Notes under the pieces: model-generated
What the model saw: only the letters and a program-made list of their open reading frames with translations
What the model was told of the DNA's origin: nothing
The model's database searches: none
Position numbers and translations under genes: made by a program
Assembly (NCBI RefSeq): GCF_022352215.1
Contig: NZ_JAKRWF010000002.1
Coordinates: forward strand, 62,001-126,000
Source of the DNA: Flavihumibacter cheonanensis
Lineage (GTDB): Bacteria; Bacteroidota; Bacteroidia; Chitinophagales; Chitinophagaceae
DNA length: 64,000 bases
Direction of reading: 5' to 3'
Shown here: one piece after another, positions 1 to 64,000 of the stretch
Position numbering within the stretch: the stretch's first letter is position 1
Layout: each line of letters opens with the position of its first letter

Positions 1-244
1 CAATCAGCCAGCTACGAAGTCGCAACCTACGAACAGGCAGTACCTGTTCCTGGTGTGCAATAGCATGATCGATGGCATATTTGATCCGACCCTTTCGTTC
101 ATTGAGTTGTTCCTCAGAATTTGTTGGATCGGGCTCCATTAATTCAAATGCGTCGTAATAGGTATGTAAGAGTTCAATTTCATCCGGACTCGCATTGCCT
201 TCCCGGTATTTTTTTAATAACCCACGTAAAAAAGAGTGATCCAT
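1..244 (-). CDS. FecR-like anti-sigma factor, N-terminal fragment (runs off window)
   Basis: The ATG is at 244-242 and 81 codons are visible before the window edge. The start MDHSFLRGLLKKYREGNASP followed by an acidic helix (DEIELLHTYYDAFE) is typical of the N-terminal anti-sigma region of Bacteroidetes FecR proteins. The fragment ends in a basic stretch (RRLRLRSWLI) that normally precedes the single membrane helix. FecR-family proteins hold a partner ECF sigma factor at the inner membrane and respond to a TonB-dependent receptor. The adjacent upstream sigma gene is the expected partner. The periplasmic part lies outside the window, so the assignment rests on the N-terminus and context. Confidence 0.7.
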   Translation of the reverse strand, partial: MDHSFLRGLLKKYREGNASPDEIELLHTYYDAFELMEPDPTNSEEQLNERKGRIKYAIDHAIAHQEQVLPVRRLRLRSWLI

Positions 245-279
245 ACGTTACAACACTTTCTATATAGACCGGAAACTTG

Positions 280-302
280 AAAAAAATCCCATGCGAATGG
301 GA
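280..302 (-). terminator. Rho-independent terminator between sigma gene and fecR-like gene
   Basis: Read on the minus strand, TCCCAT and ATGGGA form a 6-bp stem with a TCGC loop, followed by seven T residues. It starts just past the sigma gene stop and before the FecR-like start, so it may lower or condition anti-sigma expression relative to the sigma factor. Confidence 0.65.
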
Positions 303-305
303 ACT

Positions 306-878
306 TTATTTCATAAAGAAAAGTATGGCCCAGAATAAGAGCGATTCCTTCAACTGTTGAACTGATTTTCCCAATTGGTTCTGAACCGTCTTTCTGGATA
401 ACTGAAGTTGCTCAGCAATTTCTGCTGTACTCAAGTCCTGTTCGTACCGCATCCGGAAGATTTGCTGCTGTGCCTTTGGAAGGCCGGAGATTACGTTTTC
501 GTATAAACGCTTTAATTCTTTTTCAATGAGAGCCGCATCTGCAGCGCCTTTCTGGATGGTGATTTCTTCCAGGAGTTTATCAACAGGTAAGATCCTGTTT
601 TCCTTTTCCATCCGCTTCAACACATTGTTGCGAACGGAAGTTAACAGGTAAGATTTCAGGTATTCGATTTGCAATTCCTGCCGCCGAAGCCAAAGTTGAA
701 GGAAGATGTCCTGGGTAATATCCTCTGCTGCTGATTCATCCCGCAGTCTTTTGAAGGCAGCCTGGTAAGCGATCAGCCAATAACGTTCATAGAGTGTATC
801 AAACGCCAGACTGTTATCGGTTTTCAGGGCTTCAAGTAATTCAGCGTCGGTTAGTATGGTCAGATTTTCCAGGGGCAT
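306..878 (-). CDS. ECF RNA polymerase sigma factor (FecI-like, Bacteroidetes type)
   Basis: About 190 residues. Region 2 is visible as AFDTLYERYWLIAYQAAFKRLRD followed by AEDITQDIFLQLW, and region 4 as LPKAQQQIFRMRYEQDLSTAEIAEQLQLSRKTVQNQL, a helix-turn-helix for -35 recognition. The frame extends upstream to a TTG at 923, but a good Bacteroidetes promoter (-7 TACATTTG at 900-893) lies inside that extension, so I place the start at the ATG at 878. The protein ends in a hydrophobic LLFWAILFFMK tail. The FecR-like gene downstream is the likely anti-sigma partner. No SusC/SusD pair adjoins it here. Confidence 0.9.
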   Translation of the reverse strand: MPLENLTILTDAELLEALKTDNSLAFDTLYERYWLIAYQAAFKRLRDESAAEDITQDIFLQLWLRRQELQIEYLKSYLLTSVRNNVLKRMEKENRILPVDKLLEEITIQKGAADAALIEKELKRLYENVISGLPKAQQQIFRMRYEQDLSTAEIAEQLQLSRKTVQNQLGKSVQQLKESLLFWAILFFMK

Positions 879-892
879 TCGGTAGTTAAATT

Positions 893-923
893 CAAATGTA
901 TTGTATTTCCGAACACGTTGCAA
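893..923 (-). promoter_or_regulatory. Bacteroidetes-type promoter for the ECF sigma gene
   Basis: On the minus strand a -33 TTG (923-921) is followed after exactly 20 nt by TACATTTG (900-893), which fits the -7 consensus TAnnTTTG. The predicted transcript begins a few bases before the ATG at 878. This decides the start codon and lets the sigma gene be transcribed separately from the GH88 gene upstream. Confidence 0.65.
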
Positions 924-926
924 TGA

Positions 927-2165
927 CTATTTATTTCTTGCCAGCCAGCGATGCATGGCTTCCAGAAAATAATAATCTGCATAAATAAGTGGCACATTGA
1001 TTTCTCTTCCTGCCGGCAAATTCCCAACACAGTTTTTTAAAACAAAATAAGGGTTGGCTTTGTCGGTATTCAGATAAGGTTCCTTGCTGAGTGAAACCAG
1101 GATATCGCTTGCAGCATTTTTATAATATTGCTGTTCTTCACCACTGCAATAATCACTTAATTCCAACAGGGCAGACGCAGCAATGGCAGCAGCAGAAGCA
1201 TCCCGGGGAGTTTCAGGAAATTTTGATGGATCAAAATTCCAATCGGGCTGGTATCCCTCTTCACCAACATTAAAATCCCATAGCGGAACCTTATCAGTTG
1301 GAAGGTTCTTATGCTTTAGGAAAAAGTCAGCCAGTCCTTTCGCAGTAGTCAAAAAACTGCTGTCTTTGGTAAAGCGATAAACAGTTGTAAAACCATAGAT
1401 GCCCCATGCCTGTCCGCGTGCCCAGGTTGATTCATCTGAAAAACCCTGCAGGGTCTGACGATGCAGGACTTCACCTGTTATTGTATCATAATTCACAACA
1501 TGATAGGAGCCATAATCTTTACGTATGTGATTTTTCTGCGTGGTCTTTGCGTGTTGAACGGCAATGTTGTAAAAACCGGTATCACCTGTTTCTTTGGCAG
1601 CCCAGAAGAGCAGTTCCAGGTTCATCATGTTATCCATGATTACCGGGAAATTCCACAGGTTCTTTTTATCAATGGAAGGTCTGGCATTCCAGGATTGAAT
1701 ACTTCCAACAATGGGAGAATAACGCTGGCAAAGTGATTTCGCAGACTGAATAAGAATGGGTTTATAAGAGGTATCTCCTGTGATTCGCAGTCCATTTCCA
1801 TAACTGGAAAACATCATAAAACCAATATCGTGGTGTTTGGTATTATACTGGTTCGATTCCAGGGAGGCGGTCCATTTGAGAGCTGCCTCTTTCCATTTTA
1901 CATCACCGGTATATTCATACATATACCAGAGGGCGCCGGGCCAAAAGCCACCTGTCCATTCGTCGATTCCAAAATAGAAGAGCTCACCTTTAGGTGTAAA
2001 CGAATGCGGATAACGGGAAAGGTCAGTTGCCGTTGCAAGCAGACTGTCGTATCGCTGGGCCGCCACCTTGAAACTGGAATCAATACTATCTTTCAGGGAT
2101 GGTGATTTACACGCGAAAACAAAGCTGAACAGAGCAGCCATCAGAACAAAATGGAAATTTTTCAT
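927..2165 (-). CDS. Glycoside hydrolase family 88 lipoprotein (unsaturated glucuronyl hydrolase)
   Basis: 412 residues with a lipoprotein signal peptide ending in FVFAC (Cys at about residue 19). The (alpha/alpha)6-barrel family GH88 removes the 4,5-unsaturated uronic acid left at the non-reducing end of oligosaccharides by polysaccharide lyases. Visible family features are HHDIGFMMF (Asp at about residue 114, equivalent to the proposed nucleophile/hydration Asp), VIMDNMMNLELLFWA (second key Asp at about 177), STWARGQAWGIYG, and PRDASAAAIAASALLELS. Length is near the usual 370-400 plus signal. No lyase gene is adjacent, so the natural substrate (chondroitin, ulvan, pectin-type) cannot be chosen. 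Confidence 0.9.
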   Translation of the reverse strand: MKNFHFVLMAALFSFVFACKSPSLKDSIDSSFKVAAQRYDSLLATATDLSRYPHSFTPKGELFYFGIDEWTGGFWPGALWYMYEYTGDVKWKEAALKWTASLESNQYNTKHHDIGFMMFSSYGNGLRITGDTSYKPILIQSAKSLCQRYSPIVGSIQSWNARPSIDKKNLWNFPVIMDNMMNLELLFWAAKETGDTGFYNIAVQHAKTTQKNHIRKDYGSYHVVNYDTITGEVLHRQTLQGFSDESTWARGQAWGIYGFTTVYRFTKDSSFLTTAKGLADFFLKHKNLPTDKVPLWDFNVGEEGYQPDWNFDPSKFPETPRDASAAAIAASALLELSDYCSGEEQQYYKNAASDILVSLSKEPYLNTDKANPYFVLKNCVGNLPAGREINVPLIYADYYFLEAMHRWLARNK

Positions 2166-2227
2166 ATCACAAGCTTCTCTATTCAGACCGCCGAAATCGA
2201 AAAACTCCCATTCAGTACCAAAAAAAA

Positions 2228-3079
2228 TTATTCGCTATCTGGCACCATCAGGAAAGGATGATTGGTGAGATAGGCCATATGCCGGGTAAAACTTTCAAAG
2301 AGGAATTTTTGTAAAAAGTTCTTTTTCCTGCGAACCAGGGCCAGCAGGTCGTAGGGGATATCATCATCCAGGCGCTCCATCGCATCCACTATGGAAGAAG
2401 TTCGTATCAATTTAAACTCCATTGGCTGGTCAGCAAACTCCTCCTGCAATCGGGCAGCATATGCATCAAAACGCTCCTGCTCCAGGCGGGCATCATCCGG
2501 GGTGATATGGCCATCCATCAAACGGGTAACAGTAACCGAAGCATCAAATAGATTGGCTATTCCGGATAAGAGTGGTAAAGCAAGTTTATCAGCAGCCTGG
2601 TAGTCGGTGGCCAGCACCAGGGTCTTAGGTAATTTCCACTCATATCGTTCCGGGATCATTAGCACGGGCAAATCACTTTTTTCAATTACCCGGGAGGCGA
2701 TGGTACCCACCAATGCTTTTTTCAAGCCACTTGCCCCCTGTGTACCCATGACAATCATATCAATGGCATTGTGTTCGGCAAAGCCCAGGATATTATTCAC
2801 CACCGGAGATCGCCCGAGTACGGTTGAGATATTCAGTCCGGGATAATTTCCCTTGTATTTGTCCGCCAGCCGGTTGAGCTCTTTCACCAGGTCGGCTTCC
2901 ATCTGTTGATTATAGGCAGAGAGTTTGGTCATATTATCAATATAACCCGACTCTACAGGGGAATACAAATGATACAGCACCACCGTACCACCTGTTCTGG
3001 ATGCCAGTTCCAGCGCATATCGGAAGGCCCTTTCGGAGGTGGGGGAAAAATCGGTGGGAACTAAAAATCGTTTCAGCAT
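2228..3079 (-). CDS. Universal stress protein, tandem double-Usp domain
   Basis: 283 residues, two UspA-like domains. Domain 1 (about 1-145) starts MLKRFLVPTDFSPTSERAFRYAL and ends with the ATP-binding signature G-2x-G-9x-G-T, seen in GTQGASGLKKALVGT. It is followed by SDLPVLMIP. Domain 2 (about 150-283) is degenerate and lacks a clear glycine signature, ending in HPFLMVPDSE. Ten bases upstream lies a second double-Usp gene in the same orientation, so the two probably form an operon. UspA proteins are cytoplasmic nucleotide-binding stress proteins of poorly defined biochemical role. Confidence 0.9.
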   Translation of the reverse strand: MLKRFLVPTDFSPTSERAFRYALELASRTGGTVVLYHLYSPVESGYIDNMTKLSAYNQQMEADLVKELNRLADKYKGNYPGLNISTVLGRSPVVNNILGFAEHNAIDMIVMGTQGASGLKKALVGTIASRVIEKSDLPVLMIPERYEWKLPKTLVLATDYQAADKLALPLLSGIANLFDASVTVTRLMDGHITPDDARLEQERFDAYAARLQEEFADQPMEFKLIRTSSIVDAMERLDDDIPYDLLALVRRKKNFLQKFLFESFTRHMAYLTNHPFLMVPDSE

Positions 3080-3088
3080 ACTACTAAT

Positions 3089-3928
3089 TTAATGGTGAGC
3101 AATAAAGACCGGATTGTTTAACTCTTTTATCAGCGTATCAGCCATACTGGCCTTAAACCATCGTGAAAGATCAGATCTCCTGTATGCACCAACAACCAGT
3201 AATTCGTTGCCGCTGTTGTTGCGAACATACCCTTTGATCTGCTCTTCAGCTGATCCTCTCAGTTGAGTATAGGTGGCGTTGGGGAAAAATCTGCTAACAA
3301 AATCACGCATCAGTTTGTTATTGGGGAGGTGACTGGATTCGCTTTCCTGCTTTACGTTGACAATCTGAATTTTGGAGCTGGTTGCCATTCCTGGCAGGAT
3401 ATAACGGAAATGTTTAGCTGCAAATACAGCCGATGGTTTCCCATCATACAACACAAACACTTCATCCACCGGCTGGTAAGAAAGGGGAAGGATCAAAACG
3501 GGACAAAAACTGGAAGCCATCAGTTTCTGTAAAAAGACAGATGGGATAACTTCTTCTGCCATCGAGAAGCGTTCCTGTTTGCAGATAATGAGTAAATCTG
3601 CATAGGTGCTTTCTTCAAGAATCACCCGATCTGCCAATCTTTTATCGCGGTGAATAGAAAATGTGATTCCTGCTTTTTCACAGGCAGACTGAAACTGACT
3701 CACAGCTTCCTCTCTTTTGGCTTCATCCAGCTTGTCGAGATTTTCCACCGTTTGGTCTACATCACTGGCCCCCATGATCACCTTGTACATGTCATAACTG
3801 CGATAAGTTGGCTCCTCCGGAAATAAACCCACCAGCTGAGCCTGCTCCGACTGAGCCAGGCGGATCGCAAAATCAACCGTTCCCATAGAAAGTTGAAATC
3901 CATCCAGTACAAGCAGAAACTTTTTCAT
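3089..3928 (-). CDS. Universal stress protein, double-Usp domain, divergent
   Basis: 279 residues with an N-terminal MKKFLLVLDGFQLSMGTVDFAIRLA strand-helix and a second domain ending GNELLVVGAYRRSDLSRWFKASMADTLIKELNNPVFIAHH. The second domain keeps the Usp C-terminal helix arrangement (SMADTLI) but not a full G-2x-G-9x-G(S/T) signature, so ATP binding is doubtful. First gene of a two-gene unit with the downstream Usp gene (9 bp gap). A second Usp with complete signature following a degenerate one suggests heteromeric pairing, which is inference. Confidence 0.82.
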   Translation of the reverse strand: MKKFLLVLDGFQLSMGTVDFAIRLAQSEQAQLVGLFPEEPTYRSYDMYKVIMGASDVDQTVENLDKLDEAKREEAVSQFQSACEKAGITFSIHRDKRLADRVILEESTYADLLIICKQERFSMAEEVIPSVFLQKLMASSFCPVLILPLSYQPVDEVFVLYDGKPSAVFAAKHFRYILPGMATSSKIQIVNVKQESESSHLPNNKLMRDFVSRFFPNATYTQLRGSAEEQIKGYVRNNSGNELLVVGAYRRSDLSRWFKASMADTLIKELNNPVFIAHH

Positions 3929-4003
3929 AGGTTTAAAAGTAGAATCTATACACTCCTTAAAAACTGATCCTGATCAATCGTACACTTGATTTAGAATTCC
4001 TAG

Positions 4004-5326
<1,323 letters not shown>

Positions 5327-5338
5327 GCTTTTCCCTTT

Positions 5339-5363
5339 ACCCGTCCGGTGGCACCGGACGGGT
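5339..5363. repeat. Palindromic intergenic repeat, copy 1
   Basis: Perfect inverted repeat with arms ACCCGTCCGGTG and CACCGGACGGGT around a single central G, 12 bases after the metY stop. The same palindrome recurs at 6389, 32344 and 47321. It is not the metY terminator: a separate T-tailed hairpin follows at 5377. Confidence 0.9.
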
Positions 5364-5376
5364 GGCCAATAAATTC

Positions 5377-5404
5377 AACACCACAGCAATGTGGTGTTTT
5401 TTTT
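5377..5404 (+). terminator. Rho-independent terminator after metY
   Basis: Arms AACACCACA (5377-5385) and TGTGGTGTT (5390-5398) enclose a short GCAA loop, and the T-run continues to 5404. It separates metY from the GH5 gene. Confidence 0.85.
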
Positions 5405-5433
5405 GGAACTTACTGTTCACCAAACAACGATGC

Positions 5434-6384
5434 ATGCGCCGCTATACTTTTCTTGTTCTGATTTTTCTGCCTACTCTCCTCCTTGCCCAACCCGTTAAAA
5501 AATATGGGCAGCTACAAGTAATCGGAACCCAACTCTGTGATCAGCAGGGACAGCCCATTATTCTAAGGGGTATGAGTTTTGGGTGGCATAATTTCTGGCC
5601 CCGGTTTTATACTGCCGGAGCTGTGAAATGGTTACACGAAGACTGGAAAGCAGATCTGGTGCGTGCTGCGATGGGGATTGAACCCAAACCTAACGGATAC
5701 CTGCATGCGAAAGCGACATCCCTGAAAGCCATTGAAACTGTAATTAAGGCAGCGATTGAGCAAAACATCTATGTGATAGTCGACTGGCATTCGCACAATA
5801 TTCAACTGGAAGAAGCAAAAGCATTTTTTAAAGAGATAGCAACTCGTTATGGCAAGTACCCACATATCATTTATGAAATTTTCAATGAGCCGGACCAGGA
5901 AAGCTGGGAAGAAGTGAAAGGGTATTCTGTTGAGTTGATTAAGACCATCCGTGCCATTGATACCGATAACATTATACTGGTGGGTAATCCGCATTGGGAC
6001 CAGGATCTGCACCTTGTTGCGGATGATCCGATAAAGGGACAGACCAATATTATGTATACGCTGCATTATTATGCTGCTACGCATAAGCAGTTTCTGCGCG
6101 ATCGGGGTGAGTATGCGCTGTCGAAAGGGATTCCACTTTTTATATCCGAATCCGCCGGCATGGAAGCAACAGGCAATGGTCCGCTGAATGAAGAAGAATG
6201 GAAGCGCTGGATCGACTGGTCAGAGAAAAACAAGATCAGCTGGGTAACCTGGTCGGTTTCAGATAAGGATGAAACCTGCTCTGTTTTGTATCCCTCCGCC
6301 TCCTCCGAAGGGGGCTGGAAAGAAACCGATCTCAAGCAATCCGGTATCCTAACCCGGCAGTTCCTGCGCCAATTCACCCAATAA
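5434..6384 (+). CDS. Secreted glycoside hydrolase family 5 (endoglucanase-like)
   Basis: 316 residues from the chosen ATG. An in-frame ATG 24 codons earlier would run through the metY terminator and lacks a signal peptide, whereas MRRYTFLVLIFLPTLLLAQ gives a clean Sec signal ending at Ala-Gln (18/19). The GH5 (alpha/beta)8 barrel shows LRGMSFGWHNFW, VIVDWHSHN, the acid/base in YEIFNEPD (Glu152) and the nucleophile in LFISESAG (Glu239), with SWVTWSVSDKDE near the C-terminus. The pattern most resembles GH5_2 endo-beta-1,4-glucanases, though activity on other beta-glucans or mannans cannot be excluded. Flanked on both sides by the same palindromic repeat. Confidence 0.88.
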   Translation: MRRYTFLVLIFLPTLLLAQPVKKYGQLQVIGTQLCDQQGQPIILRGMSFGWHNFWPRFYTAGAVKWLHEDWKADLVRAAMGIEPKPNGYLHAKATSLKAIETVIKAAIEQNIYVIVDWHSHNIQLEEAKAFFKEIATRYGKYPHIIYEIFNEPDQESWEEVKGYSVELIKTIRAIDTDNIILVGNPHWDQDLHLVADDPIKGQTNIMYTLHYYAATHKQFLRDRGEYALSKGIPLFISESAGMEATGNGPLNEEEWKRWIDWSEKNKISWVTWSVSDKDETCSVLYPSASSEGGWKETDLKQSGILTRQFLRQFTQ

Positions 6385-6388
6385 CCCC

Positions 6389-6415
6389 CACCCGTCCGGT
6401 GGCACCGGACGGGTG
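6389..6415. repeat. Palindromic intergenic repeat, copy 2
   Basis: Perfect 27-bp palindrome: arms CACCCGTCCGGTG (6389-6401) and CACCGGACGGGTG (6403-6415) around one G. It begins 4 bases after the GH5 stop codon and has no T-run. Confidence 0.92.
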
Positions 6416-6460
6416 AAACGATTTAACAAAAATCTAAATAAGTAAGCGACTGGGGGCTAG

Positions 6461-6468
6461 TATCTTTG
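6461..6468 (+). promoter_or_regulatory. -7 promoter box for small secreted protein gene
   Basis: TATCTTTG fits TAnnTTTG exactly and ends 12 bases before the ATG at 6481. No clear -33 TTTG is visible. Confidence 0.5.
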
Positions 6469-6480
6469 CATAATCAAAAA

Positions 6481-6807
6481 ATGAAAAAGGTACTAACCAT
6501 ATTGCTCGGTCTTCTGTTCCTGTTGGCAAGTTTGCCGGGAGCAGCCATTCAGCAATTGGTGGATCCTGCTTCCCTGACTGAACTTACCAATAGTGGAGAT
6601 CAACGATCTGCCACGGAAGAAAAGCAGGAGGAGCATTTCATTCATTACCGAAACAGGGTGCAGGCAGCTCAATTGCCGGTATCAACCTCTGTTCGTGTAC
6701 AAGCGGTTGGTTCAACCAATCCTGCAAAACAGGAGCAGCTCAGCACCAATGTTCATTATGCACCAGGAGCTCCTCTCTATCTGCAACATCGAAGTTTCCT
6801 GATTTAG
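6481..6807 (+). CDS. Small secreted protein of unknown function
   Basis: 108 residues starting MKKVLTILLGLLFLLASLPG, a Sec signal peptide with no lipobox Cys. The rest is polar, low in cysteine, and rich in Gln, Ser and Thr (for example SATEEKQEEHFIHYRNRVQ), ending LYLQHRSFLI. I do not recognise a family. It has its own -7 box and is followed by another small exported protein in the same orientation, so the two may be co-regulated. A start five codons earlier (ATG 6466) overlaps the promoter and is rejected. Confidence 0.55.
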   Translation: MKKVLTILLGLLFLLASLPGAAIQQLVDPASLTELTNSGDQRSATEEKQEEHFIHYRNRVQAAQLPVSTSVRVQAVGSTNPAKQEQLSTNVHYAPGAPLYLQHRSFLI

Positions 6808-6898
6808 GCTGGTCTCACTACTTTATTTAACTGACGCATCTGATCAGATGACGCTCAGGCACCCCCGTATCTCATTTTTTATTTATCAAATAAACACC

Positions 6899-7198
6899 AT
6901 GAAAAAGATTACATGTACTCTTTTAATAGCAGCATTGACATTCGGAACAACAATGGCACAGGACAAACTACCAGTAAAAGCTGCGCAGAAAGGATTTTAT
7001 TCCATGAAAAACAAGGCAGCTGAACTGCCTTCCAATAAGCAGCCGGTAAGCGAAACCACCCTGAGCAGGAAAGCCCCGGAAGTTAAAAAAGGCTATTACT
7101 CCATCGGCCGGAACAATGAGAAATTACCAGCCCCCACCACCATCGTGGTAATCGGTGATATCTCTCCGGTAAGAAAAGGATACTATAGCATTCAGTAA
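6899..7198 (+). CDS. Small exported protein with KGYYSI repeats
   Basis: 99 residues. MKKITCTLLIAALTFGTTMAQ is a Sec signal peptide (cleavage after Ala20 or Gln21). The mature part carries an imperfect repeat K-G-[FY]-Y-S-[IM]-x5-[EK]-L-P at residues 31-44 and 64-77, then a terminal RKGYYSIQ. An upstream in-frame ATG at 6848 would add 17 residues in front of the signal peptide and is less likely. Function unknown. Repeat spacing of 33 and 29 residues and the aromatic-rich motif suggest a structural or surface-associated peptide, which is inference. Confidence 0.65.
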   Translation: MKKITCTLLIAALTFGTTMAQDKLPVKAAQKGFYSMKNKAAELPSNKQPVSETTLSRKAPEVKKGYYSIGRNNEKLPAPTTIVVIGDISPVRKGYYSIQ

Positions 7199-7229
7199 GT
7201 TGAGAGGTTGAGGTTGGTTCCCATAAAGA

Positions 7230-7258
7230 GAGGCCGTTCGTGTACTACGAACGGCCTC
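7230..7258. terminator. Bidirectional hairpin between convergent genes
   Basis: A 12-bp perfect stem, GAGGCCGTTCGT (7230-7241) and ACGAACGGCCTC (7247-7258), with a 5-nt loop. It sits between two converging genes. T-tracts on either side are weak, so termination is inferred mainly from position. Confidence 0.6.
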
Positions 7259-7284
7259 CTTCATGCAAGTACGGATGGTGAGTG

Positions 7285-8079
7285 TTAGTATAAGAAAGCC
7301 AATGCCGTTTTATCATTGTTATTGAAAGGTCTGTTCTGACCGCTGCCAATACAAGCCAGCATCCAGGAATTGGGATCCGGTCCGGCTGGTGTACCGGGAA
7401 TCAGAATAGCACCCACGGTTGAAGCGCCTTCATTAGCAGTTGAACCACCGCAGCTATAGGAGCGATCCATGTAATCGGTGTGACGGAAGCCAATGCAATG
7501 GCCAATTTCATGTGCCAGGATGGTAGCAACAGTAGCTTGGGGCTGGTTACCGATCTGGCGGGTAGCAACTAAAACCTGGTTGTAAGGATTTCCATTGCTG
7601 GTCGGAAATCCTGCGGAAGCCAGGTAACGTGCATTTCGGGGTGCAGCTTTAATAGCAATGCTGGCTCCTGAACTAACGCGCTGGAAGCTGAGCTGTAAAT
7701 TTTCCGCATTGAAACGGGCGATTGCCTCATCAGTAGCTGCTACATAAGAACTTGGCAGTGCAGGATCCACTGAAATAGTAACAACCCTGGGCAATCCGGT
7801 AACCAGGTTGGTCGTGCGGTACTGCTCAGATTCTCCCACCCGCAAAATGGTTCCATTGTGAGCGCGTTTCAAATCTGAACCTGGAATGAAAATATCGCCT
7901 TCCACGATATAACCCCCTTCTGTGGCCATGATGTTCTGGGTTGAGAAGCCCATCGCTTTTACGCTGTTAATCACATCATTGGTGATGGTTTCTTCCTGTA
8001 CGGGGGCGTCGTTTTTCTGACAGGAGGTAGCACTGAATAGCAGCACAGCAGCAGCTGCAACATAAAATTTGTTCAACAT
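7285..8079 (-). CDS. M57-type zinc metallopeptidase lipoprotein
   Basis: 264 residues. The signal peptide ends in FSATSC (lipid-modified Cys20 likely), predicting an outer-membrane or periplasm-anchored lipoprotein. The zinc site is HEIGHCIGFRH (His190, Glu191, His194, His200), the extended HExxHxxGxxH metzincin-like motif, followed by DRSYSCGGS in the place of a Met-turn region. The Bacteroidetes M57 (HEIGH) family has this size and a C-terminal FNNNDKTALAFLY segment as seen here. Divergent from the large S8-like peptidase, suggesting a paired extracellular proteolysis locus. Confidence 0.85.
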   Translation of the reverse strand: MLNKFYVAAAAVLLFSATSCQKNDAPVQEETITNDVINSVKAMGFSTQNIMATEGGYIVEGDIFIPGSDLKRAHNGTILRVGESEQYRTTNLVTGLPRVVTISVDPALPSSYVAATDEAIARFNAENLQLSFQRVSSGASIAIKAAPRNARYLASAGFPTSNGNPYNQVLVATRQIGNQPQATVATILAHEIGHCIGFRHTDYMDRSYSCGGSTANEGASTVGAILIPGTPAGPDPNSWMLACIGSGQNRPFNNNDKTALAFLY

Positions 8080-8135
8080 AGGTGTGTGTGTTTTTAGAAA
8101 CTTAAAATACTGTTAAAGTACTAGATAAGTATAAA

Positions 8136-8143
8136 TATTTTTG
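8136..8143 (+). promoter_or_regulatory. -7 box for S8-like peptidase gene
   Basis: TATTTTTG matches TAnnTTTG. It lies in the 120-bp divergent region and about 60 bases before the preferred ATG at 8203. It also lies upstream of an earlier ATG at 8149. Confidence 0.45.
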
Positions 8144-8202
8144 CATCTGTGTTGCACAGTCAGATCCAGTCCGGATTTCCTATTTTAGATTACACCAAGT
8201 AT

Positions 8203-10989
8203 ATGAAGGCAACCTGTTCCCTGCTCCTATTTTTTGTCCTGACCCTGCACGTACAGGCACAGGAAGAAAAGCATCTACCCGGAACAGAACGATTGCTGGA
8301 TTCTGCTACCAGCGGTCGATTTTTTCTATTGGAAGCTACAACTGTTCCACCCGATGTACTCATTCTAAGAAGGCTATCCCCCTCCGGGTTTATTGTTCGC
8401 TACCGCGATGAGGTCCCGAATTCAAAAAAAACCATCCCTAAGCTCCGGCCGGTTAATGATCTCTGGAAACTATCCCCCGATTTGCTGGCCGACTATCCAG
8501 GCATAACCAGGGGGAGTCAGGACCTGGAGTTGATTCTTAAAACCACCTCTGCTACTGAATTAAAATCGTTGGAGCAGGAAGGCAAACTGCGCATCCTGAG
8601 AACCAATTCCGCCTGGTCAATTTTTGTTGTAAAGATGAATCCCTCCCAGCTGCCGGAGTTGTTGAAATCACCCGCCATTGAACAGGTGACCCGCTACCGG
8701 AAAGCCAGAACCGAAAGAGAATTAACCGGGTTCGACCTCAGCGCCAATAAACTCAATGCCGCCCACTTCTGGTTTCCTGAACTCTCGGGCAGGAACCAGG
8801 TGATCTCCATCAAAGAAAGTAAACCTGATACAGCAGATATTGATTTCCAAGGAAGATGGCTCCCCTCCATAAATGCTGCCCCAGAGATGGAAACCCATGC
8901 CACCAATATGGCTACGATTGCAGCAGGTGGAGGCAATACCTATTACACTGGCAAAGGGGCGGCCTGGGGTGCAGGCATCCGATCTGCTGATTTTGCAGAA
9001 TTGATGCCGGATGCAACCAGCCTCCTGAGAAGCCAGGGCGTTACTGTACAGAACCATTCCTATGGGGTTGGAATAGAAAATTTTTATGGGCTGGATGCTG
9101 CTGCCTACGACCAGCAACTCAATGAAGATACCAGTCTGGTGCATATTTTTTCTGCAGGCAACCGGGGAACTGAAACCAGCACCGATGGCCCCTATGCCGG
9201 TATACCTGGATGGGCCAACCTTACCGGAAGTTTCAAAATGAGTAAAAACAGCCTGGTAGTCGGCGCGATGGACTCCCTGCAACAGGTGGTGGCCCTCAGC
9301 TCACGGGGACCTGCACACGATGGTCGCATCAAACCGGAACTCATTGCCTTTGGAGAAGATGGCAGCTCGGGAGCCGCGGCACTGGTATCCGGAACCACGC
9401 TTTTACTGCAGGAATTATACCAGCGCAAGCATTCCAAACCGGCACCCTCAGCCCTACTCCGGGCTGTATTGGTCACCAGTACAGATGAAGTAAACGCACC
9501 GGGACCAGATTTTCAATCCGGTTACGGGGCACTGAATGCAGCCAAAGCCATTGAACTCCTGCAAACAGACCAGTACCTACTGGCAGGTATAACCGAAAAT
9601 GCAGTGCTGCGATTTAGTATACAGGTGCCGGAACAAACAGCTACCTGCAAGATCACGCTTGCCTGGAATGATCCTGCTGCCACCGCCAACAGTTTTCCTG
9701 CCCTGGTAAACGATCTGGACCTGCGCGTGGTGGATCCAAATGGGAATACTATCCTACCCTGGGTACTGGATCATCGTACCGCTGCCCTCTCCAGCAATCA
9801 AACCGCCACCCGGGGTCGTGATTCATTGAATAACCTGGAGCAAATCAGTATTACCCTTCCAACAGCCGGCACCTATACCATTGAAGTCAGGGCAACAGCT
9901 TTATCCACCCCACAGCAAACTTTTGCCATCGCCTGGCAACTGGATAGCCTTGATCATTTCCGGATTACCTATCCAACAAAGGCTGATATTCTAATACCTG
10001 GCAATCAACACCGCATCCGTTGGGAAACAACCAGCAATGAAACCGGATCGCTTTTCTACAGAACTTATGACGCGGAATGGAAATTAATTTCCAGTGTTAT
10101 TGAGCCAGCAAGAACTAATTTTCCCTGGAGGGTGCCCGACTCCCTTCCATGGGTACAGTTTCGTTTTGTATTTCCGAATAAAGAACTTATTTCCGATACC
10201 ATCACTGTTTCCAATGAAACAAGAATGGTAACCGGCTTTAACTGCGCTGACTCTTTCCTTTTGTATTGGGCACCCGTTCCGAGGGCAATCGGGTATCGAG
10301 TATTCCGGTTGGGAGAAAACTATATGGAAGGATTTACGACTACTACAGATACCATTTTGATTCAATCCAAACAAAATAACTCCTTCACCCATTTTAGCGT
10401 AGCACCCCTGTTTGAAAATGAAAAAGAAGGAAGACGTTCCTATGCCTTTGCATATGAAAATCAATTTACCCAGTGTTATATTCAAAATTTCCTCGCAGAT
10501 CCCGATGGGCCAGGTAGTGCAAAACTTCAACTTGAATTGGGCACCACTTACCAGGTAGCAAGCATCCGTTTTCAGAAAAAAACAAACACAGGATTTGAAA
10601 CGATTGATTCTATAACAGTAAGCAATAACCGCTTAATTACCACAACTGCAATTGCAACAGACGGACTCAATCTGTACAGAGCTATTGTTCGACTAAGAAA
10701 TGGAACAGAATACTACACTGACTGGTTACCTGTTTACCAATTCAGTACCAACGATTTCTTTGTATTTCCATCACCTGCAAGAAAAGGAAATCTGCTGACC
10801 ATCCTATCCAAAGATCCGGAAGCAGCGATATTGATATTGTATGATATGACAGGCAGACCCTTATTGAAAAAACAATTAAGTACAACAACAGAATCAATTC
10901 CGACTTCCCATCTTACTAGTGGTGTTTATATCTATATCATTACCCGCGATGGTATAAAGGAAAAAACCGGTCGCATTATTATTCAATAA
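8203..10989 (+). CDS. S8-family peptidase with type IX secretion C-terminal domain
   Basis: 928 residues from the ATG that gives a clean signal peptide (MKATCSLLLFFVLTLHVQAQ). Residues about 20-190 form a pro-region. The subtilisin-like domain (about 195-420) has His232 (METHATNMA), oxyanion Asn320 (FSAGNRG) and Ser389 (GSSGAAALVSG). The usual catalytic Asp aligns with Glu205 in VISIKES. After about 470 follows a beta-rich P-domain-like region (LVNDLDLRVVDPNG), then Ig/FN3-like segments. The last 80 residues (FVFPSPARKGN ... GVYIYIITRDGIKEKTGRIIIQ) are a type A T9SS sorting domain. Exported and probably surface-bound or released. Activity is uncertain because of the Asp-to-Glu change. Confidence 0.87.
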   Translation: MKATCSLLLFFVLTLHVQAQEEKHLPGTERLLDSATSGRFFLLEATTVPPDVLILRRLSPSGFIVRYRDEVPNSKKTIPKLRPVNDLWKLSPDLLADYPGITRGSQDLELILKTTSATELKSLEQEGKLRILRTNSAWSIFVVKMNPSQLPELLKSPAIEQVTRYRKARTERELTGFDLSANKLNAAHFWFPELSGRNQVISIKESKPDTADIDFQGRWLPSINAAPEMETHATNMATIAAGGGNTYYTGKGAAWGAGIRSADFAELMPDATSLLRSQGVTVQNHSYGVGIENFYGLDAAAYDQQLNEDTSLVHIFSAGNRGTETSTDGPYAGIPGWANLTGSFKMSKNSLVVGAMDSLQQVVALSSRGPAHDGRIKPELIAFGEDGSSGAAALVSGTTLLLQELYQRKHSKPAPSALLRAVLVTSTDEVNAPGPDFQSGYGALNAAKAIELLQTDQYLLAGITENAVLRFSIQVPEQTATCKITLAWNDPAATANSFPALVNDLDLRVVDPNGNTILPWVLDHRTAALSSNQTATRGRDSLNNLEQISITLPTAGTYTIEVRATALSTPQQTFAIAWQLDSLDHFRITYPTKADILIPGNQHRIRWETTSNETGSLFYRTYDAEWKLISSVIEPARTNFPWRVPDSLPWVQFRFVFPNKELISDTITVSNETRMVTGFNCADSFLLYWAPVPRAIGYRVFRLGENYMEGFTTTTDTILIQSKQNNSFTHFSVAPLFENEKEGRRSYAFAYENQFTQCYIQNFLADPDGPGSAKLQLELGTTYQVASIRFQKKTNTGFETIDSITVSNNRLITTTAIATDGLNLYRAIVRLRNGTEYYTDWLPVYQFSTNDFFVFPSPARKGNLLTILSKDPEAAILILYDMTGRPLLKKQLSTTTESIPTSHLTSGVYIYIITRDGIKEKTGRIIIQ

Positions 10990-11006
10990 AAAAAATGCAG
11001 CAACTA

Positions 11007-11037
11007 TTTTGAAATCAGAAAAATTAAACCATCTTTG
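11007..11037 (+). promoter_or_regulatory. Promoter of the AAA-RtcB leader transcript
   Basis: A -33 TTTTG (11007-11011) and a -7 CATCTTTG (11030-11037) are separated by 18 nt, close to the Bacteroidetes spacing, with a single mismatch from TAnnTTTG. Transcription would begin around 11041-11044, giving a leader of about 185 nt before the ATPase start codon. Confidence 0.55.
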
Positions 11038-11064
11038 CATTCACAAATTTTAAAAACAAGAACA

Positions 11065-11157
11065 ATGCCCCGCTTTAACACATATCGTAAACATACCGCT
11101 GAAAGCCTTTCTGGCTGTGCATTTCAGCGCGGGGTGTGGTTTGTTCCCAATCGTTAA
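11065..11157 (+). CDS. 30-codon leader ORF upstream of AAA-rtcB
   Basis: ATG at 11065, TAA at 11155-11157. The peptide starts MPRFNTYRKHTAESLSG and ends WFVPNR. It has no signal peptide and no run of one amino acid that would point to classical amino-acid attenuation. The coding sequence coincides with strong RNA structure and its start codon falls inside the longest stem, so it may be a regulatory leader peptide. It could also be a chance frame within a structured RNA. Confidence 0.35.
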   Translation: MPRFNTYRKHTAESLSGCAFQRGVWFVPNR

Positions 11158-11177
11158 GCGAACAACTTCATGATATT

Positions 11178-11204
11178 AACCCCGCCGAAACAGCGGGGTT
11201 TTTT
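11178..11204 (+). terminator. Rho-independent terminator in the leader of AAA-rtcB
   Basis: Arms AACCCCGC (11178-11185) and GCGGGGTT (11193-11200) with a 7-nt CGAAACA loop and a T-tract to 11204. It ends 23 bases before the ATPase start codon, so transcription must read through it for the operon to be expressed from the upstream promoter. Confidence 0.85.
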
Positions 11205-11227
11205 ATTTCGATTCAATCAAATTTTTT

Positions 11228-12349
11228 ATGAACACAATTTTAGCATCCGCTATTCAGCGGATAAGAAATATCGTACGCTCTATCGTGACCAGATCAGCAG
11301 CTATAAGCGGAGATGATCTCTTCTACGATAATTATATTGAAGTGAAATCTTTCTATGTAAAACGGTATGGATCCATACCATCAGTGTTATTCATCAATCA
11401 TATGAATACCAGTGAAGTGCTGCACTATTTATTGAGCGGCACAGCCGGAAAGATTTTGCAGGTGTATCAACGCAGTTATTATAACTGGAAGGATCAGAAA
11501 AAGGAATTCAGTCTAAGCATCCTTGAATTGGAAGGCGCTATACTGATTGAACTGGGCAGAGATTACGCAGAAATTTTATTCCCACAGGAAGCAAATCTGC
11601 GAGCCGAAACTATACTGGAATCCATCATTGGATTTCGTATTGCAAAGCAGGAAGGTCAGCATCAGATATACATTATCAATTCCACTGGTTATGGATTAGA
11701 TCTGAAACCTTTAAACATCCAACCCAGCGAACTGGATCTGGATCTCTACTACAACGATGATTTCATCGAAGTGGATGCAAAGATCCAGGAACGATTGCTG
11801 AAAGAGCAGGACAAAGGAATTGTTTTGCTGCACGGATTACCAGGTACCGGTAAAACAACCTACCTGCGTTATCTGATTGGAAGAGTGAAAAAGAAAGTAT
11901 TATTCCTCTCTCCTTCTGTTGCAGGCAACCTGATGAATCCGGATTTTATGGATCTGCTGATCGAACACCCGAATTCCATCCTGGTGATTGAAGATGCGGA
12001 GAATATTATCCTGGATCGTACCTATCAATCCAATCATTCTGTCAGCAACCTGCTGAACCTGAGTGATGGTTTGTTGAGTGATTGCCTGAATGTGCAGATC
12101 ATCTGTACGTTTAACAGTGCACTGCACCTAGTGGATCCTGCCCTATTAAGAAAAGGGCGACTGATTGCCCAATATGAATTCGGCAAACTGAGCGTCGACA
12201 AAGCAAAACAACTGGCTGGTAAACTGAACATCGAAACAACTATCGATGCACCGGTTTCACTGGCAGAATTATTGAACCCGGCTGCTACCAACTACGAACC
12301 TAAAAAAACACAAGTAATGGGGTTTCGCAGGGTATTGGCCACGAATTAA
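11228..12349 (+). CDS. AAA+ family ATPase, RtcB-linked
   Basis: 373 residues. Residues about 1-185 form an N-terminal region without a recognised domain. The AAA+ module (about 195-345) has Walker A GLPGTGKTT, Walker B SILVIEDAE, sensor-1 CTFNS and an arginine-finger-like DPALLRKGR. It resembles BCS1/FtsH-type AAA cores rather than sigma54 activators, so it is not an RtcR homologue. Its stop lies 4 bases before the rtcB start. By position it may remodel RNA or RNP substrates, or activate RtcB, but this is inference. Confidence 0.8.
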   Translation: MNTILASAIQRIRNIVRSIVTRSAAISGDDLFYDNYIEVKSFYVKRYGSIPSVLFINHMNTSEVLHYLLSGTAGKILQVYQRSYYNWKDQKKEFSLSILELEGAILIELGRDYAEILFPQEANLRAETILESIIGFRIAKQEGQHQIYIINSTGYGLDLKPLNIQPSELDLDLYYNDDFIEVDAKIQERLLKEQDKGIVLLHGLPGTGKTTYLRYLIGRVKKKVLFLSPSVAGNLMNPDFMDLLIEHPNSILVIEDAENIILDRTYQSNHSVSNLLNLSDGLLSDCLNVQIICTFNSALHLVDPALLRKGRLIAQYEFGKLSVDKAKQLAGKLNIETTIDAPVSLAELLNPAATNYEPKKTQVMGFRRVLATN

Positions 12350-12353
12350 AAAC

Positions 12354-13553
12354 ATGGAAAATAAATTACCATTGGCCGTAGAGGAGTCTCTGAATACACA
12401 GGGTATCCGCTTCAATATATATGGCCGGAAACAAATTGAAGAATCTGCCCTGCACCAGATGTACCAGGCTGCGCGCTTACCCATCAGCGTGGCCGGTGCT
12501 CTGATGCCGGATGCACACCACGGTTATGGATTACCGATAGGAGGTGTGCTCGCCACCAAAAATGCAGTCATACCCTATGGCGTGGGGGTTGATATCGGCT
12601 GCCGCATGGCGCTGAGCATCTTTGCTGTAAAAGGGTCTGTACTCAACCAGAAACCCGGTTTTTTTGAACGCATTCTGGATGAACAAACCCTGTTTGGAAG
12701 CAGCAAACAGTTTGACCGTTCACCGGATCATGCGGTTATGGATAACCGGCTCTTTTTCGAGATCCCTTTTCTCAAGTATCTGCACACGCGGGCCTGGAAA
12801 CAACTGGGCAGCTCCGGAAGCGGCAATCACTTTGTGGAATTCGGGATCGTGAAAATTGAGGAGAAAGACAGCACACTTGGCATGCCAGCAGGTGAATGGC
12901 TGGGATTGCTGTCCCATTCAGGTTCCCGTGCCTTGGGGGCTAAGATCGCGCAGCATTATACAAAGCTTGCGATTTCCACCCGCCGCTTGCAGGGGGATAT
13001 CAAACACCTGTCGTGGTTATACCTTGAAGAGGAAGCAGGTGCTGAATACTGGGCTGCCATGAACCTGGCTGGTGATTATGCTGCCGCCTGTCATGAACTG
13101 ATTCACAAAAAAATTGCGAAGGCAATTGGAGAGAAACCAGTAACCACGGTGCAGAACCATCACAATTTTGCCTGGAAGGAAATCATCAACGGGGAAGAGT
13201 TGATTGTGCACCGGAAAGGTGCTACACCGGCGGGAGAAAATGTACTGGGAATCATTCCTGGTTCCATGACTGCTCCCGGTTTTATTGTGAAAGGAAAAGG
13301 GGTGGCAGCATCTTTGCAATCTGCTTCACATGGAGCAGGTAGGCAGATGAGCCGTCGAGCTGCGAATGAATCCATCACCAAATCTGCCATGAAGCTGGCC
13401 CTGAAAGAAGCAAAGGTCAGCCTGATCGGCGGAGGTGTGGATGAAGCGCCGCAGGCCTATAAAAACCTGGAAGAAGTGATGGCCTGTCAAACGGATCTTG
13501 TATCTATTTTGGGTAGCTTTCAACCCAGGATCGTGAAGATGGACGGACATTAA
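12354..13553 (+). CDS. rtcB: RNA-splicing ligase RtcB
   Basis: 399 residues, near the size of the E. coli enzyme. RtcB joins RNA 2',3'-cyclic phosphate or 3'-phosphate to 5'-OH ends using GTP and Mn2+. Visible family residues are MPDAHHGYGLPIGGV, the metal site VGVDIGCRM (Asp, Cys), GSSGSGNHFVEFG, LLSHSGSRALG, HNFAWKE, the RKGATPA loop and SHGAGRQMSRR, in which the His is the guanylylated residue. Second gene of a tight operon (4 bp after the ATPase, 10 bp before the aldo/keto reductase). No archease or RtcA gene is present in the window. Confidence 0.95.
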   Translation: MENKLPLAVEESLNTQGIRFNIYGRKQIEESALHQMYQAARLPISVAGALMPDAHHGYGLPIGGVLATKNAVIPYGVGVDIGCRMALSIFAVKGSVLNQKPGFFERILDEQTLFGSSKQFDRSPDHAVMDNRLFFEIPFLKYLHTRAWKQLGSSGSGNHFVEFGIVKIEEKDSTLGMPAGEWLGLLSHSGSRALGAKIAQHYTKLAISTRRLQGDIKHLSWLYLEEEAGAEYWAAMNLAGDYAAACHELIHKKIAKAIGEKPVTTVQNHHNFAWKEIINGEELIVHRKGATPAGENVLGIIPGSMTAPGFIVKGKGVAASLQSASHGAGRQMSRRAANESITKSAMKLALKEAKVSLIGGGVDEAPQAYKNLEEVMACQTDLVSILGSFQPRIVKMDGH

Positions 13554-13563
13554 ACGAACAACT

Positions 13564-14460
13564 ATGAAATATCATTTTTTGGGAACTACTACAGAGCAGT
13601 TAAGCCAGATCGGATTTGGGTGCATGTCGCTCAAACCGGGACAAACTTCTGCTGCCTCCATAATTGATGCTGCCCTCGATGGTGGCATCAATTATTTTGA
13701 TACGGCTGATTTCTATGAACAGGGTGCGAATGAAGAGCTGATCGGCCGCCTGCTGAAGCCTCACCGTAACCAGGTATTCATCGCCACCAAAGTTGGTAAT
13801 CAGTGGCGGGAAGATGGCAGTGGCTGGGATTGGAACCCGCGCAAGGAGTATATCCTTCAGGCAGTGGAAGCTTCTTTAAAGCGATTAAACACAGATCGCA
13901 TTGATCTCTACCAGTTACATGGTGGCACTATTGAGGATCCCATCGACGAAACTATTGAAGCATTTGAACAACTGAAAGCAGCTGGTAAGATTCGCTATTA
14001 TGGCATTTCTTCCATCCGCCCGAATGTGATCCGGCAATATGTTGAAAAGAGCCAAATCAACAGTGTCATGATGCAGTACAGTATGCTGGACCGGAGACCG
14101 GAAGAAAGCTGTCTTCCTTTACTGGCTGCCAATAAAATAACTGTGTTAGCAAGAGGAACCTTGGCCAGCGGCATGCTGATCAATAAAGCAGGCAAGGATT
14201 ATCTCGGACATACGGCAGCTGAAGTAGACAGGATCCGCATGCAACTAACGGAAATCGCTAACCGCTATGATGTACAATCTGAAGCTATAGCTATCCACTT
14301 TGCGTTATCCAAACCGGCAATTGGTGCTGCTGTGATAGGGATTCGTACGATGGAGCAGTTAGAACAAGCTCTAAAAGCGATTAACCAACAAGTACCTGCT
14401 GCAGCACTGGAGGAAGCAGAAGCAATTGCGCCGGCAAAAACCTATGCAGATCACCGTTAG
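13564..14460 (+). CDS. Aldo/keto reductase
   Basis: 298 residues, TIM-barrel NADPH-dependent reductase. The tetrad is visible as Asp in YFDTADFYEQG (with Tyr), Lys in FIATKVGNQW and His in YQLHGG. The C-terminal AVIGIRTMEQLEQAL is the usual cofactor-binding segment. Length is slightly shorter than the 320-330 residues of many family members. Starts 10 bases after rtcB in the same orientation and is probably cotranscribed. A functional link to RNA repair is not obvious and its substrate is unknown. Confidence 0.9.
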   Translation: MKYHFLGTTTEQLSQIGFGCMSLKPGQTSAASIIDAALDGGINYFDTADFYEQGANEELIGRLLKPHRNQVFIATKVGNQWREDGSGWDWNPRKEYILQAVEASLKRLNTDRIDLYQLHGGTIEDPIDETIEAFEQLKAAGKIRYYGISSIRPNVIRQYVEKSQINSVMMQYSMLDRRPEESCLPLLAANKITVLARGTLASGMLINKAGKDYLGHTAAEVDRIRMQLTEIANRYDVQSEAIAIHFALSKPAIGAAVIGIRTMEQLEQALKAINQQVPAAALEEAEAIAPAKTYADHR

Positions 14461-14466
14461 CAGTAC

Positions 14467-14853
14467 TTATCCTTCGGAATAAAAATCAAGCAGGGAACCA
14501 ATATACACCTGCTCCCAGCCTTCGGTGATCTCCTCGTACACATCATCCGGAATATTGGTCTGGCGTACTTCCATGGAAGTACCCTGCTTGTGTTCGTGTA
14601 ATTTAATGGTGACAATAGAAGGGGCCTCAGCATCATCCCCGAAATACCATTCCTGCACGATCTTTTTACCCGGTTCAAACTCCAGGTTTTTACCCACTAT
14701 GCTTTCTTCCCACAAGGAAAATTCGGAATCCGGCTCTTCTGACATCACCGCATCTGCACCTGCCCACAATTGTACCGTAGCCGGGTTGGTCAGCGTGCGA
14801 TACAATTGCTCCGGATCAACCGGTATCATGAAATATTTTTTGAAGTCTTTCAT
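14467..14853 (-). CDS. START-like / SRPBCC domain protein
   Basis: 128 residues. MKDFKKYFMIPVDPEQLYRTLTNPATVQLWAGADAVM and the later KKIVQEWYFGDDAEAPSIVTIKL match the AHSA1-like SRPBCC fold (helix-grip) common in Bacteroidetes, and the C-terminal helix EITEGWEQVYIGSLLDFY is typical. Such small single-domain proteins bind hydrophobic ligands or contact Hsp90, but no ligand can be assigned. Convergent with the aldo/keto reductase (6 bp gap). Confidence 0.82.
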   Translation of the reverse strand: MKDFKKYFMIPVDPEQLYRTLTNPATVQLWAGADAVMSEEPDSEFSLWEESIVGKNLEFEPGKKIVQEWYFGDDAEAPSIVTIKLHEHKQGTSMEVRQTNIPDDVYEEITEGWEQVYIGSLLDFYSEG

Positions 14854-14879
14854 GCCCTAAAAGTACAGAACCCCGGGCA

Positions 14880-15356
14880 TCAGGCAGCCAGTTTCTTCCA
14901 GAGTCGCAGGTATTCGTATTGCAGATCCTCGTGCAGCGACTCGATCAGCTTTTTTGTTTTTTTCAACTGCGTGAGATAGAGATTCATCAGGACCGGCGTT
15001 TTTTGTACCGGCAATCCGGAATCTTTGAGCAAGCGCAGGTAATGCAACAGGAGCGCGGTTTCGGATTCTTTGTTACCAATATATCGTGCCTGTTTGTTGA
15101 CATTCCGGAGAATTTTACGGAGGGTCTTTTTGGCAAAATAGACATGGGAAATATTCATCGTGGCGAACTCCGTTTCCATTTCCAGTTTAAGTTCCCCCAC
15201 GTAGCGATCTGTTTCCTCCGACTCAAACAGCAGGTAGGACAGCAACTCCTTGTTCTCTTTTTTGAATTTCGCGAGCCGCAGGGTAATATCCACCAATTTG
15301 TTGGGCGGTAATGCCTGCAGGGCTTCCTTGATCTCGTGTACCGTAGCCGCTTTCAT
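14880..15356 (-). CDS. Conserved protein of unknown function, helical
   Basis: 158 residues from MKAATVHEIKEALQALP. A frame extension to 15383 adds 9 residues and is less likely because it approaches the divergent helicase promoter. The sequence is almost entirely predicted helix, very rich in Lys, Glu and Leu (LAKFKKENKELLSYLLFESEE, LYLTQLKKTKKLIESLHED), with no signal peptide or membrane segment. I recognise it only as a type of cytoplasmic protein seen in Chitinophagaceae. It is divergent from the DEAD-box helicase gene. Confidence 0.7.
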   Translation of the reverse strand: MKAATVHEIKEALQALPPNKLVDITLRLAKFKKENKELLSYLLFESEETDRYVGELKLEMETEFATMNISHVYFAKKTLRKILRNVNKQARYIGNKESETALLLHYLRLLKDSGLPVQKTPVLMNLYLTQLKKTKKLIESLHEDLQYEYLRLWKKLAA

Positions 15357-15409
15357 TCGGTTCTGCCTGATTATTTGAGGCAATTTAGCCTCTTCCCCCC
15401 AAACTAAAC

Positions 15410-15417
15410 TAGCTTTG
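15410..15417 (+). promoter_or_regulatory. -7 box for the helicase gene, predicting a near-leaderless mRNA
   Basis: TAGCTTTG fits TAnnTTTG and ends only 4 bases before the ATG at 15422, so transcription would start at or within a few bases of the start codon. A TTTA at 15384-15387 is a weak -33 candidate. Confidence 0.5.
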
Positions 15418-15421
15418 CGCC

Positions 15422-16744
15422 ATGTCTACTCCTTTTTATTCGCTGGAAACGATTCTGGCAGCATTCAAGATCAAATCACTTAATCCCATGCAGGAAGCCT
15501 CGCTGGCGGCTAACCACGAGCACGATAATATCATCCTGCTTTCTGCCACCGGATCAGGCAAAACCCTGGCCTATCTCTTACCCGCACTCGATCAGATTGA
15601 TCCGGATAAAAAAGGAACCCAGGCCCTGATCATTGCCCCTTCCCGCGAACTGGCCCTGCAAATTGAAGACGTGGCTAAAAAGATGGGGACGGGATTGAAA
15701 GTGACAGCCTGTTATGGCGGACATAAACGCGAGATCGAGGAAAACAACCTGCTGGAGGCACCCACCATTATTGTAGGTACACCCGGCCGACTGGGAGATC
15801 ATATCCGTCGCGAGAATATTAAAACCGACACCATCCACACCCTGGTGCTGGATGAATTTGATAAATCTGTAGAATTTGGATTTGAAGAAGAAATGTCCTT
15901 TGTGGTGGGTAGTCTGCCTTCTTTGAAGAAACGCATCCTGGTATCCGCCACCGAGGCGATGGAACTGCCCCGTTTCCTGCACATGCAGAAAGCCACCACG
16001 CTGAATTTCCTGACGGGCGAAAGCTCCGGTGCCCTGGAAATCAAACTGGCCCGGGCAACCGAAGCGGATAAACTGGATTCCCTGTTCCGGCTCATTTGTC
16101 ATTTGGGTAACCGATCCACCATTGTATTTCTAAATCACCGGGATGCAGTGCAAAGAACCAGTGAATACCTGAAAGACAAAGGCCTGGTGAATGTATTTTA
16201 TCATGGGGCATTGGAGCAACCGGAACGCGATGCCGCGCTTTGCAAGTTTCGCAATGGCACTTCCAATATACTGGTGACTACTGACCTGGCGGCACGCGGA
16301 CTTGATATTCCGCATATCCGGTATATCATTCACTATCACCTACCCCTAAGCGAGGAGTCCTTTATTCACCGGAACGGTCGAACTGCCCGAATGGAAGCCA
16401 GTGGTACTGCTATTTTATTGATGGGTCCATCAGAAGATATCCCTGATTATATAGATACCGCCTCCGGCTGGATTGATATTCCGGATACGGTGCAGGTACC
16501 TGATAAACCCCAATGGGTGACCCTGCATATTGCTGGCGGTAAGAAAAACAAAATCAACAAGATTGATATCGTTGGATTCCTCACCCAGCAGGGTGAATTA
16601 AAAAAAGAGGATATCGGTCTGATTGAAGTCAAAGATTTCTTCTCCTTTGTAGCCATCCGCAAATCCAAAATGAGTCGCACCCTGCCCTTGATTGAAAAGC
16701 AGAAAATCAAGGGTCAGCGGGTTAAAATTGAGATCGCCAGGTAG
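15422..16744 (+). CDS. DEAD-box RNA helicase, DbpA-like
   Basis: 440 residues. The helicase core shows motif I ATGSGKT, Ia PSRELALQ, Ib TPGRLGDH, motif II VLDEFD (DEFD in place of DEAD), motif III SATE, motif V TTDLAARGLDIPH and motif VI HRNGRTAR. The C-terminal 75 residues (GGKKNKINKIDIVGFL ... IEVKDFFSFVAI) look like the DbpA/CsdA RNA-binding domain, which in E. coli DbpA recognises 23S rRNA hairpin 92. A role in large-subunit assembly is therefore inferred. The Phe in motif II is unusual but leaves the two Asp and the Glu intact. Confidence 0.9.
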   Translation: MSTPFYSLETILAAFKIKSLNPMQEASLAANHEHDNIILLSATGSGKTLAYLLPALDQIDPDKKGTQALIIAPSRELALQIEDVAKKMGTGLKVTACYGGHKREIEENNLLEAPTIIVGTPGRLGDHIRRENIKTDTIHTLVLDEFDKSVEFGFEEEMSFVVGSLPSLKKRILVSATEAMELPRFLHMQKATTLNFLTGESSGALEIKLARATEADKLDSLFRLICHLGNRSTIVFLNHRDAVQRTSEYLKDKGLVNVFYHGALEQPERDAALCKFRNGTSNILVTTDLAARGLDIPHIRYIIHYHLPLSEESFIHRNGRTARMEASGTAILLMGPSEDIPDYIDTASGWIDIPDTVQVPDKPQWVTLHIAGGKKNKINKIDIVGFLTQQGELKKEDIGLIEVKDFFSFVAIRKSKMSRTLPLIEKQKIKGQRVKIEIAR

Positions 16745-17071
16745 TTTGGCTGATTCGATTTTTTGCTTTTGATTCAATTATACCCATAATTGATTCAATT
16801 TTTCATGCTATTGAGTCAATTAATGGTCTCGAAATTGCCTTTTTTATATTTCGGAAGAGAGGCATTTTTGTGTTCTTACATTCAATATAATGCAGTCCCA
16901 GTAAGGATTTCAGCCTGAATTCCGGGAATAGAATCCAATTGGTCTGATGCAGCGAGATTCCTATTCTTTCATACACCCTACAGTATGCCTACGTACATCC
17001 TACGCTTAATAACTACTAATGAAAGCATTATCAATCGGTTATGAACCGACAGAATTGCATCATTGAATCAC
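16745..17071. other. Non-coding convergent intergenic region with TTGAnTCAA array
   Basis: No gene-sized frame or RNA gene is visible. Three copies of the palindromic core TTGAnTCAA begin at 16769, 16790 and 16811, exactly 21 bp apart. The second is a 13-bp perfect palindrome, AATTGATTCAATT (16788-16800). A degenerate CTGATTCGA lies at 16750. The remaining sequence to 17071 is AT-rich without clear signals. Confidence 0.6.
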
Positions 17072-17098
17072 AAAAAGGCCCGGATTATCCGGGCCTTT
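17072..17098 (-). terminator. Rho-independent terminator after nrdA
   Basis: Inverted repeat AAAGGCCCGGAT / ATCCGGGCCTTT (17074-17098) with a tiny loop. On the minus strand it is followed by a T-run (five A residues at 17072-17076 on the plus strand). It is well placed to end the nrdB-nrdA transcript. Confidence 0.85.
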
Positions 17099-17139
17099 AG
17101 CTTAAGTGGGTTGGTTTTTCGAGTATCCTTTTTTCATCC

Positions 17140-19494
17140 TTATGAGCCACAGCTGATGCAGCCATCCTGCATGGTGCAGACAGCGCCTTCCGCTACCTGG
17201 GTCTGGTCAACCAAAGGTGTCATAGTTTGTCCGCCCTGCTTTTCCACTGTAAACTGAACCGCCTGGGCTGCAGCCTGCGTACGTAGGTAATACATGCCGG
17301 TCTTCAGTCCCTTTTTCCAGGCGTAAAAATGCATGGAGGTTAACTTAGAGGCAGTGGGATTGCTTACAAACAAATTCAGACTCTGGCTCTGGCAGATATA
17401 GGCTCCTCTATCAGCCGCCATATCAATGATGGTCCGCTGTTTGATTTCCCATACGGTTTTATACAACTCACGAATCTCTTCCGGAATGCTGGTGATCTGC
17501 TGGATGGACCCATTGGCCGCAATTATCCGGTTTTTCATGTCATTATCCCACAGGCCCAATGCCACCAGGTCTTTCAGCAGGTGTTTGTTCACGATCACAA
17601 ATTCACCGCTCAACACCCTGCGACTGTAAATATTGGAGGTATAAGGCTCAAAACATTCATTGTTGCCAAGGATCTGGGAAGTAGAAGCAGTTGGCATCGG
17701 TGCTACCAGCAGGGAGTTGCGAACCCCGTGTTCAATTACCTCGTTGCGCAGTGTTTCCCAATCGTGTCTGCCGGATGGCTCCACCTTCCACAAATCAAAC
17801 TGGAACTGACCCTTCGATAAGGGAGAACCCTGGAAGGTTTCATAGGCCCCCTGTTGTTTGGCCAGGTCTTTACTGGCCGTCATAGCAGCAAAGTAGATGG
17901 TCTCGAATATATTACGGTTTAGCATAGCCGCTAATTCCGATTCGAAAGGCAGTCGAAGCAGGATGAACACATCCGCCAATCCCTGTACTCCCAAACCAAT
18001 CGGGCGATGCCGCAGATTGGAACGTTTGGCTTCCTCTACCGGGTAATAGTTGATATCAATTACCTTATTCAGATTGAGTGTTACCTGGTAGGTTACTTCA
18101 TATAATTTTTCAAAATCAAACTTGCCTTCTTTCACGAAACGTGGCAATGCCAGGGAAGCCAGGTTACATACCGCTACTTCATTGGGGTCGGTATATTCCA
18201 TGATCTCGGTACAGAGATTGGAACTCTTAATCGTACCCAGGTTCTGCTGGTTGGATTTAGCATTCGCAGCATCCTTGTACAAAAGGTAAGGTGTTCCGGT
18301 TTCAATCTGTGCATCGAGGATCGCAAACCAGAGTTCCTGTGCCTTGATGGTTTTGCGACCGCGACCTTCTTTCTCGTAGGTAGTGTACAGTTCTTCGAAA
18401 GCAGCACCATGGCAATCCTGCAGTCCGGGTGCTTCATGCGGACAGAATAATGTCCAGTCGCCATTGTCCTCTACCCTCTTCATAAACAGATCCGGGATCC
18501 ACAAGGCATAAAACAAATCGCGCGCGCGCAGTTCTTCCTTGCCATGGTTCTTACGCAGATCCAGGAATTCAAACACATCAGCATGCCAGGGCTCCAGGTA
18601 AATGGCAAAAGCCCCTTTTCGCTTACCCCCACCCTGGTCTACATAACGCGCGGTATCATTGAATACTCGCAGCATCGGAATGATTCCATTGCTGGTGCCA
18701 TTGGTGCCACCGATATAGGTACCGGTTGCCCGGATATTGTGAATTGCCAGCCCGATTCCACCCGCACTCTGTGAGATCTTGGCGGTTTGTTTCAGGGTAT
18801 CATAAATACCATCAATACTGTCTTCTTTCATCGTAAGCAGGAAACAACTGGAGAGTTGTGGCTTCGGTGTGCCTGCATTGAAAAGGGTAGGCGTAGCATG
18901 GGTGAACCAGCGTTCACTCATCAGGTTATAGGTTTTGATGGCCTGCTCCAGGTCGTCTTTGTGAATACCGATGGCTACACGCATGTACAAATGCTGCGGG
19001 CGTTCGGCAATCTTACCATTGATGCGCAAGAGATAGGATTTCTCCAGGGTCTTGAATCCGAAATAATCAAAACCGAAATCGCGGTCATAGATAATAGTGC
19101 TGTCCAGTAATTCTGCATTGGCTTCAATAACACTCATCACATCATCTGCAATCAGGGGCATACGTTTGCCGGTAGCCGCATCAATGTATTGATGTAAGGC
19201 CCGCATGGTATCGCTGAAAGATTTCTTTGTATTCTTATGCAGGTTACTCACTGCAATCCGGGAAGCCAACAGGGCATAATCCGGATGGCGGGTAGTAAGA
19301 CTGGCGGCAGTTTCGGCAGCGAGGTTATCCAGTTCGGTAGTAGTTACCCCATCATAGATACCTTCAATGGTTTTTTTCGCGATATCGTGTACATCTACTA
19401 GCGGACTCAATCCATAGGAGAGTTTCTGAATGCGGGCAGTGATCTTATCGAATTTTACGGACTCTTTTCGACCGTTTCTTTTTATAACAAACAT
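17140..19494 (-). CDS. nrdA: Ribonucleoside-diphosphate reductase class Ia, alpha subunit
   Basis: 784 residues. The ATP-cone ([22 protein letters not shown], residues 1-90) provides allosteric activity control. The catalytic barrel shows [12 protein letters not shown] (first redox Cys), [12 protein letters not shown] (Asn, Cys radical, Glu), [12 protein letters not shown] (second redox Cys) and [10 protein letters not shown] (the two radical-transfer Tyr). The C-terminus ends CISCGS, a CxxC pair that is re-reduced by thioredoxin or glutaredoxin. Second gene of the operon, 20 bp after nrdB, an inverted order relative to many nrdAB operons. Expression is predicted to fall when cobalamin is bound by the upstream riboswitch. 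Confidence 0.96.
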
Positions 19495-19514
19495 GGTTAA
19501 ACGCTTTAATCAAT

Positions 19515-20480
19515 TTAAAAATCTTCATCGAGGGAGAAGGACTGTCCGGCTGCGCCAGTCATTACGCCTGATTTCTGGTAATCCCCTACTCTTTTTTCAA
19601 AGAAATTGGTTTTACCCTGCAGGGAAATCATCTCCATAAAATCAAATGGATTGGCGGTATTGAACATCTTCGGATAACCGAGTTCACTGAGCCAGCGGTC
19701 GGCAACAAACTCGATGTATTGTTGCATGAGGCGGGCATTCATCCCGATTAAATCAACCGGTAGCGCATCGGTGATGAATTCTTTTTCAATCGTAACCGCA
19801 TCGCCGATGATGCTGTACACCTGTTCCTGGGAGAGTTTCTCAGACAACATGCTGTAGAGCAGGCAGGCAAATTCGCAGTGCATGCCTTCATCGCGACTGA
19901 TCAGTTCATTGCTGAAGGTGAGTCCGGGCATGAGGCCGCGTTTCTTGAGCCAGAAAATGGAGCAGAAGCTACCACTGAAGAAAATGCCTTCTACGGCTGC
20001 GAAAGCAACCAGGCGTTCTGCAAAATTCCCCTGTTCGATCCAACGTAGGGCCCATTCTGCTTTTTTGGTAACTGCCGGAACAGTATCAATGGCATGAAAG
20101 AGGCGATCCTTTTCAACCGGATCTTTCACATAGGTATCAATCAGAAGGGCATAGGTTTCGGAGTGAATATTTTCCATCATGATCTGAAAACCGTAGAAGC
20201 AGCGGGCTTCGGGCAGTTGCACTTCACTCATGAAGTTCACGGCCAGGTTTTCGTTCACGATACCATCGCTGGCGGCGAAGAATGCCAGTACATGCGAAAT
20301 GAAGTGACGCTCGCCATCATTGAGGTTGGCCCAGTCGGCGAGATCGGCACTGAGGTCAATTTCCTCGGCGGTCCAGAAGCTGGCTTCATGTTTTTTATAC
20401 ATTTCCCAGATGGCGGGATATTTAATGGGGAGGATCACAAACCGATCCTTGTTTTCCTTCAGCAACACTTCGTTTTGCAT
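19515..20480 (-). CDS. nrdB: Ribonucleoside-diphosphate reductase class Ia, beta subunit
   Basis: 321 residues. The di-iron site and radical Tyr appear in [13 protein letters not shown] (Glu, His, then the Tyr position) and in [13 protein letters not shown] (Glu, His of the second ligand set). An additional carboxylate is in the N-terminal [12 protein letters not shown]. Because the Tyr is present, this looks like a Tyr-radical class Ia subunit rather than the Tyr-less class Ic type. It generates the radical that NrdA uses to reduce ribonucleotides. First gene after the cobalamin riboswitch; its ATG lies 20 bases beyond the riboswitch's distal hairpin. Confidence 0.95.
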
Positions 20481-20500
20481 GGTAGTATATTTAGATAGAT

Positions 20501-20724
20501 GTATCAGTTATCCGCGGGGGCAAGGGCTGATACGTCCTGGGCTTGCAGAGTCTGCAGTCCCGATGCGTGTTGCCTATGCCGGTACCTTACGCGGGAAGGT
20601 CCTAACAAAACAAAATCGGCAGGTATCTGGCTTTGCGCCTAAGCACATTACAGTTGCCCGTCAGCCCACGAGTTACACGTGGTTCCCTATTAATCAGCAG
20701 AAGTTGCACCTGCTGAACCGATGT
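20501..20724 (-). promoter_or_regulatory. Cobalamin riboswitch upstream of nrdB-nrdA
   Basis: Read on the minus strand, the aptamer (about 20722 to 20615) has P1 ATCGG/CCGAT, P2 GCAGGT (20713-20708) with ACCTGC (20624-20619), the AGGGAA box (20688-20683), the L5 segment CGGGCAACTGTAA (around 20660-20648) and the B12 box GCCAGATACCTGCC. This is the conserved core of Bacteroidetes cobalamin riboswitches. The distal hairpin GTATCAG/CTGATAC (20533-20501) carries TTGCCC in its loop (20523-20518), complementary to GGGCAA of L5 (20659-20654). That is the expected L5-L13 kissing pair. The hairpin ends 20 bases before the nrdB ATG, pointing to translational control. Confidence 0.88.
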
Positions 20725-20894
20725 TGTGATGACAAGAACTGGACACGAAAGTAGGGGTAAGGGAAGGAGGAAGGGGTTGAATCTTTTTCACACCTGTGGA
20801 AAGAAAGCCCAAACTCAGATGGAGTGCAGACTTAGCAATAAAGTAATGTAAGGGAAAAGGAAATCTTCGATAGGGATTCAGTAAATTAACAGCT
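20725..20894. other. Intergenic region between divergent riboswitch and DUF5690 gene
   Basis: Must hold the promoters for both the riboswitch transcript (minus) and the DUF5690 operon (plus). The best minus-strand -7 candidate is TACTTTCG (20755-20748), two bases from consensus. No convincing plus-strand box was found. Confidence 0.35.
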
Positions 20895-22181
20895 ATGTTG
20901 AACCGGATACTCAAGGGGCCTGATTCCCGTACGCAGCAACTTGCCATCGTTATCCTGGCATCTTTTGCTGCTTTTACCACCTATTTCTGTATGTATGGGT
21001 TTCGAAAGGCGATCAGTGCGGGAACTTTTGAGGGCATGATGGCATTTGGGATCAGTTTCAAATCTGCTATCGTAATTGCCCAGGTGCTGGGATATATGAC
21101 TTCCAAGTTTATTGGGATCCGTTTCATTTCGGAGATCAATCCGGCTAAAAGGGGTACTTATATATTGACCCTGATTGGAGGTGCGCATCTTTGTTTGTTG
21201 CTGATGGCGTTGATACCCCTGCCCTATAATGTGTTATTCCTTTTTTTGAATGGTATGTGCCTGGGGCTGATATGGGGACTGGTATTCAGTTATATTGAAG
21301 GAAGAAAATATACCGATCTGATCGCACTTATTCTGAGCATCAATTTTATATTCAGTTCGGGAGTAGTGAAGACGGTAGGCCGTATCAGCATTGAATCCTG
21401 GGGAGTTTCAGAACTGATGATGCCTTTTGTAACCGGCGCTATCTTTTTACCCTTGCTATTTTTATCGGTTTATTTATTAGGTAAGATACCTCCACCTGCG
21501 GAGACGGAAAAAAAGGAAAGGGGTGAGCGCATCCGGATGGACAAATCGCAGCGGAAAGAGCTGATCCGGTTGTTTCTACCGGGCCTTACCGCCATTGTAT
21601 TGATCAATCTACTGCTGACTATTCTGAGGGATATCAAGGATAATTATGCGGTTGAAATGTTGCTGGTACTGGAGCCGGGAGCATCGCCTGGCATCTTTGC
21701 CCAAATGGAAACCATCGCCTCTGTGGCAGTGTTTTTTTTATTACTGACCTTAACGGGCATTCATAATCATTTTAAAAGTTTGTATCGCCAGCACCTGGTA
21801 ATTGGGCTGGGATTTCTTACAGTGCTCATTTGCTCCCTTGGCATTTCCAACAACTGGGGATCTGCCATTTTCTGGCTGGTGACCTTTACCATCGGGCTTT
21901 ATCTCAGTTACAATGCGCTGCAATGTTTGTTCCTCGAACGATTTATTGCGGCTTTCAAAGTGAAGGGTAATATCGGCTTCTTTTTTTACCTGATGGATTC
22001 GGTAGGTTACCTGGGAAGTTGCTTTTTGATTTTAAACAAGGAGTTATTTAATGCGCAGACCAACTGGCTTCCTTACTTTATAAAGATCAGCTGGATCTTT
22101 GGTATTGTGGGTGCTGCCATGGTAGCGTACAGTTGGTTTTATTTCAGTCGCAAGTATAAATCTCAACCTGTTCTCTTATAA
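20895..22181 (+). CDS. MFS-like membrane protein, DUF5690 family
   Basis: 428 residues, very hydrophobic, with about 11-12 membrane segments (for example VILASFAAFTTYFCMYGFRK, LIGGAHLCLLLMALIPLPY, IFWLVTFTIGLYLSYNAL) and a short basic cytoplasmic loop near the middle (ETEKKERGERIRMDKSQRKE), as in 6+6 major facilitator transporters. I believe it belongs to the Bacteroidetes DUF5690 family. The next gene starts 6 bases later and encodes an aminophosphonate-associated FAD oxidoreductase, so an organophosphonate such as 2-aminoethylphosphonate is a reasonable substrate guess. Regulator-like loss of transport function, as in some MFS sensors, cannot be excluded. Confidence 0.7.
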   Translation: MLNRILKGPDSRTQQLAIVILASFAAFTTYFCMYGFRKAISAGTFEGMMAFGISFKSAIVIAQVLGYMTSKFIGIRFISEINPAKRGTYILTLIGGAHLCLLLMALIPLPYNVLFLFLNGMCLGLIWGLVFSYIEGRKYTDLIALILSINFIFSSGVVKTVGRISIESWGVSELMMPFVTGAIFLPLLFLSVYLLGKIPPPAETEKKERGERIRMDKSQRKELIRLFLPGLTAIVLINLLLTILRDIKDNYAVEMLLVLEPGASPGIFAQMETIASVAVFFLLLTLTGIHNHFKSLYRQHLVIGLGFLTVLICSLGISNNWGSAIFWLVTFTIGLYLSYNALQCLFLERFIAAFKVKGNIGFFFYLMDSVGYLGSCFLILNKELFNAQTNWLPYFIKISWIFGIVGAAMVAYSWFYFSRKYKSQPVLL

Positions 22182-22186
22182 ATTAT

Positions 22187-23344
22187 ATGCAACCCAAACA
22201 TTTTGATCTGATCGTGGTAGGAGCCGGCGTGCTCGGCAGTTTTCATGCTTATCATGCCGCGAAAAAAGGATGGAAGGTATTAATGATTGAGAAGGATGAA
22301 AAGCCGGCCGATGCATCTGTCCGCAATTTTGGAATGATCATTCCATCCGGAATGGCAAAAGGGGAATGGAAGGAATATGGCAGGAGGAGCATGGAGATAT
22401 ACCGGTCGATTCAGAGCAGTTTTGACATCACGCTGCGTGCCAATGGTTCTATTTACCTGGCATCTGACAATACGGAAGCTACACTGTTGGAAGAGCTTGC
22501 TGCAATTAATGAAAAAGACGGATATGCCTGTACGTTAGTAAGCAAGGAAGATTGTCTGTTGCAATATCCGGGATTACGGGCTTCTTATTGTCAGGGCGGA
22601 TTATATTTTCCGGATGAAATAACGGTGGAGCCTAACCGCATGGTGCATCACCTGATCGCTTATATGAAGGAGCAGTTGGGACTGCTATATAAATCCAACA
22701 CCCTGGTGAAGTCAGTAGTTTATCAGTCAGATCGTGCCTGGGTAGAAACAGGAAACGGCGAGCAATTCAGTTCTAATTATGTGGTGATCTGTTCAGGAAG
22801 GGAGTTTAAAACCCTGTATCCTTCTTTGTTTGCGAATGCCGGCATTGAGTTGGTCAAGTTGCAGATGATGCAGACTACACCGATGCCGGATTATGAACTG
22901 AAGGGGTCCATTTTCGGTGGACTTAGTATCAGACGATATGAGAGTTTCCGGGAGTGTCCTTCCTTTGAAAAGTTGCAGGCAGCGCAGATAGAGAGCCGCT
23001 TCAAAAAATGGGGGATTCATGTGTTGTTCAAACAGGCGATGGATGGCAGTATGATCATAGGTGATTCACATGAATATGCGCCTATTGATCAAACGGATTC
23101 ATTGGGATTTGAGTACAAGCAGGTAATTGAAGATATCATTCTGCAGGAGGCGCAGCGAATGATCCGCCTGCCGCACTGGAATATTGCCAAAACCTGGAAT
23201 GGGTATTATACACAAAGTAAGGAGCAGGATATATTCCGTGAATATGCGGATACGAATATCCTGGTCCTTACTGCAATTGGAGGGAAAGGCATGACGGCTA
23301 GTCCGGCTGTTGCGGAAAAAACCATCAGCCAATGGACTAATTAG
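22187..23344 (+). CDS. FAD-dependent oxidoreductase, aminophosphonate-associated (TIGR03364-like)
   Basis: 385 residues of the glycine oxidase / D-amino-acid oxidase (DAO) superfamily. The N-terminal dinucleotide fold is LIVVGAGVLGSFHAYHAAKKGWKVLMIEKDE, followed by SVRNFGMIIPSG in the FAD-binding region. The C-terminal ILVLTAIGGKGMTASPAVAEKTI closes the FAD site. The overall pattern and neighbours fit the TIGR03364 group found in phosphonate catabolism loci. Related enzymes oxidise N-alkylated or free aminophosphonates to aldehydes. Convergent with, and overlapping by 8 bases, the PhnZ-like gene. Exact substrate not determined. Confidence 0.82.
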   Translation: MQPKHFDLIVVGAGVLGSFHAYHAAKKGWKVLMIEKDEKPADASVRNFGMIIPSGMAKGEWKEYGRRSMEIYRSIQSSFDITLRANGSIYLASDNTEATLLEELAAINEKDGYACTLVSKEDCLLQYPGLRASYCQGGLYFPDEITVEPNRMVHHLIAYMKEQLGLLYKSNTLVKSVVYQSDRAWVETGNGEQFSSNYVVICSGREFKTLYPSLFANAGIELVKLQMMQTTPMPDYELKGSIFGGLSIRRYESFRECPSFEKLQAAQIESRFKKWGIHVLFKQAMDGSMIIGDSHEYAPIDQTDSLGFEYKQVIEDIILQEAQRMIRLPHWNIAKTWNGYYTQSKEQDIFREYADTNILVLTAIGGKGMTASPAVAEKTISQWTN

Positions 23345-23915
23345 CCTGTTGACGTCCAATAATATACTGCGTCAGTTTTTGTTTCAGTTCATCCAGTTCG
23401 GGAAGAGGTTTGCCTTCGATCTTGGCAGCTTCATCCCAGGTGCGCATGCGGATATACAGATCAAAAAGCGGATCGGCTTCAAAGGCTTTTGCCTCCGCTT
23501 CTTCCATTCTACCACCCTGGTATTCGAGGGTCTTTTTACTGGCTTCTGAAAGCTGCTCATAGTAGGAAGGGTATTTCCAGGTGAGGTAACGTTTGGCATT
23601 CACATGAGAGGCGATGAGTTTACACATGCGTTCTCCCATACCCAGGCCAAGCAGCCAATCGGCCCCCACTTTTTCATGATCCATTACGCCATAGCCATCC
23701 ATGGTTTCAGACACATCGTGCACAGGAAGGAGGTGACCAACATCGTGCAGGAAGGCAGCGAGCACCACTTCATCGTCGTAGCCTTCTTCCATTGCGAGCT
23801 GAGCAGCCTGTACCATGTGTTCGAGCTGGGAAACTTTTTCGCCAGCGTATTCTTCTGCGCCGAATTGTTCGTAAAGCGAGAAGATCTGGTTGGTTAGTTC
23901 TTGTGGAGTTGTCAT
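23337..23915 (-). CDS. PhnZ-like HD-domain di-iron oxygenase (phosphonate degradation)
   Basis: 192 residues. The HD-domain metal ligands are His33 (QLEH), His57-Asp58 (FLHDVGH), His80 (MDHEKVGAD), His104 (ASHVNAKRYL) and Asp161 (RTWDE). Their spacing is essentially that of PhnZ, and Tyr23 and Glu26 (EEYAGE) correspond to the PhnZ Tyr/Glu lid pair. SEASKKTLEYQGG is a further family signature. PhnZ cleaves 1-hydroxy-2-aminoethylphosphonate to glycine and phosphate. The usual PhnY hydroxylase is not in the window. It lies tail-to-tail with the FAD oxidoreductase. Confidence 0.85.
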   Translation of the reverse strand: MTTPQELTNQIFSLYEQFGAEEYAGEKVSQLEHMVQAAQLAMEEGYDDEVVLAAFLHDVGHLLPVHDVSETMDGYGVMDHEKVGADWLLGLGMGERMCKLIASHVNAKRYLTWKYPSYYEQLSEASKKTLEYQGGRMEEAEAKAFEADPLFDLYIRMRTWDEAAKIEGKPLPELDELKQKLTQYIIGRQQAN

Positions 23916-23926
23916 AATTCAAATTT

Positions 23927-23964
23927 AAAAAGCGCAAGGCGACCCAATAAAGGAATCGCCTCGC
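23927..23964 (-). terminator. Rho-independent terminator after susD-like gene
   Basis: On the minus strand GCGAGGCGA (23964-23956) pairs with TCGCCTTGC (23942-23934), including one G-T wobble, followed by a T-rich tract to about 23927. It ends the SusC/SusD transcript in front of the phnZ-like start. Confidence 0.7.
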
Positions 23965-23983
23965 GGATTTGGTTGTTTTTAGT

Positions 23984-25507
23984 TTATTTGTTTACCCAGG
24001 TAGCTGTGTTTTGAGTATCTTCTCCCTGGCGGGCAACAGCTTCGTTGCGGTTGGTAGCATTTAATGCCTGCTCAGATTGAGGATAGATATAACGAACCGG
24101 AACCTTGTTGTCGTTCAGGTTAGCCGGACCAGGAATAACTTCCGGCATACGGGTACGACGCCATTCAAACCAACCTTCAAGTCCGTTGAAGTAAAGCGCT
24201 ACCCATTTTTGCAAGGCAATCTTAGCCAGTTTTTCCTGTGGTGTGCCGGTATAGGCAACTCCTGACTGCGTAAGATAATCAGCCGGCATGGCCAGGTTAA
24301 TATTGTACTGTGCAGGCACTACCCCTCTCCAGTATTCGAAGTTGGCATTGATACCATTCAGGTAGTAGGTTTCAGCTGTACCTGTAGTGATGAGTTCTTT
24401 TTCGCGTGCTTCAGCCAGCAGGAACTGCAATTCAGCATAGGTCATCAGTAGCGCCTGGGGAGCATCGGGAACCGGTGGGGCCTGACCATTATCATTACAA
24501 ACCAGGCAGGCGAATGTATAACCAACGCGGCTTACACCCTGCGGACCTCCATTGTAATTCAGCGCATCCACATCACCCAAACCGTTTGGAATACCTTCAA
24601 TTCGAGGAGTTCCTGCAGCTACAGAAGCCTGTGAAGGTCTGCCAAATATATTCAAACGGGGATCATTAAGCGCAGTTAACCGATCATCCAAGGATTTACT
24701 AACCCGGAATTCATCAAAGGAACCTACCCGGTTTTCATACAAGGGCCATTGGTTGGGAGCCAGTGCCAGGTATTTCATTGCAGCATTATCCGCATTACCG
24801 GTAAAGATGGGGTTGTTGGCTGGATCGCTTACGATGGCCTGCATTTCTGCTTTTACATCTTTCTTGGCTGAAATTCTCAGCAGGTAACGCAACCTGAGAG
24901 AGTTAGCCAATTTTCTCCATTTCATGATAGCAGAGGGGCCTCCGCCATACAGGATATCCCCTGCAATACTGGTAGTGCTTACCGCCAGAATTTCATTGGC
25001 AGTTTTCAGATCTGCCAGGATGCCATTGTAGATGGATTCCTGTGTGTCATATTTAGGTGTATAAATACCATCACTCTTGGCTTTGCCAGCTTCTGAATAA
25101 GGAATATCACCATAGGCTTCAGTAGCCTGGGCAAACATCCAGGACTTCAGAATCAGGGCAACTGCATTGTACGCATTGGTATTATCACTTCCTACTTTAT
25201 TGAAAATATTCTGCAGGTTACGATAGTTTCCATACACGTTGTTCCAGATACCGTTTTGCTCGTTCCAGAGATAACGGTCTTCATTTACGAACTGAATCTT
25301 TGCGTGGTATTGCACAACAATATTTCCAATTCCCCAGGCTTCAAACACCTGCTGATTCATAGCACTACGGATAACGCCACTTAAAAGGAGATCCGGATTC
25401 ACATCAATAGGAACGTTCCCATTGGTGTTGATCTCTTCAAAATCTTTGGTACATCCTGCCAACATCCCCATTATCAGAAACGGCAGGGTTATTTTAAGAA
25501 ATTTCAT
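23984..25507 (-). CDS. SusD/RagB-like nutrient-binding outer-membrane lipoprotein
   Basis: 507 residues. The signal peptide ends in MGMLAGC, giving a lipid-anchored surface protein. DFEEINTNGNVPIDVNPDLLLSGVIRSAMNQQ and the TPR-like helices that follow mark the SusD_2 subgroup (nutrient-binding OM lipoprotein). The C-terminal LQKWVALYFNGLEGWFEWRRTRMPEV is characteristic. It forms the lid over the TonB-dependent SusC partner, whose gene ends 25 bp upstream. Adjacent genes are not glycoside hydrolases, so the substrate need not be a glycan. Members of this subgroup also serve peptide or small-molecule uptake. Confidence 0.95.
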   Translation of the reverse strand: MKFLKITLPFLIMGMLAGCTKDFEEINTNGNVPIDVNPDLLLSGVIRSAMNQQVFEAWGIGNIVVQYHAKIQFVNEDRYLWNEQNGIWNNVYGNYRNLQNIFNKVGSDNTNAYNAVALILKSWMFAQATEAYGDIPYSEAGKAKSDGIYTPKYDTQESIYNGILADLKTANEILAVSTTSIAGDILYGGGPSAIMKWRKLANSLRLRYLLRISAKKDVKAEMQAIVSDPANNPIFTGNADNAAMKYLALAPNQWPLYENRVGSFDEFRVSKSLDDRLTALNDPRLNIFGRPSQASVAAGTPRIEGIPNGLGDVDALNYNGGPQGVSRVGYTFACLVCNDNGQAPPVPDAPQALLMTYAELQFLLAEAREKELITTGTAETYYLNGINANFEYWRGVVPAQYNINLAMPADYLTQSGVAYTGTPQEKLAKIALQKWVALYFNGLEGWFEWRRTRMPEVIPGPANLNDNKVPVRYIYPQSEQALNATNRNEAVARQGEDTQNTATWVNK

Positions 25508-25532
25508 ATAAAAGAGTTGGATGGGTTAGTGA

Positions 25533-28500
25533 TTATAATTTGAAACTCAGGTTCACACCATAACTACGGGTGGTAGGGATACTCATGTATTCAATACCAG
25601 GTAATGCTGTTCCACCGCTATAGCTCATGTTTTCAGGATCTACGTGCGGAACATTGTCCCACAGGAACAGATTACGACCTACCAATGAAACAGCTACGCC
25701 ACGGAAAGGAAGTTTACCCCAAACCTTATCAGGAATATTATAACCAACCTGCAATTCACGCAGCTTGATGAAGCTGGCATCATACATCACACCTTCTGCG
25801 ATGTTACGACCACCGGTCCAGGCAGTATGCCATTCGCGGGCAGTAACTTTTCTGGTATTGGGTGAGAAAGAACCATCTGCATTCTGAACCACGCCTTCTC
25901 CGATTACACCATTTCCGGGTTTGGTCAAGTCATATCCATCCGCACGGCCTTCCAGTGTTTCGGTAATGATACCACCTTCGCGACCAACCACCTGGGTCAG
26001 TGAATACAATTCACCACCACTGCGGATATCAAATAGGAAACTCAGGCGAATACCTTTATAGTTAAAGCTGTTACGGATACCCATCAACCAATCAGGATTG
26101 TAGTTACCCAGTTTGATACGATTGGTTGTACGTACGGGACGACCATTGGAACCAATCACCATTTGTCCGGCATACTGTCCGGATGCATCATAATAAGGAG
26201 CATTGGGGTCTTTGCTCTGTACTCTTGCGAATCCAATTCCATACAGATCACCCATGCGCTCACCTACTCTGGCTTCAATGCTAACACCACGGCTTGCCAT
26301 TACGAGGTTGGTAAGGCCATCACTCAACTCAATAACTTCACTGCGGTTAGCAGACCAGTTAACATCAAAATTCCAGGTCAGGTTTTTGTTACGAACCGGT
26401 ACGAGGTTCAACATCGCTTCAAAACCCCAGTTTTTAATCAAACCGGCGTTGATTACGCGGCTTCCATAACCACTGGTATTAGACAGCGGAATAGAGAGGA
26501 TCTGGTTTTTGGTACGGCTGGTGTAATAAGTAAGGTCCAGTCCGATTCTGTTATCCAGGAAACGGATATCGGTTCCCACTTCATACGCAGAGCTGATCTC
26601 CGGCTTCAGGTTCAGGTTCGCCAGTACACTGGTTTCTCCATAGATCTGGGAAGAGCCATACGGGGTGCTTGGGTTGAAGGACTGAGTAAAGCGGAAAGGA
26701 TCTGTATCATTACCTACCTGGGCAAAGCTTCCACGAACTTTCAGGAAACTGATAAAGTCGGGCATTTTAATTACATCACTCAGAATGGCACTCAATGCAA
26801 CGGAAGAATAGAAATAAGAATTATCCTCGGATCCAAATTCTTTCAACGCATCCGGCAGTGTCAGTGCAGAGCTCCAATCATTCCGACCGGTAACATCCAG
26901 GAACAGGAAGTCTTTATAACCAACTGAAGCTGTTCCGTACAAGCTGTTGATCCGCTTTTCTACAAAGTTGTCTTCACTAACCAGCGGAATCCTGCTGTTG
27001 GTCAATCTGTATATACCAGGGATGTTGAGCTGTCCGGCTACGTTTTCTACAAAACGGCTGGTCTGGCGCATTTGGTTACCACCTACAGTTGCAGTAAGGT
27101 TGAAATCACTTACCTGCTTGGTAGCAGTCAACAGGAAGTCGGAGTTCCTTTCCTCATTGGTGATATTCACCTGGCGATACTGACCAAATGGGAAACGTTG
27201 GGTACTGAAAGCTCTTCTGTACTCTCTTCTTTCCTGGCTCCAATCTGTTGCAGAACGAAGCTGCAGATTCAGCCAGTTGGTAAATTCATATTTCAGTGTA
27301 ATGTTACCAATGATCCGGTCATAATATTGGCCATTGGTATTTTCCATTACTGTCAGGTAGGGGTTATCGTGGTAGTTGTAGTTCCAGCTGAACTGGCGAA
27401 GTCCTTCTGCACCACGCATGTACAGGCGCTTCATATCTTCTACCCGAATAGATGCCGGTAACCAGCAGTTGAAAAGGTACATCAGGCTTTCTGTACCATA
27501 ACTGATAGAAGGACGGTTATCGCTCTCGCTCTTGATATAACTTACAAATGCACGAGCACTGAGTTTATCGTTAAAGTTATAACCACCGGTAAGAGAAATT
27601 GTATTACGACGAAGATCCGTATTGGGTACGATACCGGTCTGATCCAGATTGGTATAACTCAGGCGGAAATCTCCACTTTTATTACCACCTACTAAAGCTA
27701 CGTTGTTGGTGATGGCGCGACCTGTTTGTAAGAAATCCTTCAGGTTATCTACATCCGGAAGCCAGGGAGTAGCTGTAATTACGGATCCGGCAGGTGCATT
27801 CAGATCACCACCCAGGAAATCAGTAGGCTGACCGTTAAGCGTGCGGGGAGAGTTGTATTGGGGATAGGATTGTCCGCGGAAAGCAGGTCCCCATCCTTCG
27901 TCAGTACCATCTGTTAAACCAGCACCAGCACCATTCACGAAGGCGAAATCACCACCATTACCATTTCCTTGTCCGTATACCTTTTGGTACTCCGGTAATT
28001 TCAGTGCAGATTCAGCAGTAACGTTACTGTTCACTTCAACACCCAATCCTTTTTGAACACGTCCGGATTTGGTTTTGATAACAATTACACCATTTGCCGC
28101 GCGGGAACCATAGAGGGCCGATGCAGCAGGTCCTTTCAATACTGACATGGACTCGATATCATCTGGGTTAAGGAAGGAAGCACCATTACCGAAATCCACT
28201 TCCAGGTTACCTCTGCCGGATGCACCTGTAATTGCATTACTAACAGGAACACCATCAATTACATAGAGGGGCTGGTTTTTATTCAGGTCAACCGAACGTT
28301 CACCCCGGATAGTAACGCGGGCGGAACCACCAATACCAGAGGGACTACCAACAACAGTAACACCGGCTACTTTACCAGCCAGCTGATTTACTACATTGGA
28401 TTCCCTGGCAACTGTCAGGTCTTCTCCTTTTACTTCCTGGATGGCATACCCCAGTTTCTTTTTTTCGCGGCGAATACCCAGGGCGGTAACAACTACTTCA

Positions 28501-28823
28501 TTTAATGAATTGTTGAGTGTGGTAGCGCTTACCACAATTTCTCCTGTGCCGCTAACAGTAACTTCCTGTGTACTGATACCTACACCACTGAATACTAATA
28601 CATCGCCCTGTTTGGCTGTTATCCGGAAGCGGCCATCAATATCGGTAGCCACACCGCGGGTTGTGCCTTTGACGAGAACAGAGATCCCGCTAAGCGGACT
28701 GTTATCCTGCTTAGAAAGAACTCTACCTGTAATTTGTTCCTGTGCGAGGAGGAGAAGGGGCGAAATGAGGAGCAGCAGAAGCCCCACCAGGCCCGAGGCT
28801 CGATGATGTCTTGGTTTTCTCAT
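25533..28823 (-). CDS. SusC/RagA-family TonB-linked outer-membrane transporter
   Basis: 1096 residues. The signal peptide (about 1-27) is followed by a carboxypeptidase-regulatory-like domain (QITGRVLSKQDNSPLSGISV, about 30-105), a TonB-box-like segment and plug (NEVVVTALGIRREKKKLGYAIQEV ... SVLKGPAASALYGSRAANGVIVIKTK, about 110-245), and a 22-strand barrel ending SYGVNLSFKL. It imports ligands captured by SusD with energy from TonB-ExbBD. First gene of the pair. An in-frame -7 box lies about 30 bases upstream of its start. The upstream XRE-cupin gene may control it. Confidence 0.96.
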   Translation of the reverse strand: MRKPRHHRASGLVGLLLLLISPLLLLAQEQITGRVLSKQDNSPLSGISVLVKGTTRGVATDIDGRFRITAKQGDVLVFSGVGISTQEVTVSGTGEIVVSATTLNNSLNEVVVTALGIRREKKKLGYAIQEVKGEDLTVARESNVVNQLAGKVAGVTVVGSPSGIGGSARVTIRGERSVDLNKNQPLYVIDGVPVSNAITGASGRGNLEVDFGNGASFLNPDDIESMSVLKGPAASALYGSRAANGVIVIKTKSGRVQKGLGVEVNSNVTAESALKLPEYQKVYGQGNGNGGDFAFVNGAGAGLTDGTDEGWGPAFRGQSYPQYNSPRTLNGQPTDFLGGDLNAPAGSVITATPWLPDVDNLKDFLQTGRAITNNVALVGGNKSGDFRLSYTNLDQTGIVPNTDLRRNTISLTGGYNFNDKLSARAFVSYIKSESDNRPSISYGTESLMYLFNCWLPASIRVEDMKRLYMRGAEGLRQFSWNYNYHDNPYLTVMENTNGQYYDRIIGNITLKYEFTNWLNLQLRSATDWSQERREYRRAFSTQRFPFGQYRQVNITNEERNSDFLLTATKQVSDFNLTATVGGNQMRQTSRFVENVAGQLNIPGIYRLTNSRIPLVSEDNFVEKRINSLYGTASVGYKDFLFLDVTGRNDWSSALTLPDALKEFGSEDNSYFYSSVALSAILSDVIKMPDFISFLKVRGSFAQVGNDTDPFRFTQSFNPSTPYGSSQIYGETSVLANLNLKPEISSAYEVGTDIRFLDNRIGLDLTYYTSRTKNQILSIPLSNTSGYGSRVINAGLIKNWGFEAMLNLVPVRNKNLTWNFDVNWSANRSEVIELSDGLTNLVMASRGVSIEARVGERMGDLYGIGFARVQSKDPNAPYYDASGQYAGQMVIGSNGRPVRTTNRIKLGNYNPDWLMGIRNSFNYKGIRLSFLFDIRSGGELYSLTQVVGREGGIITETLEGRADGYDLTKPGNGVIGEGVVQNADGSFSPNTRKVTAREWHTAWTGGRNIAEGVMYDASFIKLRELQVGYNIPDKVWGKLPFRGVAVSLVGRNLFLWDNVPHVDPENMSYSGGTALPGIEYMSIPTTRSYGVNLSFKL

Positions 28824-28853
28824 AAACTTTAGTAGTTGTTTTTAATTACGACC

Positions 28854-28861
28854 CAAAACTA
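28854..28861 (-). promoter_or_regulatory. -7 box upstream of susC-like gene
   Basis: Minus-strand TAGTTTTG fits TAnnTTTG and lies about 30 bases before the susC ATG. No good -33 TTTG at the usual spacing. The 185-bp gap between 28824 and 29008 otherwise holds no gene. Confidence 0.4.
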
Positions 28862-29008
28862 TCCGCCCAAAATGAAGCCTTTGTTACCGCCATCTTATTA
28901 AAATGTAAAGGTTTAGGCTAAATAAACGGTTGGTTTAGGTTAACTAAACTTAACGAAAATTTCACATTGCACAAAAACTAAATAAAAGGCAAACGATTGC
29001 GTGATTTT

Positions 29009-29578
29009 TCAGAAGAGATAAATGACGAGCAGGAGGGCTATCCCTTTCCCAATGTTTTTAATTCTATGTGGATGCCGGCCATCAAATGCGAGGGAGTCAC
29101 CGGCTTTCATGGTGAACTTTTCTTTGTCCACCTGGTATTCTATTTCACCCTGGACCAGGTATTTCAATTCATAGGCTTCCGTAGTAACCATCTGGCGTCG
29201 GGCAGCACCGGGTTTCATTTCCAGCAGTTCCATATCGAAAGCAGAACTGTTGACAGCCCTGGAAAAAATTCGTTTATAGGAGAACCCTTTCACCGGTTCC
29301 CGATTCACTTCCTTGAGTTCATCTTTCCGGATGACATAATATTTGAGATCAGTCATTTTTGCCTGCAACCCTTCAAAGAAACCGCGCATGTCTTCATCCA
29401 ATGAATGCACGATGCTTAAGAGTACAGGTAATGAAGGAACAGTCCGGTTGTTTTCAATTTGAGAAATCAGGCCCTTGGTAACACCCGCTTTATTGGCCAG
29501 TTGTTCCAGTGTTATGTTTTTTTCCTGCCTGCGCGCGCGAATGCGCTCGCCGATCAGCAAGAGAATCTCTTCTGTCAT
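29009..29578 (-). CDS. XRE-family regulator with C-terminal cupin domain
   Basis: 189 residues. The helix-turn-helix is at the N-terminus (RIRARRQEKNITLEQLANKAGVTKGLISQIENNRTVPSLPVL), the cupin domain at about 110-185 (AYELKYLVQGEIEYQVDKEKFTMKAGDSLAFDGRHPHRIKNIG). Architecture matches the PuuR-type regulators, in which the cupin senses a small molecule, often an amine or amino acid derivative. It lies between the molybdenum hydroxylase genes (35 bp upstream) and the susC-like gene (185 bp downstream), all on the minus strand. It is a candidate local regulator of one or both. Confidence 0.88.
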   Translation of the reverse strand: MTEEILLLIGERIRARRQEKNITLEQLANKAGVTKGLISQIENNRTVPSLPVLLSIVHSLDEDMRGFFEGLQAKMTDLKYYVIRKDELKEVNREPVKGFSYKRIFSRAVNSSAFDMELLEMKPGAARRQMVTTEAYELKYLVQGEIEYQVDKEKFTMKAGDSLAFDGRHPHRIKNIGKGIALLLVIYLF

Positions 29579-29613
29579 ATGGCAATATTAAGACCGGCTT
29601 GTTACCCCCAATA

Positions 29614-31779
29614 TTAAATTTTGTTTATATCAAAGGGGAGCCGTCTGATACGTTTACCTGTTGCTGCAAATATCGCATTACACAAAGCAGGTGCCAGGGG
29701 AGGTAAGCCAGGCTCACCAACCCCTTTGATTTTTTCACCACCTTCTGCAAGTATATGCACCTCTATCGGTGGTGTTTCAGTTATTCTCAGAATCGGATTA
29801 TTGTGAAAATTGGATTGAATGGTCTTTCCATTTTCTATGCGGATACCATTTTTGATGGCTGCTGTTATCGCCATAACAATAGCACCTTCCACCTGGGCTT
29901 CCACCATATCGGGATTGACCATGGTTCCCAGATCTATTACTGCATACACTTTTTCTATTTTGATGCCATTGCCTTTTTTAGACACTTCCACTACATTGCC
30001 TGCAAGGCCGGCGAAAAACTCCCACTGTGCCAGGCCCCTGCCCCAACCGGCCGGTAAGGGCTTCTCCCAGTTGGAAACCTCTTTTAGTTTCTGCAATAGT
30101 CTTTTCGTATCGGATTGTTTACTATCCAGCATGGACAACCGAAATGTCATGGGATCTGCACCCGCTTTCACAGCCATCTCATCCAGGAAGCATTCATGAG
30201 AAAATGCGAGCGTGGTAGAGGTAACCGCTCTCCAGGCAGCCAGTGGCACATGCATATCTGCATGCACATAGAGATTTTTCATGTTTGGGATCTCATAGGC
30301 CTGTTCACTAATGCCTTCGGTCATGCCACCATCCGTTTTGGTTTTATCGTAGTTCGGGTTGGAAGATGCCCCGATAGAGGGCGAGATCACCTTGTGCTGA
30401 AAGGCAACTGGTTTTTTATTGGCATCCAATGCGCCTTTGAATGCTGAGAAAGTCATAGGGCGAAATGGTCCCTGCTGGGTATCATCTTCGCGGGTCCAGA
30501 TCGCCTTCACCGGTTTACCGGCTTTTTTAGAAAGCTGCACTGCTTCATGCACATAATCCGGGTACAACCTGCGACCAAAACCTCCGCCATTGAACTGTAC
30601 ATGTACCGTAATATCCTCTGGTTTTACCTTGTATTCTTTTGAGAAACTGTTTTTGATACTGAAAGGTACTTGTGTGGAAGTCCAGATTTCAATCTGGTTG
30701 TTTTCTTTCCAATGGGCCAGGCAATTCATTGGCTCCATCGGGGAGTGAGATACCATCGGAGTTTCATAAAAAGCTTCCAGTTTGGTGGGAGCTTCTGCAT
30801 AGGCTTTATCAAAATCACCTTTGGTATGATCCACAACGCCTTCAGATTTGGCCAACTCTCTCAACTGCTGTTCATAAGCAGTGAGTGAAAATTTATCATA
30901 GCCCTTGTAATCCCATTTTACCTGCAGGGCTTTGCGGCCCTGAACTGCAGCCCAATAATTATCTGCCAGCACTGCAACACCTTCAAAGCGATATTTTCCA
31001 ATTAAGCGTTCACAGGTAATTACCTGCTGTACACCTTTTACTTTTTTAGCTGCGGAATCATCAAAGCTGATCATTTTACCGCCGAAAACAGGGCAACGTT
31101 CAATGCTGGCATAAAGCATGCCCGGGACCTCTACATCAATACCAAATACTGCCGTGCCATTGCTTTTCAGGGGGATATCAGGTCTTTTTACCCGCTTGCC
31201 CAGTAATATAAATTTGGAGGGGTCTTTCAGTTTGGGCTCCTTGGGTACTTCCAGCTTCGCTGCAGCAGCTGCCAGTTCCTGGTAAGTGGCGGAGCGATTG
31301 CTTGCCTTATGCAGGACCTTTCCATTTTCGGTTATACATTCCTGTGCAGGTACACCCCAGGACTGGCTGGCCGCAGTTACCAGCATTTCCCTGGCTGCAG
31401 CACCAACTTTTCTGTACTTGGTATAACTAGTACGAATAGACGCAGATCCTCCGGAGAACTGATCCGCACCCAATTCAACTTGTCCGCCTGATTGCCGGAT
31501 GGTCACCAGGTCGAGGGTAAGATCCAGCTCTTCCGCAATCAACGAAGGAATAGACTGAAAGGTTCCCTGTCCCAGCTCCGGTTTGGTATTGTATATGGTA
31601 ATGCCTCCTTTCGGATCGATCAGCACAAAGGGGGTAACACCTACTAGTTCGGCATCATTGCTCAGGTTCACCAACTGTCCGAATGCTTTTCCATCTACTC
31701 CATTCAGCCCAATGATCAGGCCTGCGCCGGTAAATGAGGATAAACGCAAAAACCGACGACGGGAAAGAGTCGTACGCAT
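29614..31779 (-). CDS. Molybdenum hydroxylase large subunit (xanthine dehydrogenase family)
   Basis: 721 residues with a twin-arginine signal (TLSRRRFLRLSSFTGAGLIIG), so it is exported folded to the periplasm. Family features are ELGQGTFQSIPSLIAEEL, QVEGAIVMAITAAIKNGI, the molybdopterin-binding GGGFGRRLYPDYV and the C-terminal GVGEPGLPPLAPALCNAIFAATGKRIRRLPF, whose Glu is the likely catalytic base. It resembles isoquinoline 1-oxidoreductase beta-type or aldehyde oxidoreductase large subunits. Partner: the 2Fe-2S small subunit encoded 20 bp upstream. No FAD subunit or cytochrome is adjacent, so the electron acceptor is unknown. Confidence 0.92.
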   Translation of the reverse strand: MRTTLSRRRFLRLSSFTGAGLIIGLNGVDGKAFGQLVNLSNDAELVGVTPFVLIDPKGGITIYNTKPELGQGTFQSIPSLIAEELDLTLDLVTIRQSGGQVELGADQFSGGSASIRTSYTKYRKVGAAAREMLVTAASQSWGVPAQECITENGKVLHKASNRSATYQELAAAAAKLEVPKEPKLKDPSKFILLGKRVKRPDIPLKSNGTAVFGIDVEVPGMLYASIERCPVFGGKMISFDDSAAKKVKGVQQVITCERLIGKYRFEGVAVLADNYWAAVQGRKALQVKWDYKGYDKFSLTAYEQQLRELAKSEGVVDHTKGDFDKAYAEAPTKLEAFYETPMVSHSPMEPMNCLAHWKENNQIEIWTSTQVPFSIKNSFSKEYKVKPEDITVHVQFNGGGFGRRLYPDYVHEAVQLSKKAGKPVKAIWTREDDTQQGPFRPMTFSAFKGALDANKKPVAFQHKVISPSIGASSNPNYDKTKTDGGMTEGISEQAYEIPNMKNLYVHADMHVPLAAWRAVTSTTLAFSHECFLDEMAVKAGADPMTFRLSMLDSKQSDTKRLLQKLKEVSNWEKPLPAGWGRGLAQWEFFAGLAGNVVEVSKKGNGIKIEKVYAVIDLGTMVNPDMVEAQVEGAIVMAITAAIKNGIRIENGKTIQSNFHNNPILRITETPPIEVHILAEGGEKIKGVGEPGLPPLAPALCNAIFAATGKRIRRLPFDINKI

Positions 31780-31799
31780 GGCAAGTAGTTTATGTTAGT

Positions 31800-32273
31800 T
31801 TAAAAAGGTTTGGTCTTCATCAGCTCGGCTGCTCTTTTCACTGCCTTACGGATGCGCGGGTAGGTGCCGCATCTGCAAAGATTGCCCTGCATGGCCGCAT
31901 CAATCTGCTCCTCAGTGGGATTGGGATTTTTCTTCAGGAAGGCAACTGCAGTCATGATTTGTCCGCTCTGGCAGTAACCACATTGTGGCACCTGGAATTC
32001 AATCCAGGCCTGCTGTACAGGATGTTCAAGATTGTCTGAAAGTCCTTCTATGGTGGAGATCTTTTTATTGGCAGCGGCTGTTACCGGGGTGCTGCAGCTC
32101 CTAACAGGATTACCATCCATGAGCACTGTACAGGCCCCGCATTGCGCCATTCCGCAGCCAAATTTGGTGCCTTTTAGTCCTACGAAATCGCGGATTGCCC
32201 AAAGCAGGGGCATCTGGGGGTCCACATCAATCTTGTGTTGTTTGTTGTTTACCGTCAGTGTAATGGCAGCCAT
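31800..32273 (-). CDS. Molybdenum hydroxylase (2Fe-2S) small subunit
   Basis: 157 residues from [15 protein letters not shown]. Ten extra upstream codons (to 32303) are not family-like. Two iron-sulfur domains are seen: plant-type ferredoxin [15 protein letters not shown] with a preceding Cys at KFGC, and the helical domain [10 protein letters not shown] plus [13 protein letters not shown]. It passes electrons from the molybdopterin site. It starts the unit read on the minus strand. It lacks its own signal, so export with the Tat-borne large subunit is expected. Confidence 0.93.
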
Positions 32274-32343
32274 AAAACTTAGTTGTAAGTACCAATTTAG
32301 CACTTATTCCTTTTTACCGCTGCAATTGTTTGATGATCGGTTC

Positions 32344-32391
32344 CCGGTGCCACCCGTCCGGTGCCACCGGACGGGTGGCACCGGACGAGTG
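32344..32391. repeat. Palindromic intergenic repeat, copy 3 (extended, compound)
   Basis: The core palindrome has arms CACCCGTCCGGTG (32351-32363) and CACCGGACGGGTG (32365-32377) around a C rather than G. Flanking CGGTGC and GCACCG extend it to about 41 bp (32344-32384). A further partial arm CACCGGACGAGTG follows at 32379-32391. It lies between divergent genes, 26 bases before the cyclophilin start, unlike the other copies, which follow stop codons. Confidence 0.9.
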
Positions 32392-32416
32392 GAGGAAAAG
32401 ATGCAACTTTGGGGGT

Positions 32417-33022
32417 ATGAAACAAATGGCAACTAAGTTGTTGGGAATCTGTCTTCTCGCGATCAGCCTGCTGGCGGGCTGCCGGGAAGCGAATAAAAAC
32501 AGCGACACCGTAGAAATTGAGATCAAAACCGTAGAAGGCACTATAGTTGCAGAGCTGTACCCTAAAAAAGCACCAGCTTCCGTGAAAGCCTTCCTGGATA
32601 TCTTAGACAAAGGACTTTACCAGCGCAGTTATTTTTACCGGATCCTGAGTGATGAAAATCAGCCCTCCAATGCACCCAAGGCGGAATTGATCCAGGGCGG
32701 ACTTTGGAGTCGCACTAAAATAAGACCCGAGCTACCGCGGATCCCGCATGAAACAACCCAACAAACCGGTCTCACTCATAGTGCAGGGACGCTCTCATTT
32801 GCGAGAGAAGAACCCGGCAGCGCTAGTTCAGAGTTTTTCATAACATTAAGTGATTTACCGGGCTTTGATTTCGGGGGTGAGAACAATGCAGATGGCCAGG
32901 GTTATGCCGCCTTCGGCCGGGTAATCCGGGGCATGGAAGTAGTGAGAAAAATCTATCGCAAACCGGAAACCGATCAATATTTTGATCCTCCGGTTATGAT
33001 TGTCGATATTCAACGTCGATAA
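32417..33022 (+). CDS. Cyclophilin-type peptidyl-prolyl isomerase lipoprotein
   Basis: 201 residues from MKQMATKLLG, chosen because the signal peptide (ICLLAISLLAGC) begins there. A frame opening at 32330 would translate the palindromic repeat. The lipobox LLAGC gives a membrane-anchored periplasmic protein. Cyclophilin features are TVEGTIVAELYPKKAP, FYRILSDE, the LSFAREEPGSASSEFFITLSD core and GYAAFGRVIRGMEVV. CAACTTTG (32403-32410) lies just upstream, so the transcript may be nearly leaderless. The following gene starts 10 bp downstream. Confidence 0.9.
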   Translation: MKQMATKLLGICLLAISLLAGCREANKNSDTVEIEIKTVEGTIVAELYPKKAPASVKAFLDILDKGLYQRSYFYRILSDENQPSNAPKAELIQGGLWSRTKIRPELPRIPHETTQQTGLTHSAGTLSFAREEPGSASSEFFITLSDLPGFDFGGENNADGQGYAAFGRVIRGMEVVRKIYRKPETDQYFDPPVMIVDIQRR

Positions 33023-33031
33023 GCTTTTCGT

Positions 33032-33835
33032 ATGAGCTGGAGAACCCGATTGTTTGAAATCATTTTTGAAGCTGAAACAAAGGCAGGCAGACGTTTTGAC
33101 CTCGCCTTGCTGGTGCTGATTCTTCTCAGCCTGGTAGTCGTTATGCTGGAAAGCATTCCGTCTGTAGCTGCACAATACGGGAAAGAGCTGATGATTATTG
33201 AATGGATCATCACCGGGTTGTTTACCATTGAATATATCCTGCGCTTACTGGTTGTGAAGAAGCCTTTGCATTATGCCCGCAGCTTTTATGGCATCATCGA
33301 TTTGCTTGCTATTCTGCCTACATATTTCAGTATACTGTTTCCCGGGTCACAATTCCTGTTGTCCATTCGGGCTTTACGATTGATGCGCGTTTTTCGCATA
33401 CTCAAGCTCACCCACTTTGTATCTGAAGGAAAGGGGATCCTGATGGCCATGAAAGCCAGTGTAAGACGCATCAGTATCTTCCTGAGTTTTGTCCTCCTGT
33501 TAAGCACGATCCTCGGAACTATTATCTATGTAGTTGAAAATGCTGCCAATCCGGATTTCAGTAGTATTCCCCAAAGTATTTACTGGGCAATAGTTACCAT
33601 TACTACCGTTGGTTATGGAGATATCTCTCCGGTAACAGCGATGGGTAAAATGGTAGCTTCTCTTGTGATGCTGCTAGGTTATGCAATTATCGCAGTACCA
33701 ACTGGTATTGTAACGGTAGAGTTATCCAAACAATTTGGAAAGAAAGACAACCTCACGGAAAGTTGTCCGGGTTGCGGGCACGATGGTCATGATCCGGATG
33801 CGCGGTTCTGTAAATTTTGCGGACATGCATTGTAA
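33032..33835 (+). CDS. Voltage-gated potassium channel with C-terminal zinc ribbon
   Basis: 267 residues. Six membrane segments: S1-S3 in the first 110 residues, a positively spaced S4 (LLSIRALRLMRVFRILKL), S5, and the pore with selectivity filter TTVGYGD at about residue 195, then S6. The last 25 residues form a four-cysteine ribbon, CPGCG...RFCKFCG. Starts 10 bp after the cyclophilin gene. K+ conduction is strongly implied by the filter. The ribbon presumably lies in the cytoplasm and may tetramerise or bind metal, which is inference. Confidence 0.9.
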   Translation: MSWRTRLFEIIFEAETKAGRRFDLALLVLILLSLVVVMLESIPSVAAQYGKELMIIEWIITGLFTIEYILRLLVVKKPLHYARSFYGIIDLLAILPTYFSILFPGSQFLLSIRALRLMRVFRILKLTHFVSEGKGILMAMKASVRRISIFLSFVLLLSTILGTIIYVVENAANPDFSSIPQSIYWAIVTITTVGYGDISPVTAMGKMVASLVMLLGYAIIAVPTGIVTVELSKQFGKKDNLTESCPGCGHDGHDPDARFCKFCGHAL

Positions 33836-33844
33836 GCCCGCTGC

Positions 33845-34534
33845 TTAAATCATCTGGATTCCCTCGCTTTCCAACTGCTTGTATTTTTTCTTGTCGAACA
33901 CATAGAAGAAGGCACCCTTTTTAGAAGAGGTTTTCTCTTTTTCATCCAGGCGCTGCAAAATGCCAAGGGATAAAATCTTTCGGGTGAAATTGCGCTTGTC
34001 AAAGCTTCTTTCAAAGATCGCTTCGTATAAGGCCTGTAGTTGTTGCAGGGTGAATTTATGCGGCAGCAATTCAAATCCAACCGGGTGATTGGATACTTTT
34101 TGCTGCAATCGCTCTTTCGCGAGTTTGATCATTTTTTTATGATCAAAGACCAGCGGTGGCAGTTTTTTAAGATCAATCCATTTTGCCTGATGTTCTTCCA
34201 GTTTATCATTATCCGAAGCATCAATTTTAATCAGGGCAAAATAGGCAATAGAAACAACTCTCCCGCCCGGATCCCTGTCGAGGTCGCCAAAGCAGTAGAG
34301 TTGTTCCATATAAATTTTATCGAGTCCGGTCAGGTTCAGGAGGATCCTGGCTGCCGCATCATCAATGCTTTCATTTTGCTGCGCGAAGCCACCCATTAAC
34401 GACCATTTACCAGCTTCAGGTTCCAGGGCTCTTTTTACCAGGAGCGCTTTTATCCCACTGCCATCAAAACCAAATATGATGCAGTCTACCGCGAGTAAAA
34501 AGCGGTCGTTGTTTTTGTATTCAATTCTTCCCAT
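33845..34534 (-). CDS. araR: Nudix-family transcriptional regulator, AraR-like (NrtR type)
   Basis: 229 residues: N-terminal Nudix fold (about 10-140) followed by a winged-helix domain (about 150-225, RSFDKRNFTRKILSLGILQRLDEKEK). The Nudix box is visible at GGFAQQNESIDDAAARILLNLTGL, but the catalytic REUxEE segment is RILLNL, so hydrolase activity should be lost, as in NrtR-type regulators. Bacteroides AraR, a member of this family, represses arabinose genes and responds to L-arabinose. Last gene of the arabinose operon, 14 bp after the symporter, matching that role. Confidence 0.85.
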   Translation of the reverse strand: MGRIEYKNNDRFLLAVDCIIFGFDGSGIKALLVKRALEPEAGKWSLMGGFAQQNESIDDAAARILLNLTGLDKIYMEQLYCFGDLDRDPGGRVVSIAYFALIKIDASDNDKLEEHQAKWIDLKKLPPLVFDHKKMIKLAKERLQQKVSNHPVGFELLPHKFTLQQLQALYEAIFERSFDKRNFTRKILSLGILQRLDEKEKTSSKKGAFFYVFDKKKYKQLESEGIQMI

Positions 34535-34548
34535 AACTGCTGGCTAAA

Positions 34549-36234
34549 TTACCAGAATTTAATGTAGAGTGCCATTAATATCAGCAATGTAACCACAATT
34601 TGCAGCAGGGTAGACGGTTTAACCTTGAACATTCCCTCATCATGGATGAAGGCTTTGGGATTGACTTTCGGCCCGGACAAGCTGATCAGGATCATGAGCC
34701 CCATTGTCATAAAAAAGGCAAAGCCCATACAAATCAGGAAGGGGATTTCATAGGTGCCATCTCCTCTTGGATAAGCCGTATACAGCCAGGTTTCATTGCC
34801 AAATAGTTTCGGAGCCAGGTCATTGAAGAGAATCGACAAGAGGAAACCGGCAATTACACCCGCTACCGCAGCTGTTCCGGTTGTTCTTTTCCAGAACATG
34901 CCGAGGATGAATACAGCAAATACACCCGGACTAAAATACCCGGTATATTTCTGGATAAAGGTGAAGCCGCCTTCAGCACCGATACCAAGCAGGTCATCCC
35001 AGGTAAAGATCACCGCGATGAGCATTGAGATGATTACTACCGAACGGCCAATCCAGACCATTTTGGTTTCATCCGCCCCTTTGTTGATGTATTTTTTATG
35101 AATATCCAATGTATAAATGGTGGAGATACTGTTTGCTTTACCCGCCAATGATGCTACAATAGCTGCGGTAAGCGCGGCAACTGACAAGCCCTTCAGTCCG
35201 GAAGGCAGGAAGGAGAGAATGGCAGAATATGCGCTGTCCATTTTGCCGGAGAACTCAGGAAGATGGCCTCCCTTGTATAACACATAGGCCGCAATGCCGG
35301 GTAACATTACAATGATGGGCATCATCAGTTTCAGGAAACCGGCAAAAAGCAAACCGGAGCGGGCTGTTTGCAAATCTGCTCCCAGCGCGCGTTGTGTGAT
35401 GTACTGATTACAACCCCAATAGTTGAGGTTCACCACCCATTGTCCGCCGAGGTACATCAGAACCCCTGGAAGAATCCTGTACTTGTCGATGTATTCCTGG
35501 GTAGATTCAGGGCCTGGTTTATTCAGCATCATATGAAAATGATCCGGGGCTTCTTTCATGAGCTGATTAAATCCGGCAATTACACTGGAGCCCAGTCCGA
35601 ATTTTTCACTCACGATGGTAAGGGCCATATAGGTGGTTGCCAATCCGCCAATGATCAGTACGGCTACCTGGATCACATCCGTGTAACCGATCACTTTCAT
35701 CCCGCCAAGTGTAATAATAATTGCGGCCACCGCCAGGGCTACCATGATGATGTGCAGGTATTGGCCGCCCAGCAGGCCATCAATCGCGATAGCGCCCAAA
35801 TAAAGAATAGACGTGAGGTTGACAAATACATAGAGAAATAACCAGAAAATGGTCATGATGAAAGCCACTGTGGCATTGTACCGCATTGTCAGGAACTGCG
35901 GCATCGTATAGATCTTGTTCTTGAGATATATGGGGATGAACCAAACCGCAATGATGATCAGGGCCAGAGCAGCCAGCCATTCGTAAGCAGCAACTGCAAT
36001 GCCCACAAAGAAGCCATTTCCACTCATTCCGATAAACTGCTCAGCAGAAATATTGGAGGCGATCAGGGAGGCGCCGATGGCCCACCAGGTGAGTGATCCT
36101 TCCGCGAGGAAAAAATCTTTGGTGTCGGTAACGGCTTTCTTTTTTTTGTTGTAAATCCAGAAACCATAAGAGCCAACCAGGAGGATATAGGCCAGAAATA
36201 CCAGAATATCGGCCGTAGACAGGTACTTTGTCAT
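34549..36234 (-). CDS. Sodium/sugar symporter (SSS family)
   Basis: 561 residues with 13-14 predicted membrane helices. SSS features are FFLAEGSLTWWAIGASLIASNISAEQFIGMSGNGF near TM2, YGWAAxxT-like variation in TM7, and NLNYWGCNQYITQRAL in the centre, the pattern of SGLT/VSGT-like sugar transporters. It sits 22 bp downstream of araA and 14 bp upstream of the AraR-like gene, so L-arabinose (or an arabinoside) is the probable substrate, imported with Na+ across the inner membrane. Confidence 0.93.
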   Translation of the reverse strand: MTKYLSTADILVFLAYILLVGSYGFWIYNKKKKAVTDTKDFFLAEGSLTWWAIGASLIASNISAEQFIGMSGNGFFVGIAVAAYEWLAALALIIIAVWFIPIYLKNKIYTMPQFLTMRYNATVAFIMTIFWLFLYVFVNLTSILYLGAIAIDGLLGGQYLHIIMVALAVAAIIITLGGMKVIGYTDVIQVAVLIIGGLATTYMALTIVSEKFGLGSSVIAGFNQLMKEAPDHFHMMLNKPGPESTQEYIDKYRILPGVLMYLGGQWVVNLNYWGCNQYITQRALGADLQTARSGLLFAGFLKLMMPIIVMLPGIAAYVLYKGGHLPEFSGKMDSAYSAILSFLPSGLKGLSVAALTAAIVASLAGKANSISTIYTLDIHKKYINKGADETKMVWIGRSVVIISMLIAVIFTWDDLLGIGAEGGFTFIQKYTGYFSPGVFAVFILGMFWKRTTGTAAVAGVIAGFLLSILFNDLAPKLFGNETWLYTAYPRGDGTYEIPFLICMGFAFFMTMGLMILISLSGPKVNPKAFIHDEGMFKVKPSTLLQIVVTLLILMALYIKFW

Positions 36235-36256
36235 GACAAGCTAAACGTCGGTTTGG

Positions 36257-37756
36257 TTAAGAATTGATTTGGTAATATACGTCACTCCAGCGCAAATCAT
36301 TCTTGAATTGATAGAGATTTGTTTTTTTGCCAATGAGCACAAATTCAATTCCGGCCATATCGGCGAAATCTTCCAGGTGCTCTGAAGTCAGGTTCTGGCT
36401 GTAGCAGGTATGGTGAGCTCCCCCTGCCAGGATCCAGGCGGTACAGCCGGTTTGCATATCCGGGTAAGGTTTCCAGAGCACGCGGGCCACGGGTAATTTA
36501 GGCAGATCATGTACAGGGGTTACAGCTTCTACTTCATTTACCAGCAGGCGGAAACGATTGCCCATATCGATGATGGAAGCATTCAACGCCGCCCCTCCAT
36601 CTACATTGAACACCAGGCGAACCGGGTCTGCTTTACCTCCGATGCCGAGGGGATGCACTTCACAACTCGGTTGTCCATGTGCGATAGAGGGACAAATTTC
36701 CAGCATATGCGCACCCAGCACCATCTGGTTAGCCGGATCAAAATGATAGGTATAATCTTCCATGAAAGAATTGCCTCCTTTAAGTCCCTGTCCCATTACT
36801 TTCATCGCGCGTACCAGGGCAGCTGTTTTCCAGTCGCCCTCTCCACCAAATCCATAACCTGCTGCCATCAGGCGCTGTGTGGCAATACCGGGTAATTGGG
36901 TCATGCCATGCAAATCTTCAAAAGTATCAGTGAATCCTTTGTAAGCACCTGCTTCCAGGAATTGGCGCATCCCAAGTTCAATGCGGGCCGCATCGGTTAG
37001 GGATGTACGTTGGTCACCTCCTTTTGCAAGGGCACCCGCCAGTTTATAACTGTCTTCATATTCCTGGCAGAGTTTTTCTACTTCTGCATCTGTTACCTGG
37101 TTGATTACCTGCACCAGGTCTCCAATACCATGGGTATTCACTGCATAACCGAATTTCAGTTGTGCTTCCACTTTATCACCTTCTGTAACAGCTACCTCGC
37201 GCATGTTATCACCAAAACGAACAAAGCGGGCGCCCTGCCAGTCGGCCCAACCGGCGGCTGCTCTAACCCAGGTATTGATTTGTTGCTGTACCGCAGTTTC
37301 TTCCCAGTATCCGGTAACTACTTTCCGGCGCATGCGCATGCGGCTTACCAGGAAACCAAATTCACGATCACCATGTGCGCTCTGGTTGAGGTTCATGAAA
37401 TCCATATCGATTTTGGACCAGGGGATATCCCGGTTAAACTGGGTATGGAGATGCAACAACGGTTTCTGTAAAATCTTAAGACCGTTGATCCACATTTTGG
37501 CAGGCGAGAAGGTATGCATCCAGGCAATGATGCCAATACAGTTGCGGGCGGTATTCACTTCCTGGCAGATGGCAAAAATTTCATCCGGGGATTTGAGAAT
37601 GGGTTTATACACAACTCTTACCGGAATAGTTGGTGCTGCGTCCAGCGCCTCCGCAATTTTCTGGGAATGTTCAGCTACCTGCTGCAGGGTTTCTTCACCG
37701 TATAAATGCTGTGATCCTGTAAGGAACCACACTTCGTATTGCTTCAAACTATGCAT
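36257..37756 (-). CDS. araA: L-arabinose isomerase
   Basis: 499 residues, the usual length of about 500. It starts [26 protein letters not shown], the classic AraA opening. The catalytic and Mn2+ ligand regions are visible: EDYTYHF and [14 protein letters not shown] (Glu, His) and [16 protein letters not shown] near the C-terminus. It interconverts L-arabinose and L-ribulose in the cytoplasm. Part of the araB-araD-araA-symporter-araR operon, 26 bp after araD. Confidence 0.97.
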
Positions 37757-37782
37757 ATAAACTGTATTGAGTCTTTTAAAAA

Positions 37783-38478
37783 TTATTGGCCGTAGTAGGC
37801 ATCCGGACCGTGTTTCCGTTCCCAGTGTTTTTTGATCAGGGCTTCTTTGAGGCGGGGTGCATTGGGATTGATCTGTTCCGTATGCATCGCCATTTGCGCA
37901 ACAGTTTCCAGCACCGCGCTGTTGTACACGGCTTTAGCAGCAGTTTTTCCCCAGGTAAAAGGAGCATGATTACCCACCAGTATCATTTCCACTTCGCGGT
38001 AATCAAGTTGTCTTTCAGCAAAACAATTCATGATCTGAAAACCGGTTTGGTATTCATAATCGCCTTCAATCATATTGTCTTCCATGGGTGGTGCACAGGG
38101 AATATCAACAGTATTGTGATCCGCATGCGTGGTACCATAAATGGGAATATCGCGCTGAGCCTGGGCCCAGGCAGTGGCATACACAGAATGCGTATGTACG
38201 ATACCGTAAATCTCCGGCCAGTGTTTATAAAGCACTGCATGGGTCTGTGTATCAGAAGATGGACGTAAATCTCCTTCCACAGTCTTACCATCAAAGTCTA
38301 CAATCACCATGGAAGCTGGTGAGAGTTGTTCATACGGAACACCACTTGGTTTAATCGCAAACAGCCCCTGGCTGCGATCAGCTGCACTTACATTCCCGAA
38401 GGTGAAGAGTACCAGTCCGAGACGGGGAAGTTGCATATTGGCTTCATATGCTTCCTGCCGGATATGCTCATATCGCAT
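37783..38478 (-). CDS. araD: L-ribulose-5-phosphate 4-epimerase
   Basis: 231 residues of the class II aldolase/epimerase fold. The zinc ligands appear as THADH ([20 protein letters not shown], two His) and a later His in the HAPFTWGK segment. The glycine-rich phosphate loop is in [20 protein letters not shown]. It converts L-ribulose-5-phosphate to D-xylulose-5-phosphate, feeding the pentose phosphate pathway. Located between araB (12 bp upstream) and araA (26 bp downstream). Confidence 0.97.
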
Positions 38479-38490
38479 GATGCTGCTTCT

Positions 38491-40170
38491 TTAGTTTTCT
38501 GAATCGCCGGATGGCTCTGTGAAAGCACCCAGCTTTTTATATTGTTCAAATCGGTTTCGGTAATACGTGGCAGTTGCTGGACGCGGATGGTATTCCGCAT
38601 CAAAGCCCTGTCCCATTGCCTGCATGGCATCTTCCACACGGTGGTAGATACCGGCTGCAGTTGCCGCGAACATGGCAGCACCTGCAGCACAGGTCTGTTC
38701 AGTTTTATGAATGCGAATGGGCATTTGCATTACATCCGCCATCACCTGCATGATATAGGGTGATTTTTTTGCCACACCCCCTAATCCAATCAGTCCTTTT
38801 ACCGGAACTCCTTCTGAGGTAAAGCGATCCACAATAGCTTTAGCGCCAAAGCAGGTGGATTCAATCAGGGCCTTTAAAATTCTGGCAGCATCGGAGCCCA
38901 GGTGCAGACCGGTGATAGTGGCTTTGAGTCGCTGATCAGCATCGGGGGTTCTGCGACCGTTCAGCCAGTCGATGGCCAGTTCATCCTGTTCTGAAAGTGG
39001 TAATTGGGCTGCTTCTGCAGACAGCTCGCGAATCAGTTTTTCATTTAATTCCTGTTCGAGTTTTTCTGCAAGCGCTGCATCAATCAGCGTGGAGGATTTC
39101 AACAGTTTGGCTACCGGTTGCGTAATCATTTTCCGGAACCAGGCATAGGTATCACCGAAAGCCGATTGTCCGGCTTCCATGCCCATCATACCTGGGATCA
39201 CAGAGCCGGGTACCTGTCCGCATATACCTTTCACCAGGATATGCTCTACTTCATTCATAGGTGCCACGAGCATATCACAGGTGGAAGTACCCATTACTTT
39301 ACTGAGGTGGTAAGGTTCAATTTGTCCACCAACTGCACCCATATGGGCATCAAAAGCACCAACTCCAATAACAACCGTCGTGGATAGTCCCAACCTTTGC
39401 GCCCATTCGGTACAAAGTGTACCAGCAGCCTGGTCAGCCGTATATACGTTATCAAATAATCTTGCAGTCAGTCCATCTAGCAGGGGATCCAACGATTTGA
39501 AAAAATCATTCGGAGGCAATCCACCCCATTCTTCAGCCCATAAGGCTTTATGGCCGGCGGAACAAATTCCTCTGCGCAGTTGGTTGATGTTGGATCCACC
39601 GGAAAGCAGGAAAGGAATCCAGTCGCAATGCTCCACCCAGGAATAAGCCGCGGCCCTAACGGCCGGGTCTACCCGAAGAATGTGTAATGCTTTTGCCCAG
39701 AACCATTCGGAGGAATAAATCCCTCCAACGTATTTCAGGTAATTGGTAGGAAACCGGGTTGCGTGCTGGTTGATTTCAGCAGCTTCCTTTATTGCTGTAT
39801 GATCTTTCCAGAGTACAAACATCGCATTGGGATGCTGCTCAAATTCAGGGAGTAAAGCCAATGGTATACCTGCCTGGTTAACAGCTACCGGGGTAGAGCC
39901 GGTTGTATCAATGGAGATGGCTTTCACCTGTGCAGCTGCAGCCGGACCAGCCAGCTTTAAACATTCACGAATGGTCGTTTCCAATCCTTCTATATAATCC
40001 AGGGGGTGTTGCCGAAACTGGCTGCTGGCAGCATCACAATAGAGGCCATCTCTCCAGCGGGGGTAGTGAAATACTGCTGATGCGAGCTCCTGTCCGTTGG
40101 TGGTATCCACCAAAACCGACCGAACGGAATCGGTCCCATAGTCCACTCCAATCACGAATGATGTTGACAT
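38491..40170 (-). CDS. araB: Ribulokinase
   Basis: 559 residues, FGGY carbohydrate kinase, the typical length for AraB. N-terminal phosphate-binding loop FVIGVDYGTDSVRSVLVDT, catalytic-region VIGVGAFDAHMGAVGG (Asp), and C-terminal ATP-site GLIGLGGVAKKSPYIMQVMADV. It phosphorylates L-ribulose. First gene of the operon; the AraR operator candidate lies about 50-70 bases before its start. Confidence 0.96.
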   Translation of the reverse strand: MSTSFVIGVDYGTDSVRSVLVDTTNGQELASAVFHYPRWRDGLYCDAASSQFRQHPLDYIEGLETTIRECLKLAGPAAAAQVKAISIDTTGSTPVAVNQAGIPLALLPEFEQHPNAMFVLWKDHTAIKEAAEINQHATRFPTNYLKYVGGIYSSEWFWAKALHILRVDPAVRAAAYSWVEHCDWIPFLLSGGSNINQLRRGICSAGHKALWAEEWGGLPPNDFFKSLDPLLDGLTARLFDNVYTADQAAGTLCTEWAQRLGLSTTVVIGVGAFDAHMGAVGGQIEPYHLSKVMGTSTCDMLVAPMNEVEHILVKGICGQVPGSVIPGMMGMEAGQSAFGDTYAWFRKMITQPVAKLLKSSTLIDAALAEKLEQELNEKLIRELSAEAAQLPLSEQDELAIDWLNGRRTPDADQRLKATITGLHLGSDAARILKALIESTCFGAKAIVDRFTSEGVPVKGLIGLGGVAKKSPYIMQVMADVMQMPIRIHKTEQTCAAGAAMFAATAAGIYHRVEDAMQAMGQGFDAEYHPRPATATYYRNRFEQYKKLGAFTEPSGDSEN

Positions 40171-40221
40171 AGTTTCTTATTATGACAAGCTTATTGGCAC
40201 AAGATACAATTATTTAAAATT

Positions 40222-40240
40222 AAGTGTATTATCAACATTT
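40222..40240. promoter_or_regulatory. Probable AraR operator upstream of araB
   Basis: Inverted repeat AAGTGT-ATTATCA-ACATTT, flanked by TT and AA so that the dyad extends to 23 bp (40220-40242). The reverse complement of a site upstream of the GH51 gene (45659-45677) has the same half-sites and the same 7-bp spacer length. It sits in the gap between the HAD gene end and araB. Assignment to AraR is inferred from the gene context. Confidence 0.65.
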
Positions 40241-40249
40241 AATATAATC

Positions 40250-40927
40250 TTACCCTATTTTACCTGCTAACCCGGAGTAATCATTCATAAAGTGTATGAT
40301 ATTCGGGTAGGCAGAAAATTCATGTGGTTCATGCAGGGTGGTGAGCACCACACAATCCATTCCCGCGTTGAAGGCAGCTTCCACCCCTTTGGGAGCATCT
40401 TCAAACACGAGGCAATCTTTTGTGGTAACACCAATTGCAGCTGCACATTTGAGATAGGTATCCGGATCTGGTTTGCTGATTTCGACATCATCCGCGCTGA
40501 TGATGGCATCAAAATAAGACCGGAGCCGAAGGTTATCCAGCACAAAATCAATGTTGAAGGTATTGGCAGCTGATCCAATTGCCATGCGGATACCGGAAGC
40601 TTTTGCCTGGTCAAGCAATCCGGGTAATCCATCCAGTAGTTTGAGTTCCGGAAGAAAAGCAGCCTGGTATCGGCGCTCTTTTTCCATGGAGTACTGTTGC
40701 ATTTCTTCCCGGCTGAATTTATCCGGACCAAAAACCCGGACCAGGAGTTCTTCATTTTTACCGTACATCTGAGCCTTGACCTCCTCGTAACTAAGACCGG
40801 CACCCAGCACATTGTTCAGCATATCCGACCAGGCAACGATATGGTACTTCATATCATCGATCATGGTACCATTGAGATCAAATAAGAGTGCCTTATATCG
40901 CGACAGTACAGTGTCTATATTCATCAT
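40250..40927 (-). CDS. HAD-superfamily phosphatase/mutase-like protein
   Basis: 225 residues, beta-phosphoglucomutase-like subgroup with a helical cap (residues 30-90). Motif I is LLFDLNGTMIDDM: the nucleophile is Asp17, but the usual +2 acid/base Asp is Asn19. Motif II/III regions are IGSAANT and VFEDAPKGVEAAFNAGMDCV. The start ATG overlaps the stop of the aldose epimerase by 4 bases, which implies translational coupling. Its position in the arabinoside operon suggests a sugar-phosphate substrate, but the Asn makes ordinary phosphatase or mutase chemistry uncertain. Confidence 0.85.
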   Translation of the reverse strand: MMNIDTVLSRYKALLFDLNGTMIDDMKYHIVAWSDMLNNVLGAGLSYEEVKAQMYGKNEELLVRVFGPDKFSREEMQQYSMEKERRYQAAFLPELKLLDGLPGLLDQAKASGIRMAIGSAANTFNIDFVLDNLRLRSYFDAIISADDVEISKPDPDTYLKCAAAIGVTTKDCLVFEDAPKGVEAAFNAGMDCVVLTTLHEPHEFSAYPNIIHFMNDYSGLAGKIG

Positions 40928-42060
40928 TTACCAACCCCGACTTTATAAATTGTTTCTGTGTAATATTTTTTCCCGGGCTCCAGGATGGTGGAAGGAAATT
41001 CTTTTTTATTGGGAGAATCCGGGAAGTGCTGGGTTTCCAGGCAAAGGGCGGTATGCAATTGAACCGCAGTGCCGGTATGGTTAATGAATTTTCCATCCAG
41101 AAAATTACCGCTGTAAAACTGGATACCAGGTTCGGTTGTCCATACTTCGAGGAATCGGCCGCTTACCGGATCAGCAAGATGAGCTACTTTTCGTAAGGAA
41201 CCATCCGTGTTGTTCAGTACATAGTTGTGGTCATATCCACCTGGAACCGAATCAATGCGGCTGCCAATGCTCATTGGGCTTCTGAAATCAAAAGGAGTAC
41301 CAGCCACCTGCCTGATTTCTCCGGTTGTGATTAAACCATTATCTACCGGCGTGTAGGCATCTGCGTTCAACTGCAACTGGTGATTGAAAATGGTTTCTTT
41401 GGTATCACCTGTGAGATTGAAATAACTGTGGTTGGTCAGGTTTACCGGGGTTGCCTGATCGGTGGTTGCTTCATATTGCATCTTGAGGCCATCCTCTTCG
41501 GTTAGGGTATAGGTAACCGTTACCTGCAGATTTCCGGGATAACCTTCTTCTCCATCCTTACTCAGGTAAGAGAGTTTCAGGGAAGGCAGTGTGTCAACAA
41601 TAGGCGCAGCAGTCCAGATTACTTTATCAAATCCTACCACACCACCATGCAGGTGATTGGCTCCATTGTTGGTAGCCAGGGTATAGTTTTTATCACCAAT
41701 GCTGAATTTACCTGCACCAATCCGGTTACCATATCGGCCAATTATAGCACCAAAATAAGGATGCGACTGCAAATAGGGTTCAATACTATCAAAGCCAACT
41801 ACAACACTGGCAACAGAGTCGTTTTTATCTTTCGCCAGGAAGGAAGTAACGATACCACCATAGTTAGTGATGGTAACCACAGTACCCTTTGAATTACGAA
41901 GGGTGTACAAGTCAACAGGCTGGCCATTGGCAGTTCCCCAGGCCTGTTTGCTGATTCCGGCTTGCGGTTTTGCCGGCTGTTCTTCTTTGCTTTCGTTGTT
42001 ACAGGCTGCACTGCCCATACTCAGGGCGGCTGCGGTTGCAAGTATGCTCATCCATTTCAT
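40924..42060 (-). CDS. Aldose 1-epimerase (galactose mutarotase family) lipoprotein
   Basis: 378 residues with a signal ending in MGSAAC (lipoprotein). Family features: GRYGNRIGAGKF, NNGANHLHGG (His), VNLTNHSYFNL with the second His, and the C-terminal LCLETQHFPDSPN, with Glu as the catalytic base. It converts alpha and beta anomers of a free aldose, here presumably arabinose released by the two GH51 enzymes in the periplasm. Third gene of the arabinoside operon, 36 bp after the second GH51 gene. Confidence 0.93.
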   Translation of the reverse strand: MKWMSILATAAALSMGSAACNNESKEEQPAKPQAGISKQAWGTANGQPVDLYTLRNSKGTVVTITNYGGIVTSFLAKDKNDSVASVVVGFDSIEPYLQSHPYFGAIIGRYGNRIGAGKFSIGDKNYTLATNNGANHLHGGVVGFDKVIWTAAPIVDTLPSLKLSYLSKDGEEGYPGNLQVTVTYTLTEEDGLKMQYEATTDQATPVNLTNHSYFNLTGDTKETIFNHQLQLNADAYTPVDNGLITTGEIRQVAGTPFDFRSPMSIGSRIDSVPGGYDHNYVLNNTDGSLRKVAHLADPVSGRFLEVWTTEPGIQFYSGNFLDGKFINHTGTAVQLHTALCLETQHFPDSPNKKEFPSTILEPGKKYYTETIYKVGVGK

Positions 42061-42095
42061 ATTAGTGGTGCTGAATTTAGTTTAGTAAAATAGGC

Positions 42096-44066
42096 TTATT
42101 TCATGGGAATCCTCCACACCGTTAGTGTTCTGGCAGGAAGATTGACTTTCCATGCTTTCTTTGGAAGCGGAAGACTGCTTACCTGCGGAGCCACCTGCCG
42201 TGGTGCGCTGATGGAATTAGCAGCCTCGAGAGAATCCGCTTGCAACTGCATCACCTGGATAGTTCCCTTCCCGGGCTTTTTTCCTTTCAATTGCAGGGGC
42301 AGGCTTACAGCCACATCCCCGGCATTAACCATTTTGAGTACCAGTTCTTTTTGGGTTTCGTCCCAAACGGCTGAAACATAAAGGCTGTCTTTTCCAGCCA
42401 ATGGTTTCCCCTCCTGCAATGCCTTCACGACATGCGTACCCCTGTTTGTGGAAAAGAGTTGCTGAACGTAGTAACTGGGCGTTCCATAGGAATTCAGATT
42501 GTCCACCCAGATCAGATCAGGTGTCCATTGCCAGCCTTCCAGATGTGCAAAGAGCGGTGCATAGGAAGCCATTCTTACGATATCCGCATTGCGTTCCAAT
42601 CCGGTCATGAAAGCTGCTTCTGAAAGTGCCGCCAGCCAGTTGTTGCGCACCAGGCCATTGGTGATGCCTTCCACATGGGAAGCGTATTCGCCTGCAAAAA
42701 TTTTGGGGCCCTTACGATCGTAGCTATCATATCTGTTTGCATTGCTAAGGAACCACTCCGGTTTACGGTAATAATGTTCATCAATCAGATCGGCCGACAT
42801 GGCTCTTAACTCCTTATCGAGGTATTCAAACAAGGGGCCATTGGAAAAGGGTCCAGCACTGCTGATCAGTTGGATCTCCGGGTAACGCGCTTTGAGGGCT
42901 TTCGTAAAAATTTTCAATCGCTCCATGTATTGTGGTCCCCAGTTTTCATTACCAACGCCCAGGTATTTTAGGTTGAACGGAGCAGGGTGACCCATATCGG
43001 CGCGCAGTTTCCCCCATTTCGTGGAAACATCGCCGTTAGCGAATTCAATCAGGTCCAATGCATCCTGAACATATTCATCCAGTTGATCCAGCGGTACCAG
43101 TTCTCCGGTATTAAACTGGCAGGCCATACCGCAGTTCAGAATAGGTAGTGGCTCAGATCCAAGGTCTTCCGCCAATTGGAAATATTCAAAAAAACCCAGA
43201 CCAAAGGATTGAAAATAATCAGGAGCCGAACGATGCGCAAACTCTGTATTCCAGCGGTTGATGATAACTTGGCGCTCTTCGAGGGGGCCTACTGTTTTTT
43301 TCCACTGGTAGCGGGTACTTAATTCATGCCCTTCTACAATACAGCCACCGGGAAAGCGGATAAATCCGGGTTTCAGATCTGCCAGCTTTTGCACCATATC
43401 TGCCCGGAGTCCGCCTTTACGGCCTTTCCAGGTATCGGATGGAAACAGAGAGATCATGTCGATATCAAGCTGTCCATCGCCTTCCATCCAGCAGCGAAAT
43501 TTTCCTTTGGGAATAGTGGCAGATGAGAGCAGGCTGGTTTCGATTTTTCGCCATTCATCAGCAGGTGGCAGTTGAAGTTTGGTTGTACCCACCACCTGAT
43601 CCTGTTCATTCAATAGTTCAAGTTGCAGGGTGATGGGTTTCCCTTCGAGGCGGTACCAGGTGGAGAAATCGTAACGCAGGTTTTGCTTTAGTCCCATGCC
43701 GCGGAAGCCTTCATTTTCCAGGCCGATAGCACCGGCACCGGCATTTTTTACTTCCACTCTCAGGAACCTTGGATTACGTTCTGCCTGCAGGCCCCGATTG
43801 ATAATCCGGAAACCTCCTTCCTGTTTTAGGGTACCGATGGTTTTCCAACCCATCAGGGGTTTGTAAAATTCAAAGGACCTGTTTTTGATGAGTTCGGCAT
43901 ATATGCCACCATCTGCTCCCAGGTTGATATCTTCAAAGAAGACACCCCACATGGTTGGTGCAATCTCATCTTTCAGATTGGTCAGATCAATCTGCAGGGG
44001 TTGTTTTTCCTGCGCAACCAATGTTGAACCGGTGAGCACGAGGCCCGTCAGCAAGGATTTCCACAT
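42096..44066 (-). CDS. Alpha-L-arabinofuranosidase, GH51, with N-terminal carbohydrate-binding module
   Basis: 656 residues with a Sec signal (MWKSLLTGLVLTGSTLVAQ). Residues about 30-90 plus the segment WKTIGTLKQEGGFRIINRGL to about 200 form a CBM4/9-like beta-sandwich insertion. The catalytic barrel contains LGVGNENWG (acid/base Glu about 375) and IFAGEYASH (nucleophile Glu about 460). The C-terminus is a beta-sandwich. It releases L-arabinofuranose from arabinan or arabinoxylan fragments outside the cytoplasm. Second GH51 gene in the operon, 9 bp after the first. Confidence 0.93.
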   Translation of the reverse strand: MWKSLLTGLVLTGSTLVAQEKQPLQIDLTNLKDEIAPTMWGVFFEDINLGADGGIYAELIKNRSFEFYKPLMGWKTIGTLKQEGGFRIINRGLQAERNPRFLRVEVKNAGAGAIGLENEGFRGMGLKQNLRYDFSTWYRLEGKPITLQLELLNEQDQVVGTTKLQLPPADEWRKIETSLLSSATIPKGKFRCWMEGDGQLDIDMISLFPSDTWKGRKGGLRADMVQKLADLKPGFIRFPGGCIVEGHELSTRYQWKKTVGPLEERQVIINRWNTEFAHRSAPDYFQSFGLGFFEYFQLAEDLGSEPLPILNCGMACQFNTGELVPLDQLDEYVQDALDLIEFANGDVSTKWGKLRADMGHPAPFNLKYLGVGNENWGPQYMERLKIFTKALKARYPEIQLISSAGPFSNGPLFEYLDKELRAMSADLIDEHYYRKPEWFLSNANRYDSYDRKGPKIFAGEYASHVEGITNGLVRNNWLAALSEAAFMTGLERNADIVRMASYAPLFAHLEGWQWTPDLIWVDNLNSYGTPSYYVQQLFSTNRGTHVVKALQEGKPLAGKDSLYVSAVWDETQKELVLKMVNAGDVAVSLPLQLKGKKPGKGTIQVMQLQADSLEAANSISAPRQVAPQVSSLPLPKKAWKVNLPARTLTVWRIPMK

Positions 44067-44075
44067 GGCGGTCAG

Positions 44076-45644
44076 TTATTGAAGTTCAAGTACAATCACG
44101 GAAGCCGCAGGCAATTGAAGACTCAGTTGTTTATCTTTTAATTTGGCATCATTGAATGCCCGGGGTTTTACTTTCTCCGGTTGTTCGAAACTGTTATGAT
44201 CCTTCAGACTTGCTGATTGCAGGATTCTTCCGCTTACTGATTTCATCGCCTTACCGAGATCCAGTTGTACCGAATGAATTTTGGAAGGATCCATATTCAC
44301 CAGGGATATATGTGTTTTGCCGGATTTATCTACCGATGCTGATATGGATATCGCAGGCAAACTATCCTTCCCCCGAATGAACAAGGGCGCTTTGAAGTCT
44401 ACGGGTATCAGTTGCGCATCCTGGTGAACATTGTACATTTCCATTACATGGAAGGTTGGCGTGAGCAGCAATTTTTCTTTATCTGTCAGGATCACTGCCT
44501 GTAATACGTTGATGGTTTGGGCCAGGTTGGCCATTCTTACCCGATCAGCATGGTTGTTGAAAATATTAAGTGTGATGCCGGCCACCATGGCATCGCGCAT
44601 GGTATTTTGTTGTTGCAGGAAACCGGGATTAGTACCCGGGAGCGGATCATACCAGGCTCCCCACTCATCAACTACCAGCGCTACCCTTTTCTTTGGATCA
44701 TATTTATCCATGATTTTGCTATGCTCCCGCACCAGTTCTTCCATCTGCCAGGTGACACGCATATTGGCCGCATATTCATCTTCATTGAATTCGAGTGAAG
44801 AACCTTTTTTATTCCAGTCGACCACTGCGTAGTGATGAAGGGCAACGCCTTCCAGCAGGTTGAGCGGAATATTTTTCATCAGCACTTCCGTCCATTTGTA
44901 ATCACCGGAACTGGCGCCTGAAGCAATCCGGAAAATTTTGGAACTATTGCCCCAGTCCGACATGAAAGTTGCATACTTGCGGTATTCATTGGCGTAGTAC
45001 TCAGGGGTCATATGTCCACCGCAACCCCAGGCCTCATTGCCAACCCCCCAGTAACGCACATTCCACGGTTTGTCGCGACCATTTTCTCTGCGCCATTTAC
45101 TCATTGGGCTCACTCCATTAAAGTTTACATACTGTACCCAGTCGGCCAGTTCCTGAACTGTTCCGCTACCTATATTTCCTGCCAGGTAAGGTTCTGCTCC
45201 GATGCGCTCACAGAGATTCAGAAAATCATGGGTACCGAAACTGTTGTCTTCGGTTACTCCCCCCCACCACTGGTTTACAATCGTGGGACGTTTTTCTTTT
45301 GGTCCTACCCCATCTTTCCAATGATAGGTATCGGCAAAGCAGCCACCGGGCCAGCGCAGGTTGGGAATTTTTAACTTTTTCAGTGCTTCAATTACATCAT
45401 TGCGAACGCCTTCCGTATGAGGAACGAGGGTGGATTTTTCACCCACATAAAAACCACCGTAAATACAGGTGCCCAGGTGCTCCGCGAAATGACCATAGAT
45501 ATGTTTATCAATTAACGGAGCTTCAGAAGAGGGTTGCAAACGAACCGGGATGGTTTGCGCCTGGAGGCTTGTCATCCCTATAGATAAAAGAAAAACAGGC
45601 AGCAGCTGACGGCTGAAAGCAGTTGATAAAAAAGACATAGGCAA
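44076..45644 (-). CDS. Alpha-N-arabinofuranosidase, GH51 (AbfA type)
   Basis: 522 residues, with a signal peptide (FLLSIGMTSLQAQ). It is the shorter AbfA-type enzyme: NLRWPGGCFADTYHWKDGVGP, acid/base VGNEAWGCGG (Glu204) and nucleophile VVDEWGAWYD (Glu327). The initial ATG gives a longer N-terminus (MPMSFLSTAFSRQ); MPM and the next Met are both possible. First gene of the operon; the AraR-like operator at 45659-45677 is 15 bases upstream of the start. Together with the second GH51 it probably gives complementary linkage preference. Confidence 0.94.
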   Translation of the reverse strand: MPMSFLSTAFSRQLLPVFLLSIGMTSLQAQTIPVRLQPSSEAPLIDKHIYGHFAEHLGTCIYGGFYVGEKSTLVPHTEGVRNDVIEALKKLKIPNLRWPGGCFADTYHWKDGVGPKEKRPTIVNQWWGGVTEDNSFGTHDFLNLCERIGAEPYLAGNIGSGTVQELADWVQYVNFNGVSPMSKWRRENGRDKPWNVRYWGVGNEAWGCGGHMTPEYYANEYRKYATFMSDWGNSSKIFRIASGASSGDYKWTEVLMKNIPLNLLEGVALHHYAVVDWNKKGSSLEFNEDEYAANMRVTWQMEELVREHSKIMDKYDPKKRVALVVDEWGAWYDPLPGTNPGFLQQQNTMRDAMVAGITLNIFNNHADRVRMANLAQTINVLQAVILTDKEKLLLTPTFHVMEMYNVHQDAQLIPVDFKAPLFIRGKDSLPAISISASVDKSGKTHISLVNMDPSKIHSVQLDLGKAMKSVSGRILQSASLKDHNSFEQPEKVKPRAFNDAKLKDKQLSLQLPAASVIVLELQ

Positions 45645-45658
45645 ACAATTCTGGTATT

Positions 45659-45677
45659 AAATGTACAATATACACTT
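45659..45677. promoter_or_regulatory. Probable AraR operator upstream of the GH51 operon
   Basis: AAATGT-ACAATAT-ACACTT, the inverted form of the araB site. It lies 15 bases before the first GH51 ATG and overlaps a possible minus-strand -7 box (TACATTTA), a position expected for repression. The same segment is also the upstream region of the divergent xseA gene. Confidence 0.68.
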
Positions 45678-45714
45678 TTAAAAATATCCGGCAAATATTT
45701 TTGTGGCCTCCCTG

Positions 45715-45722
45715 TATCTTTA
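45715..45722 (+). promoter_or_regulatory. Candidate -7 box for xseA
   Basis: TATCTTTA, one base from TAnnTTTG, ends 4 bases before the ATG at 45727. An alternative box TATTTTTG lies at 45696-45703, 23 bases upstream. Either places the AraR-like operator next to the xseA promoter. Confidence 0.35.
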
Positions 45723-45726
45723 CAGG

Positions 45727-47145
45727 ATGATGGCTCCCATGCGATTGTCAGAACTCAATGAACTCATCCGGCTCACGCTCCAGGAAAGTTTTGCCTGGCA
45801 GCGATTCTGGGTAGTGGCAGAGATAACCAACCATACCTATTATGGTCATAAGGGCTTTCATTACTTCGATTTGGTGGAAACAGAAGAGCCGGTAGCACCC
45901 ACTACCCGGATGCCCAGGAAATCAAAAACCGCTAATTCACTGACCGCCAAAATTGCAGGCGTTGCCTGGCGGGAAGGGGCTATTCGTATCCGGGCATTTG
46001 AACAGGAAACCGGGCAGGTTTTCGGCAATGAGTTACAGGTTTTGATTGAAGTGTCGGTGGATTATCATCCTGTATATGGGCTGAAACTGACGCTGCTGGA
46101 TATTGACAGCCGCTTTACATTGGGACAATTGGAGCAAAAAAAGCAGGCAACCATCCAGCGATTGCTGCTTGAACGTCCGGATTTTGTTTGGGAGCAGGAG
46201 GGACAGCTGCAATCGGCCAACAAAGAACTCTATCTGCCTCCCGTGATACAGCGGATCGCAGTAGTGAGTTCTAAAAATGCGGCAGGTTATGAAGATTTCC
46301 TGCACAGCCTGGATACCAATTCCTTTGGTTACAAATTTGAGATTCATCCCTTTTATGCTACGGTCCAGGGAGAGCAGCATGCGCTGGAATTAGCCGCCAC
46401 CATTGCTGCCATTGAAACCAGGGCGTTGGAATTGGAACAGGATTTTGATGCGGTGATATTGATTCGGGGAGGGGGCGCGGCCACCGACTTACTGATCTTT
46501 GACCAGTTTGAAGTGGCGGAAGCAATAGCAGCCTGCCCTTTTCCGGTTTTTACAGGAATTGGGCATCAGAAAAACGAGACCATTGCGGATCTCCTGGCCC
46601 ATACCGCATTCAAAACTCCCACCAAAGTGGCTGAATTTATTATAGAGCGGAACCGGGGATTTGAAACAGGCCTATTCACAATACTGCACCAGGTGCAGTT
46701 ATTAAGCAGGCAATTGGTTTCGGAACAGTTATCGTTCCTCGACCGGGTTCGGTTCTCCCTTAGTTACCGTACGCAGGAGCTGCTCAACCAGGAAAAACAA
46801 CAGATCCGGGAAATGCATGCATTGGTTCGCAGGCAACCACAGCGCCTGCTCAATAACCAGCAACTCCTTTTGCAGGAAATGAAAACCGGGCTGCAGGTAA
46901 ATACGTCAGGGTTTATCCGGACCCGGGAAAAAGACCTTGCCCACCTGTTGCGTCTGTTCCGGATGTCCTCACCGGAAAAATTACTGGCCCGGGGATTTGC
47001 CCTGGTGGTCAAAGAGGGGAAGGTTCAGGCCAATGCCACAGAAATTCATCCGGAAGACATGATACAAATCCTATTTGCCGGCACTCAGTTGGATGCTGCC
47101 GTGAAACATAAAAAAGAATACGATGGAGACCCCTTTAACCTATGA
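45727..47145 (+). CDS. xseA: Exodeoxyribonuclease VII large subunit
   Basis: 472 residues from MMAPMRLSELNELI. The upstream frame start at 45703 would lie in the promoter. The N-terminal OB fold (residues about 10-110, FWVVAEITNHTYYGHKGFHYFDLVE) is followed by the catalytic region with RIAVVSSKNAAGYEDFL, VILIRGGGAATDLLIFDQFEVAEAIA and TGIGHQKNETIADLLAHTAFKTPT, and then a long coiled-coil. It degrades single-stranded DNA into acid-insoluble oligonucleotides. The small-subunit gene begins inside its last 23 bases. Confidence 0.94.
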   Translation: MMAPMRLSELNELIRLTLQESFAWQRFWVVAEITNHTYYGHKGFHYFDLVETEEPVAPTTRMPRKSKTANSLTAKIAGVAWREGAIRIRAFEQETGQVFGNELQVLIEVSVDYHPVYGLKLTLLDIDSRFTLGQLEQKKQATIQRLLLERPDFVWEQEGQLQSANKELYLPPVIQRIAVVSSKNAAGYEDFLHSLDTNSFGYKFEIHPFYATVQGEQHALELAATIAAIETRALELEQDFDAVILIRGGGAATDLLIFDQFEVAEAIAACPFPVFTGIGHQKNETIADLLAHTAFKTPTKVAEFIIERNRGFETGLFTILHQVQLLSRQLVSEQLSFLDRVRFSLSYRTQELLNQEKQQIREMHALVRRQPQRLLNNQQLLLQEMKTGLQVNTSGFIRTREKDLAHLLRLFRMSSPEKLLARGFALVVKEGKVQANATEIHPEDMIQILFAGTQLDAAVKHKKEYDGDPFNL

Positions 47146-47317
47146 ATCTGCCTATGCGGAACTTCAGGAAATTGTGACTGCGTTGGAAAATGAAACCATT
47201 TCGGTGGATGAGCTGGCAATTAAAGTGAAAAGAGCAACCCAACTGGTCGAGTTCTGCCAACAAAAACTCAAATCCACAGAAGCCGAGCTGGACAAGATCA
47301 TCAAAACCCCGGAATAA
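47123..47317 (+). CDS. xseB: Exodeoxyribonuclease VII small subunit
   Basis: 64 residues. LTYESAYAELQEIVTALEN is the hallmark XseB opening, then a coiled helix with VDELAIKVKRATQLVEFCQQKL, as in the small subunits that coat the large subunit. Its start lies inside xseA (23-base overlap), so the two are translationally coupled. Followed within 4 bases of the stop by palindrome copy 4. Confidence 0.92.
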   Translation: METPLTYESAYAELQEIVTALENETISVDELAIKVKRATQLVEFCQQKLKSTEAELDKIIKTPE

Positions 47318-47320
47318 CTT

Positions 47321-47347
47321 CACCCGTCCGGTGGCACCGGACGGGTG
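47321..47347. repeat. Palindromic intergenic repeat, copy 4
   Basis: Perfect 27-bp palindrome identical to copy 2 (arms CACCCGTCCGGTG and CACCGGACGGGTG, central G at 47334), located between the convergent xseB and mutarotase genes. No T-run. Confidence 0.92.
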
Positions 47348-47350
47348 AGG

Positions 47351-47686
47351 TTAGCTGTTCAGCGCAAAGATCTGCTCCATGGGAACCCATTTCTGGTTGG
47401 GTGCTGCCCAGGGCAGGCGCTGCTGGAAAGTATCCATCAGCTGTTCCCATTCTACTACTTTCGGATTAGAAGCATCGGCTGCAGCTTTTGCTGCGGAATC
47501 AAAGTTGGCGCTCACTTCCATGATCATAAACAGCCGGTTTCCGGTACGATATATCTGCATATCCAGGATGCCCGCTTCCCGGATGGAATCCAGTATTTCG
47601 GGCCATACAGCCCGGTGGTACGCTTCATATTGTGCAATCAGTTCAGGATCTTCCTTTAAATCAAGTGCCAAACAAAATCGTTGCAT
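47351..47686 (-). CDS. L-rhamnose mutarotase-like protein
   Basis: 111 residues. The family motif YHRAVWPEI holds the catalytic His, and MQRFCLALDLKED, LFMIMEVS and the C-terminal segment match L-rhamnose mutarotases (RhaM, about 104 residues). It catalyses anomer interconversion of L-rhamnose. Fucose mutarotase-like activity is an alternative. Convergent with xseB. A GH78-like enzyme occurs about 9 kb away, but no rhamnose catabolic genes are adjacent. Confidence 0.88.
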   Translation of the reverse strand: MQRFCLALDLKEDPELIAQYEAYHRAVWPEILDSIREAGILDMQIYRTGNRLFMIMEVSANFDSAAKAAADASNPKVVEWEQLMDTFQQRLPWAAPNQKWVPMEQIFALNS

Positions 47687-47788
47687 AACCAGATGAATGT
47701 TTGCACCAAATTAGCCATCTCTTCAGGAATTCTACTACCTGAAATTTATCCGTTTTTCCCCTTCAGCAGGAGTTGGTAACTTTCCTGC

Positions 47789-49372
47789 ATGTTTAGCCGA
47801 AAACAAATCCTGATCGCTTTTCTATTGACATTATTCTTGTGCAGATTCAGCCCTTTGGCCGCGCAGGACTATGATATTCTGTTGCTGAATGGACGAATCA
47901 TCAATGGAACCGGGAATGCCTGGTTTTATGGCGATCTGGGTATTAAGGACGGAAAAATTGCAGCCATCGGTCAGTTAAAAAACAAAACTGCCACCAAAAC
48001 AATAGATGTGGAGAACCGGGTGATTGCCCCCGGGTTTATTGACGTACACGGACATATTGAGGGCAGTATATTTCGTCGCCCGACCGCGGATAATTTTATT
48101 TATGATGGCGTAACCACCATCATAACAGGAAATTGCGGGTCTGCTTCGGATGACCTTGCGGATTTTTTCAGGAAGCTGGACAGTGCGCGGGTATCCATCA
48201 ACGTGGCATCACTTGCCGGGCATAATACCATTCGCCGGCAGGCAGTGGGACTGGAAAACCTTCCTATAACAGCCATGCACCAGCGAAAAATGGACAGCCT
48301 GATGGCAAAAGCCATGAAGGATGGAGCGGTTGGACTCTCAACCGGTTTGATTTACCTGCCGGGTATGTATGCGCAGACCGGAGAAGTGGTGAGCCTGGCA
48401 AAAGTAGCAGCCGCCTATGGGGGAGTATATGCCTCCCATATCCGGAGTGAAGGAGGCAAGGTGGCGGAAGCCATTGATGAAGCCATTGAAATTGGGCGCC
48501 AGGCAAAACTTCCAGTGCAGATCTCCCATTTCAAGGTAGCAGGCCGCGCGAACTGGGGTCGATCCACCGAAACACTGGGTTATATCAAAAAAGCCAGGGA
48601 AGAAGGATATGATGTTACTATTGATCAATATCCCTATACCGCCAGCAGTACCAACCTGAATACACAATTACCGGACTGGGCGCAATCGGGCGGATTGGAT
48701 TCCATCCGGAAGCGCTTATCCGACCCTGTTATAAAAGCCAGGATTGAAAAGGAAATGCAGGCCAACCTGAAGAGAAACAAATACCCGAACTATTCCTATG
48801 CAGTGGTTGCGCGTCACGAGGCAGATAGTAGTTACAATGGCAAATCCATCACGGAGATCAATCAGCTCAAGGGCAGAAAGAACAAAGTGAAAGAAGAAAT
48901 CAAAACTGTCCTGGACCTGATAAATGCAGGTGGCGCCCAGATGGTATACCACAGTATGAATGAAAACGATCTGCGTTATTTCATGGGATATCCACACAAT
49001 ATGATTGGTGCAGATGCAGGAGTTTCAGATGGAACCGGCATGCCCCACCCGCGCGGTTATGGCAGCAATGCACGAGTACTGGGAAAATATGTAAGGGAAG
49101 AGAAAATCATTACCCTAGAAGAAGCCATCCGTCGCATGACCTCTCTTGCAGCCCAGAAATTCAACCTTCCCTCACGTGGATTGTTACTGGAAGGAAAGGC
49201 GGCAGATATTGTTGTGTTTGATCCGGCTACTGTTACAGACAAAGCCAGCTTTACGAATCCGCATCAGTTTTCGGAAGGGTTTCAATGGATCCTGGTGAAT
49301 GGGGAACTGGTATTGGAAAATGGCAAACACACAGGTGCGAAAAGCGGTCTTGTATTGAGAAAAGGAGACTGA
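47789..49372 (+). CDS. N-acyl-D-amino-acid deacylase (D-aminoacylase family)
   Basis: 527 residues with a Sec signal (ILIAFLLTLFLCRFSPLAAQ). The amidohydrolase-3 fold shows LLNGRIINGTGNAWFYGDLGIKDGKIAAIG, the metal site FIDVHGHIEG, and later VYASHIRSEGG, plus MVYHSMNENDLRYFM and MPHPRGYGSNARVLG with the metal-activating residues. These enzymes hydrolyse N-acyl-D-amino acids or related dipeptides. An exported version suggests scavenging of D-amino acid-containing material. The AlkB-like gene begins 3 bases after the stop. Confidence 0.9.
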   Translation: MFSRKQILIAFLLTLFLCRFSPLAAQDYDILLLNGRIINGTGNAWFYGDLGIKDGKIAAIGQLKNKTATKTIDVENRVIAPGFIDVHGHIEGSIFRRPTADNFIYDGVTTIITGNCGSASDDLADFFRKLDSARVSINVASLAGHNTIRRQAVGLENLPITAMHQRKMDSLMAKAMKDGAVGLSTGLIYLPGMYAQTGEVVSLAKVAAAYGGVYASHIRSEGGKVAEAIDEAIEIGRQAKLPVQISHFKVAGRANWGRSTETLGYIKKAREEGYDVTIDQYPYTASSTNLNTQLPDWAQSGGLDSIRKRLSDPVIKARIEKEMQANLKRNKYPNYSYAVVARHEADSSYNGKSITEINQLKGRKNKVKEEIKTVLDLINAGGAQMVYHSMNENDLRYFMGYPHNMIGADAGVSDGTGMPHPRGYGSNARVLGKYVREEKIITLEEAIRRMTSLAAQKFNLPSRGLLLEGKAADIVVFDPATVTDKASFTNPHQFSEGFQWILVNGELVLENGKHTGAKSGLVLRKGD

Positions 49373-49374
49373 CC

Positions 49375-49956
49375 ATGCAAAATGTATTACCGAAAGACGG
49401 TGAAGTATATTATTACCCGGATTTCTTCTCTAAAGAAGAAAGTGACCGGTTGTTTGAGGAACTCAAAACAAGTGTGAGCTGGAAACAGGAACCGATTAAG
49501 CTCTTTGGCAGGGAAGTGATGCAGCCACGCTTAACCGCCTGGTATGGGGATAACGATAAACCTTATTCGTACTCAGGAATTACGATGCATCCGCATCCCT
49601 GGACTCCTGCCCTGGTACAAATAAAACAACGAATTGAGGAAATAGCCGGGACAAACTTTACCAGTGCGCTGTTGAATTATTATCGGAACCAGCAGGACAG
49701 TATGGGCTGGCATCGCGATAATGAAAAAGAACTGGGACCCAATCCGATTATCGGTTCTGTTTCCTTTGGTGAAGCCCGGGAATTTCAGTTCCGGCATTAC
49801 TATGATAAATCAATGAAGCAGGCCCTGTTGCTCACACACGGTTCCTTCCTGCTCATGAAAGGAAGTACCCAGCATTACTGGGAGCATGCGCTGCCAAAAA
49901 GAAGCAGAGTATTGGGAGGCAGGATCAATCTTACATTCCGCAAAATTTACACCTGA
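49375..49956 (+). CDS. AlkB-like Fe(II)/2-oxoglutarate dioxygenase
   Basis: 193 residues from the ATG 3 bases after the preceding stop. A longer frame starting at 49285 would run inside the upstream coding sequence. The iron ligands are WHRDNEKELG (His, Asp) and the later His in TQHYWEHALPK. The 2-oxoglutarate-binding Arg is in GRINLTFRKI. LTAWYGDNDKPYSYSG is typical of AlkB homologues, which demethylate alkylated bases in DNA or RNA. Probably cotranscribed with the D-aminoacylase, though the link is unclear. Confidence 0.92.
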   Translation: MQNVLPKDGEVYYYPDFFSKEESDRLFEELKTSVSWKQEPIKLFGREVMQPRLTAWYGDNDKPYSYSGITMHPHPWTPALVQIKQRIEEIAGTNFTSALLNYYRNQQDSMGWHRDNEKELGPNPIIGSVSFGEAREFQFRHYYDKSMKQALLLTHGSFLLMKGSTQHYWEHALPKRSRVLGGRINLTFRKIYT

Positions 49957-50004
49957 GCTGCCAACACCCTGTTTCAGAACTGGTTTAATGGTAAATGGAT
50001 CCGA

Positions 50005-51312
50005 TTACTGCTTTATAAATTCAACCCGGCGGTTGCTGGCTTTTGCTTCTGCCGAATTGCGGTTGTCGATAGGCTGACTGCTACCCTTTCCATCGGTACT
50101 AAGGCGAGAGGCATCAATTCCGAATTCAGTCACCAGGATATTTTTCACTGACTCCGCTCTTTGTTTGGAAAGGGTAAGATTTCCGGTTGCACTGCCATCA
50201 CTATCGGTATGACCCACTATAGCAACTTTGACAGCTGCATTTTCTTTTAATACCTGGGCAATTTCTTTTATCACGCCATAACTGGATGGTTTAACGATGG
50301 CCTTATTAACATCAAACAGGATAGCGTTGGTAACAAATTTACCTTCTGTAATCAGTTTGGAACGGGTATCCGGCATTCCTTCGGCTACGCGAAGCTGTGA
50401 GATAGCATAACTAAGTCCCTCTGTGCCATATAGATTGGCATGAAAAAGCAGCCGATACTGCTGGGCGGGATCAAATGCCCTGGGAAGATCAATCAGCTTT
50501 GTTTCATTGATGTAAACACGAAGTCTTGTTTTCTGGCGCCATACAGAAACCTTCGCCTTACGATTGTATTCACTCGCCCAATACAGGTTTTTCGCAATAC
50601 TATTGTTAATGATTTCATTCCCCTCGGCATCGCGCACTGTGAAATTGACGCTTCCTTCGGATGAGGCATTAAAGGAAACCCAAACGGCTGATGGTTCATC
50701 CGGTGTAAGCAAACTCTTGCTATCTCTGACAAATCCAAAAGAAAAGGCTTCGTTTGTAGGTGTAAAATCACCCAATGCTAACAGCTCAAATTCAATAGTG
50801 CTGTTATCCGGAAGTTTATTCAGGAATTCAGGATAATAATAGCCAACCTGGGTCAGGTTCATCCAATGCTGATCTGATCCATCAACAGTAATGACTTCGC
50901 CGGAGGAGTTGGTATTCCAGCGGGCCGGAAAATCACCAACCGCATCCTGGGAAAAATCCTCTATGGCAACAATTTTTTCTCCTGGCACAAAATCGAATTT
51001 GCTGTATCGTTTGAACTCGGATCCGGAGGCTGCACCGGGTGATGTTCCCGGCTTTTTGGCAGTATCAGCGCCTGTGATTTCTTCCTCTTCTTCATCTTCC
51101 TCTGCAGTTTTTTCTGCTTTTTTCTTTTTCTTAAATAAGCCATTGATACCCTCTTCTATTTTGTCAAGGCCTTTGTCAATTCCTTCTTCGGTACGCTGAT
51201 CTGCGCGCTGGGTGGTTTTGCGTTTTACTTTTTCTTTCGGATCAATGGTTTGAGCCCCGCTGTTAAAGTAAAACACCAGGGAAGCCAGTAATACTAGTAC
51301 AATAGATTTCAT
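50005..51312 (-). CDS. OmpA-family outer-membrane protein with peptidoglycan-binding domain
   Basis: 435 residues. The signal peptide (MKSIVLVLLASLVFYFNSGAQ) is followed by a lysine/glutamate-rich stretch (KKKKKAEKTAEEDEEEEE) and a central beta-rich region resembling a laminin-G/concanavalin-type domain (residues about 110-320). The C-terminal OmpA domain (about 335-435) has ATGNLTLSKQRAESVKNILV and ASNRRVEF, with the diaminopimelate-contacting Asp and Arg positions. It probably links the outer membrane to peptidoglycan. Divergent from the sigma gene. Confidence 0.88.
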   Translation of the reverse strand: MKSIVLVLLASLVFYFNSGAQTIDPKEKVKRKTTQRADQRTEEGIDKGLDKIEEGINGLFKKKKKAEKTAEEDEEEEEITGADTAKKPGTSPGAASGSEFKRYSKFDFVPGEKIVAIEDFSQDAVGDFPARWNTNSSGEVITVDGSDQHWMNLTQVGYYYPEFLNKLPDNSTIEFELLALGDFTPTNEAFSFGFVRDSKSLLTPDEPSAVWVSFNASSEGSVNFTVRDAEGNEIINNSIAKNLYWASEYNRKAKVSVWRQKTRLRVYINETKLIDLPRAFDPAQQYRLLFHANLYGTEGLSYAISQLRVAEGMPDTRSKLITEGKFVTNAILFDVNKAIVKPSSYGVIKEIAQVLKENAAVKVAIVGHTDSDGSATGNLTLSKQRAESVKNILVTEFGIDASRLSTDGKGSSQPIDNRNSAEAKASNRRVEFIKQ

Positions 51313-51432
51313 ATTTGCAATGGTTTTGTTGGTAGCATCCTTATTAGTAGTGAAAATGAAAAAAGGTAAACATGCCTGGAGAAATTTTTTTTATGTTTAC
51401 TTTTTCGGGATTTCAACACTAAAGAGCAGGAC

Positions 51433-51954
51433 TTGAATCGAATCGAAGCATTAAAAAGAGGCGATCCATCTATCACCCGTATGGAATACGAAACCAACAG
51501 GGAGGGATTTTTTGCGTTCCTGCGTAAACTGGGAGCATCTGAAGAATCATTAGCAGATCGTTACCAGGATGCCTTTATAATATTGCTGGAAAATATCCGG
51601 AAAGGCAGGTTGGATCAATTGGAAGCCAGGTTGAGTACCTATTTGTTTGCTATTGGGAAATACAGTTATTTCAACTCAAAAAAACAGCCCGACTTGATTC
51701 CTTTGGATGAAAACAGTGAAGTCCGGCTCAGCTGGGATCCCTTTACGGATTCCTTACCCGAAGGATTTACTGAAAAGCTGGAACAACAATTCCGGTTATT
51801 GGGTCTGAAATGCCAGGAAATATTAAAAGCATTTTATTACACCGGATTAAAGCTGGATGAAATTGTATCCAACATGGGTTATGAAAATAAAGAGACAGCC
51901 AAGAGCCAGAAATCCCGCTGTCTGCAACAATTAAAAAAACAGCTACGCAGTTAA
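51433..51954 (+). CDS. ECF-type RNA polymerase sigma factor
   Basis: 173 residues if translation starts at TTG 51433. An ATG at 51481 is an alternative that removes 16 residues. Region 2 is LADRYQDAFIILLENIRKGR, and region 4 shows LGLKCQEILKAFYYTGLKLDEIVSNMGYENKETAKSQKSRCLQQLKKQL. The short 173-aa form and the immediately following TPR membrane gene (5 bp) match a sigma/anti-sigma-like unit that is not of FecI/FecR type. Confidence 0.85.
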   Translation: MNRIEALKRGDPSITRMEYETNREGFFAFLRKLGASEESLADRYQDAFIILLENIRKGRLDQLEARLSTYLFAIGKYSYFNSKKQPDLIPLDENSEVRLSWDPFTDSLPEGFTEKLEQQFRLLGLKCQEILKAFYYTGLKLDEIVSNMGYENKETAKSQKSRCLQQLKKQLRS

Positions 51955-51959
51955 GTAGT

Positions 51960-52682
51960 ATGGATACAACTGATTTATTAAACCGCTATTTCGAAGGGAG
52001 TCTCAGCCCGGAAGAAGAACAGGCTTTTCTGCTGGCACTGGATTCCGATCCTGAACTAAAAGAGGAATGGACCTTCAGAAAAGAACTAGGTGCAGGTTTG
52101 CATATTCTTCAACGAAAGCAGGACAAAGAAATGCTCCGGAAATGGGATGCTGAAAGAAAAAGCGTCAACCCGTTCAAAAAGCTGCTGGCAGTGGCTGCAA
52201 TGCTGGCTGTTATTGCATTGGTTTACTGGATCTACTCCACGCAGCAACAATCCGACAACTTATATGCTCACTATTTTCAGGCCTATCCCAATGTAATACG
52301 CCCAACGGTTCGCGGGGAAAGAGCTGATACACTCAATAGTACCGTTCTCCAGGCTTTTCAACTGTATGAAGAAGGCAGGTACAAAGATGCCGGTTCCTTA
52401 TTTCAACAAGCCTATCAATACAACAGGGAAGATTATACGCTTTTTTATGCTGCAATTTGCCAGATGGAAACCGGTGATCTAAAAGAGGCCATCCAACAGT
52501 TCGAAGCTATACCCTGGAAAAAAGATGCGTATGCACTGAAATCCTGGGCGGACTGGTACCGTGCGCTGGCTTATTTAAAGCTTGGCCAGGTTCAGGAAGC
52601 AAAGGAGCTACTATCCCAGCTAAGCAGGGAAAACCATCCGGCTTCCAGCCTTGCAATCAAACTATTGGGGGAATTAAACTGA
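51960..52682 (+). CDS. Membrane protein with TPR region, putative anti-sigma partner
   Basis: 240 residues. An N-terminal cytoplasmic region (about 1-75, LLNRYFEGSLSPEEEQAFLLALDSDPELKEEW, an anti-sigma-like acidic helix pattern) leads to one membrane helix (KKLLAVAAMLAVIALVYWIYS, about 75-95) and a periplasmic tetratricopeptide region (FQLYEEGRYKDAGSLFQQAYQY, then repeated helical pairs). Encoded 5 bp after the sigma gene, so it likely binds and regulates that sigma factor. Its 3' end overlaps the convergent CHAT gene by 9 bases. Confidence 0.72.
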   Translation: MDTTDLLNRYFEGSLSPEEEQAFLLALDSDPELKEEWTFRKELGAGLHILQRKQDKEMLRKWDAERKSVNPFKKLLAVAAMLAVIALVYWIYSTQQQSDNLYAHYFQAYPNVIRPTVRGERADTLNSTVLQAFQLYEEGRYKDAGSLFQQAYQYNREDYTLFYAAICQMETGDLKEAIQQFEAIPWKKDAYALKSWADWYRALAYLKLGQVQEAKELLSQLSRENHPASSLAIKLLGELN

Positions 52683-55232
52683 TTTTTGTTTTCTATACAC
52701 CAGCCATCCGCCCAACATAACAGCAACACCTGCTAATAACCAAACCCAGTAATAGCTGTTCTTTTGCTGAATGGCAGCCGTATTCCCATTTAGTATAAAG
52801 CCTGCCCAATAATAAGGATGCTGTTTAGCAGGATTGGCTTTCAAAAAATCATTTTTCGCGTGTTGCAATGCAGCCGCTTTGTCGTACCCTTTGCCCAGGT
52901 ATTGATAAAAGCCGGTGATAATTTCTGCTGTTTCTTTATCCGGAACTTCCCACAGCGAATAAACAGAAGATCTGACTCCTGCGGCACTCATCGCATGAGA
53001 AAGACTCATTAGTCCCTCTCCCTTCACCATTGCACCGATTCCAGTATTACAGGCACTCAACACCACCATTTCTGCAGGTAAATCCAGGTTGTATAACTCA
53101 TAAAAATGCAATCGCTCAGTTTTAGAAAATACCAGGTTGGAAGATTCGTAGGAGAGCGTGTCCAATTCTGCATGCATGGCAAAATGATAGTAATCAAACT
53201 TGCCAATTGTACTTAAGAAGTTAGTTCTGCTCGCTGCCTGACCTTCGAAAACAGTGCCCTCGAAAATTGATGCAATTTCCTTAGCTTCCTTTTGTGCAAA
53301 GGGCAACTGATACAAGCCCGTACCCCTTGTTGCAATGGAACGATTGGATTCAGGAAGTTCCGGATAGGCCGGTGCAAATGCTACCAGTTTATTATTCTTA
53401 GCTGGATGCGATTTCGTTTGCTGATGAATGGTCCACAACGGTAATGAATAAGCGTAGGAGAGGGAGAACTGATCAATGAGGTGCCTGCCATCTGGCAGTA
53501 ACAGTGTTTCAAAGGCCAGAAATCCCAGGTTTTCATCGGGAATGATTATTAGCTGTTGACTATTGCTGGCAACCAACTGTAGAGGATTAATCAGTTTCGA
53601 AGAAAGTTTTTTCAGTAGCGGAAGGTAATCCGGTCGGATGCCTGTTATGGCCTGCTGCACATCATTAACAAGTGAAACGATTTCAGCATGTTTTCCAATT
53701 CTGTTCGTTTTTATTCCTGACTTCCTGATCTCCAGTACATAGAGGGCCGAATCTGTAAGATAGTATCGAAGCATCAGTTGATTGCCGGATAACTTATTCT
53801 GCAGATTGGCAAGTTTAAAATCTACGGAAACAGCCTGGGGTTGTTGAGCCAGCTGTCCATTGTACCGATGCAACATTTTCTTCCAGATATGGCGGGAACC
53901 ATTGTTCTCAATTACCTCGATAACAGCGTCCGTTACCTCGCCACTCAACAATCCTTCCATGATACTGCGATTCAATCCATCCAGGTATTTATTATAAACT
54001 CCTTCCTGGTAATAGGTTTTGAACATAGCCGCTGCCAGTAAAAAAATCTGCTGACCTTCCTTTATAGAAGTCCTGCCTGTGCGCGATAAACGTCGTAGAA
54101 CCTGTCCGGCTTTGGTAAGTACCTGGATATAGTTATAACTGGACAAAGACCTTAAATCTTCTATCGTAAGTTTGGAAATAGTGGAGATGTCAACCTTTTT
54201 CCGGGTCATCCTGGATAACAGGCTTTCAATATTGCTGATCGCAGCATCCTGTTGACCCAAACCTTCCAGCAATTCCGCTTCCAGCACCATCAGGCTGTAC
54301 CAACTCGAACCTGACCAGGACGTATCGGTTCTTGAAAGTGCGAGTTTGGTGTATTGAAGTGCTGAACTAAAAGCACCCCGATCATATTCCAGGATTGCCA
54401 AATTAGCAGCGGCCTTCATCAGGTAGAAAGGCTGCACGGCCAACCGGCTAACTTTATCATAATATTGCCGCGACAATTCAAATTCCCTCCGGTTCTTGAA
54501 TGCATAACCCGCCGTTTCCAGTGCAGTTAAAAGATATCCGGAAAGTTCAATTGCTTTGTCCGGAGGGCTTTGACGAAATAAGTTCTCCATTTGGCTCACC
54601 CAATGCTTTAACTGTACCACAGAATCCGTAGCTGCATAATACCGGATACAGGCCAGAATGGTTTCAGCATGAGCAGACTTGCTCCTCTTCTTCATTTCTG
54701 TGAGGTATTGGCCGGCTTCGCGGAAGGAACCATATTCAGTATGCGCTTCAACCAGGTTGCCAAGTGCTGTCACGAGTTTTCCCTGCGGTTGCGGATTGGC
54801 AGACAACCACAGTTCCAATGCCTTCGTATAATAGGAGATTTTCTTTTGCTGGCGACCCAGGTTATCCATTGCAAATGCCAGGTTGTTGTAGATCAGTCCC
54901 AATTGCTCTCTATATTTTTCTGGCATCGTCTCCAATTCCAATCTGGCCTTCTCATAATAATAAACAGCGCTGTCTGATTGTTTTAGTTCAGCACTCATAT
55001 AAGCAATATCAAACCACAGTTCAGCTCTTTTAGCCGAAGAAGCAATTGCTACTGATTGTTCTGTCAGTGCGCTTTTGCCAATAGAGAGCGCTTTTGACCA
55101 GTTGCCCTCTCCTGCCACCTGGTGATATTGATTGGAATAGCCTGACAGAATACTGTCTGCTTCTTTAGTTGTTTGTGCAATAGCACCAAAAGAAAATAAA
55201 TTTATTCCTGTTACAAGTAGGTATACACGCAC
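52674..55232 (-). CDS. TPR-CHAT protein with C-terminal membrane helix
   Basis: 852 residues. An N-terminal signal (MRVYLLVTGINLFSFGAIAQ) is followed by many TPR-like helical repeats (about 25-450). The CHAT (caspase-like) domain lies at about 560-820, with predicted dyad His at about 686 (YYHFAMHAELD) and Cys at about 726 (VVLSACNTGIG), so it looks catalytically competent. WEVPDKETAEIITGFY and YYWAGFILNG are family features. A C-terminal membrane helix (VWLLAGVAVMLGGWLVYR) suggests periplasmic exposure of the body. Convergent with the ECF sigma/TPR gene pair. Confidence 0.88.
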   Translation of the reverse strand: MRVYLLVTGINLFSFGAIAQTTKEADSILSGYSNQYHQVAGEGNWSKALSIGKSALTEQSVAIASSAKRAELWFDIAYMSAELKQSDSAVYYYEKARLELETMPEKYREQLGLIYNNLAFAMDNLGRQQKKISYYTKALELWLSANPQPQGKLVTALGNLVEAHTEYGSFREAGQYLTEMKKRSKSAHAETILACIRYYAATDSVVQLKHWVSQMENLFRQSPPDKAIELSGYLLTALETAGYAFKNRREFELSRQYYDKVSRLAVQPFYLMKAAANLAILEYDRGAFSSALQYTKLALSRTDTSWSGSSWYSLMVLEAELLEGLGQQDAAISNIESLLSRMTRKKVDISTISKLTIEDLRSLSSYNYIQVLTKAGQVLRRLSRTGRTSIKEGQQIFLLAAAMFKTYYQEGVYNKYLDGLNRSIMEGLLSGEVTDAVIEVIENNGSRHIWKKMLHRYNGQLAQQPQAVSVDFKLANLQNKLSGNQLMLRYYLTDSALYVLEIRKSGIKTNRIGKHAEIVSLVNDVQQAITGIRPDYLPLLKKLSSKLINPLQLVASNSQQLIIIPDENLGFLAFETLLLPDGRHLIDQFSLSYAYSLPLWTIHQQTKSHPAKNNKLVAFAPAYPELPESNRSIATRGTGLYQLPFAQKEAKEIASIFEGTVFEGQAASRTNFLSTIGKFDYYHFAMHAELDTLSYESSNLVFSKTERLHFYELYNLDLPAEMVVLSACNTGIGAMVKGEGLMSLSHAMSAAGVRSSVYSLWEVPDKETAEIITGFYQYLGKGYDKAAALQHAKNDFLKANPAKQHPYYWAGFILNGNTAAIQQKNSYYWVWLLAGVAVMLGGWLVYRKQKSV

Positions 55233-55274
55233 TCAACCAAAATACTACATTTCAGCAAAAGCCAACAGCTTCGT

Positions 55275-55694
55275 TCAGGTTTTGTCATAGTTCGCAAACT
55301 TCAGTAACCACTGATTCCCGAAACGATCGGTTAATCCACCAAATAAAACACCCCAATAGGTGCGCTCGATTTCCTGGGTGCTTTGTCCGCCTTCTTTCAA
55401 TCGTTGATAACAGGAATAAAATTCTTCTTCAGAAACGCAATCCAGGAGGATGGAAACTGAATTTCCTTTAATCAATTCGCCATCTGCCACCATATCCGTT
55501 CCCATTAGAATCCAGTCATCTTTAATCAAACTTGCACTCAGGATAAAATGTTGCAGAGATTCGGGAATTTTTTCAGCAATTGGTGTGTCGCCAATCGTTT
55601 GCCAGCTCAACTCCCCTCCCAGGCAATCGCGATAAAACAGCATGGCTTCCCGGCAATTACCATTGAAGCTGAGGTAAGTAATCAGTTGGCGCAT
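55275..55694 (-). CDS. VOC-family (PhnB-like glyoxalase fold) protein
   Basis: 139 residues from MRQLITYLSFNG. The two possible earlier Mets (frame to 55715) are less family-like. The fold shows a FNGNCREAMLFYRDCLGGEL start and EEEFYSCYQRLKEGGQ, with a C-terminal GVLFGGLTDRFGNQWLL, typical of PhnB/3-demethylubiquinone methyltransferase-like VOC proteins. No metal ligand set is obvious. Function unknown. It is divergent from the GlxA-type regulator. Confidence 0.85.
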   Translation of the reverse strand: MRQLITYLSFNGNCREAMLFYRDCLGGELSWQTIGDTPIAEKIPESLQHFILSASLIKDDWILMGTDMVADGELIKGNSVSILLDCVSEEEFYSCYQRLKEGGQSTQEIERTYWGVLFGGLTDRFGNQWLLKFANYDKT

Positions 55695-55803
55695 CAGCGA
55701 AATCATTTGATTCAAAATTCATCATCCTGAACCGAAGAAAGGATTGCTGATTGCGACGGAATGCGGGGTGGTTTCCGTCAGCGTTTTCTTGTAAATTCAT
55801 ACT

Positions 55804-56790
55804 ATGAAATCAATCTCCATCCTGGTTCCTCCAGGTGCGGTTATGGAAGCCGTTGCTGATCCCAGGTATCTGTTCACGACTGCCAACCAGTTTCTTGAAG
55901 CTGCCGGCAGACCTCCTCTGTTTTCCATTCAACTGGTTGGACTTGAAAAACAAACCAGTTTGCTGAATGGTGTATTTTCCATCCAATCAGATAAACTAAT
56001 CAACGAAGTGGATCAAACTGACCTTATCATCATTCCTGCAATTTCGAGTCCGATTGGTCCGGTGCTGGATATGAATAAGGCATTTATCCCCTGGCTGGTG
56101 AAACAATACCAGCAAGGCGCAGAAATCGCATCTCTTTGCCTTGGAGCTTTCGTATTGGCTGAAACCGGTTTACTGGATGGGAAAAAATGTTCTACGCACT
56201 GGGCCTTTTATAATGAGTTCAGGGAAAGGTATCCGGAGGTAACCATAATGGACGGCCATATCATAACAGAAGAACAGGGGATTTATTCCAGTGGTGGCGC
56301 GAATTCCTATTGGAACCTGCTGATTTATCTTTTGGAAAAATATACCAACCGCGAAACGGCTATACTGGCCTCCAAATATTTTGCAATTGATATTGACCGA
56401 AACAGCCAGACTGTCTTTGCCATTTTTAACGGACAGAAAGACCATGCTGATGAAGACGTCAAAAAAGTGCAACATTTCATCGAAAAAAATTTCACAGAAA
56501 AATTATCGGTTGAGGAGCTCGCTAAAACAGTTGCCATGAGCCGCAGAAGCCTTGAACGACGTTTTCGCCAGGCAACCAACAACACCGTAGCAGAATATAT
56601 CCAGCGTGTAAAAGTGGAAGCTGCCAAACGTAGCTTTGAAGCCACCCGCAAAAATATCAATGAAGTAATGTATGATGTTGGATATACCGATACAAAAGCA
56701 TTTCGGTCTTTGTTTAAAAAGATAACCGGACTCAACCCGGTGGCGTACCGGAATAAATACAACAAACAGCTTCAGGAATTGGCAAACTGA
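55804..56790 (+). CDS. GlxA-type AraC-family transcriptional regulator
   Basis: 328 residues: an N-terminal DJ-1/PfpI-like domain (about 1-190; IASLCLGAFVLAETGLLDGKKCSTHW holds the nucleophile-position Cys in a non-catalytic-looking context) and a C-terminal double helix-turn-helix AraC domain (about 225-325; LSVEELAKTVAMSRRSLERRFRQATNNTVAEYIQR and VGYTDTKAFRSLFKKITGLNPVAYR). Sensors of this class often respond to amine or aldehyde metabolites. It ends one base before the convergent GH78 gene. Confidence 0.9.
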   Translation: MKSISILVPPGAVMEAVADPRYLFTTANQFLEAAGRPPLFSIQLVGLEKQTSLLNGVFSIQSDKLINEVDQTDLIIIPAISSPIGPVLDMNKAFIPWLVKQYQQGAEIASLCLGAFVLAETGLLDGKKCSTHWAFYNEFRERYPEVTIMDGHIITEEQGIYSSGGANSYWNLLIYLLEKYTNRETAILASKYFAIDIDRNSQTVFAIFNGQKDHADEDVKKVQHFIEKNFTEKLSVEELAKTVAMSRRSLERRFRQATNNTVAEYIQRVKVEAAKRSFEATRKNINEVMYDVGYTDTKAFRSLFKKITGLNPVAYRNKYNKQLQELAN

Positions 56791-59256
56791 TTATTCCACT
56801 TCAATCAGGAGCTTTGGAACAGGATAAGCCAGGCTGGACTGGTAGCTGACCTTTTTTCCATTGATCCGGATCTTTTTGGATCGCCAGCTTTCCGGCATCC
56901 GGATAACAGCAGTTCTACCGGGAGGCAGTTGATATTCCCACTTTGAACTTGCTCCATTTTTTTTCCAGTTTACCTGAACCAGTTCATTCTCACCAACTGG
57001 AACTGCTCCGTTTGCCCATTCAATTTTATTGCCATCGTAGGGTTTGATGGCTATCTGCGCATAACCGGGACTGTAAGATGTTATACCCAGCAGATTTACA
57101 GAGCAAAACAAGAGCGGAGAGCCACCCCAGGCATGACTGTAATCGCCCCTATAACCTGTGGCACTGAGATCCTGCCAGTTTTCTTTCAGGGTATAGGTAC
57201 TGGTATCAATTCCATTCTTCCAGCGATCTACCAATGCAAGTCCCTCGTCTGTTTTATTTAACTTGGACATAGCTGCCAGCACATAGGACATAAAATAAGG
57301 CTGTAATTCATAGTCCTGTTGTGTTACAACATAGCGCATCAGCGATTCCATCCTGCCGGGTTGCGTAATTCCATATAACACCGCCAATGTATTAAAATGA
57401 GCACTGTAGGTTATGATGCTGGTATCAGCAGGAAGCCAGAAGGAAGGGGAGACGGCGGTCATTCCCGGAATACCATCGCGGTACAATTTTCTACCGGGGT
57501 CCCATAACCGCGCTTCTATTCCGTTTTGGATACTGTCTGCCAGTTGCTTGTACCAGGAAGCTCTTGACAAATATGCAGAAGCAACTGATTTTTTGCTTCC
57601 CCATTCGTGTAACCAGGCAAGGTCTTGCAAGGCTTTGAAATAAAAGGCAGTCATATAACCCGTGCCAATCATAGCGGGAGGATGATGTGCATTAAATCGA
57701 TCGATTTTAATCCAGTCCATGAACATATAATTGGGTGCATTGGCAACCAGGTAATCTTTATTGAGATAGGATCGGAAAAGAAGCATCAACTGATGCGCAT
57801 GAGGCAACAATTCGGTAAGAATGGATGCATCGCCCGTGTACTGAATATACTGGTGCAGCATCTGCACCCAGATCAGGGAATAGCTGGTATGAAACATCCG
57901 GTACTGGTTCTTTTCCATCATTTGTGCCGTCTGAACCAGGTTTTGGCGGGTTAACCAGGCATCTCCGAAAGCATACCAGGCATTGAGTGATTCAATAAAA
58001 TAATCACCGGTGCAGGCATTGGGTTCCTGATGCATGGGTGAATCATAGAACATATCACCCATGCAAAGTTGCGTGGTATAGCGGGCGATGGACCAAAGCC
58101 TGGTATAGAAAGGATCCGAGCAGGAAAAACTGCCCCGGTACACCAGGGGATAACTGGTAAATAGGGCTTCGAAAGTTGTAAAATTCACTGGCATTTTCGA
58201 AGCAACCCGAACCTTCAGGTACCTGAAGGCGGAGAGATTGGGGGAGCGGTACTTGTTTATTCCCTTTTTGGCAATAATTCTGATGGCACGTGAGGGACTG
58301 GCTACATAATCCTTCTTTTCAAATGGTATGATTTCAATCGTATCGCCTTCATTGGCAATAAAACTGCACTGAATCCTGGCAACCCGGTTACGTTCGAAAT
58401 CCAGCAAAAATGAGGAATCTGCCAAAAAACGTTCAGGCATGGGAGTTAGTGGCTGAATTGGCGCCTGCATCAATTCAGGAATATTGCTCCGGAACAAACG
58501 GGTATTGGATAGGCCTTGTTGCACAGCCGCCCTTTTCCAGGTGGAAGCATTAAAACCAGGTTGGGACCATGCTTCGGGTTCGATGCCAGCCTGCCACTCC
58601 AGCCAGTCGCCTTTTTTTTGCAGGCTGGTATCCAGCATAGCCTGCCAGCTGGCATCGGTGCGCAGGATTGTCTGGTCTCCCGATTTAATTTCGGCGAGTA
58701 AGCCACCATAGGTACTGGTAATTTCAGACCATTCAAGTGCATAACTGAACACTTCAAAAGCAATGGAATTGGTTCCGCTTTTTAAATGCGCACTGATATC
58801 GTAGATACTGTAATACCAATAATCAGGGGCTTTTGTATCATCATAATCTCCGCCTGTATTAACAGGACCTTCAGCAGCAAGTATACCATTGATATATAAC
58901 CGAAAACGTACATCTGCTGTACAATACAGGTAGACCGGTGAAGTGCCGGGTTTCCAGTTCAGCTCTTTCCGAAAGAAAACACGGTAGGGAGAGTTCCTGT
59001 TTTCTGGTCCCAACCAGGTGGTTTTGGTGCGTTGATACGCTGGGTAGTCCTCCGGATTCAACCAGATCCAGTCGGCCGTCCAGTTAATTTCAGGCAGAAG
59101 CCGGGCGGGATGAAAATTGTAAGGTGCAACAGTTGGGCTGCCATCCACCTGTTTCAACTGAAAAGGAACGGTGTTGGTTTGAGCAGTCAGACTGCCGGGC
59201 GCATAAAACGCAAGTAAAAAGAAAACAAAAAACCTGGCTAACGGAATTGAACGCAT
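56791..59256 (-). CDS. GH78-like alpha-L-rhamnosidase
   Basis: 821 residues with a Sec signal (MRSIPLARFFVFFLLAFYAPGSLTAQ). A start at 59307 adds 17 residues with no signal and is less likely. N-terminal beta-sandwich domains (WTADWIWLN ... FRLYINGILAAEGPVN) precede the (alpha/alpha)6 barrel. The GH78 acid/base region appears as FYDSPMHQEPNACTGDYF, a variant of the DCPxRxE..GD signature with one inserted residue. The C-terminal beta domain includes GAVPVGENELVQVNW. Whether the enzyme acts on rhamnosides or another hexoside is uncertain because of that variation. Confidence 0.85.
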   Translation of the reverse strand: MRSIPLARFFVFFLLAFYAPGSLTAQTNTVPFQLKQVDGSPTVAPYNFHPARLLPEINWTADWIWLNPEDYPAYQRTKTTWLGPENRNSPYRVFFRKELNWKPGTSPVYLYCTADVRFRLYINGILAAEGPVNTGGDYDDTKAPDYWYYSIYDISAHLKSGTNSIAFEVFSYALEWSEITSTYGGLLAEIKSGDQTILRTDASWQAMLDTSLQKKGDWLEWQAGIEPEAWSQPGFNASTWKRAAVQQGLSNTRLFRSNIPELMQAPIQPLTPMPERFLADSSFLLDFERNRVARIQCSFIANEGDTIEIIPFEKKDYVASPSRAIRIIAKKGINKYRSPNLSAFRYLKVRVASKMPVNFTTFEALFTSYPLVYRGSFSCSDPFYTRLWSIARYTTQLCMGDMFYDSPMHQEPNACTGDYFIESLNAWYAFGDAWLTRQNLVQTAQMMEKNQYRMFHTSYSLIWVQMLHQYIQYTGDASILTELLPHAHQLMLLFRSYLNKDYLVANAPNYMFMDWIKIDRFNAHHPPAMIGTGYMTAFYFKALQDLAWLHEWGSKKSVASAYLSRASWYKQLADSIQNGIEARLWDPGRKLYRDGIPGMTAVSPSFWLPADTSIITYSAHFNTLAVLYGITQPGRMESLMRYVVTQQDYELQPYFMSYVLAAMSKLNKTDEGLALVDRWKNGIDTSTYTLKENWQDLSATGYRGDYSHAWGGSPLLFCSVNLLGITSYSPGYAQIAIKPYDGNKIEWANGAVPVGENELVQVNWKKNGASSKWEYQLPPGRTAVIRMPESWRSKKIRINGKKVSYQSSLAYPVPKLLIEVE

Positions 59257-59307
59257 GCCCCTTATTTTATTAAAGGAAAGTGTACCATTCAGCACTACTG
59301 TAACCAA

Positions 59308-60555
59308 TCAGGCTGCCTCCTTGCCCTGGTCCACTACTGCCCTGTAAGTAGGCATATCGATAGCGTCTTCCATTTTGGCAATAACAATGGTAGCAACAGA
59401 GTTTCCGATAAAATTCACCACTGCCCGGCCCTCACTCATGAATCGATCCACACCGATCAGCAGTGCCAACCCTTCCAGGGGTATAATTTTTAGGGCCGTA
59501 AGTGTTGATGTAAGAACGATGAATCCACTTCCGGTTACACCTGCTGCACCTTTACTCGTAATCAGCAGGATGCCGATGACGGTTAGTTGCTGTCCCAGGC
59601 CGAGCTGAACATCAAACACCTGGGCCAGGAAAATAACTGCCATACTCAGGTATATGGTAGTACCATCGAGATTAAAAGAATAACCGGTAGGCACAACAAG
59701 ACCCACTACTTCTTTTTCACAACCCGCATTGGTCAGCTTTTCCATCAGTGAGGGCAGTGCAGCTTCACTGCTGCTGGAACCAATTACGACAAAGATTTCT
59801 TCCTTAATGTATTTGAGCAGTTTCCAAAGATTGATACGATAATAAAGACATATCAGATTGAGTACCACAAAGATGAAGAGAAAGCCTGTCAGATAAAAAG
59901 TCATCATCAGTTTACCAAGAACTGCAAGCGTTCCGAATCCATATTCACCGATTGTATAGGCCATTCCACCAAATGCACCAAGCGGACTAAGGCGCATGAT
60001 GATATGAAGAATATTAAACAGTACCTTGTTGATCTTTTCAAAAGAAACCAACAGGCTATTACCTGCGGATCCGGTCATTTTTAAACCAATGGCAAACAGG
60101 ATGGAGAAAAAAAGTACCTGCAGAATATCTCCTTTGGCGAAAGCATCCACCACATTGGAGGGGACGATATGCGTGAAAAATTCCGCCCAGTCCATTTCCC
60201 CAGCCTGCTGTGCGATTTTTTCCACCTGTTGGTTAGGTCCGCCGCTGAAATTCACGCCAGCCCCGGGTTTCACAAGGTTTGCTGTAACCAGTCCGATAAT
60301 CAGTGCCAGGGTTGTTACCACCTCAAAGTAGATAAAAGCCTTAAGTCCGACCCTCCCCACTTTATTAAGATCACCTGCACCAGCAATTCCCGCTACTACT
60401 GTGAAAAAAATCACGGGTGCAATCACCATCTTGATCATGTTGATGAAGGTTTCGCTGATCAGTTTGGCACCGGGAGCGAAGGAGGGGAACAGGGCTCCTA
60501 CCAGGATACCTGCGAGAATTCCAATAATAACCTGAACGTATAGGTGACGAAGCAT
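59308..60555 (-). CDS. dctA: Sodium/proton-dicarboxylate symporter (DctA)
   Basis: 415 residues of the dicarboxylate/amino acid:cation symporter (DAACS) family. The signature GSSSSEAALPSLMEKLTNAG and VVPTGYSFNLDGTTIYLSMAVIFLAQ are visible, with the long re-entrant loop AAGVTGSGFIVLTSTL. These point to C4-dicarboxylate uptake (succinate, fumarate, malate), though glutamate-type members share the fold. It lies 52 bases downstream of the GH78 gene on the same strand. Confidence 0.92.
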   Translation of the reverse strand: MLRHLYVQVIIGILAGILVGALFPSFAPGAKLISETFINMIKMVIAPVIFFTVVAGIAGAGDLNKVGRVGLKAFIYFEVVTTLALIIGLVTANLVKPGAGVNFSGGPNQQVEKIAQQAGEMDWAEFFTHIVPSNVVDAFAKGDILQVLFFSILFAIGLKMTGSAGNSLLVSFEKINKVLFNILHIIMRLSPLGAFGGMAYTIGEYGFGTLAVLGKLMMTFYLTGFLFIFVVLNLICLYYRINLWKLLKYIKEEIFVVIGSSSSEAALPSLMEKLTNAGCEKEVVGLVVPTGYSFNLDGTTIYLSMAVIFLAQVFDVQLGLGQQLTVIGILLITSKGAAGVTGSGFIVLTSTLTALKIIPLEGLALLIGVDRFMSEGRAVVNFIGNSVATIVIAKMEDAIDMPTYRAVVDQGKEAA

Positions 60556-60597
60556 GCCGAAAAACTAACAATAAAATGGGAATTGCATCCTGAAACC

Positions 60598-61014
60598 CTA
60601 AAATAAATCCTGGTTGCTCAGATCAATGCGATATACATCTGATTGGTTTCTGGGAATATTCTCAATAAAAAAACCGCCCGGTTCTGGAATAATTTCAGCA
60701 AAATCAAAAGCCGTACAAGTTTTGGGAAGTGCTTCAAAAACCAGGGTAAAGCGGATGGTTTGTCCCTGTACAATGGGTGTCCAATTAGGTGCTATGGATA
60801 TATTGGAGGCATGCAGGAGTCGGCTCTGAAAACCCGAAGCACGATCAATCAAAAACGTAGATTTCCAGATACGCACCAGTTCCCAACTGGCCCGGCAGGT
60901 GATGGAGGCGTGAACAATTACTTGTCCGGCTTCATCAACAGCGGTAAGCAGTTCCTGGTCAATAGCCAGTTCAGTATCCGCAACAGGTGCTTTGGTAGAG
61001 GTATCAGTGGTCAT
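60598..61014 (-). CDS. Conserved protein of unknown function
   Basis: 138 residues with no signal peptide or membrane helix and a beta-strand-rich look (VIVHASITCRASWELVRIWKSTFLI, TIRFTLVFEALPKTCTAFDFAEIIPEPGGF). No domain is recognised. It is divergent from a sigma gene 95 bases away. The Trp/Phe-rich pattern and short length resemble small Bacteroidetes cytoplasmic proteins of no known role. Confidence 0.6.
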   Translation of the reverse strand: MTTDTSTKAPVADTELAIDQELLTAVDEAGQVIVHASITCRASWELVRIWKSTFLIDRASGFQSRLLHASNISIAPNWTPIVQGQTIRFTLVFEALPKTCTAFDFAEIIPEPGGFFIENIPRNQSDVYRIDLSNQDLF

Positions 61015-61109
61015 GCTGCTGTGTTAAGTTACTATAAAAAATTTGAGGCTCTTGTAACGAAACCGGAAATTGGGCGACTATCTATAGTATCAACTGGAAG
61101 AATATAACT

Positions 61110-61619
61110 GTGAACAACATACCGGAGAAAGAATTTTTAGCGCGGATGGAAGCAAACCGGGGCATCCTTATCAAGGTGTCCAGGTTGTATATGGACAGCA
61201 GGGAGGATCAGGAAGATCTTATCCAGGAAATCGTGCTGCGCTTATGGACCAACTACCAGCAGTTTGAAGGCAAGAGCAGTTTTTCAACCTGGATGTACCG
61301 GGTAGCGGTAAATACAGCCATCACGTTTTTACGAAAGGAGAAAAGACAACCGATACTAGTTACTGAAACTGAAAACCTGCCGGAGTTGAGAGCTGATGAC
61401 CATGCTTCGGAACAGGCACAACAAATGAAGATTTTTTATAAAGCGGTGCAGTACCTGAATTCTATTGAAAAAGCCCTGATTTTTTATTTTATGGAGGGCC
61501 TATCACATCGTGAAATCGGTTCACAACTTGGTATAACAGAAAACAATGCAAGGGTGAAACTGAGTCGCACCAAAGAAAAATTACAGCAAATTATAAAACA
61601 ACTTGGATATGAATCTTGA
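61110..61619 (+). CDS. ECF-type RNA polymerase sigma factor
   Basis: 169 residues with a GTG start (61110-61112). Region 2: LYMDSREDQEDLIQEIVLRLWTNY. Region 4: YLNSIEKALIFYFMEGLSHREIGSQLGITENNARVKLSRTKEKLQQII. The central SFSTWMYRVAVNTAITFLRKEKRQ is typical of sigma-E-like factors. The following gene starts 11 bases before its stop, so translation is coupled to a membrane partner. Confidence 0.9.
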   Translation: MNNIPEKEFLARMEANRGILIKVSRLYMDSREDQEDLIQEIVLRLWTNYQQFEGKSSFSTWMYRVAVNTAITFLRKEKRQPILVTETENLPELRADDHASEQAQQMKIFYKAVQYLNSIEKALIFYFMEGLSHREIGSQLGITENNARVKLSRTKEKLQQIIKQLGYES

Positions 61620-62223
61620 TGAACTTCAGAAAGCATGGGGCAAGGAAGGATCGGACAGTGAGCCATTGAAACTCGTGCTTGAAAAATTAAATAAAGCGCA
61701 TCAACCGCTTGACAGGATCCGCAGTAATATGCGGAAGGAGCTCATTTATCAGAGTATTGCAATTTTGATAATGGGATTCTGGCCCATTTATTTCAAATTC
61801 AATCAACAATTCAGCATCGCTTATTACAGCATTTACGCTTTGTTGATAATGGTATCGGTCTATTATTTTTTGCGATTTTACAGGTTTTTTAAAGAGTCGC
61901 ATCAGTATACGGGCAATTCAAAAGATAATCTATATGAGTTGTATTATGAGATCCGGCTGAATATGGAAGCCTACAAATCCTTCTCTTTTTTACTGGTACC
62001 CTTTGCCATGATTGCAGCCCTTTTGATTGTATTTAGCAGGAGGTTAGTGAAGTACCCGGACAAACAATTAATGGACGCCAGCGACTGGATTGTGATTCCG
62101 GTGGTGCTCATATTAATGACGGTATTTATTATTTGGGCAACCAACTGGTGGGTAGAAAAGTATTATGGAAAACATGCAAAGCAAATACGTAAACTGTTGG
62201 ATGAGTTAAAAGAGACGGAGTAA
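61609..62223 (+). CDS. Membrane protein, putative anti-sigma partner
   Basis: 204 residues from MNLDELQKAWGKEG (an ATG two codons earlier is also possible). The N-terminal 45 residues are polar and helical, followed by four hydrophobic membrane segments (SIAILIMGFWPIYF, SIYALLIMVSVYYFL, FLLVPFAMIAALLIVF, WIVIPVVLILMTVFII). It overlaps the preceding sigma gene by 11 bases, consistent with an inner-membrane regulator of that sigma factor. No known anti-sigma domain is recognised. Confidence 0.7.
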   Translation: MNLDELQKAWGKEGSDSEPLKLVLEKLNKAHQPLDRIRSNMRKELIYQSIAILIMGFWPIYFKFNQQFSIAYYSIYALLIMVSVYYFLRFYRFFKESHQYTGNSKDNLYELYYEIRLNMEAYKSFSFLLVPFAMIAALLIVFSRRLVKYPDKQLMDASDWIVIPVVLILMTVFIIWATNWWVEKYYGKHAKQIRKLLDELKETE

Positions 62224-62294
62224 ATCAAGTGTTGGCATAGTTTTTTTGATTAAAGGGAATACAATCAGATCCATTAACCAATAAACCTTTTTGT

Positions 62295-62837
62295 ATGCCT
62301 ACAAAAAAAGCAGCCAACAAGAAATCTGCCAAAATACCCGCTAAAAAAGATGCCGCCAAAGACCTGTCTTCCCTTTTTGAAGACGGATTAAAGGACTTGT
62401 ACTGGGCGGAAAAAGCCCTGGTAAAAGCACTCCCTAAAATGGAGAAAAATGCTTCCGATGCCAAATTGAAAAAAGCAATTGGGAACCACCTGGAGCAAAC
62501 CCGAAATCATGTAACCCGTCTGGAAGCCTGTTTCAATGCGCTTGGTAAGAAAGCCCAGGCAAAGAAATGTGATGCCATGCAGGGATTGCTGGATGAAGGA
62601 AAATCCATCATGGAAGAAACTGAAGCAGGTTCTGTGCGGGATGCCGGCATCATTGCAGCTTCCCAGAAAGTGGAGCATTATGAAATTGCCAGTTATGGAA
62701 CCTTGGCAGCTTTTGCCAAAGTACTCGGACATAAAGCTGCTTTACAGGAGTTGCTCAAAACCCTGAATGAAGAGAAAAAATGCGATGAGTTACTAACTGG
62801 AATTGCAGACACCAATCTCAATACAAAAGCAATGTAA
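62295..62837 (+). CDS. DUF892 (YciE/YciF-like) ferritin-like protein
   Basis: 180 residues. A lysine/alanine-rich N-terminal tail (first 25 residues, TKKAANKKSAKIPAKK) leads to a four-helix bundle with LFEDGLKDLYWAEKALVKALPKM, HLEQTRNHVTRLE and VEHYEIASYGTL, which hold the Glu and His positions of a di-iron-like site. YciF-type proteins are stress-induced and cytoplasmic. The basic tail could bind DNA or RNA, which is inference. It is followed by a good terminator. Confidence 0.9.
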   Translation: MPTKKAANKKSAKIPAKKDAAKDLSSLFEDGLKDLYWAEKALVKALPKMEKNASDAKLKKAIGNHLEQTRNHVTRLEACFNALGKKAQAKKCDAMQGLLDEGKSIMEETEAGSVRDAGIIAASQKVEHYEIASYGTLAAFAKVLGHKAALQELLKTLNEEKKCDELLTGIADTNLNTKAM

Positions 62838-62861
62838 GAAGGGAAAATATTCCCCAATATG

Positions 62862-62892
62862 AGTCCGCCTCTGTTTATGGGGCGGACTTTTT
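62862..62892 (+). terminator. Rho-independent terminator after DUF892 gene
   Basis: Arms AGTCCGCC (62862-62869) and GGCGGACT (62881-62888), 11-nt loop, T-tract to 62892. It overlaps the last codon of the convergent LytTR gene. Confidence 0.85.
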
Positions 62893-63613
62893 ATAGTAGA
62901 GGGTCACCTAATAAAGAAAGTACCAACTCCTTATAACTTCTCCCTATTGGGAGTTGGATGCCATTAATTTCTACTTCAGTTGCATTAAATGCCTTGATTT
63001 TATCTCTGGCAACAATAAATGAACGATGGACCCGGAGAAACCGCGCCTTATCAAGTTGCTGATCAATATCCCCCAACGCGTATTTAGTGAGATAGGCTTG
63101 TTGCCGGGTGACTATTGAGATATATTCTTTTTTACTTTCTATGTACAAAATTTCACTGAGTTCTATTTTGACTCTTTTCTTATTTACATTAATCAGAAGA
63201 TACGGTGGCTCCAATTCTCCAACAGGCTGTCGTGCCAGCTGGTTCTGCGCTGGATCTATATTTTTCCTCACTTTATTTATAGCAGCGAGAAACCGATTGA
63301 AGCTAATGGGTTTAAGCAGGTAATCAACAACATTTAATTCATATCCCTCCAACGCATATTCCCGATAGGCGGTAGTAATAATAATTTGCGGTTGGTTTTT
63401 AAGGGTGCGAATAAAATCATAACCTCGTAGCTTGGGCAGATGTATATCAAGAAAAATGAGATCGATCGATTGCCGCTGTAACAACTCCAGCGCATAGATA
63501 GCGTCTGAACATATTCCCTTTAAATCAAGGAAAGGCGTTTGCCTGATATAATCAGTTAATACCTCCGCAGCAAGCGGTTCATCCTCAACGATGATACAGC
63601 TATATTTTTCCAT
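62891..63613 (-). CDS. LytTR-family response regulator
   Basis: 240 residues. The receiver domain (about 1-120) has the acidic pair in IIVEDEPLAAEVL, the phosphoacceptor Asp in LIFLDIHLPKLRG and the switch Lys in YLLKPISFNRF. The LytTR DNA-binding domain spans about 140-235 (IYIESKKEYISIVTRQQ, FLRVHRSFIVARDKI). It pairs with the histidine kinase whose coding sequence overlaps its start by 14 bases. A typical Bacteroidetes LytS/LytR-like pair; targets are unknown. Confidence 0.94.
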   Translation of the reverse strand: MEKYSCIIVEDEPLAAEVLTDYIRQTPFLDLKGICSDAIYALELLQRQSIDLIFLDIHLPKLRGYDFIRTLKNQPQIIITTAYREYALEGYELNVVDYLLKPISFNRFLAAINKVRKNIDPAQNQLARQPVGELEPPYLLINVNKKRVKIELSEILYIESKKEYISIVTRQQAYLTKYALGDIDQQLDKARFLRVHRSFIVARDKIKAFNATEVEINGIQLPIGRSYKELVLSLLGDPLL

Positions 63614-64000
63614 AACTCAGTAGGTTCAGGTCCAGGTTTATTCGAAAAGCATCCATCGAATTTTGCTGTTGCAGGTGATGATCGTGATAAGTTAGTTCCA
63701 ATTGTCTTCTGGTATTATAAAGTCCAATATTCCCATACTGAATTTCGGTTCCTTTTTGTTCAACTGAATTTTCAATACTAAAGTTTAAAAATCCGTCCTT
63801 TAATTTTAAATCAATGTGAACGAAGGAGTCGAAACGGGATTCACTTACACCATGTTTGAATGCATTTTCAACAAGCGGCAGGAATAAAAGTGGTATAATG
63901 CGTTGTGAAGGATCATCAATCTGTTTAGTGAAAGAAACCGTTAAGCGTTCATTATACCGAATTTTTTCCAACTCAATATAATCTTCCAAAACTCTGATTT
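63600..64000 (-). CDS. LytS-like sensor histidine kinase, C-terminal part (runs off window)
   Basis: The reading frame is open through 64000 and the residues before the visible region (IRVLEDYIELEKIRYN) fit the His-kinase DHp/LytS pattern, so the gene continues beyond the window. The ATPase domain shows the N-box PLLFLPLVENAFKHGV and GIGLYNTRR-like G-box in YGNIGLYNTRRQLEL. The end of the gene is complete. It shares 14 bases with the response regulator and is read first. Confidence 0.9.
   Translation of the reverse strand, partial: IRVLEDYIELEKIRYNERLTVSFTKQIDDPSQRIIPLLFLPLVENAFKHGVSESRFDSFVHIDLKLKDGFLNFSIENSVEQKGTEIQYGNIGLYNTRRQLELTYHDHHLQQQNSMDAFRINLDLNLLSYGKI

What the first reader, a model, noticed from the sequence alone, without database searches (positions are those of the whole stretch)
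11005..11227. Structured, attenuator-like leader in front of an AAA-RtcB RNA-repair operon
Seen: a promoter-like pair, a 30-codon ORF whose ATG is inside stem P1, a stacked second stem, and a terminator repeating the same CCCCGC/GCGGGG arms, all before the ATPase-rtcB genes. GCGGGGT (11129-11135) can pair with P1 or with ACCCCGC (11179-11185), which would break the terminator. Inference: a ribosome stalled at the leader start would free this arm and give antitermination, linking RNA ligase expression to translation stress. An alternative is a discrete structured RNA of about 160 nt, recalling the Y-RNA-like RNAs next to rtcBA in Salmonella. No Ro60 or RtcR homologue is present here.
Basis: partly seen in the sequence, partly recalled or inferred. 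Interest (0 to 1): 0.8.

Follow-up and report, generated by a model that had tools for sequence, protein, structure and literature searches.

The report
One-of-each-codon leader controlling RNA repair
A short leader gene in front of an RNA-repair operon looks like a built-in tRNA test strip: it uses 18 of the 20 amino acids in 30 codons, so that a shortage of almost any tRNA would be expected to stall the ribosome and switch on genes that repair or replace tRNAs.

Summary
Window 11053-11207 is one copy of a ~160-nt attenuator-like element found in 127 of 394 family genomes (E<=1e-5), with a second copy elsewhere in the window's genome. Copies precede AAA-ATPase, RtcB, YkuK-type, slipin, Ro60 or tRNA-array genes: 68 of 76 discovery and 61 of 63 held-out copies. 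Arms A:B (P1) and B:C (antiterminator) covary. The ~30-codon ORF is conserved in start and length, much less in sequence. New: codons 2-20 hold more different amino acids than column-permuted leaders (14.05 vs 12.26, z 13.9); codons 21-33 do not (z 0.6). This replicates on held-out leaders (z 10.4 and 6.5), though a side prediction on Lys failed. Simulated stalls favour antitermination up to about codon 19-20 and not later: the same boundary. Enforced amino acids track the tRNAs of downstream arrays (rho 0.68-0.73). Best reading: a ribosome-mediated attenuator that surveys most tRNAs and switches on tRNA repair and replacement. All evidence is computational.

The parts
11007..11039 (+). Bacteroidota-type promoter: TTTTGAAA (11007-11014) and -7 box CATCTTTGCA (11030-11039)
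   Evidence: Read; TTTG 20-50 nt before the leader start in 133 of 135 leaders vs 6.5% of shuffles. Promoter type recalled; transcription start not mapped.
11053..11207 (+). Conserved attenuator-like element (covariance model R1 match, 101 bits)
   Evidence: the window copy was one of the 20 training sequences. 127 of 394 family genomes have a copy at E<=1e-5.
11065..11157 (+). Leader ORF, 30 codons; 14 different amino acids in codons 2-20, 18 in the whole peptide
   Evidence: ORF of 27-34 codons in 136 of 137 leaders with an ORF; start exactly at model position 13 in 61 of 62 held-out ORFs. The start was picked by a rule that favours this place and about 30 codons.
11067..11073 (+). Arm A (5' side of P1, overlaps the start codon)
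   Evidence: P1: 76.0% of cells paired vs at most 43.1% when slid; 41 double-change cells vs 15.3 in shuffles, 0/500
11098..11128 (+). P2 hairpin inside the P1 loop
   Evidence: Predicted fold; kept in the genus copies by eye; variable elsewhere, not tested by pair counting
11129..11135 (+). Arm B, pairs with A (P1) or with C (antiterminator)
11179..11185 (+). Arm C, pairs with B (antiterminator) or D (terminator)
   Evidence: B:C 90.0% of cells paired vs at most 57.2% when slid; 15 double-change cells vs 2.7 in shuffles, 0/500
11178..11205 (+). Intrinsic terminator: C:D stem 11178-11200 (arm D 11193-11199) and T tract
11228..12349 (+). AAA-ATPase gene behind the leader (373 aa)
   Evidence: PF00004; AAA part matches AFG2, proteasomal ATPases and BCS1 among solved structures
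12354..13553 (+). rtcB, RNA ligase (399 aa)
   Evidence: PF01139, E 1.4e-74

Best explanation
A ribosome-mediated transcription attenuator whose leader peptide is a tRNA census. Normally a ribosome runs through the 30-codon leader to the stop codon. Near the end it covers arm B, so C pairs with D and transcription stops. If a tRNA read in codons 2 to about 20 is missing (cut by a nuclease, uncharged, or the ribosome is otherwise slowed), the ribosome stalls upstream. B is then free to pair with C, the terminator does not form, and the ATPase-RtcB genes are made. In relatives the same leader precedes spare tRNA genes, a YkuK-type RNase H-like gene, a slipin gene and Ro60. P1 (A:B) holds the leader start and B when the leader is not translated, most clearly in the window copy. 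Shown by computation: element, pairing, conserved ORF, amino-acid census, its codon limit, the set of genes behind it. Inferred: that the leader is translated, that stalls cause read-through, and that tRNA damage is the natural signal.
For: Pairing: P1 and B:C pair and covary beyond slid and shuffled controls. ORF of about 30 codons from a fixed start despite divergent sequence; frames +1 and +2 are open over 26 codons in only 12 and 7 of 53. Census: 85 leaders below 60% identity have 14.05 different amino acids in codons 2-20 against 12.26 +- 0.13 when each column is permuted among leaders (0 of 1000, z 13.9); codons 21-33 z 0.6; the per-codon excess is positive at each codon 3-20 and around or slightly below zero at 21-29. 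Off-frame controls for codons 2-20: z 1.4 and 1.7. Replication stated beforehand: held-out leaders z 10.4 (n 41) and 6.5 (n 21); codons 21-33 z -0.1 and 0.2. 13 of 147 leaders contain all 20 amino acids. Stall simulation: probability that C pairs upstream 0.74-0.81 for stalls with P-site codon 1-16, 0.51-0.57 at 18, 0.28-0.32 at 19, 0.15-0.21 at 20, below 0.07 from 23. Amino acids most enforced (F, H, K, P, R) are largely those of the tRNAs in the arrays: Spearman 0.73, p 3e-4 (24 arrays); 0.68, p 0.001 (65 arrays); 0.69, p 0.005 for 15 amino acids of similar base rate. The model was trained only on leaders found upstream of ATPase genes, yet it finds YkuK-slipin and RtcB loci.
Against: No expression, ribosome-profiling or mutant data. 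At equilibrium with the whole terminator present C:D wins (mean 0.84), so the switch must work kinetically. For the family on average an untranslated leader also favours B:C before D is made (0.72 and 0.75), so P1 is a weak guard outside copies like the window's (0.25). The side prediction that Lys occurs in over 90% of held-out leaders failed: 34 of 41 and 17 of 21. Permutation tests do not remove all effects of relatedness; one off-frame stretch also deviated (frame +1, codons 21-33, z 3.7), and control protein stretches ranged from z -3.0 to 2.4. Thr, Cys, Ile, Val and Ser show no clear excess (z 0.2-1.3). The window leader lacks Asp and Ile altogether, and Gln, Val and Trp before codon 21. 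No copy at E<=1e-5 was found in 267 of 394 family genomes (with filters that lose weak matches). Three discovery copies have none of the listed genes in 5.5-6.6 kb.
Confidence: 0.8

Rival explanations
1. A general translation-stress attenuator that mainly senses ribosome-targeting antibiotics, like the toiL or whiB7 leaders; amino-acid diversity helps to catch many drugs with sequence-specific stalling.
For: Multi-drug uORFs exist (PMC12121999, passages read); a tRNA operon of Anabaena is induced by antibiotics that target translation (PMC10272220, passages read).
Against: As far as I recall, drug stalling depends on local peptide motifs, which does not call for one codon of each kind; the match between enforced amino acids and array tRNAs is not expected. 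The two signals are not exclusive.
Confidence: 0.12
2. An attenuator for general amino-acid starvation, not for tRNA damage.
For: Uncharged tRNA would stall the same codons; classical attenuators do this (recalled).
Against: The recurring downstream genes are RNA ligase, spare tRNAs, an RNase H-like protein, slipin and Ro60; none of the ones identified is biosynthetic.
Confidence: 0.15
3. A discrete structured small RNA (Y-RNA-like, or a substrate of RtcB) that ends at the terminator.
For: Ro60-like genes follow the leader in 4 of 76 discovery loci; a short transcript ending at the terminator is expected under either reading.
Against: No Rfam match to the leader in the window or in four other loci, no tRNA found in the window; the conserved frame and the frame-specific census need translation.
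Confidence: 0.03
4. The leader peptide itself acts, as an arrest peptide or small protein, and the amino-acid variety is a by-product.
For: A loose consensus (HI.....FSP.G.Y..CGAC) recurs in many copies.
Against: The census holds among 42 leaders below 42% identity to each other (z 8.3), many of which lack the consensus, and it stops at codon 20.
Confidence: 0.04

Closest known systems
Classical amino-acid operon attenuators (trp, his, ilv; Rfam Trp_leader RF00513, His_leader RF00514)
   Same: Short leader ORF, mutually exclusive hairpins (1:2, 2:3, 3:4), intrinsic terminator, stalled ribosome frees arm 2 (scheme recalled).
   Different: Those repeat codons of one or a few amino acids and control their synthesis (recalled); this family avoids repeats before arm B and precedes RNA-repair and tRNA genes. 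Scores below the Rfam cut-offs.
toiL uORF of E. coli topAI (PMC12121999, passages read) and the whiB7 uORF (mentioned in those passages)
   Same: One uORF answers many translation stresses because stalls at different codons give the same output.
   Different: toiL has eight codons and works by occluding a ribosome-binding site, with Rho; no amino-acid census and no repeated use before several operons is described in the passages I read.
Salmonella rsr-yrlBA-rtcBA operon controlled by RtcR (PMC7790460, abstract read)
   Same: RtcB-based RNA repair switched on by broken tRNAs; a Ro60 (rsr) partner.
   Different: There a CARF-domain activator binds tRNA fragments; no RtcR was found here. Here the sensor would be a leader RNA read by the ribosome.
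Anabaena trn operon and TrcR regulon (PMC10272220, passages read)
   Same: A spare tRNA operon induced by translational stress, and rtcB, under one regulator; the paper's table of genes changed in the trcR mutant also lists a slipin and an AAA ATPase.
   Different: There a ribbon-helix-helix repressor acts at promoters; here a cis attenuator would be repeated before each operon.

Membership tests
Ribosome-mediated transcription attenuator | Mutually exclusive helices A:B, B:C, C:D ending in an intrinsic terminator | tested here: met
   (sequence, conservation and covariation; no RNA probing)
Ribosome-mediated transcription attenuator | Leader ORF that is translated | tested here: inconclusive
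   Conserved start and length and a frame-specific amino-acid signal; no translation data
Ribosome-mediated transcription attenuator | Stalled ribosome changes termination | not testable with these tools
   Only simulated
Amino-acid operon attenuator (trp/his type) | Run of codons for the amino acid(s) that the operon makes (recalled) | tested here: not met
   Excess of different, not repeated, amino acids; identified downstream genes are not biosynthetic
Amino-acid operon attenuator (trp/his type) | Score above Rfam cut-off | tested here: not met
   Trp_leader 30.9 bits against 41; His_leader 17.2 against 49
T-box riboswitch | Match to the T-box family in Rfam | tested here: not met
   Not among matches at gathering threshold or at E up to 10
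Bacterial Y RNA (Yrl) next to rtcBA | tRNA-like module (recalled); Ro60 (TROVE) protein in the genome | tested here: not met
RtcR-controlled rtc operon | RtcR activator | tested here: not met
   PF06956 not found in the window genome; found in the E. coli control

The most novel reading that the evidence does not exclude
A cis-encoded regulon in which one leader element, copied before several unlinked operons, takes a census of the tRNA pool: a near-pangram peptide samples most amino acids before the antiterminator arm, weighted towards those tRNAs that the downstream arrays replace and that RtcB could mend. It would be a protein-free alarm against tRNA-cutting toxins and phage-defence nucleases.
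Probability: 0.65. Interest if true: 0.93.

Novelty: new variant of a known kind. Interest (0 to 1): 0.87.

Why it matters
Known attenuators of this type watch one or a few amino acids. Here evolution appears to have used the same switch with the opposite rule, no repeats, to watch most tRNAs at once, and to place it before RNA-repair and spare tRNA genes. It suggests how bacteria without RtcR could sense tRNA damage, gives a testable role to RtcB, YkuK, slipin and tRNA arrays in this family, and offers a statistical signature (one of each up to a structural boundary) that can be searched for in other leaders. It may also yield a simple reporter for the state of the whole tRNA pool.

Tried and rejected
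Y-RNA-like small RNA: not supported, no Rfam match and no tRNA called. T-box: no match. RtcR control: no RtcR found in the genome. RNAalifold on the first alignment returned only the terminator, as P1 has mismatches in some copies; P1 and B:C were then tested by pair counting with slid and shuffled controls. P2 was not tested by covariation because its alignment was poor.

Copies outside the family: the order sample (198 genomes) gave 14 family genomes, the window's included, and one weak hit; the class sample (198 genomes) gave the window genome and one weak hit. Going by eye through the ORF lists at both weak hits, about 1.5 kb on each side, I saw none of the genes in question and treat them as chance.

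A peptide-only reading (arrest peptide with the loose consensus) was set aside because the census holds among leaders below 42% identity. The side prediction of Lys in over 90% of held-out leaders was written down beforehand and was not met.

Rows dropped before counts. Alignment A1 holds 20 of the 30 leaders: L008, L045 and L084 were dropped and L051, L079, L080, L013, L061, L082 and L058 when typing, among them divergent ones, so searches are on a favourable set. A2 holds 82 matches from 84 sources; L051 and L058 gave none at E<=0.001; A2 was fitted to P1 and the terminator. Of 84 listed leader matches 8 were not in fetched loci and are outside the 76. One of 76 had no ORF under the rule, which favours ATG near model position 13 and about 30 codons; 14 further leaders were added to the 75. 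Leaders outside 27-33 codons were left out of most census tests. One of 63 held-out leaders had no ORF. Ten of the 63 lay in loci fetched earlier (L042, L053, L055, L069, L077, L078, L088, L193-L195), some of them printed in part, and a few held-out copies come from genomes whose other copy trained the model; none had entered a census count or the model. Array counts were carried by hand into, and per-amino-acid z values into. Protein windows come from 32 ORFs of 250 or more residues in the window, not from curated genes.

Of the 8 discovery copies without a listed gene, 4 had under 620 bases fetched (three of them, L060, L062 and L091, come from ATPase loci), one has a single tRNA (L146), and three (L155, L173, L177) remain unexplained.

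Literature: nine searches listed nothing whose title or abstract start describes this element or a one-of-each leader; the library lacks most subscription journals. Recalled, from no call: the trp/his attenuation scheme, the Bacteroidota promoter type, the motif dependence of drug stalling, the tRNA-like module of Y RNAs, and tRNA-cutting toxins.

Full report
What is there. It holds a promoter-like pair, a 30-codon ORF at 11065-11157 and an intrinsic terminator, all before an AAA-ATPase gene and rtcB. Four arms, A 11067-11073, B 11129-11135, C 11179-11185 and D 11193-11199, allow A:B, B:C or C:D, with similar energies. None of 200 shuffles folds as well. Rfam has no match for it at its cut-offs.

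Relatives. DNA similarity finds the leader in 5 of 15 genus genomes, each time before the same operon; in one (G008, L005) the ATPase gene has lost most of its middle but the leader is kept. The ATPase has relatives in 145 of 394 family genomes. Upstream of other ATPase genes lie leaders of different sequence but the same plan. From 20 of the 30 I listed I built a covariance model. It finds copies in 127 of 394 family genomes at E<=1e-5, in 49 of 101 genera, and in 10 of 15 genus genomes at E<=0.1. In a class-wide sample of 198 genomes only the window genome and one weak, probably chance, place match at E<=1e-4.

A regulon. The window genome has a second copy at G000:C164:390328-390490, before a YkuK-type RNase H-like gene (PF04308), what look like tRNA remnants, and a slipin-like gene (PF01145, Band 7). 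Of 76 discovery copies, 68 are followed in the fetched stretch by at least one of RtcB (31), ATPase or its N-terminal part (42), YkuK (30), slipin (27), Ro60/TROVE (4) or two or more tRNAs (30). Of the 8 others, 4 had under 620 bases fetched and three have none of these in 5.5-6.6 kb. Of 63 held-out copies, 61 are so followed; of the other two, one had 144 bases fetched. Part of the discovery set was found through the ATPase, which inflates that count, but the model was trained on ATPase-linked leaders only, so its hits before other operons are independent support. Arrays of three or more tRNAs (65 genomes) hold up to 18; the commonest are Gln(UUG), Phe(GAA), His(GUG), Lys(UUU), Asn(GUU) and Arg(ACG).

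Pairing. In 82 aligned leaders (from 84 sources), B:C pairs in 90.0% of cells against at most 57.2% when slid, with 15 double-change cells against 2.7 +- 1.5 in shuffles (0 of 500). P1 pairs in 76.0% against at most 43.1%, with 41 against 15.3 +- 3.3 (0 of 500). That alignment was fitted to P1 and the terminator, not to B:C. The first alignment of 20, made without structure, agrees, though on a chosen set. The shuffles do not keep relatedness.

Reading frame. Of 137 leaders with an ORF, 136 have 27-34 codons and 84 have 30; the start was picked by a rule that favours this. In the held-out set the start is exactly at model position 13 in 61 of 62 ORFs. Frames +1 and +2 are open for 26 codons in only 12 and 7 of 53.

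The census. The peptides seemed to hold nearly every amino acid. In 61 discovery leaders below 60% identity the mean number of different amino acids is 17.1, against 15.66 +- 0.15 when each column is permuted among leaders (0 of 2000); below 42% identity (n 42) z is 8.3. Thirty-residue windows of ORFs in the window average 14.75 (n 509). The excess lies in codons 2-20 (z 11.4) and not in codons 21-33 (z 0.3). Off-frame controls for codons 2-20 give z 1.4 and 1.7; frame +1, codons 21-33, gives 3.7; seven control protein stretches give -3.0 to 2.4. I wrote down the test before searching the rest of the family. Held-out leaders give z 10.4 (n 41, below 80% identity to each other and to all earlier ones) and 6.5 (n 21, below 60%), with -0.1 and 0.2 for codons 21-33. 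The side prediction on Lys failed: 34 of 41 and 17 of 21. In the combined set (85 below 60% identity) the chance that a codon brings a new amino acid is above the null at every codon from 3 to 20, and scatters around or slightly below it at codons 21-29. Of 147 leaders, 13 contain all 20 amino acids. The window leader has 18, and 14 in codons 2-20.

Why codon 20. I folded each leader up to arm D with a ribosome covering 17 nt from the first base of its P-site codon. C pairs upstream with probability 0.74-0.77 for stalls at P-site codons 1-16, 0.51 at 18, 0.28 at 19, 0.13-0.15 at 20-22 and 0.06 or less from 23 (53 leaders); 60 held-out leaders give nearly the same curve, and footprints of 14 or 20 nt shift it by one codon. 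A hungry codon in the A site is one further on, so the limit of useful codons is about 19-20. Two separate measures, RNA folding and amino-acid content, set the same boundary.

Which amino acids. Presence in codons 2-20 beyond the null is strongest for Phe, His, Lys, Pro and Arg, then Tyr, Asn, Gln, Glu and Asp; it is near zero for Thr and Cys. This ranking follows how often the matching tRNA occurs in arrays: Spearman 0.73 (p 3e-4) with 24 arrays, 0.68 (p 0.001) with 65, and 0.69 (p 0.005) for 15 amino acids of similar base rate. Thr and Lys have nearly the same expected presence, but z 0.2 against 6.2 and 1 array against 43. Arrays and leaders share genomes, so this is not fully independent of phylogeny.

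Mechanism. Taken together: a ribosome that finishes the leader covers B and the terminator forms; a ribosome stalled at a codon up to about 20 leaves B free, B:C forms and the operon is read. The switch must act before D is made, because C:D wins at equilibrium (mean 0.84). The window copy also guards against no translation at all through P1 (0.25, against 0.58-0.84 when stalled at P-site codons 1-18); on average the family does not at equilibrium (0.72 and 0.75). That tRNA damage is the natural signal is inferred from the genes behind the leader and from known tRNA-triggered rtc control (PMC7790460, abstract) and the Anabaena spare-tRNA operon (PMC10272220, passages).

Known or new. It would work like a trp-type attenuator but fails that family's mark, a run of codons for the product. 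It is like toiL (PMC12121999, passages) in answering stalls at many places, but with a different output and a composition rule not described in those passages. My nine searches listed no description of this element or of a one-of-each leader; the library is incomplete. I rate it a new variant of a known kind, with a composition rule that may be new in principle.

Noticed in passing
L140 (G000:C164:384000-391000), 5340-5580, minus strand: tRNA-like remnants, seen by eye, between the YkuK and slipin genes of the second copy; not called by ARAGORN or Rfam. Possibly a decayed tRNA array.
   Followed up: partly
Upstream of ATPase genes, e.g. L032, L037, L046, L074: A mini-ORF M-x-T-x-V-M-K-stop (often MRTRVMK), matched in 20 of 92 upstream stretches, in several loci with an AAATAGTTA/TAACTATTT repeat (by eye), just before the ATPase gene. 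Looks like a second, separate leader.
   Followed up: partly
L034, L044, L065, L071, L073, L140 and others: A second terminator with CCCGGTC/GACCGGG-like arms about 170-260 nt after the first; possibly a tandem attenuator.
   Followed up: no
L162, L164, L168, L191: A Ro60-like gene behind the same leader, before the tRNA array (similarity; TROVE and vWA domains confirmed by Pfam for L164 only).
   Followed up: partly
L005 (G008), about 1668-1991: ATPase gene with a large internal deletion, while leader and rtcB reading frame are kept.
   Followed up: no
L169:939-2354 and L172:1980-3395: A MatE-family transporter gene between leader and tRNA array (Pfam for L169; L172 alike by its first residues only).
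   Followed up: no
L155, L173, L177: Leader copies with none of the listed genes in 5.5-6.6 kb downstream.
   Followed up: no
window 20601-20737, minus strand: Cobalamin riboswitch.
   Followed up: no
G000:C110:257649-258425: A second RtcB-family gene in the window genome.
   Followed up: no
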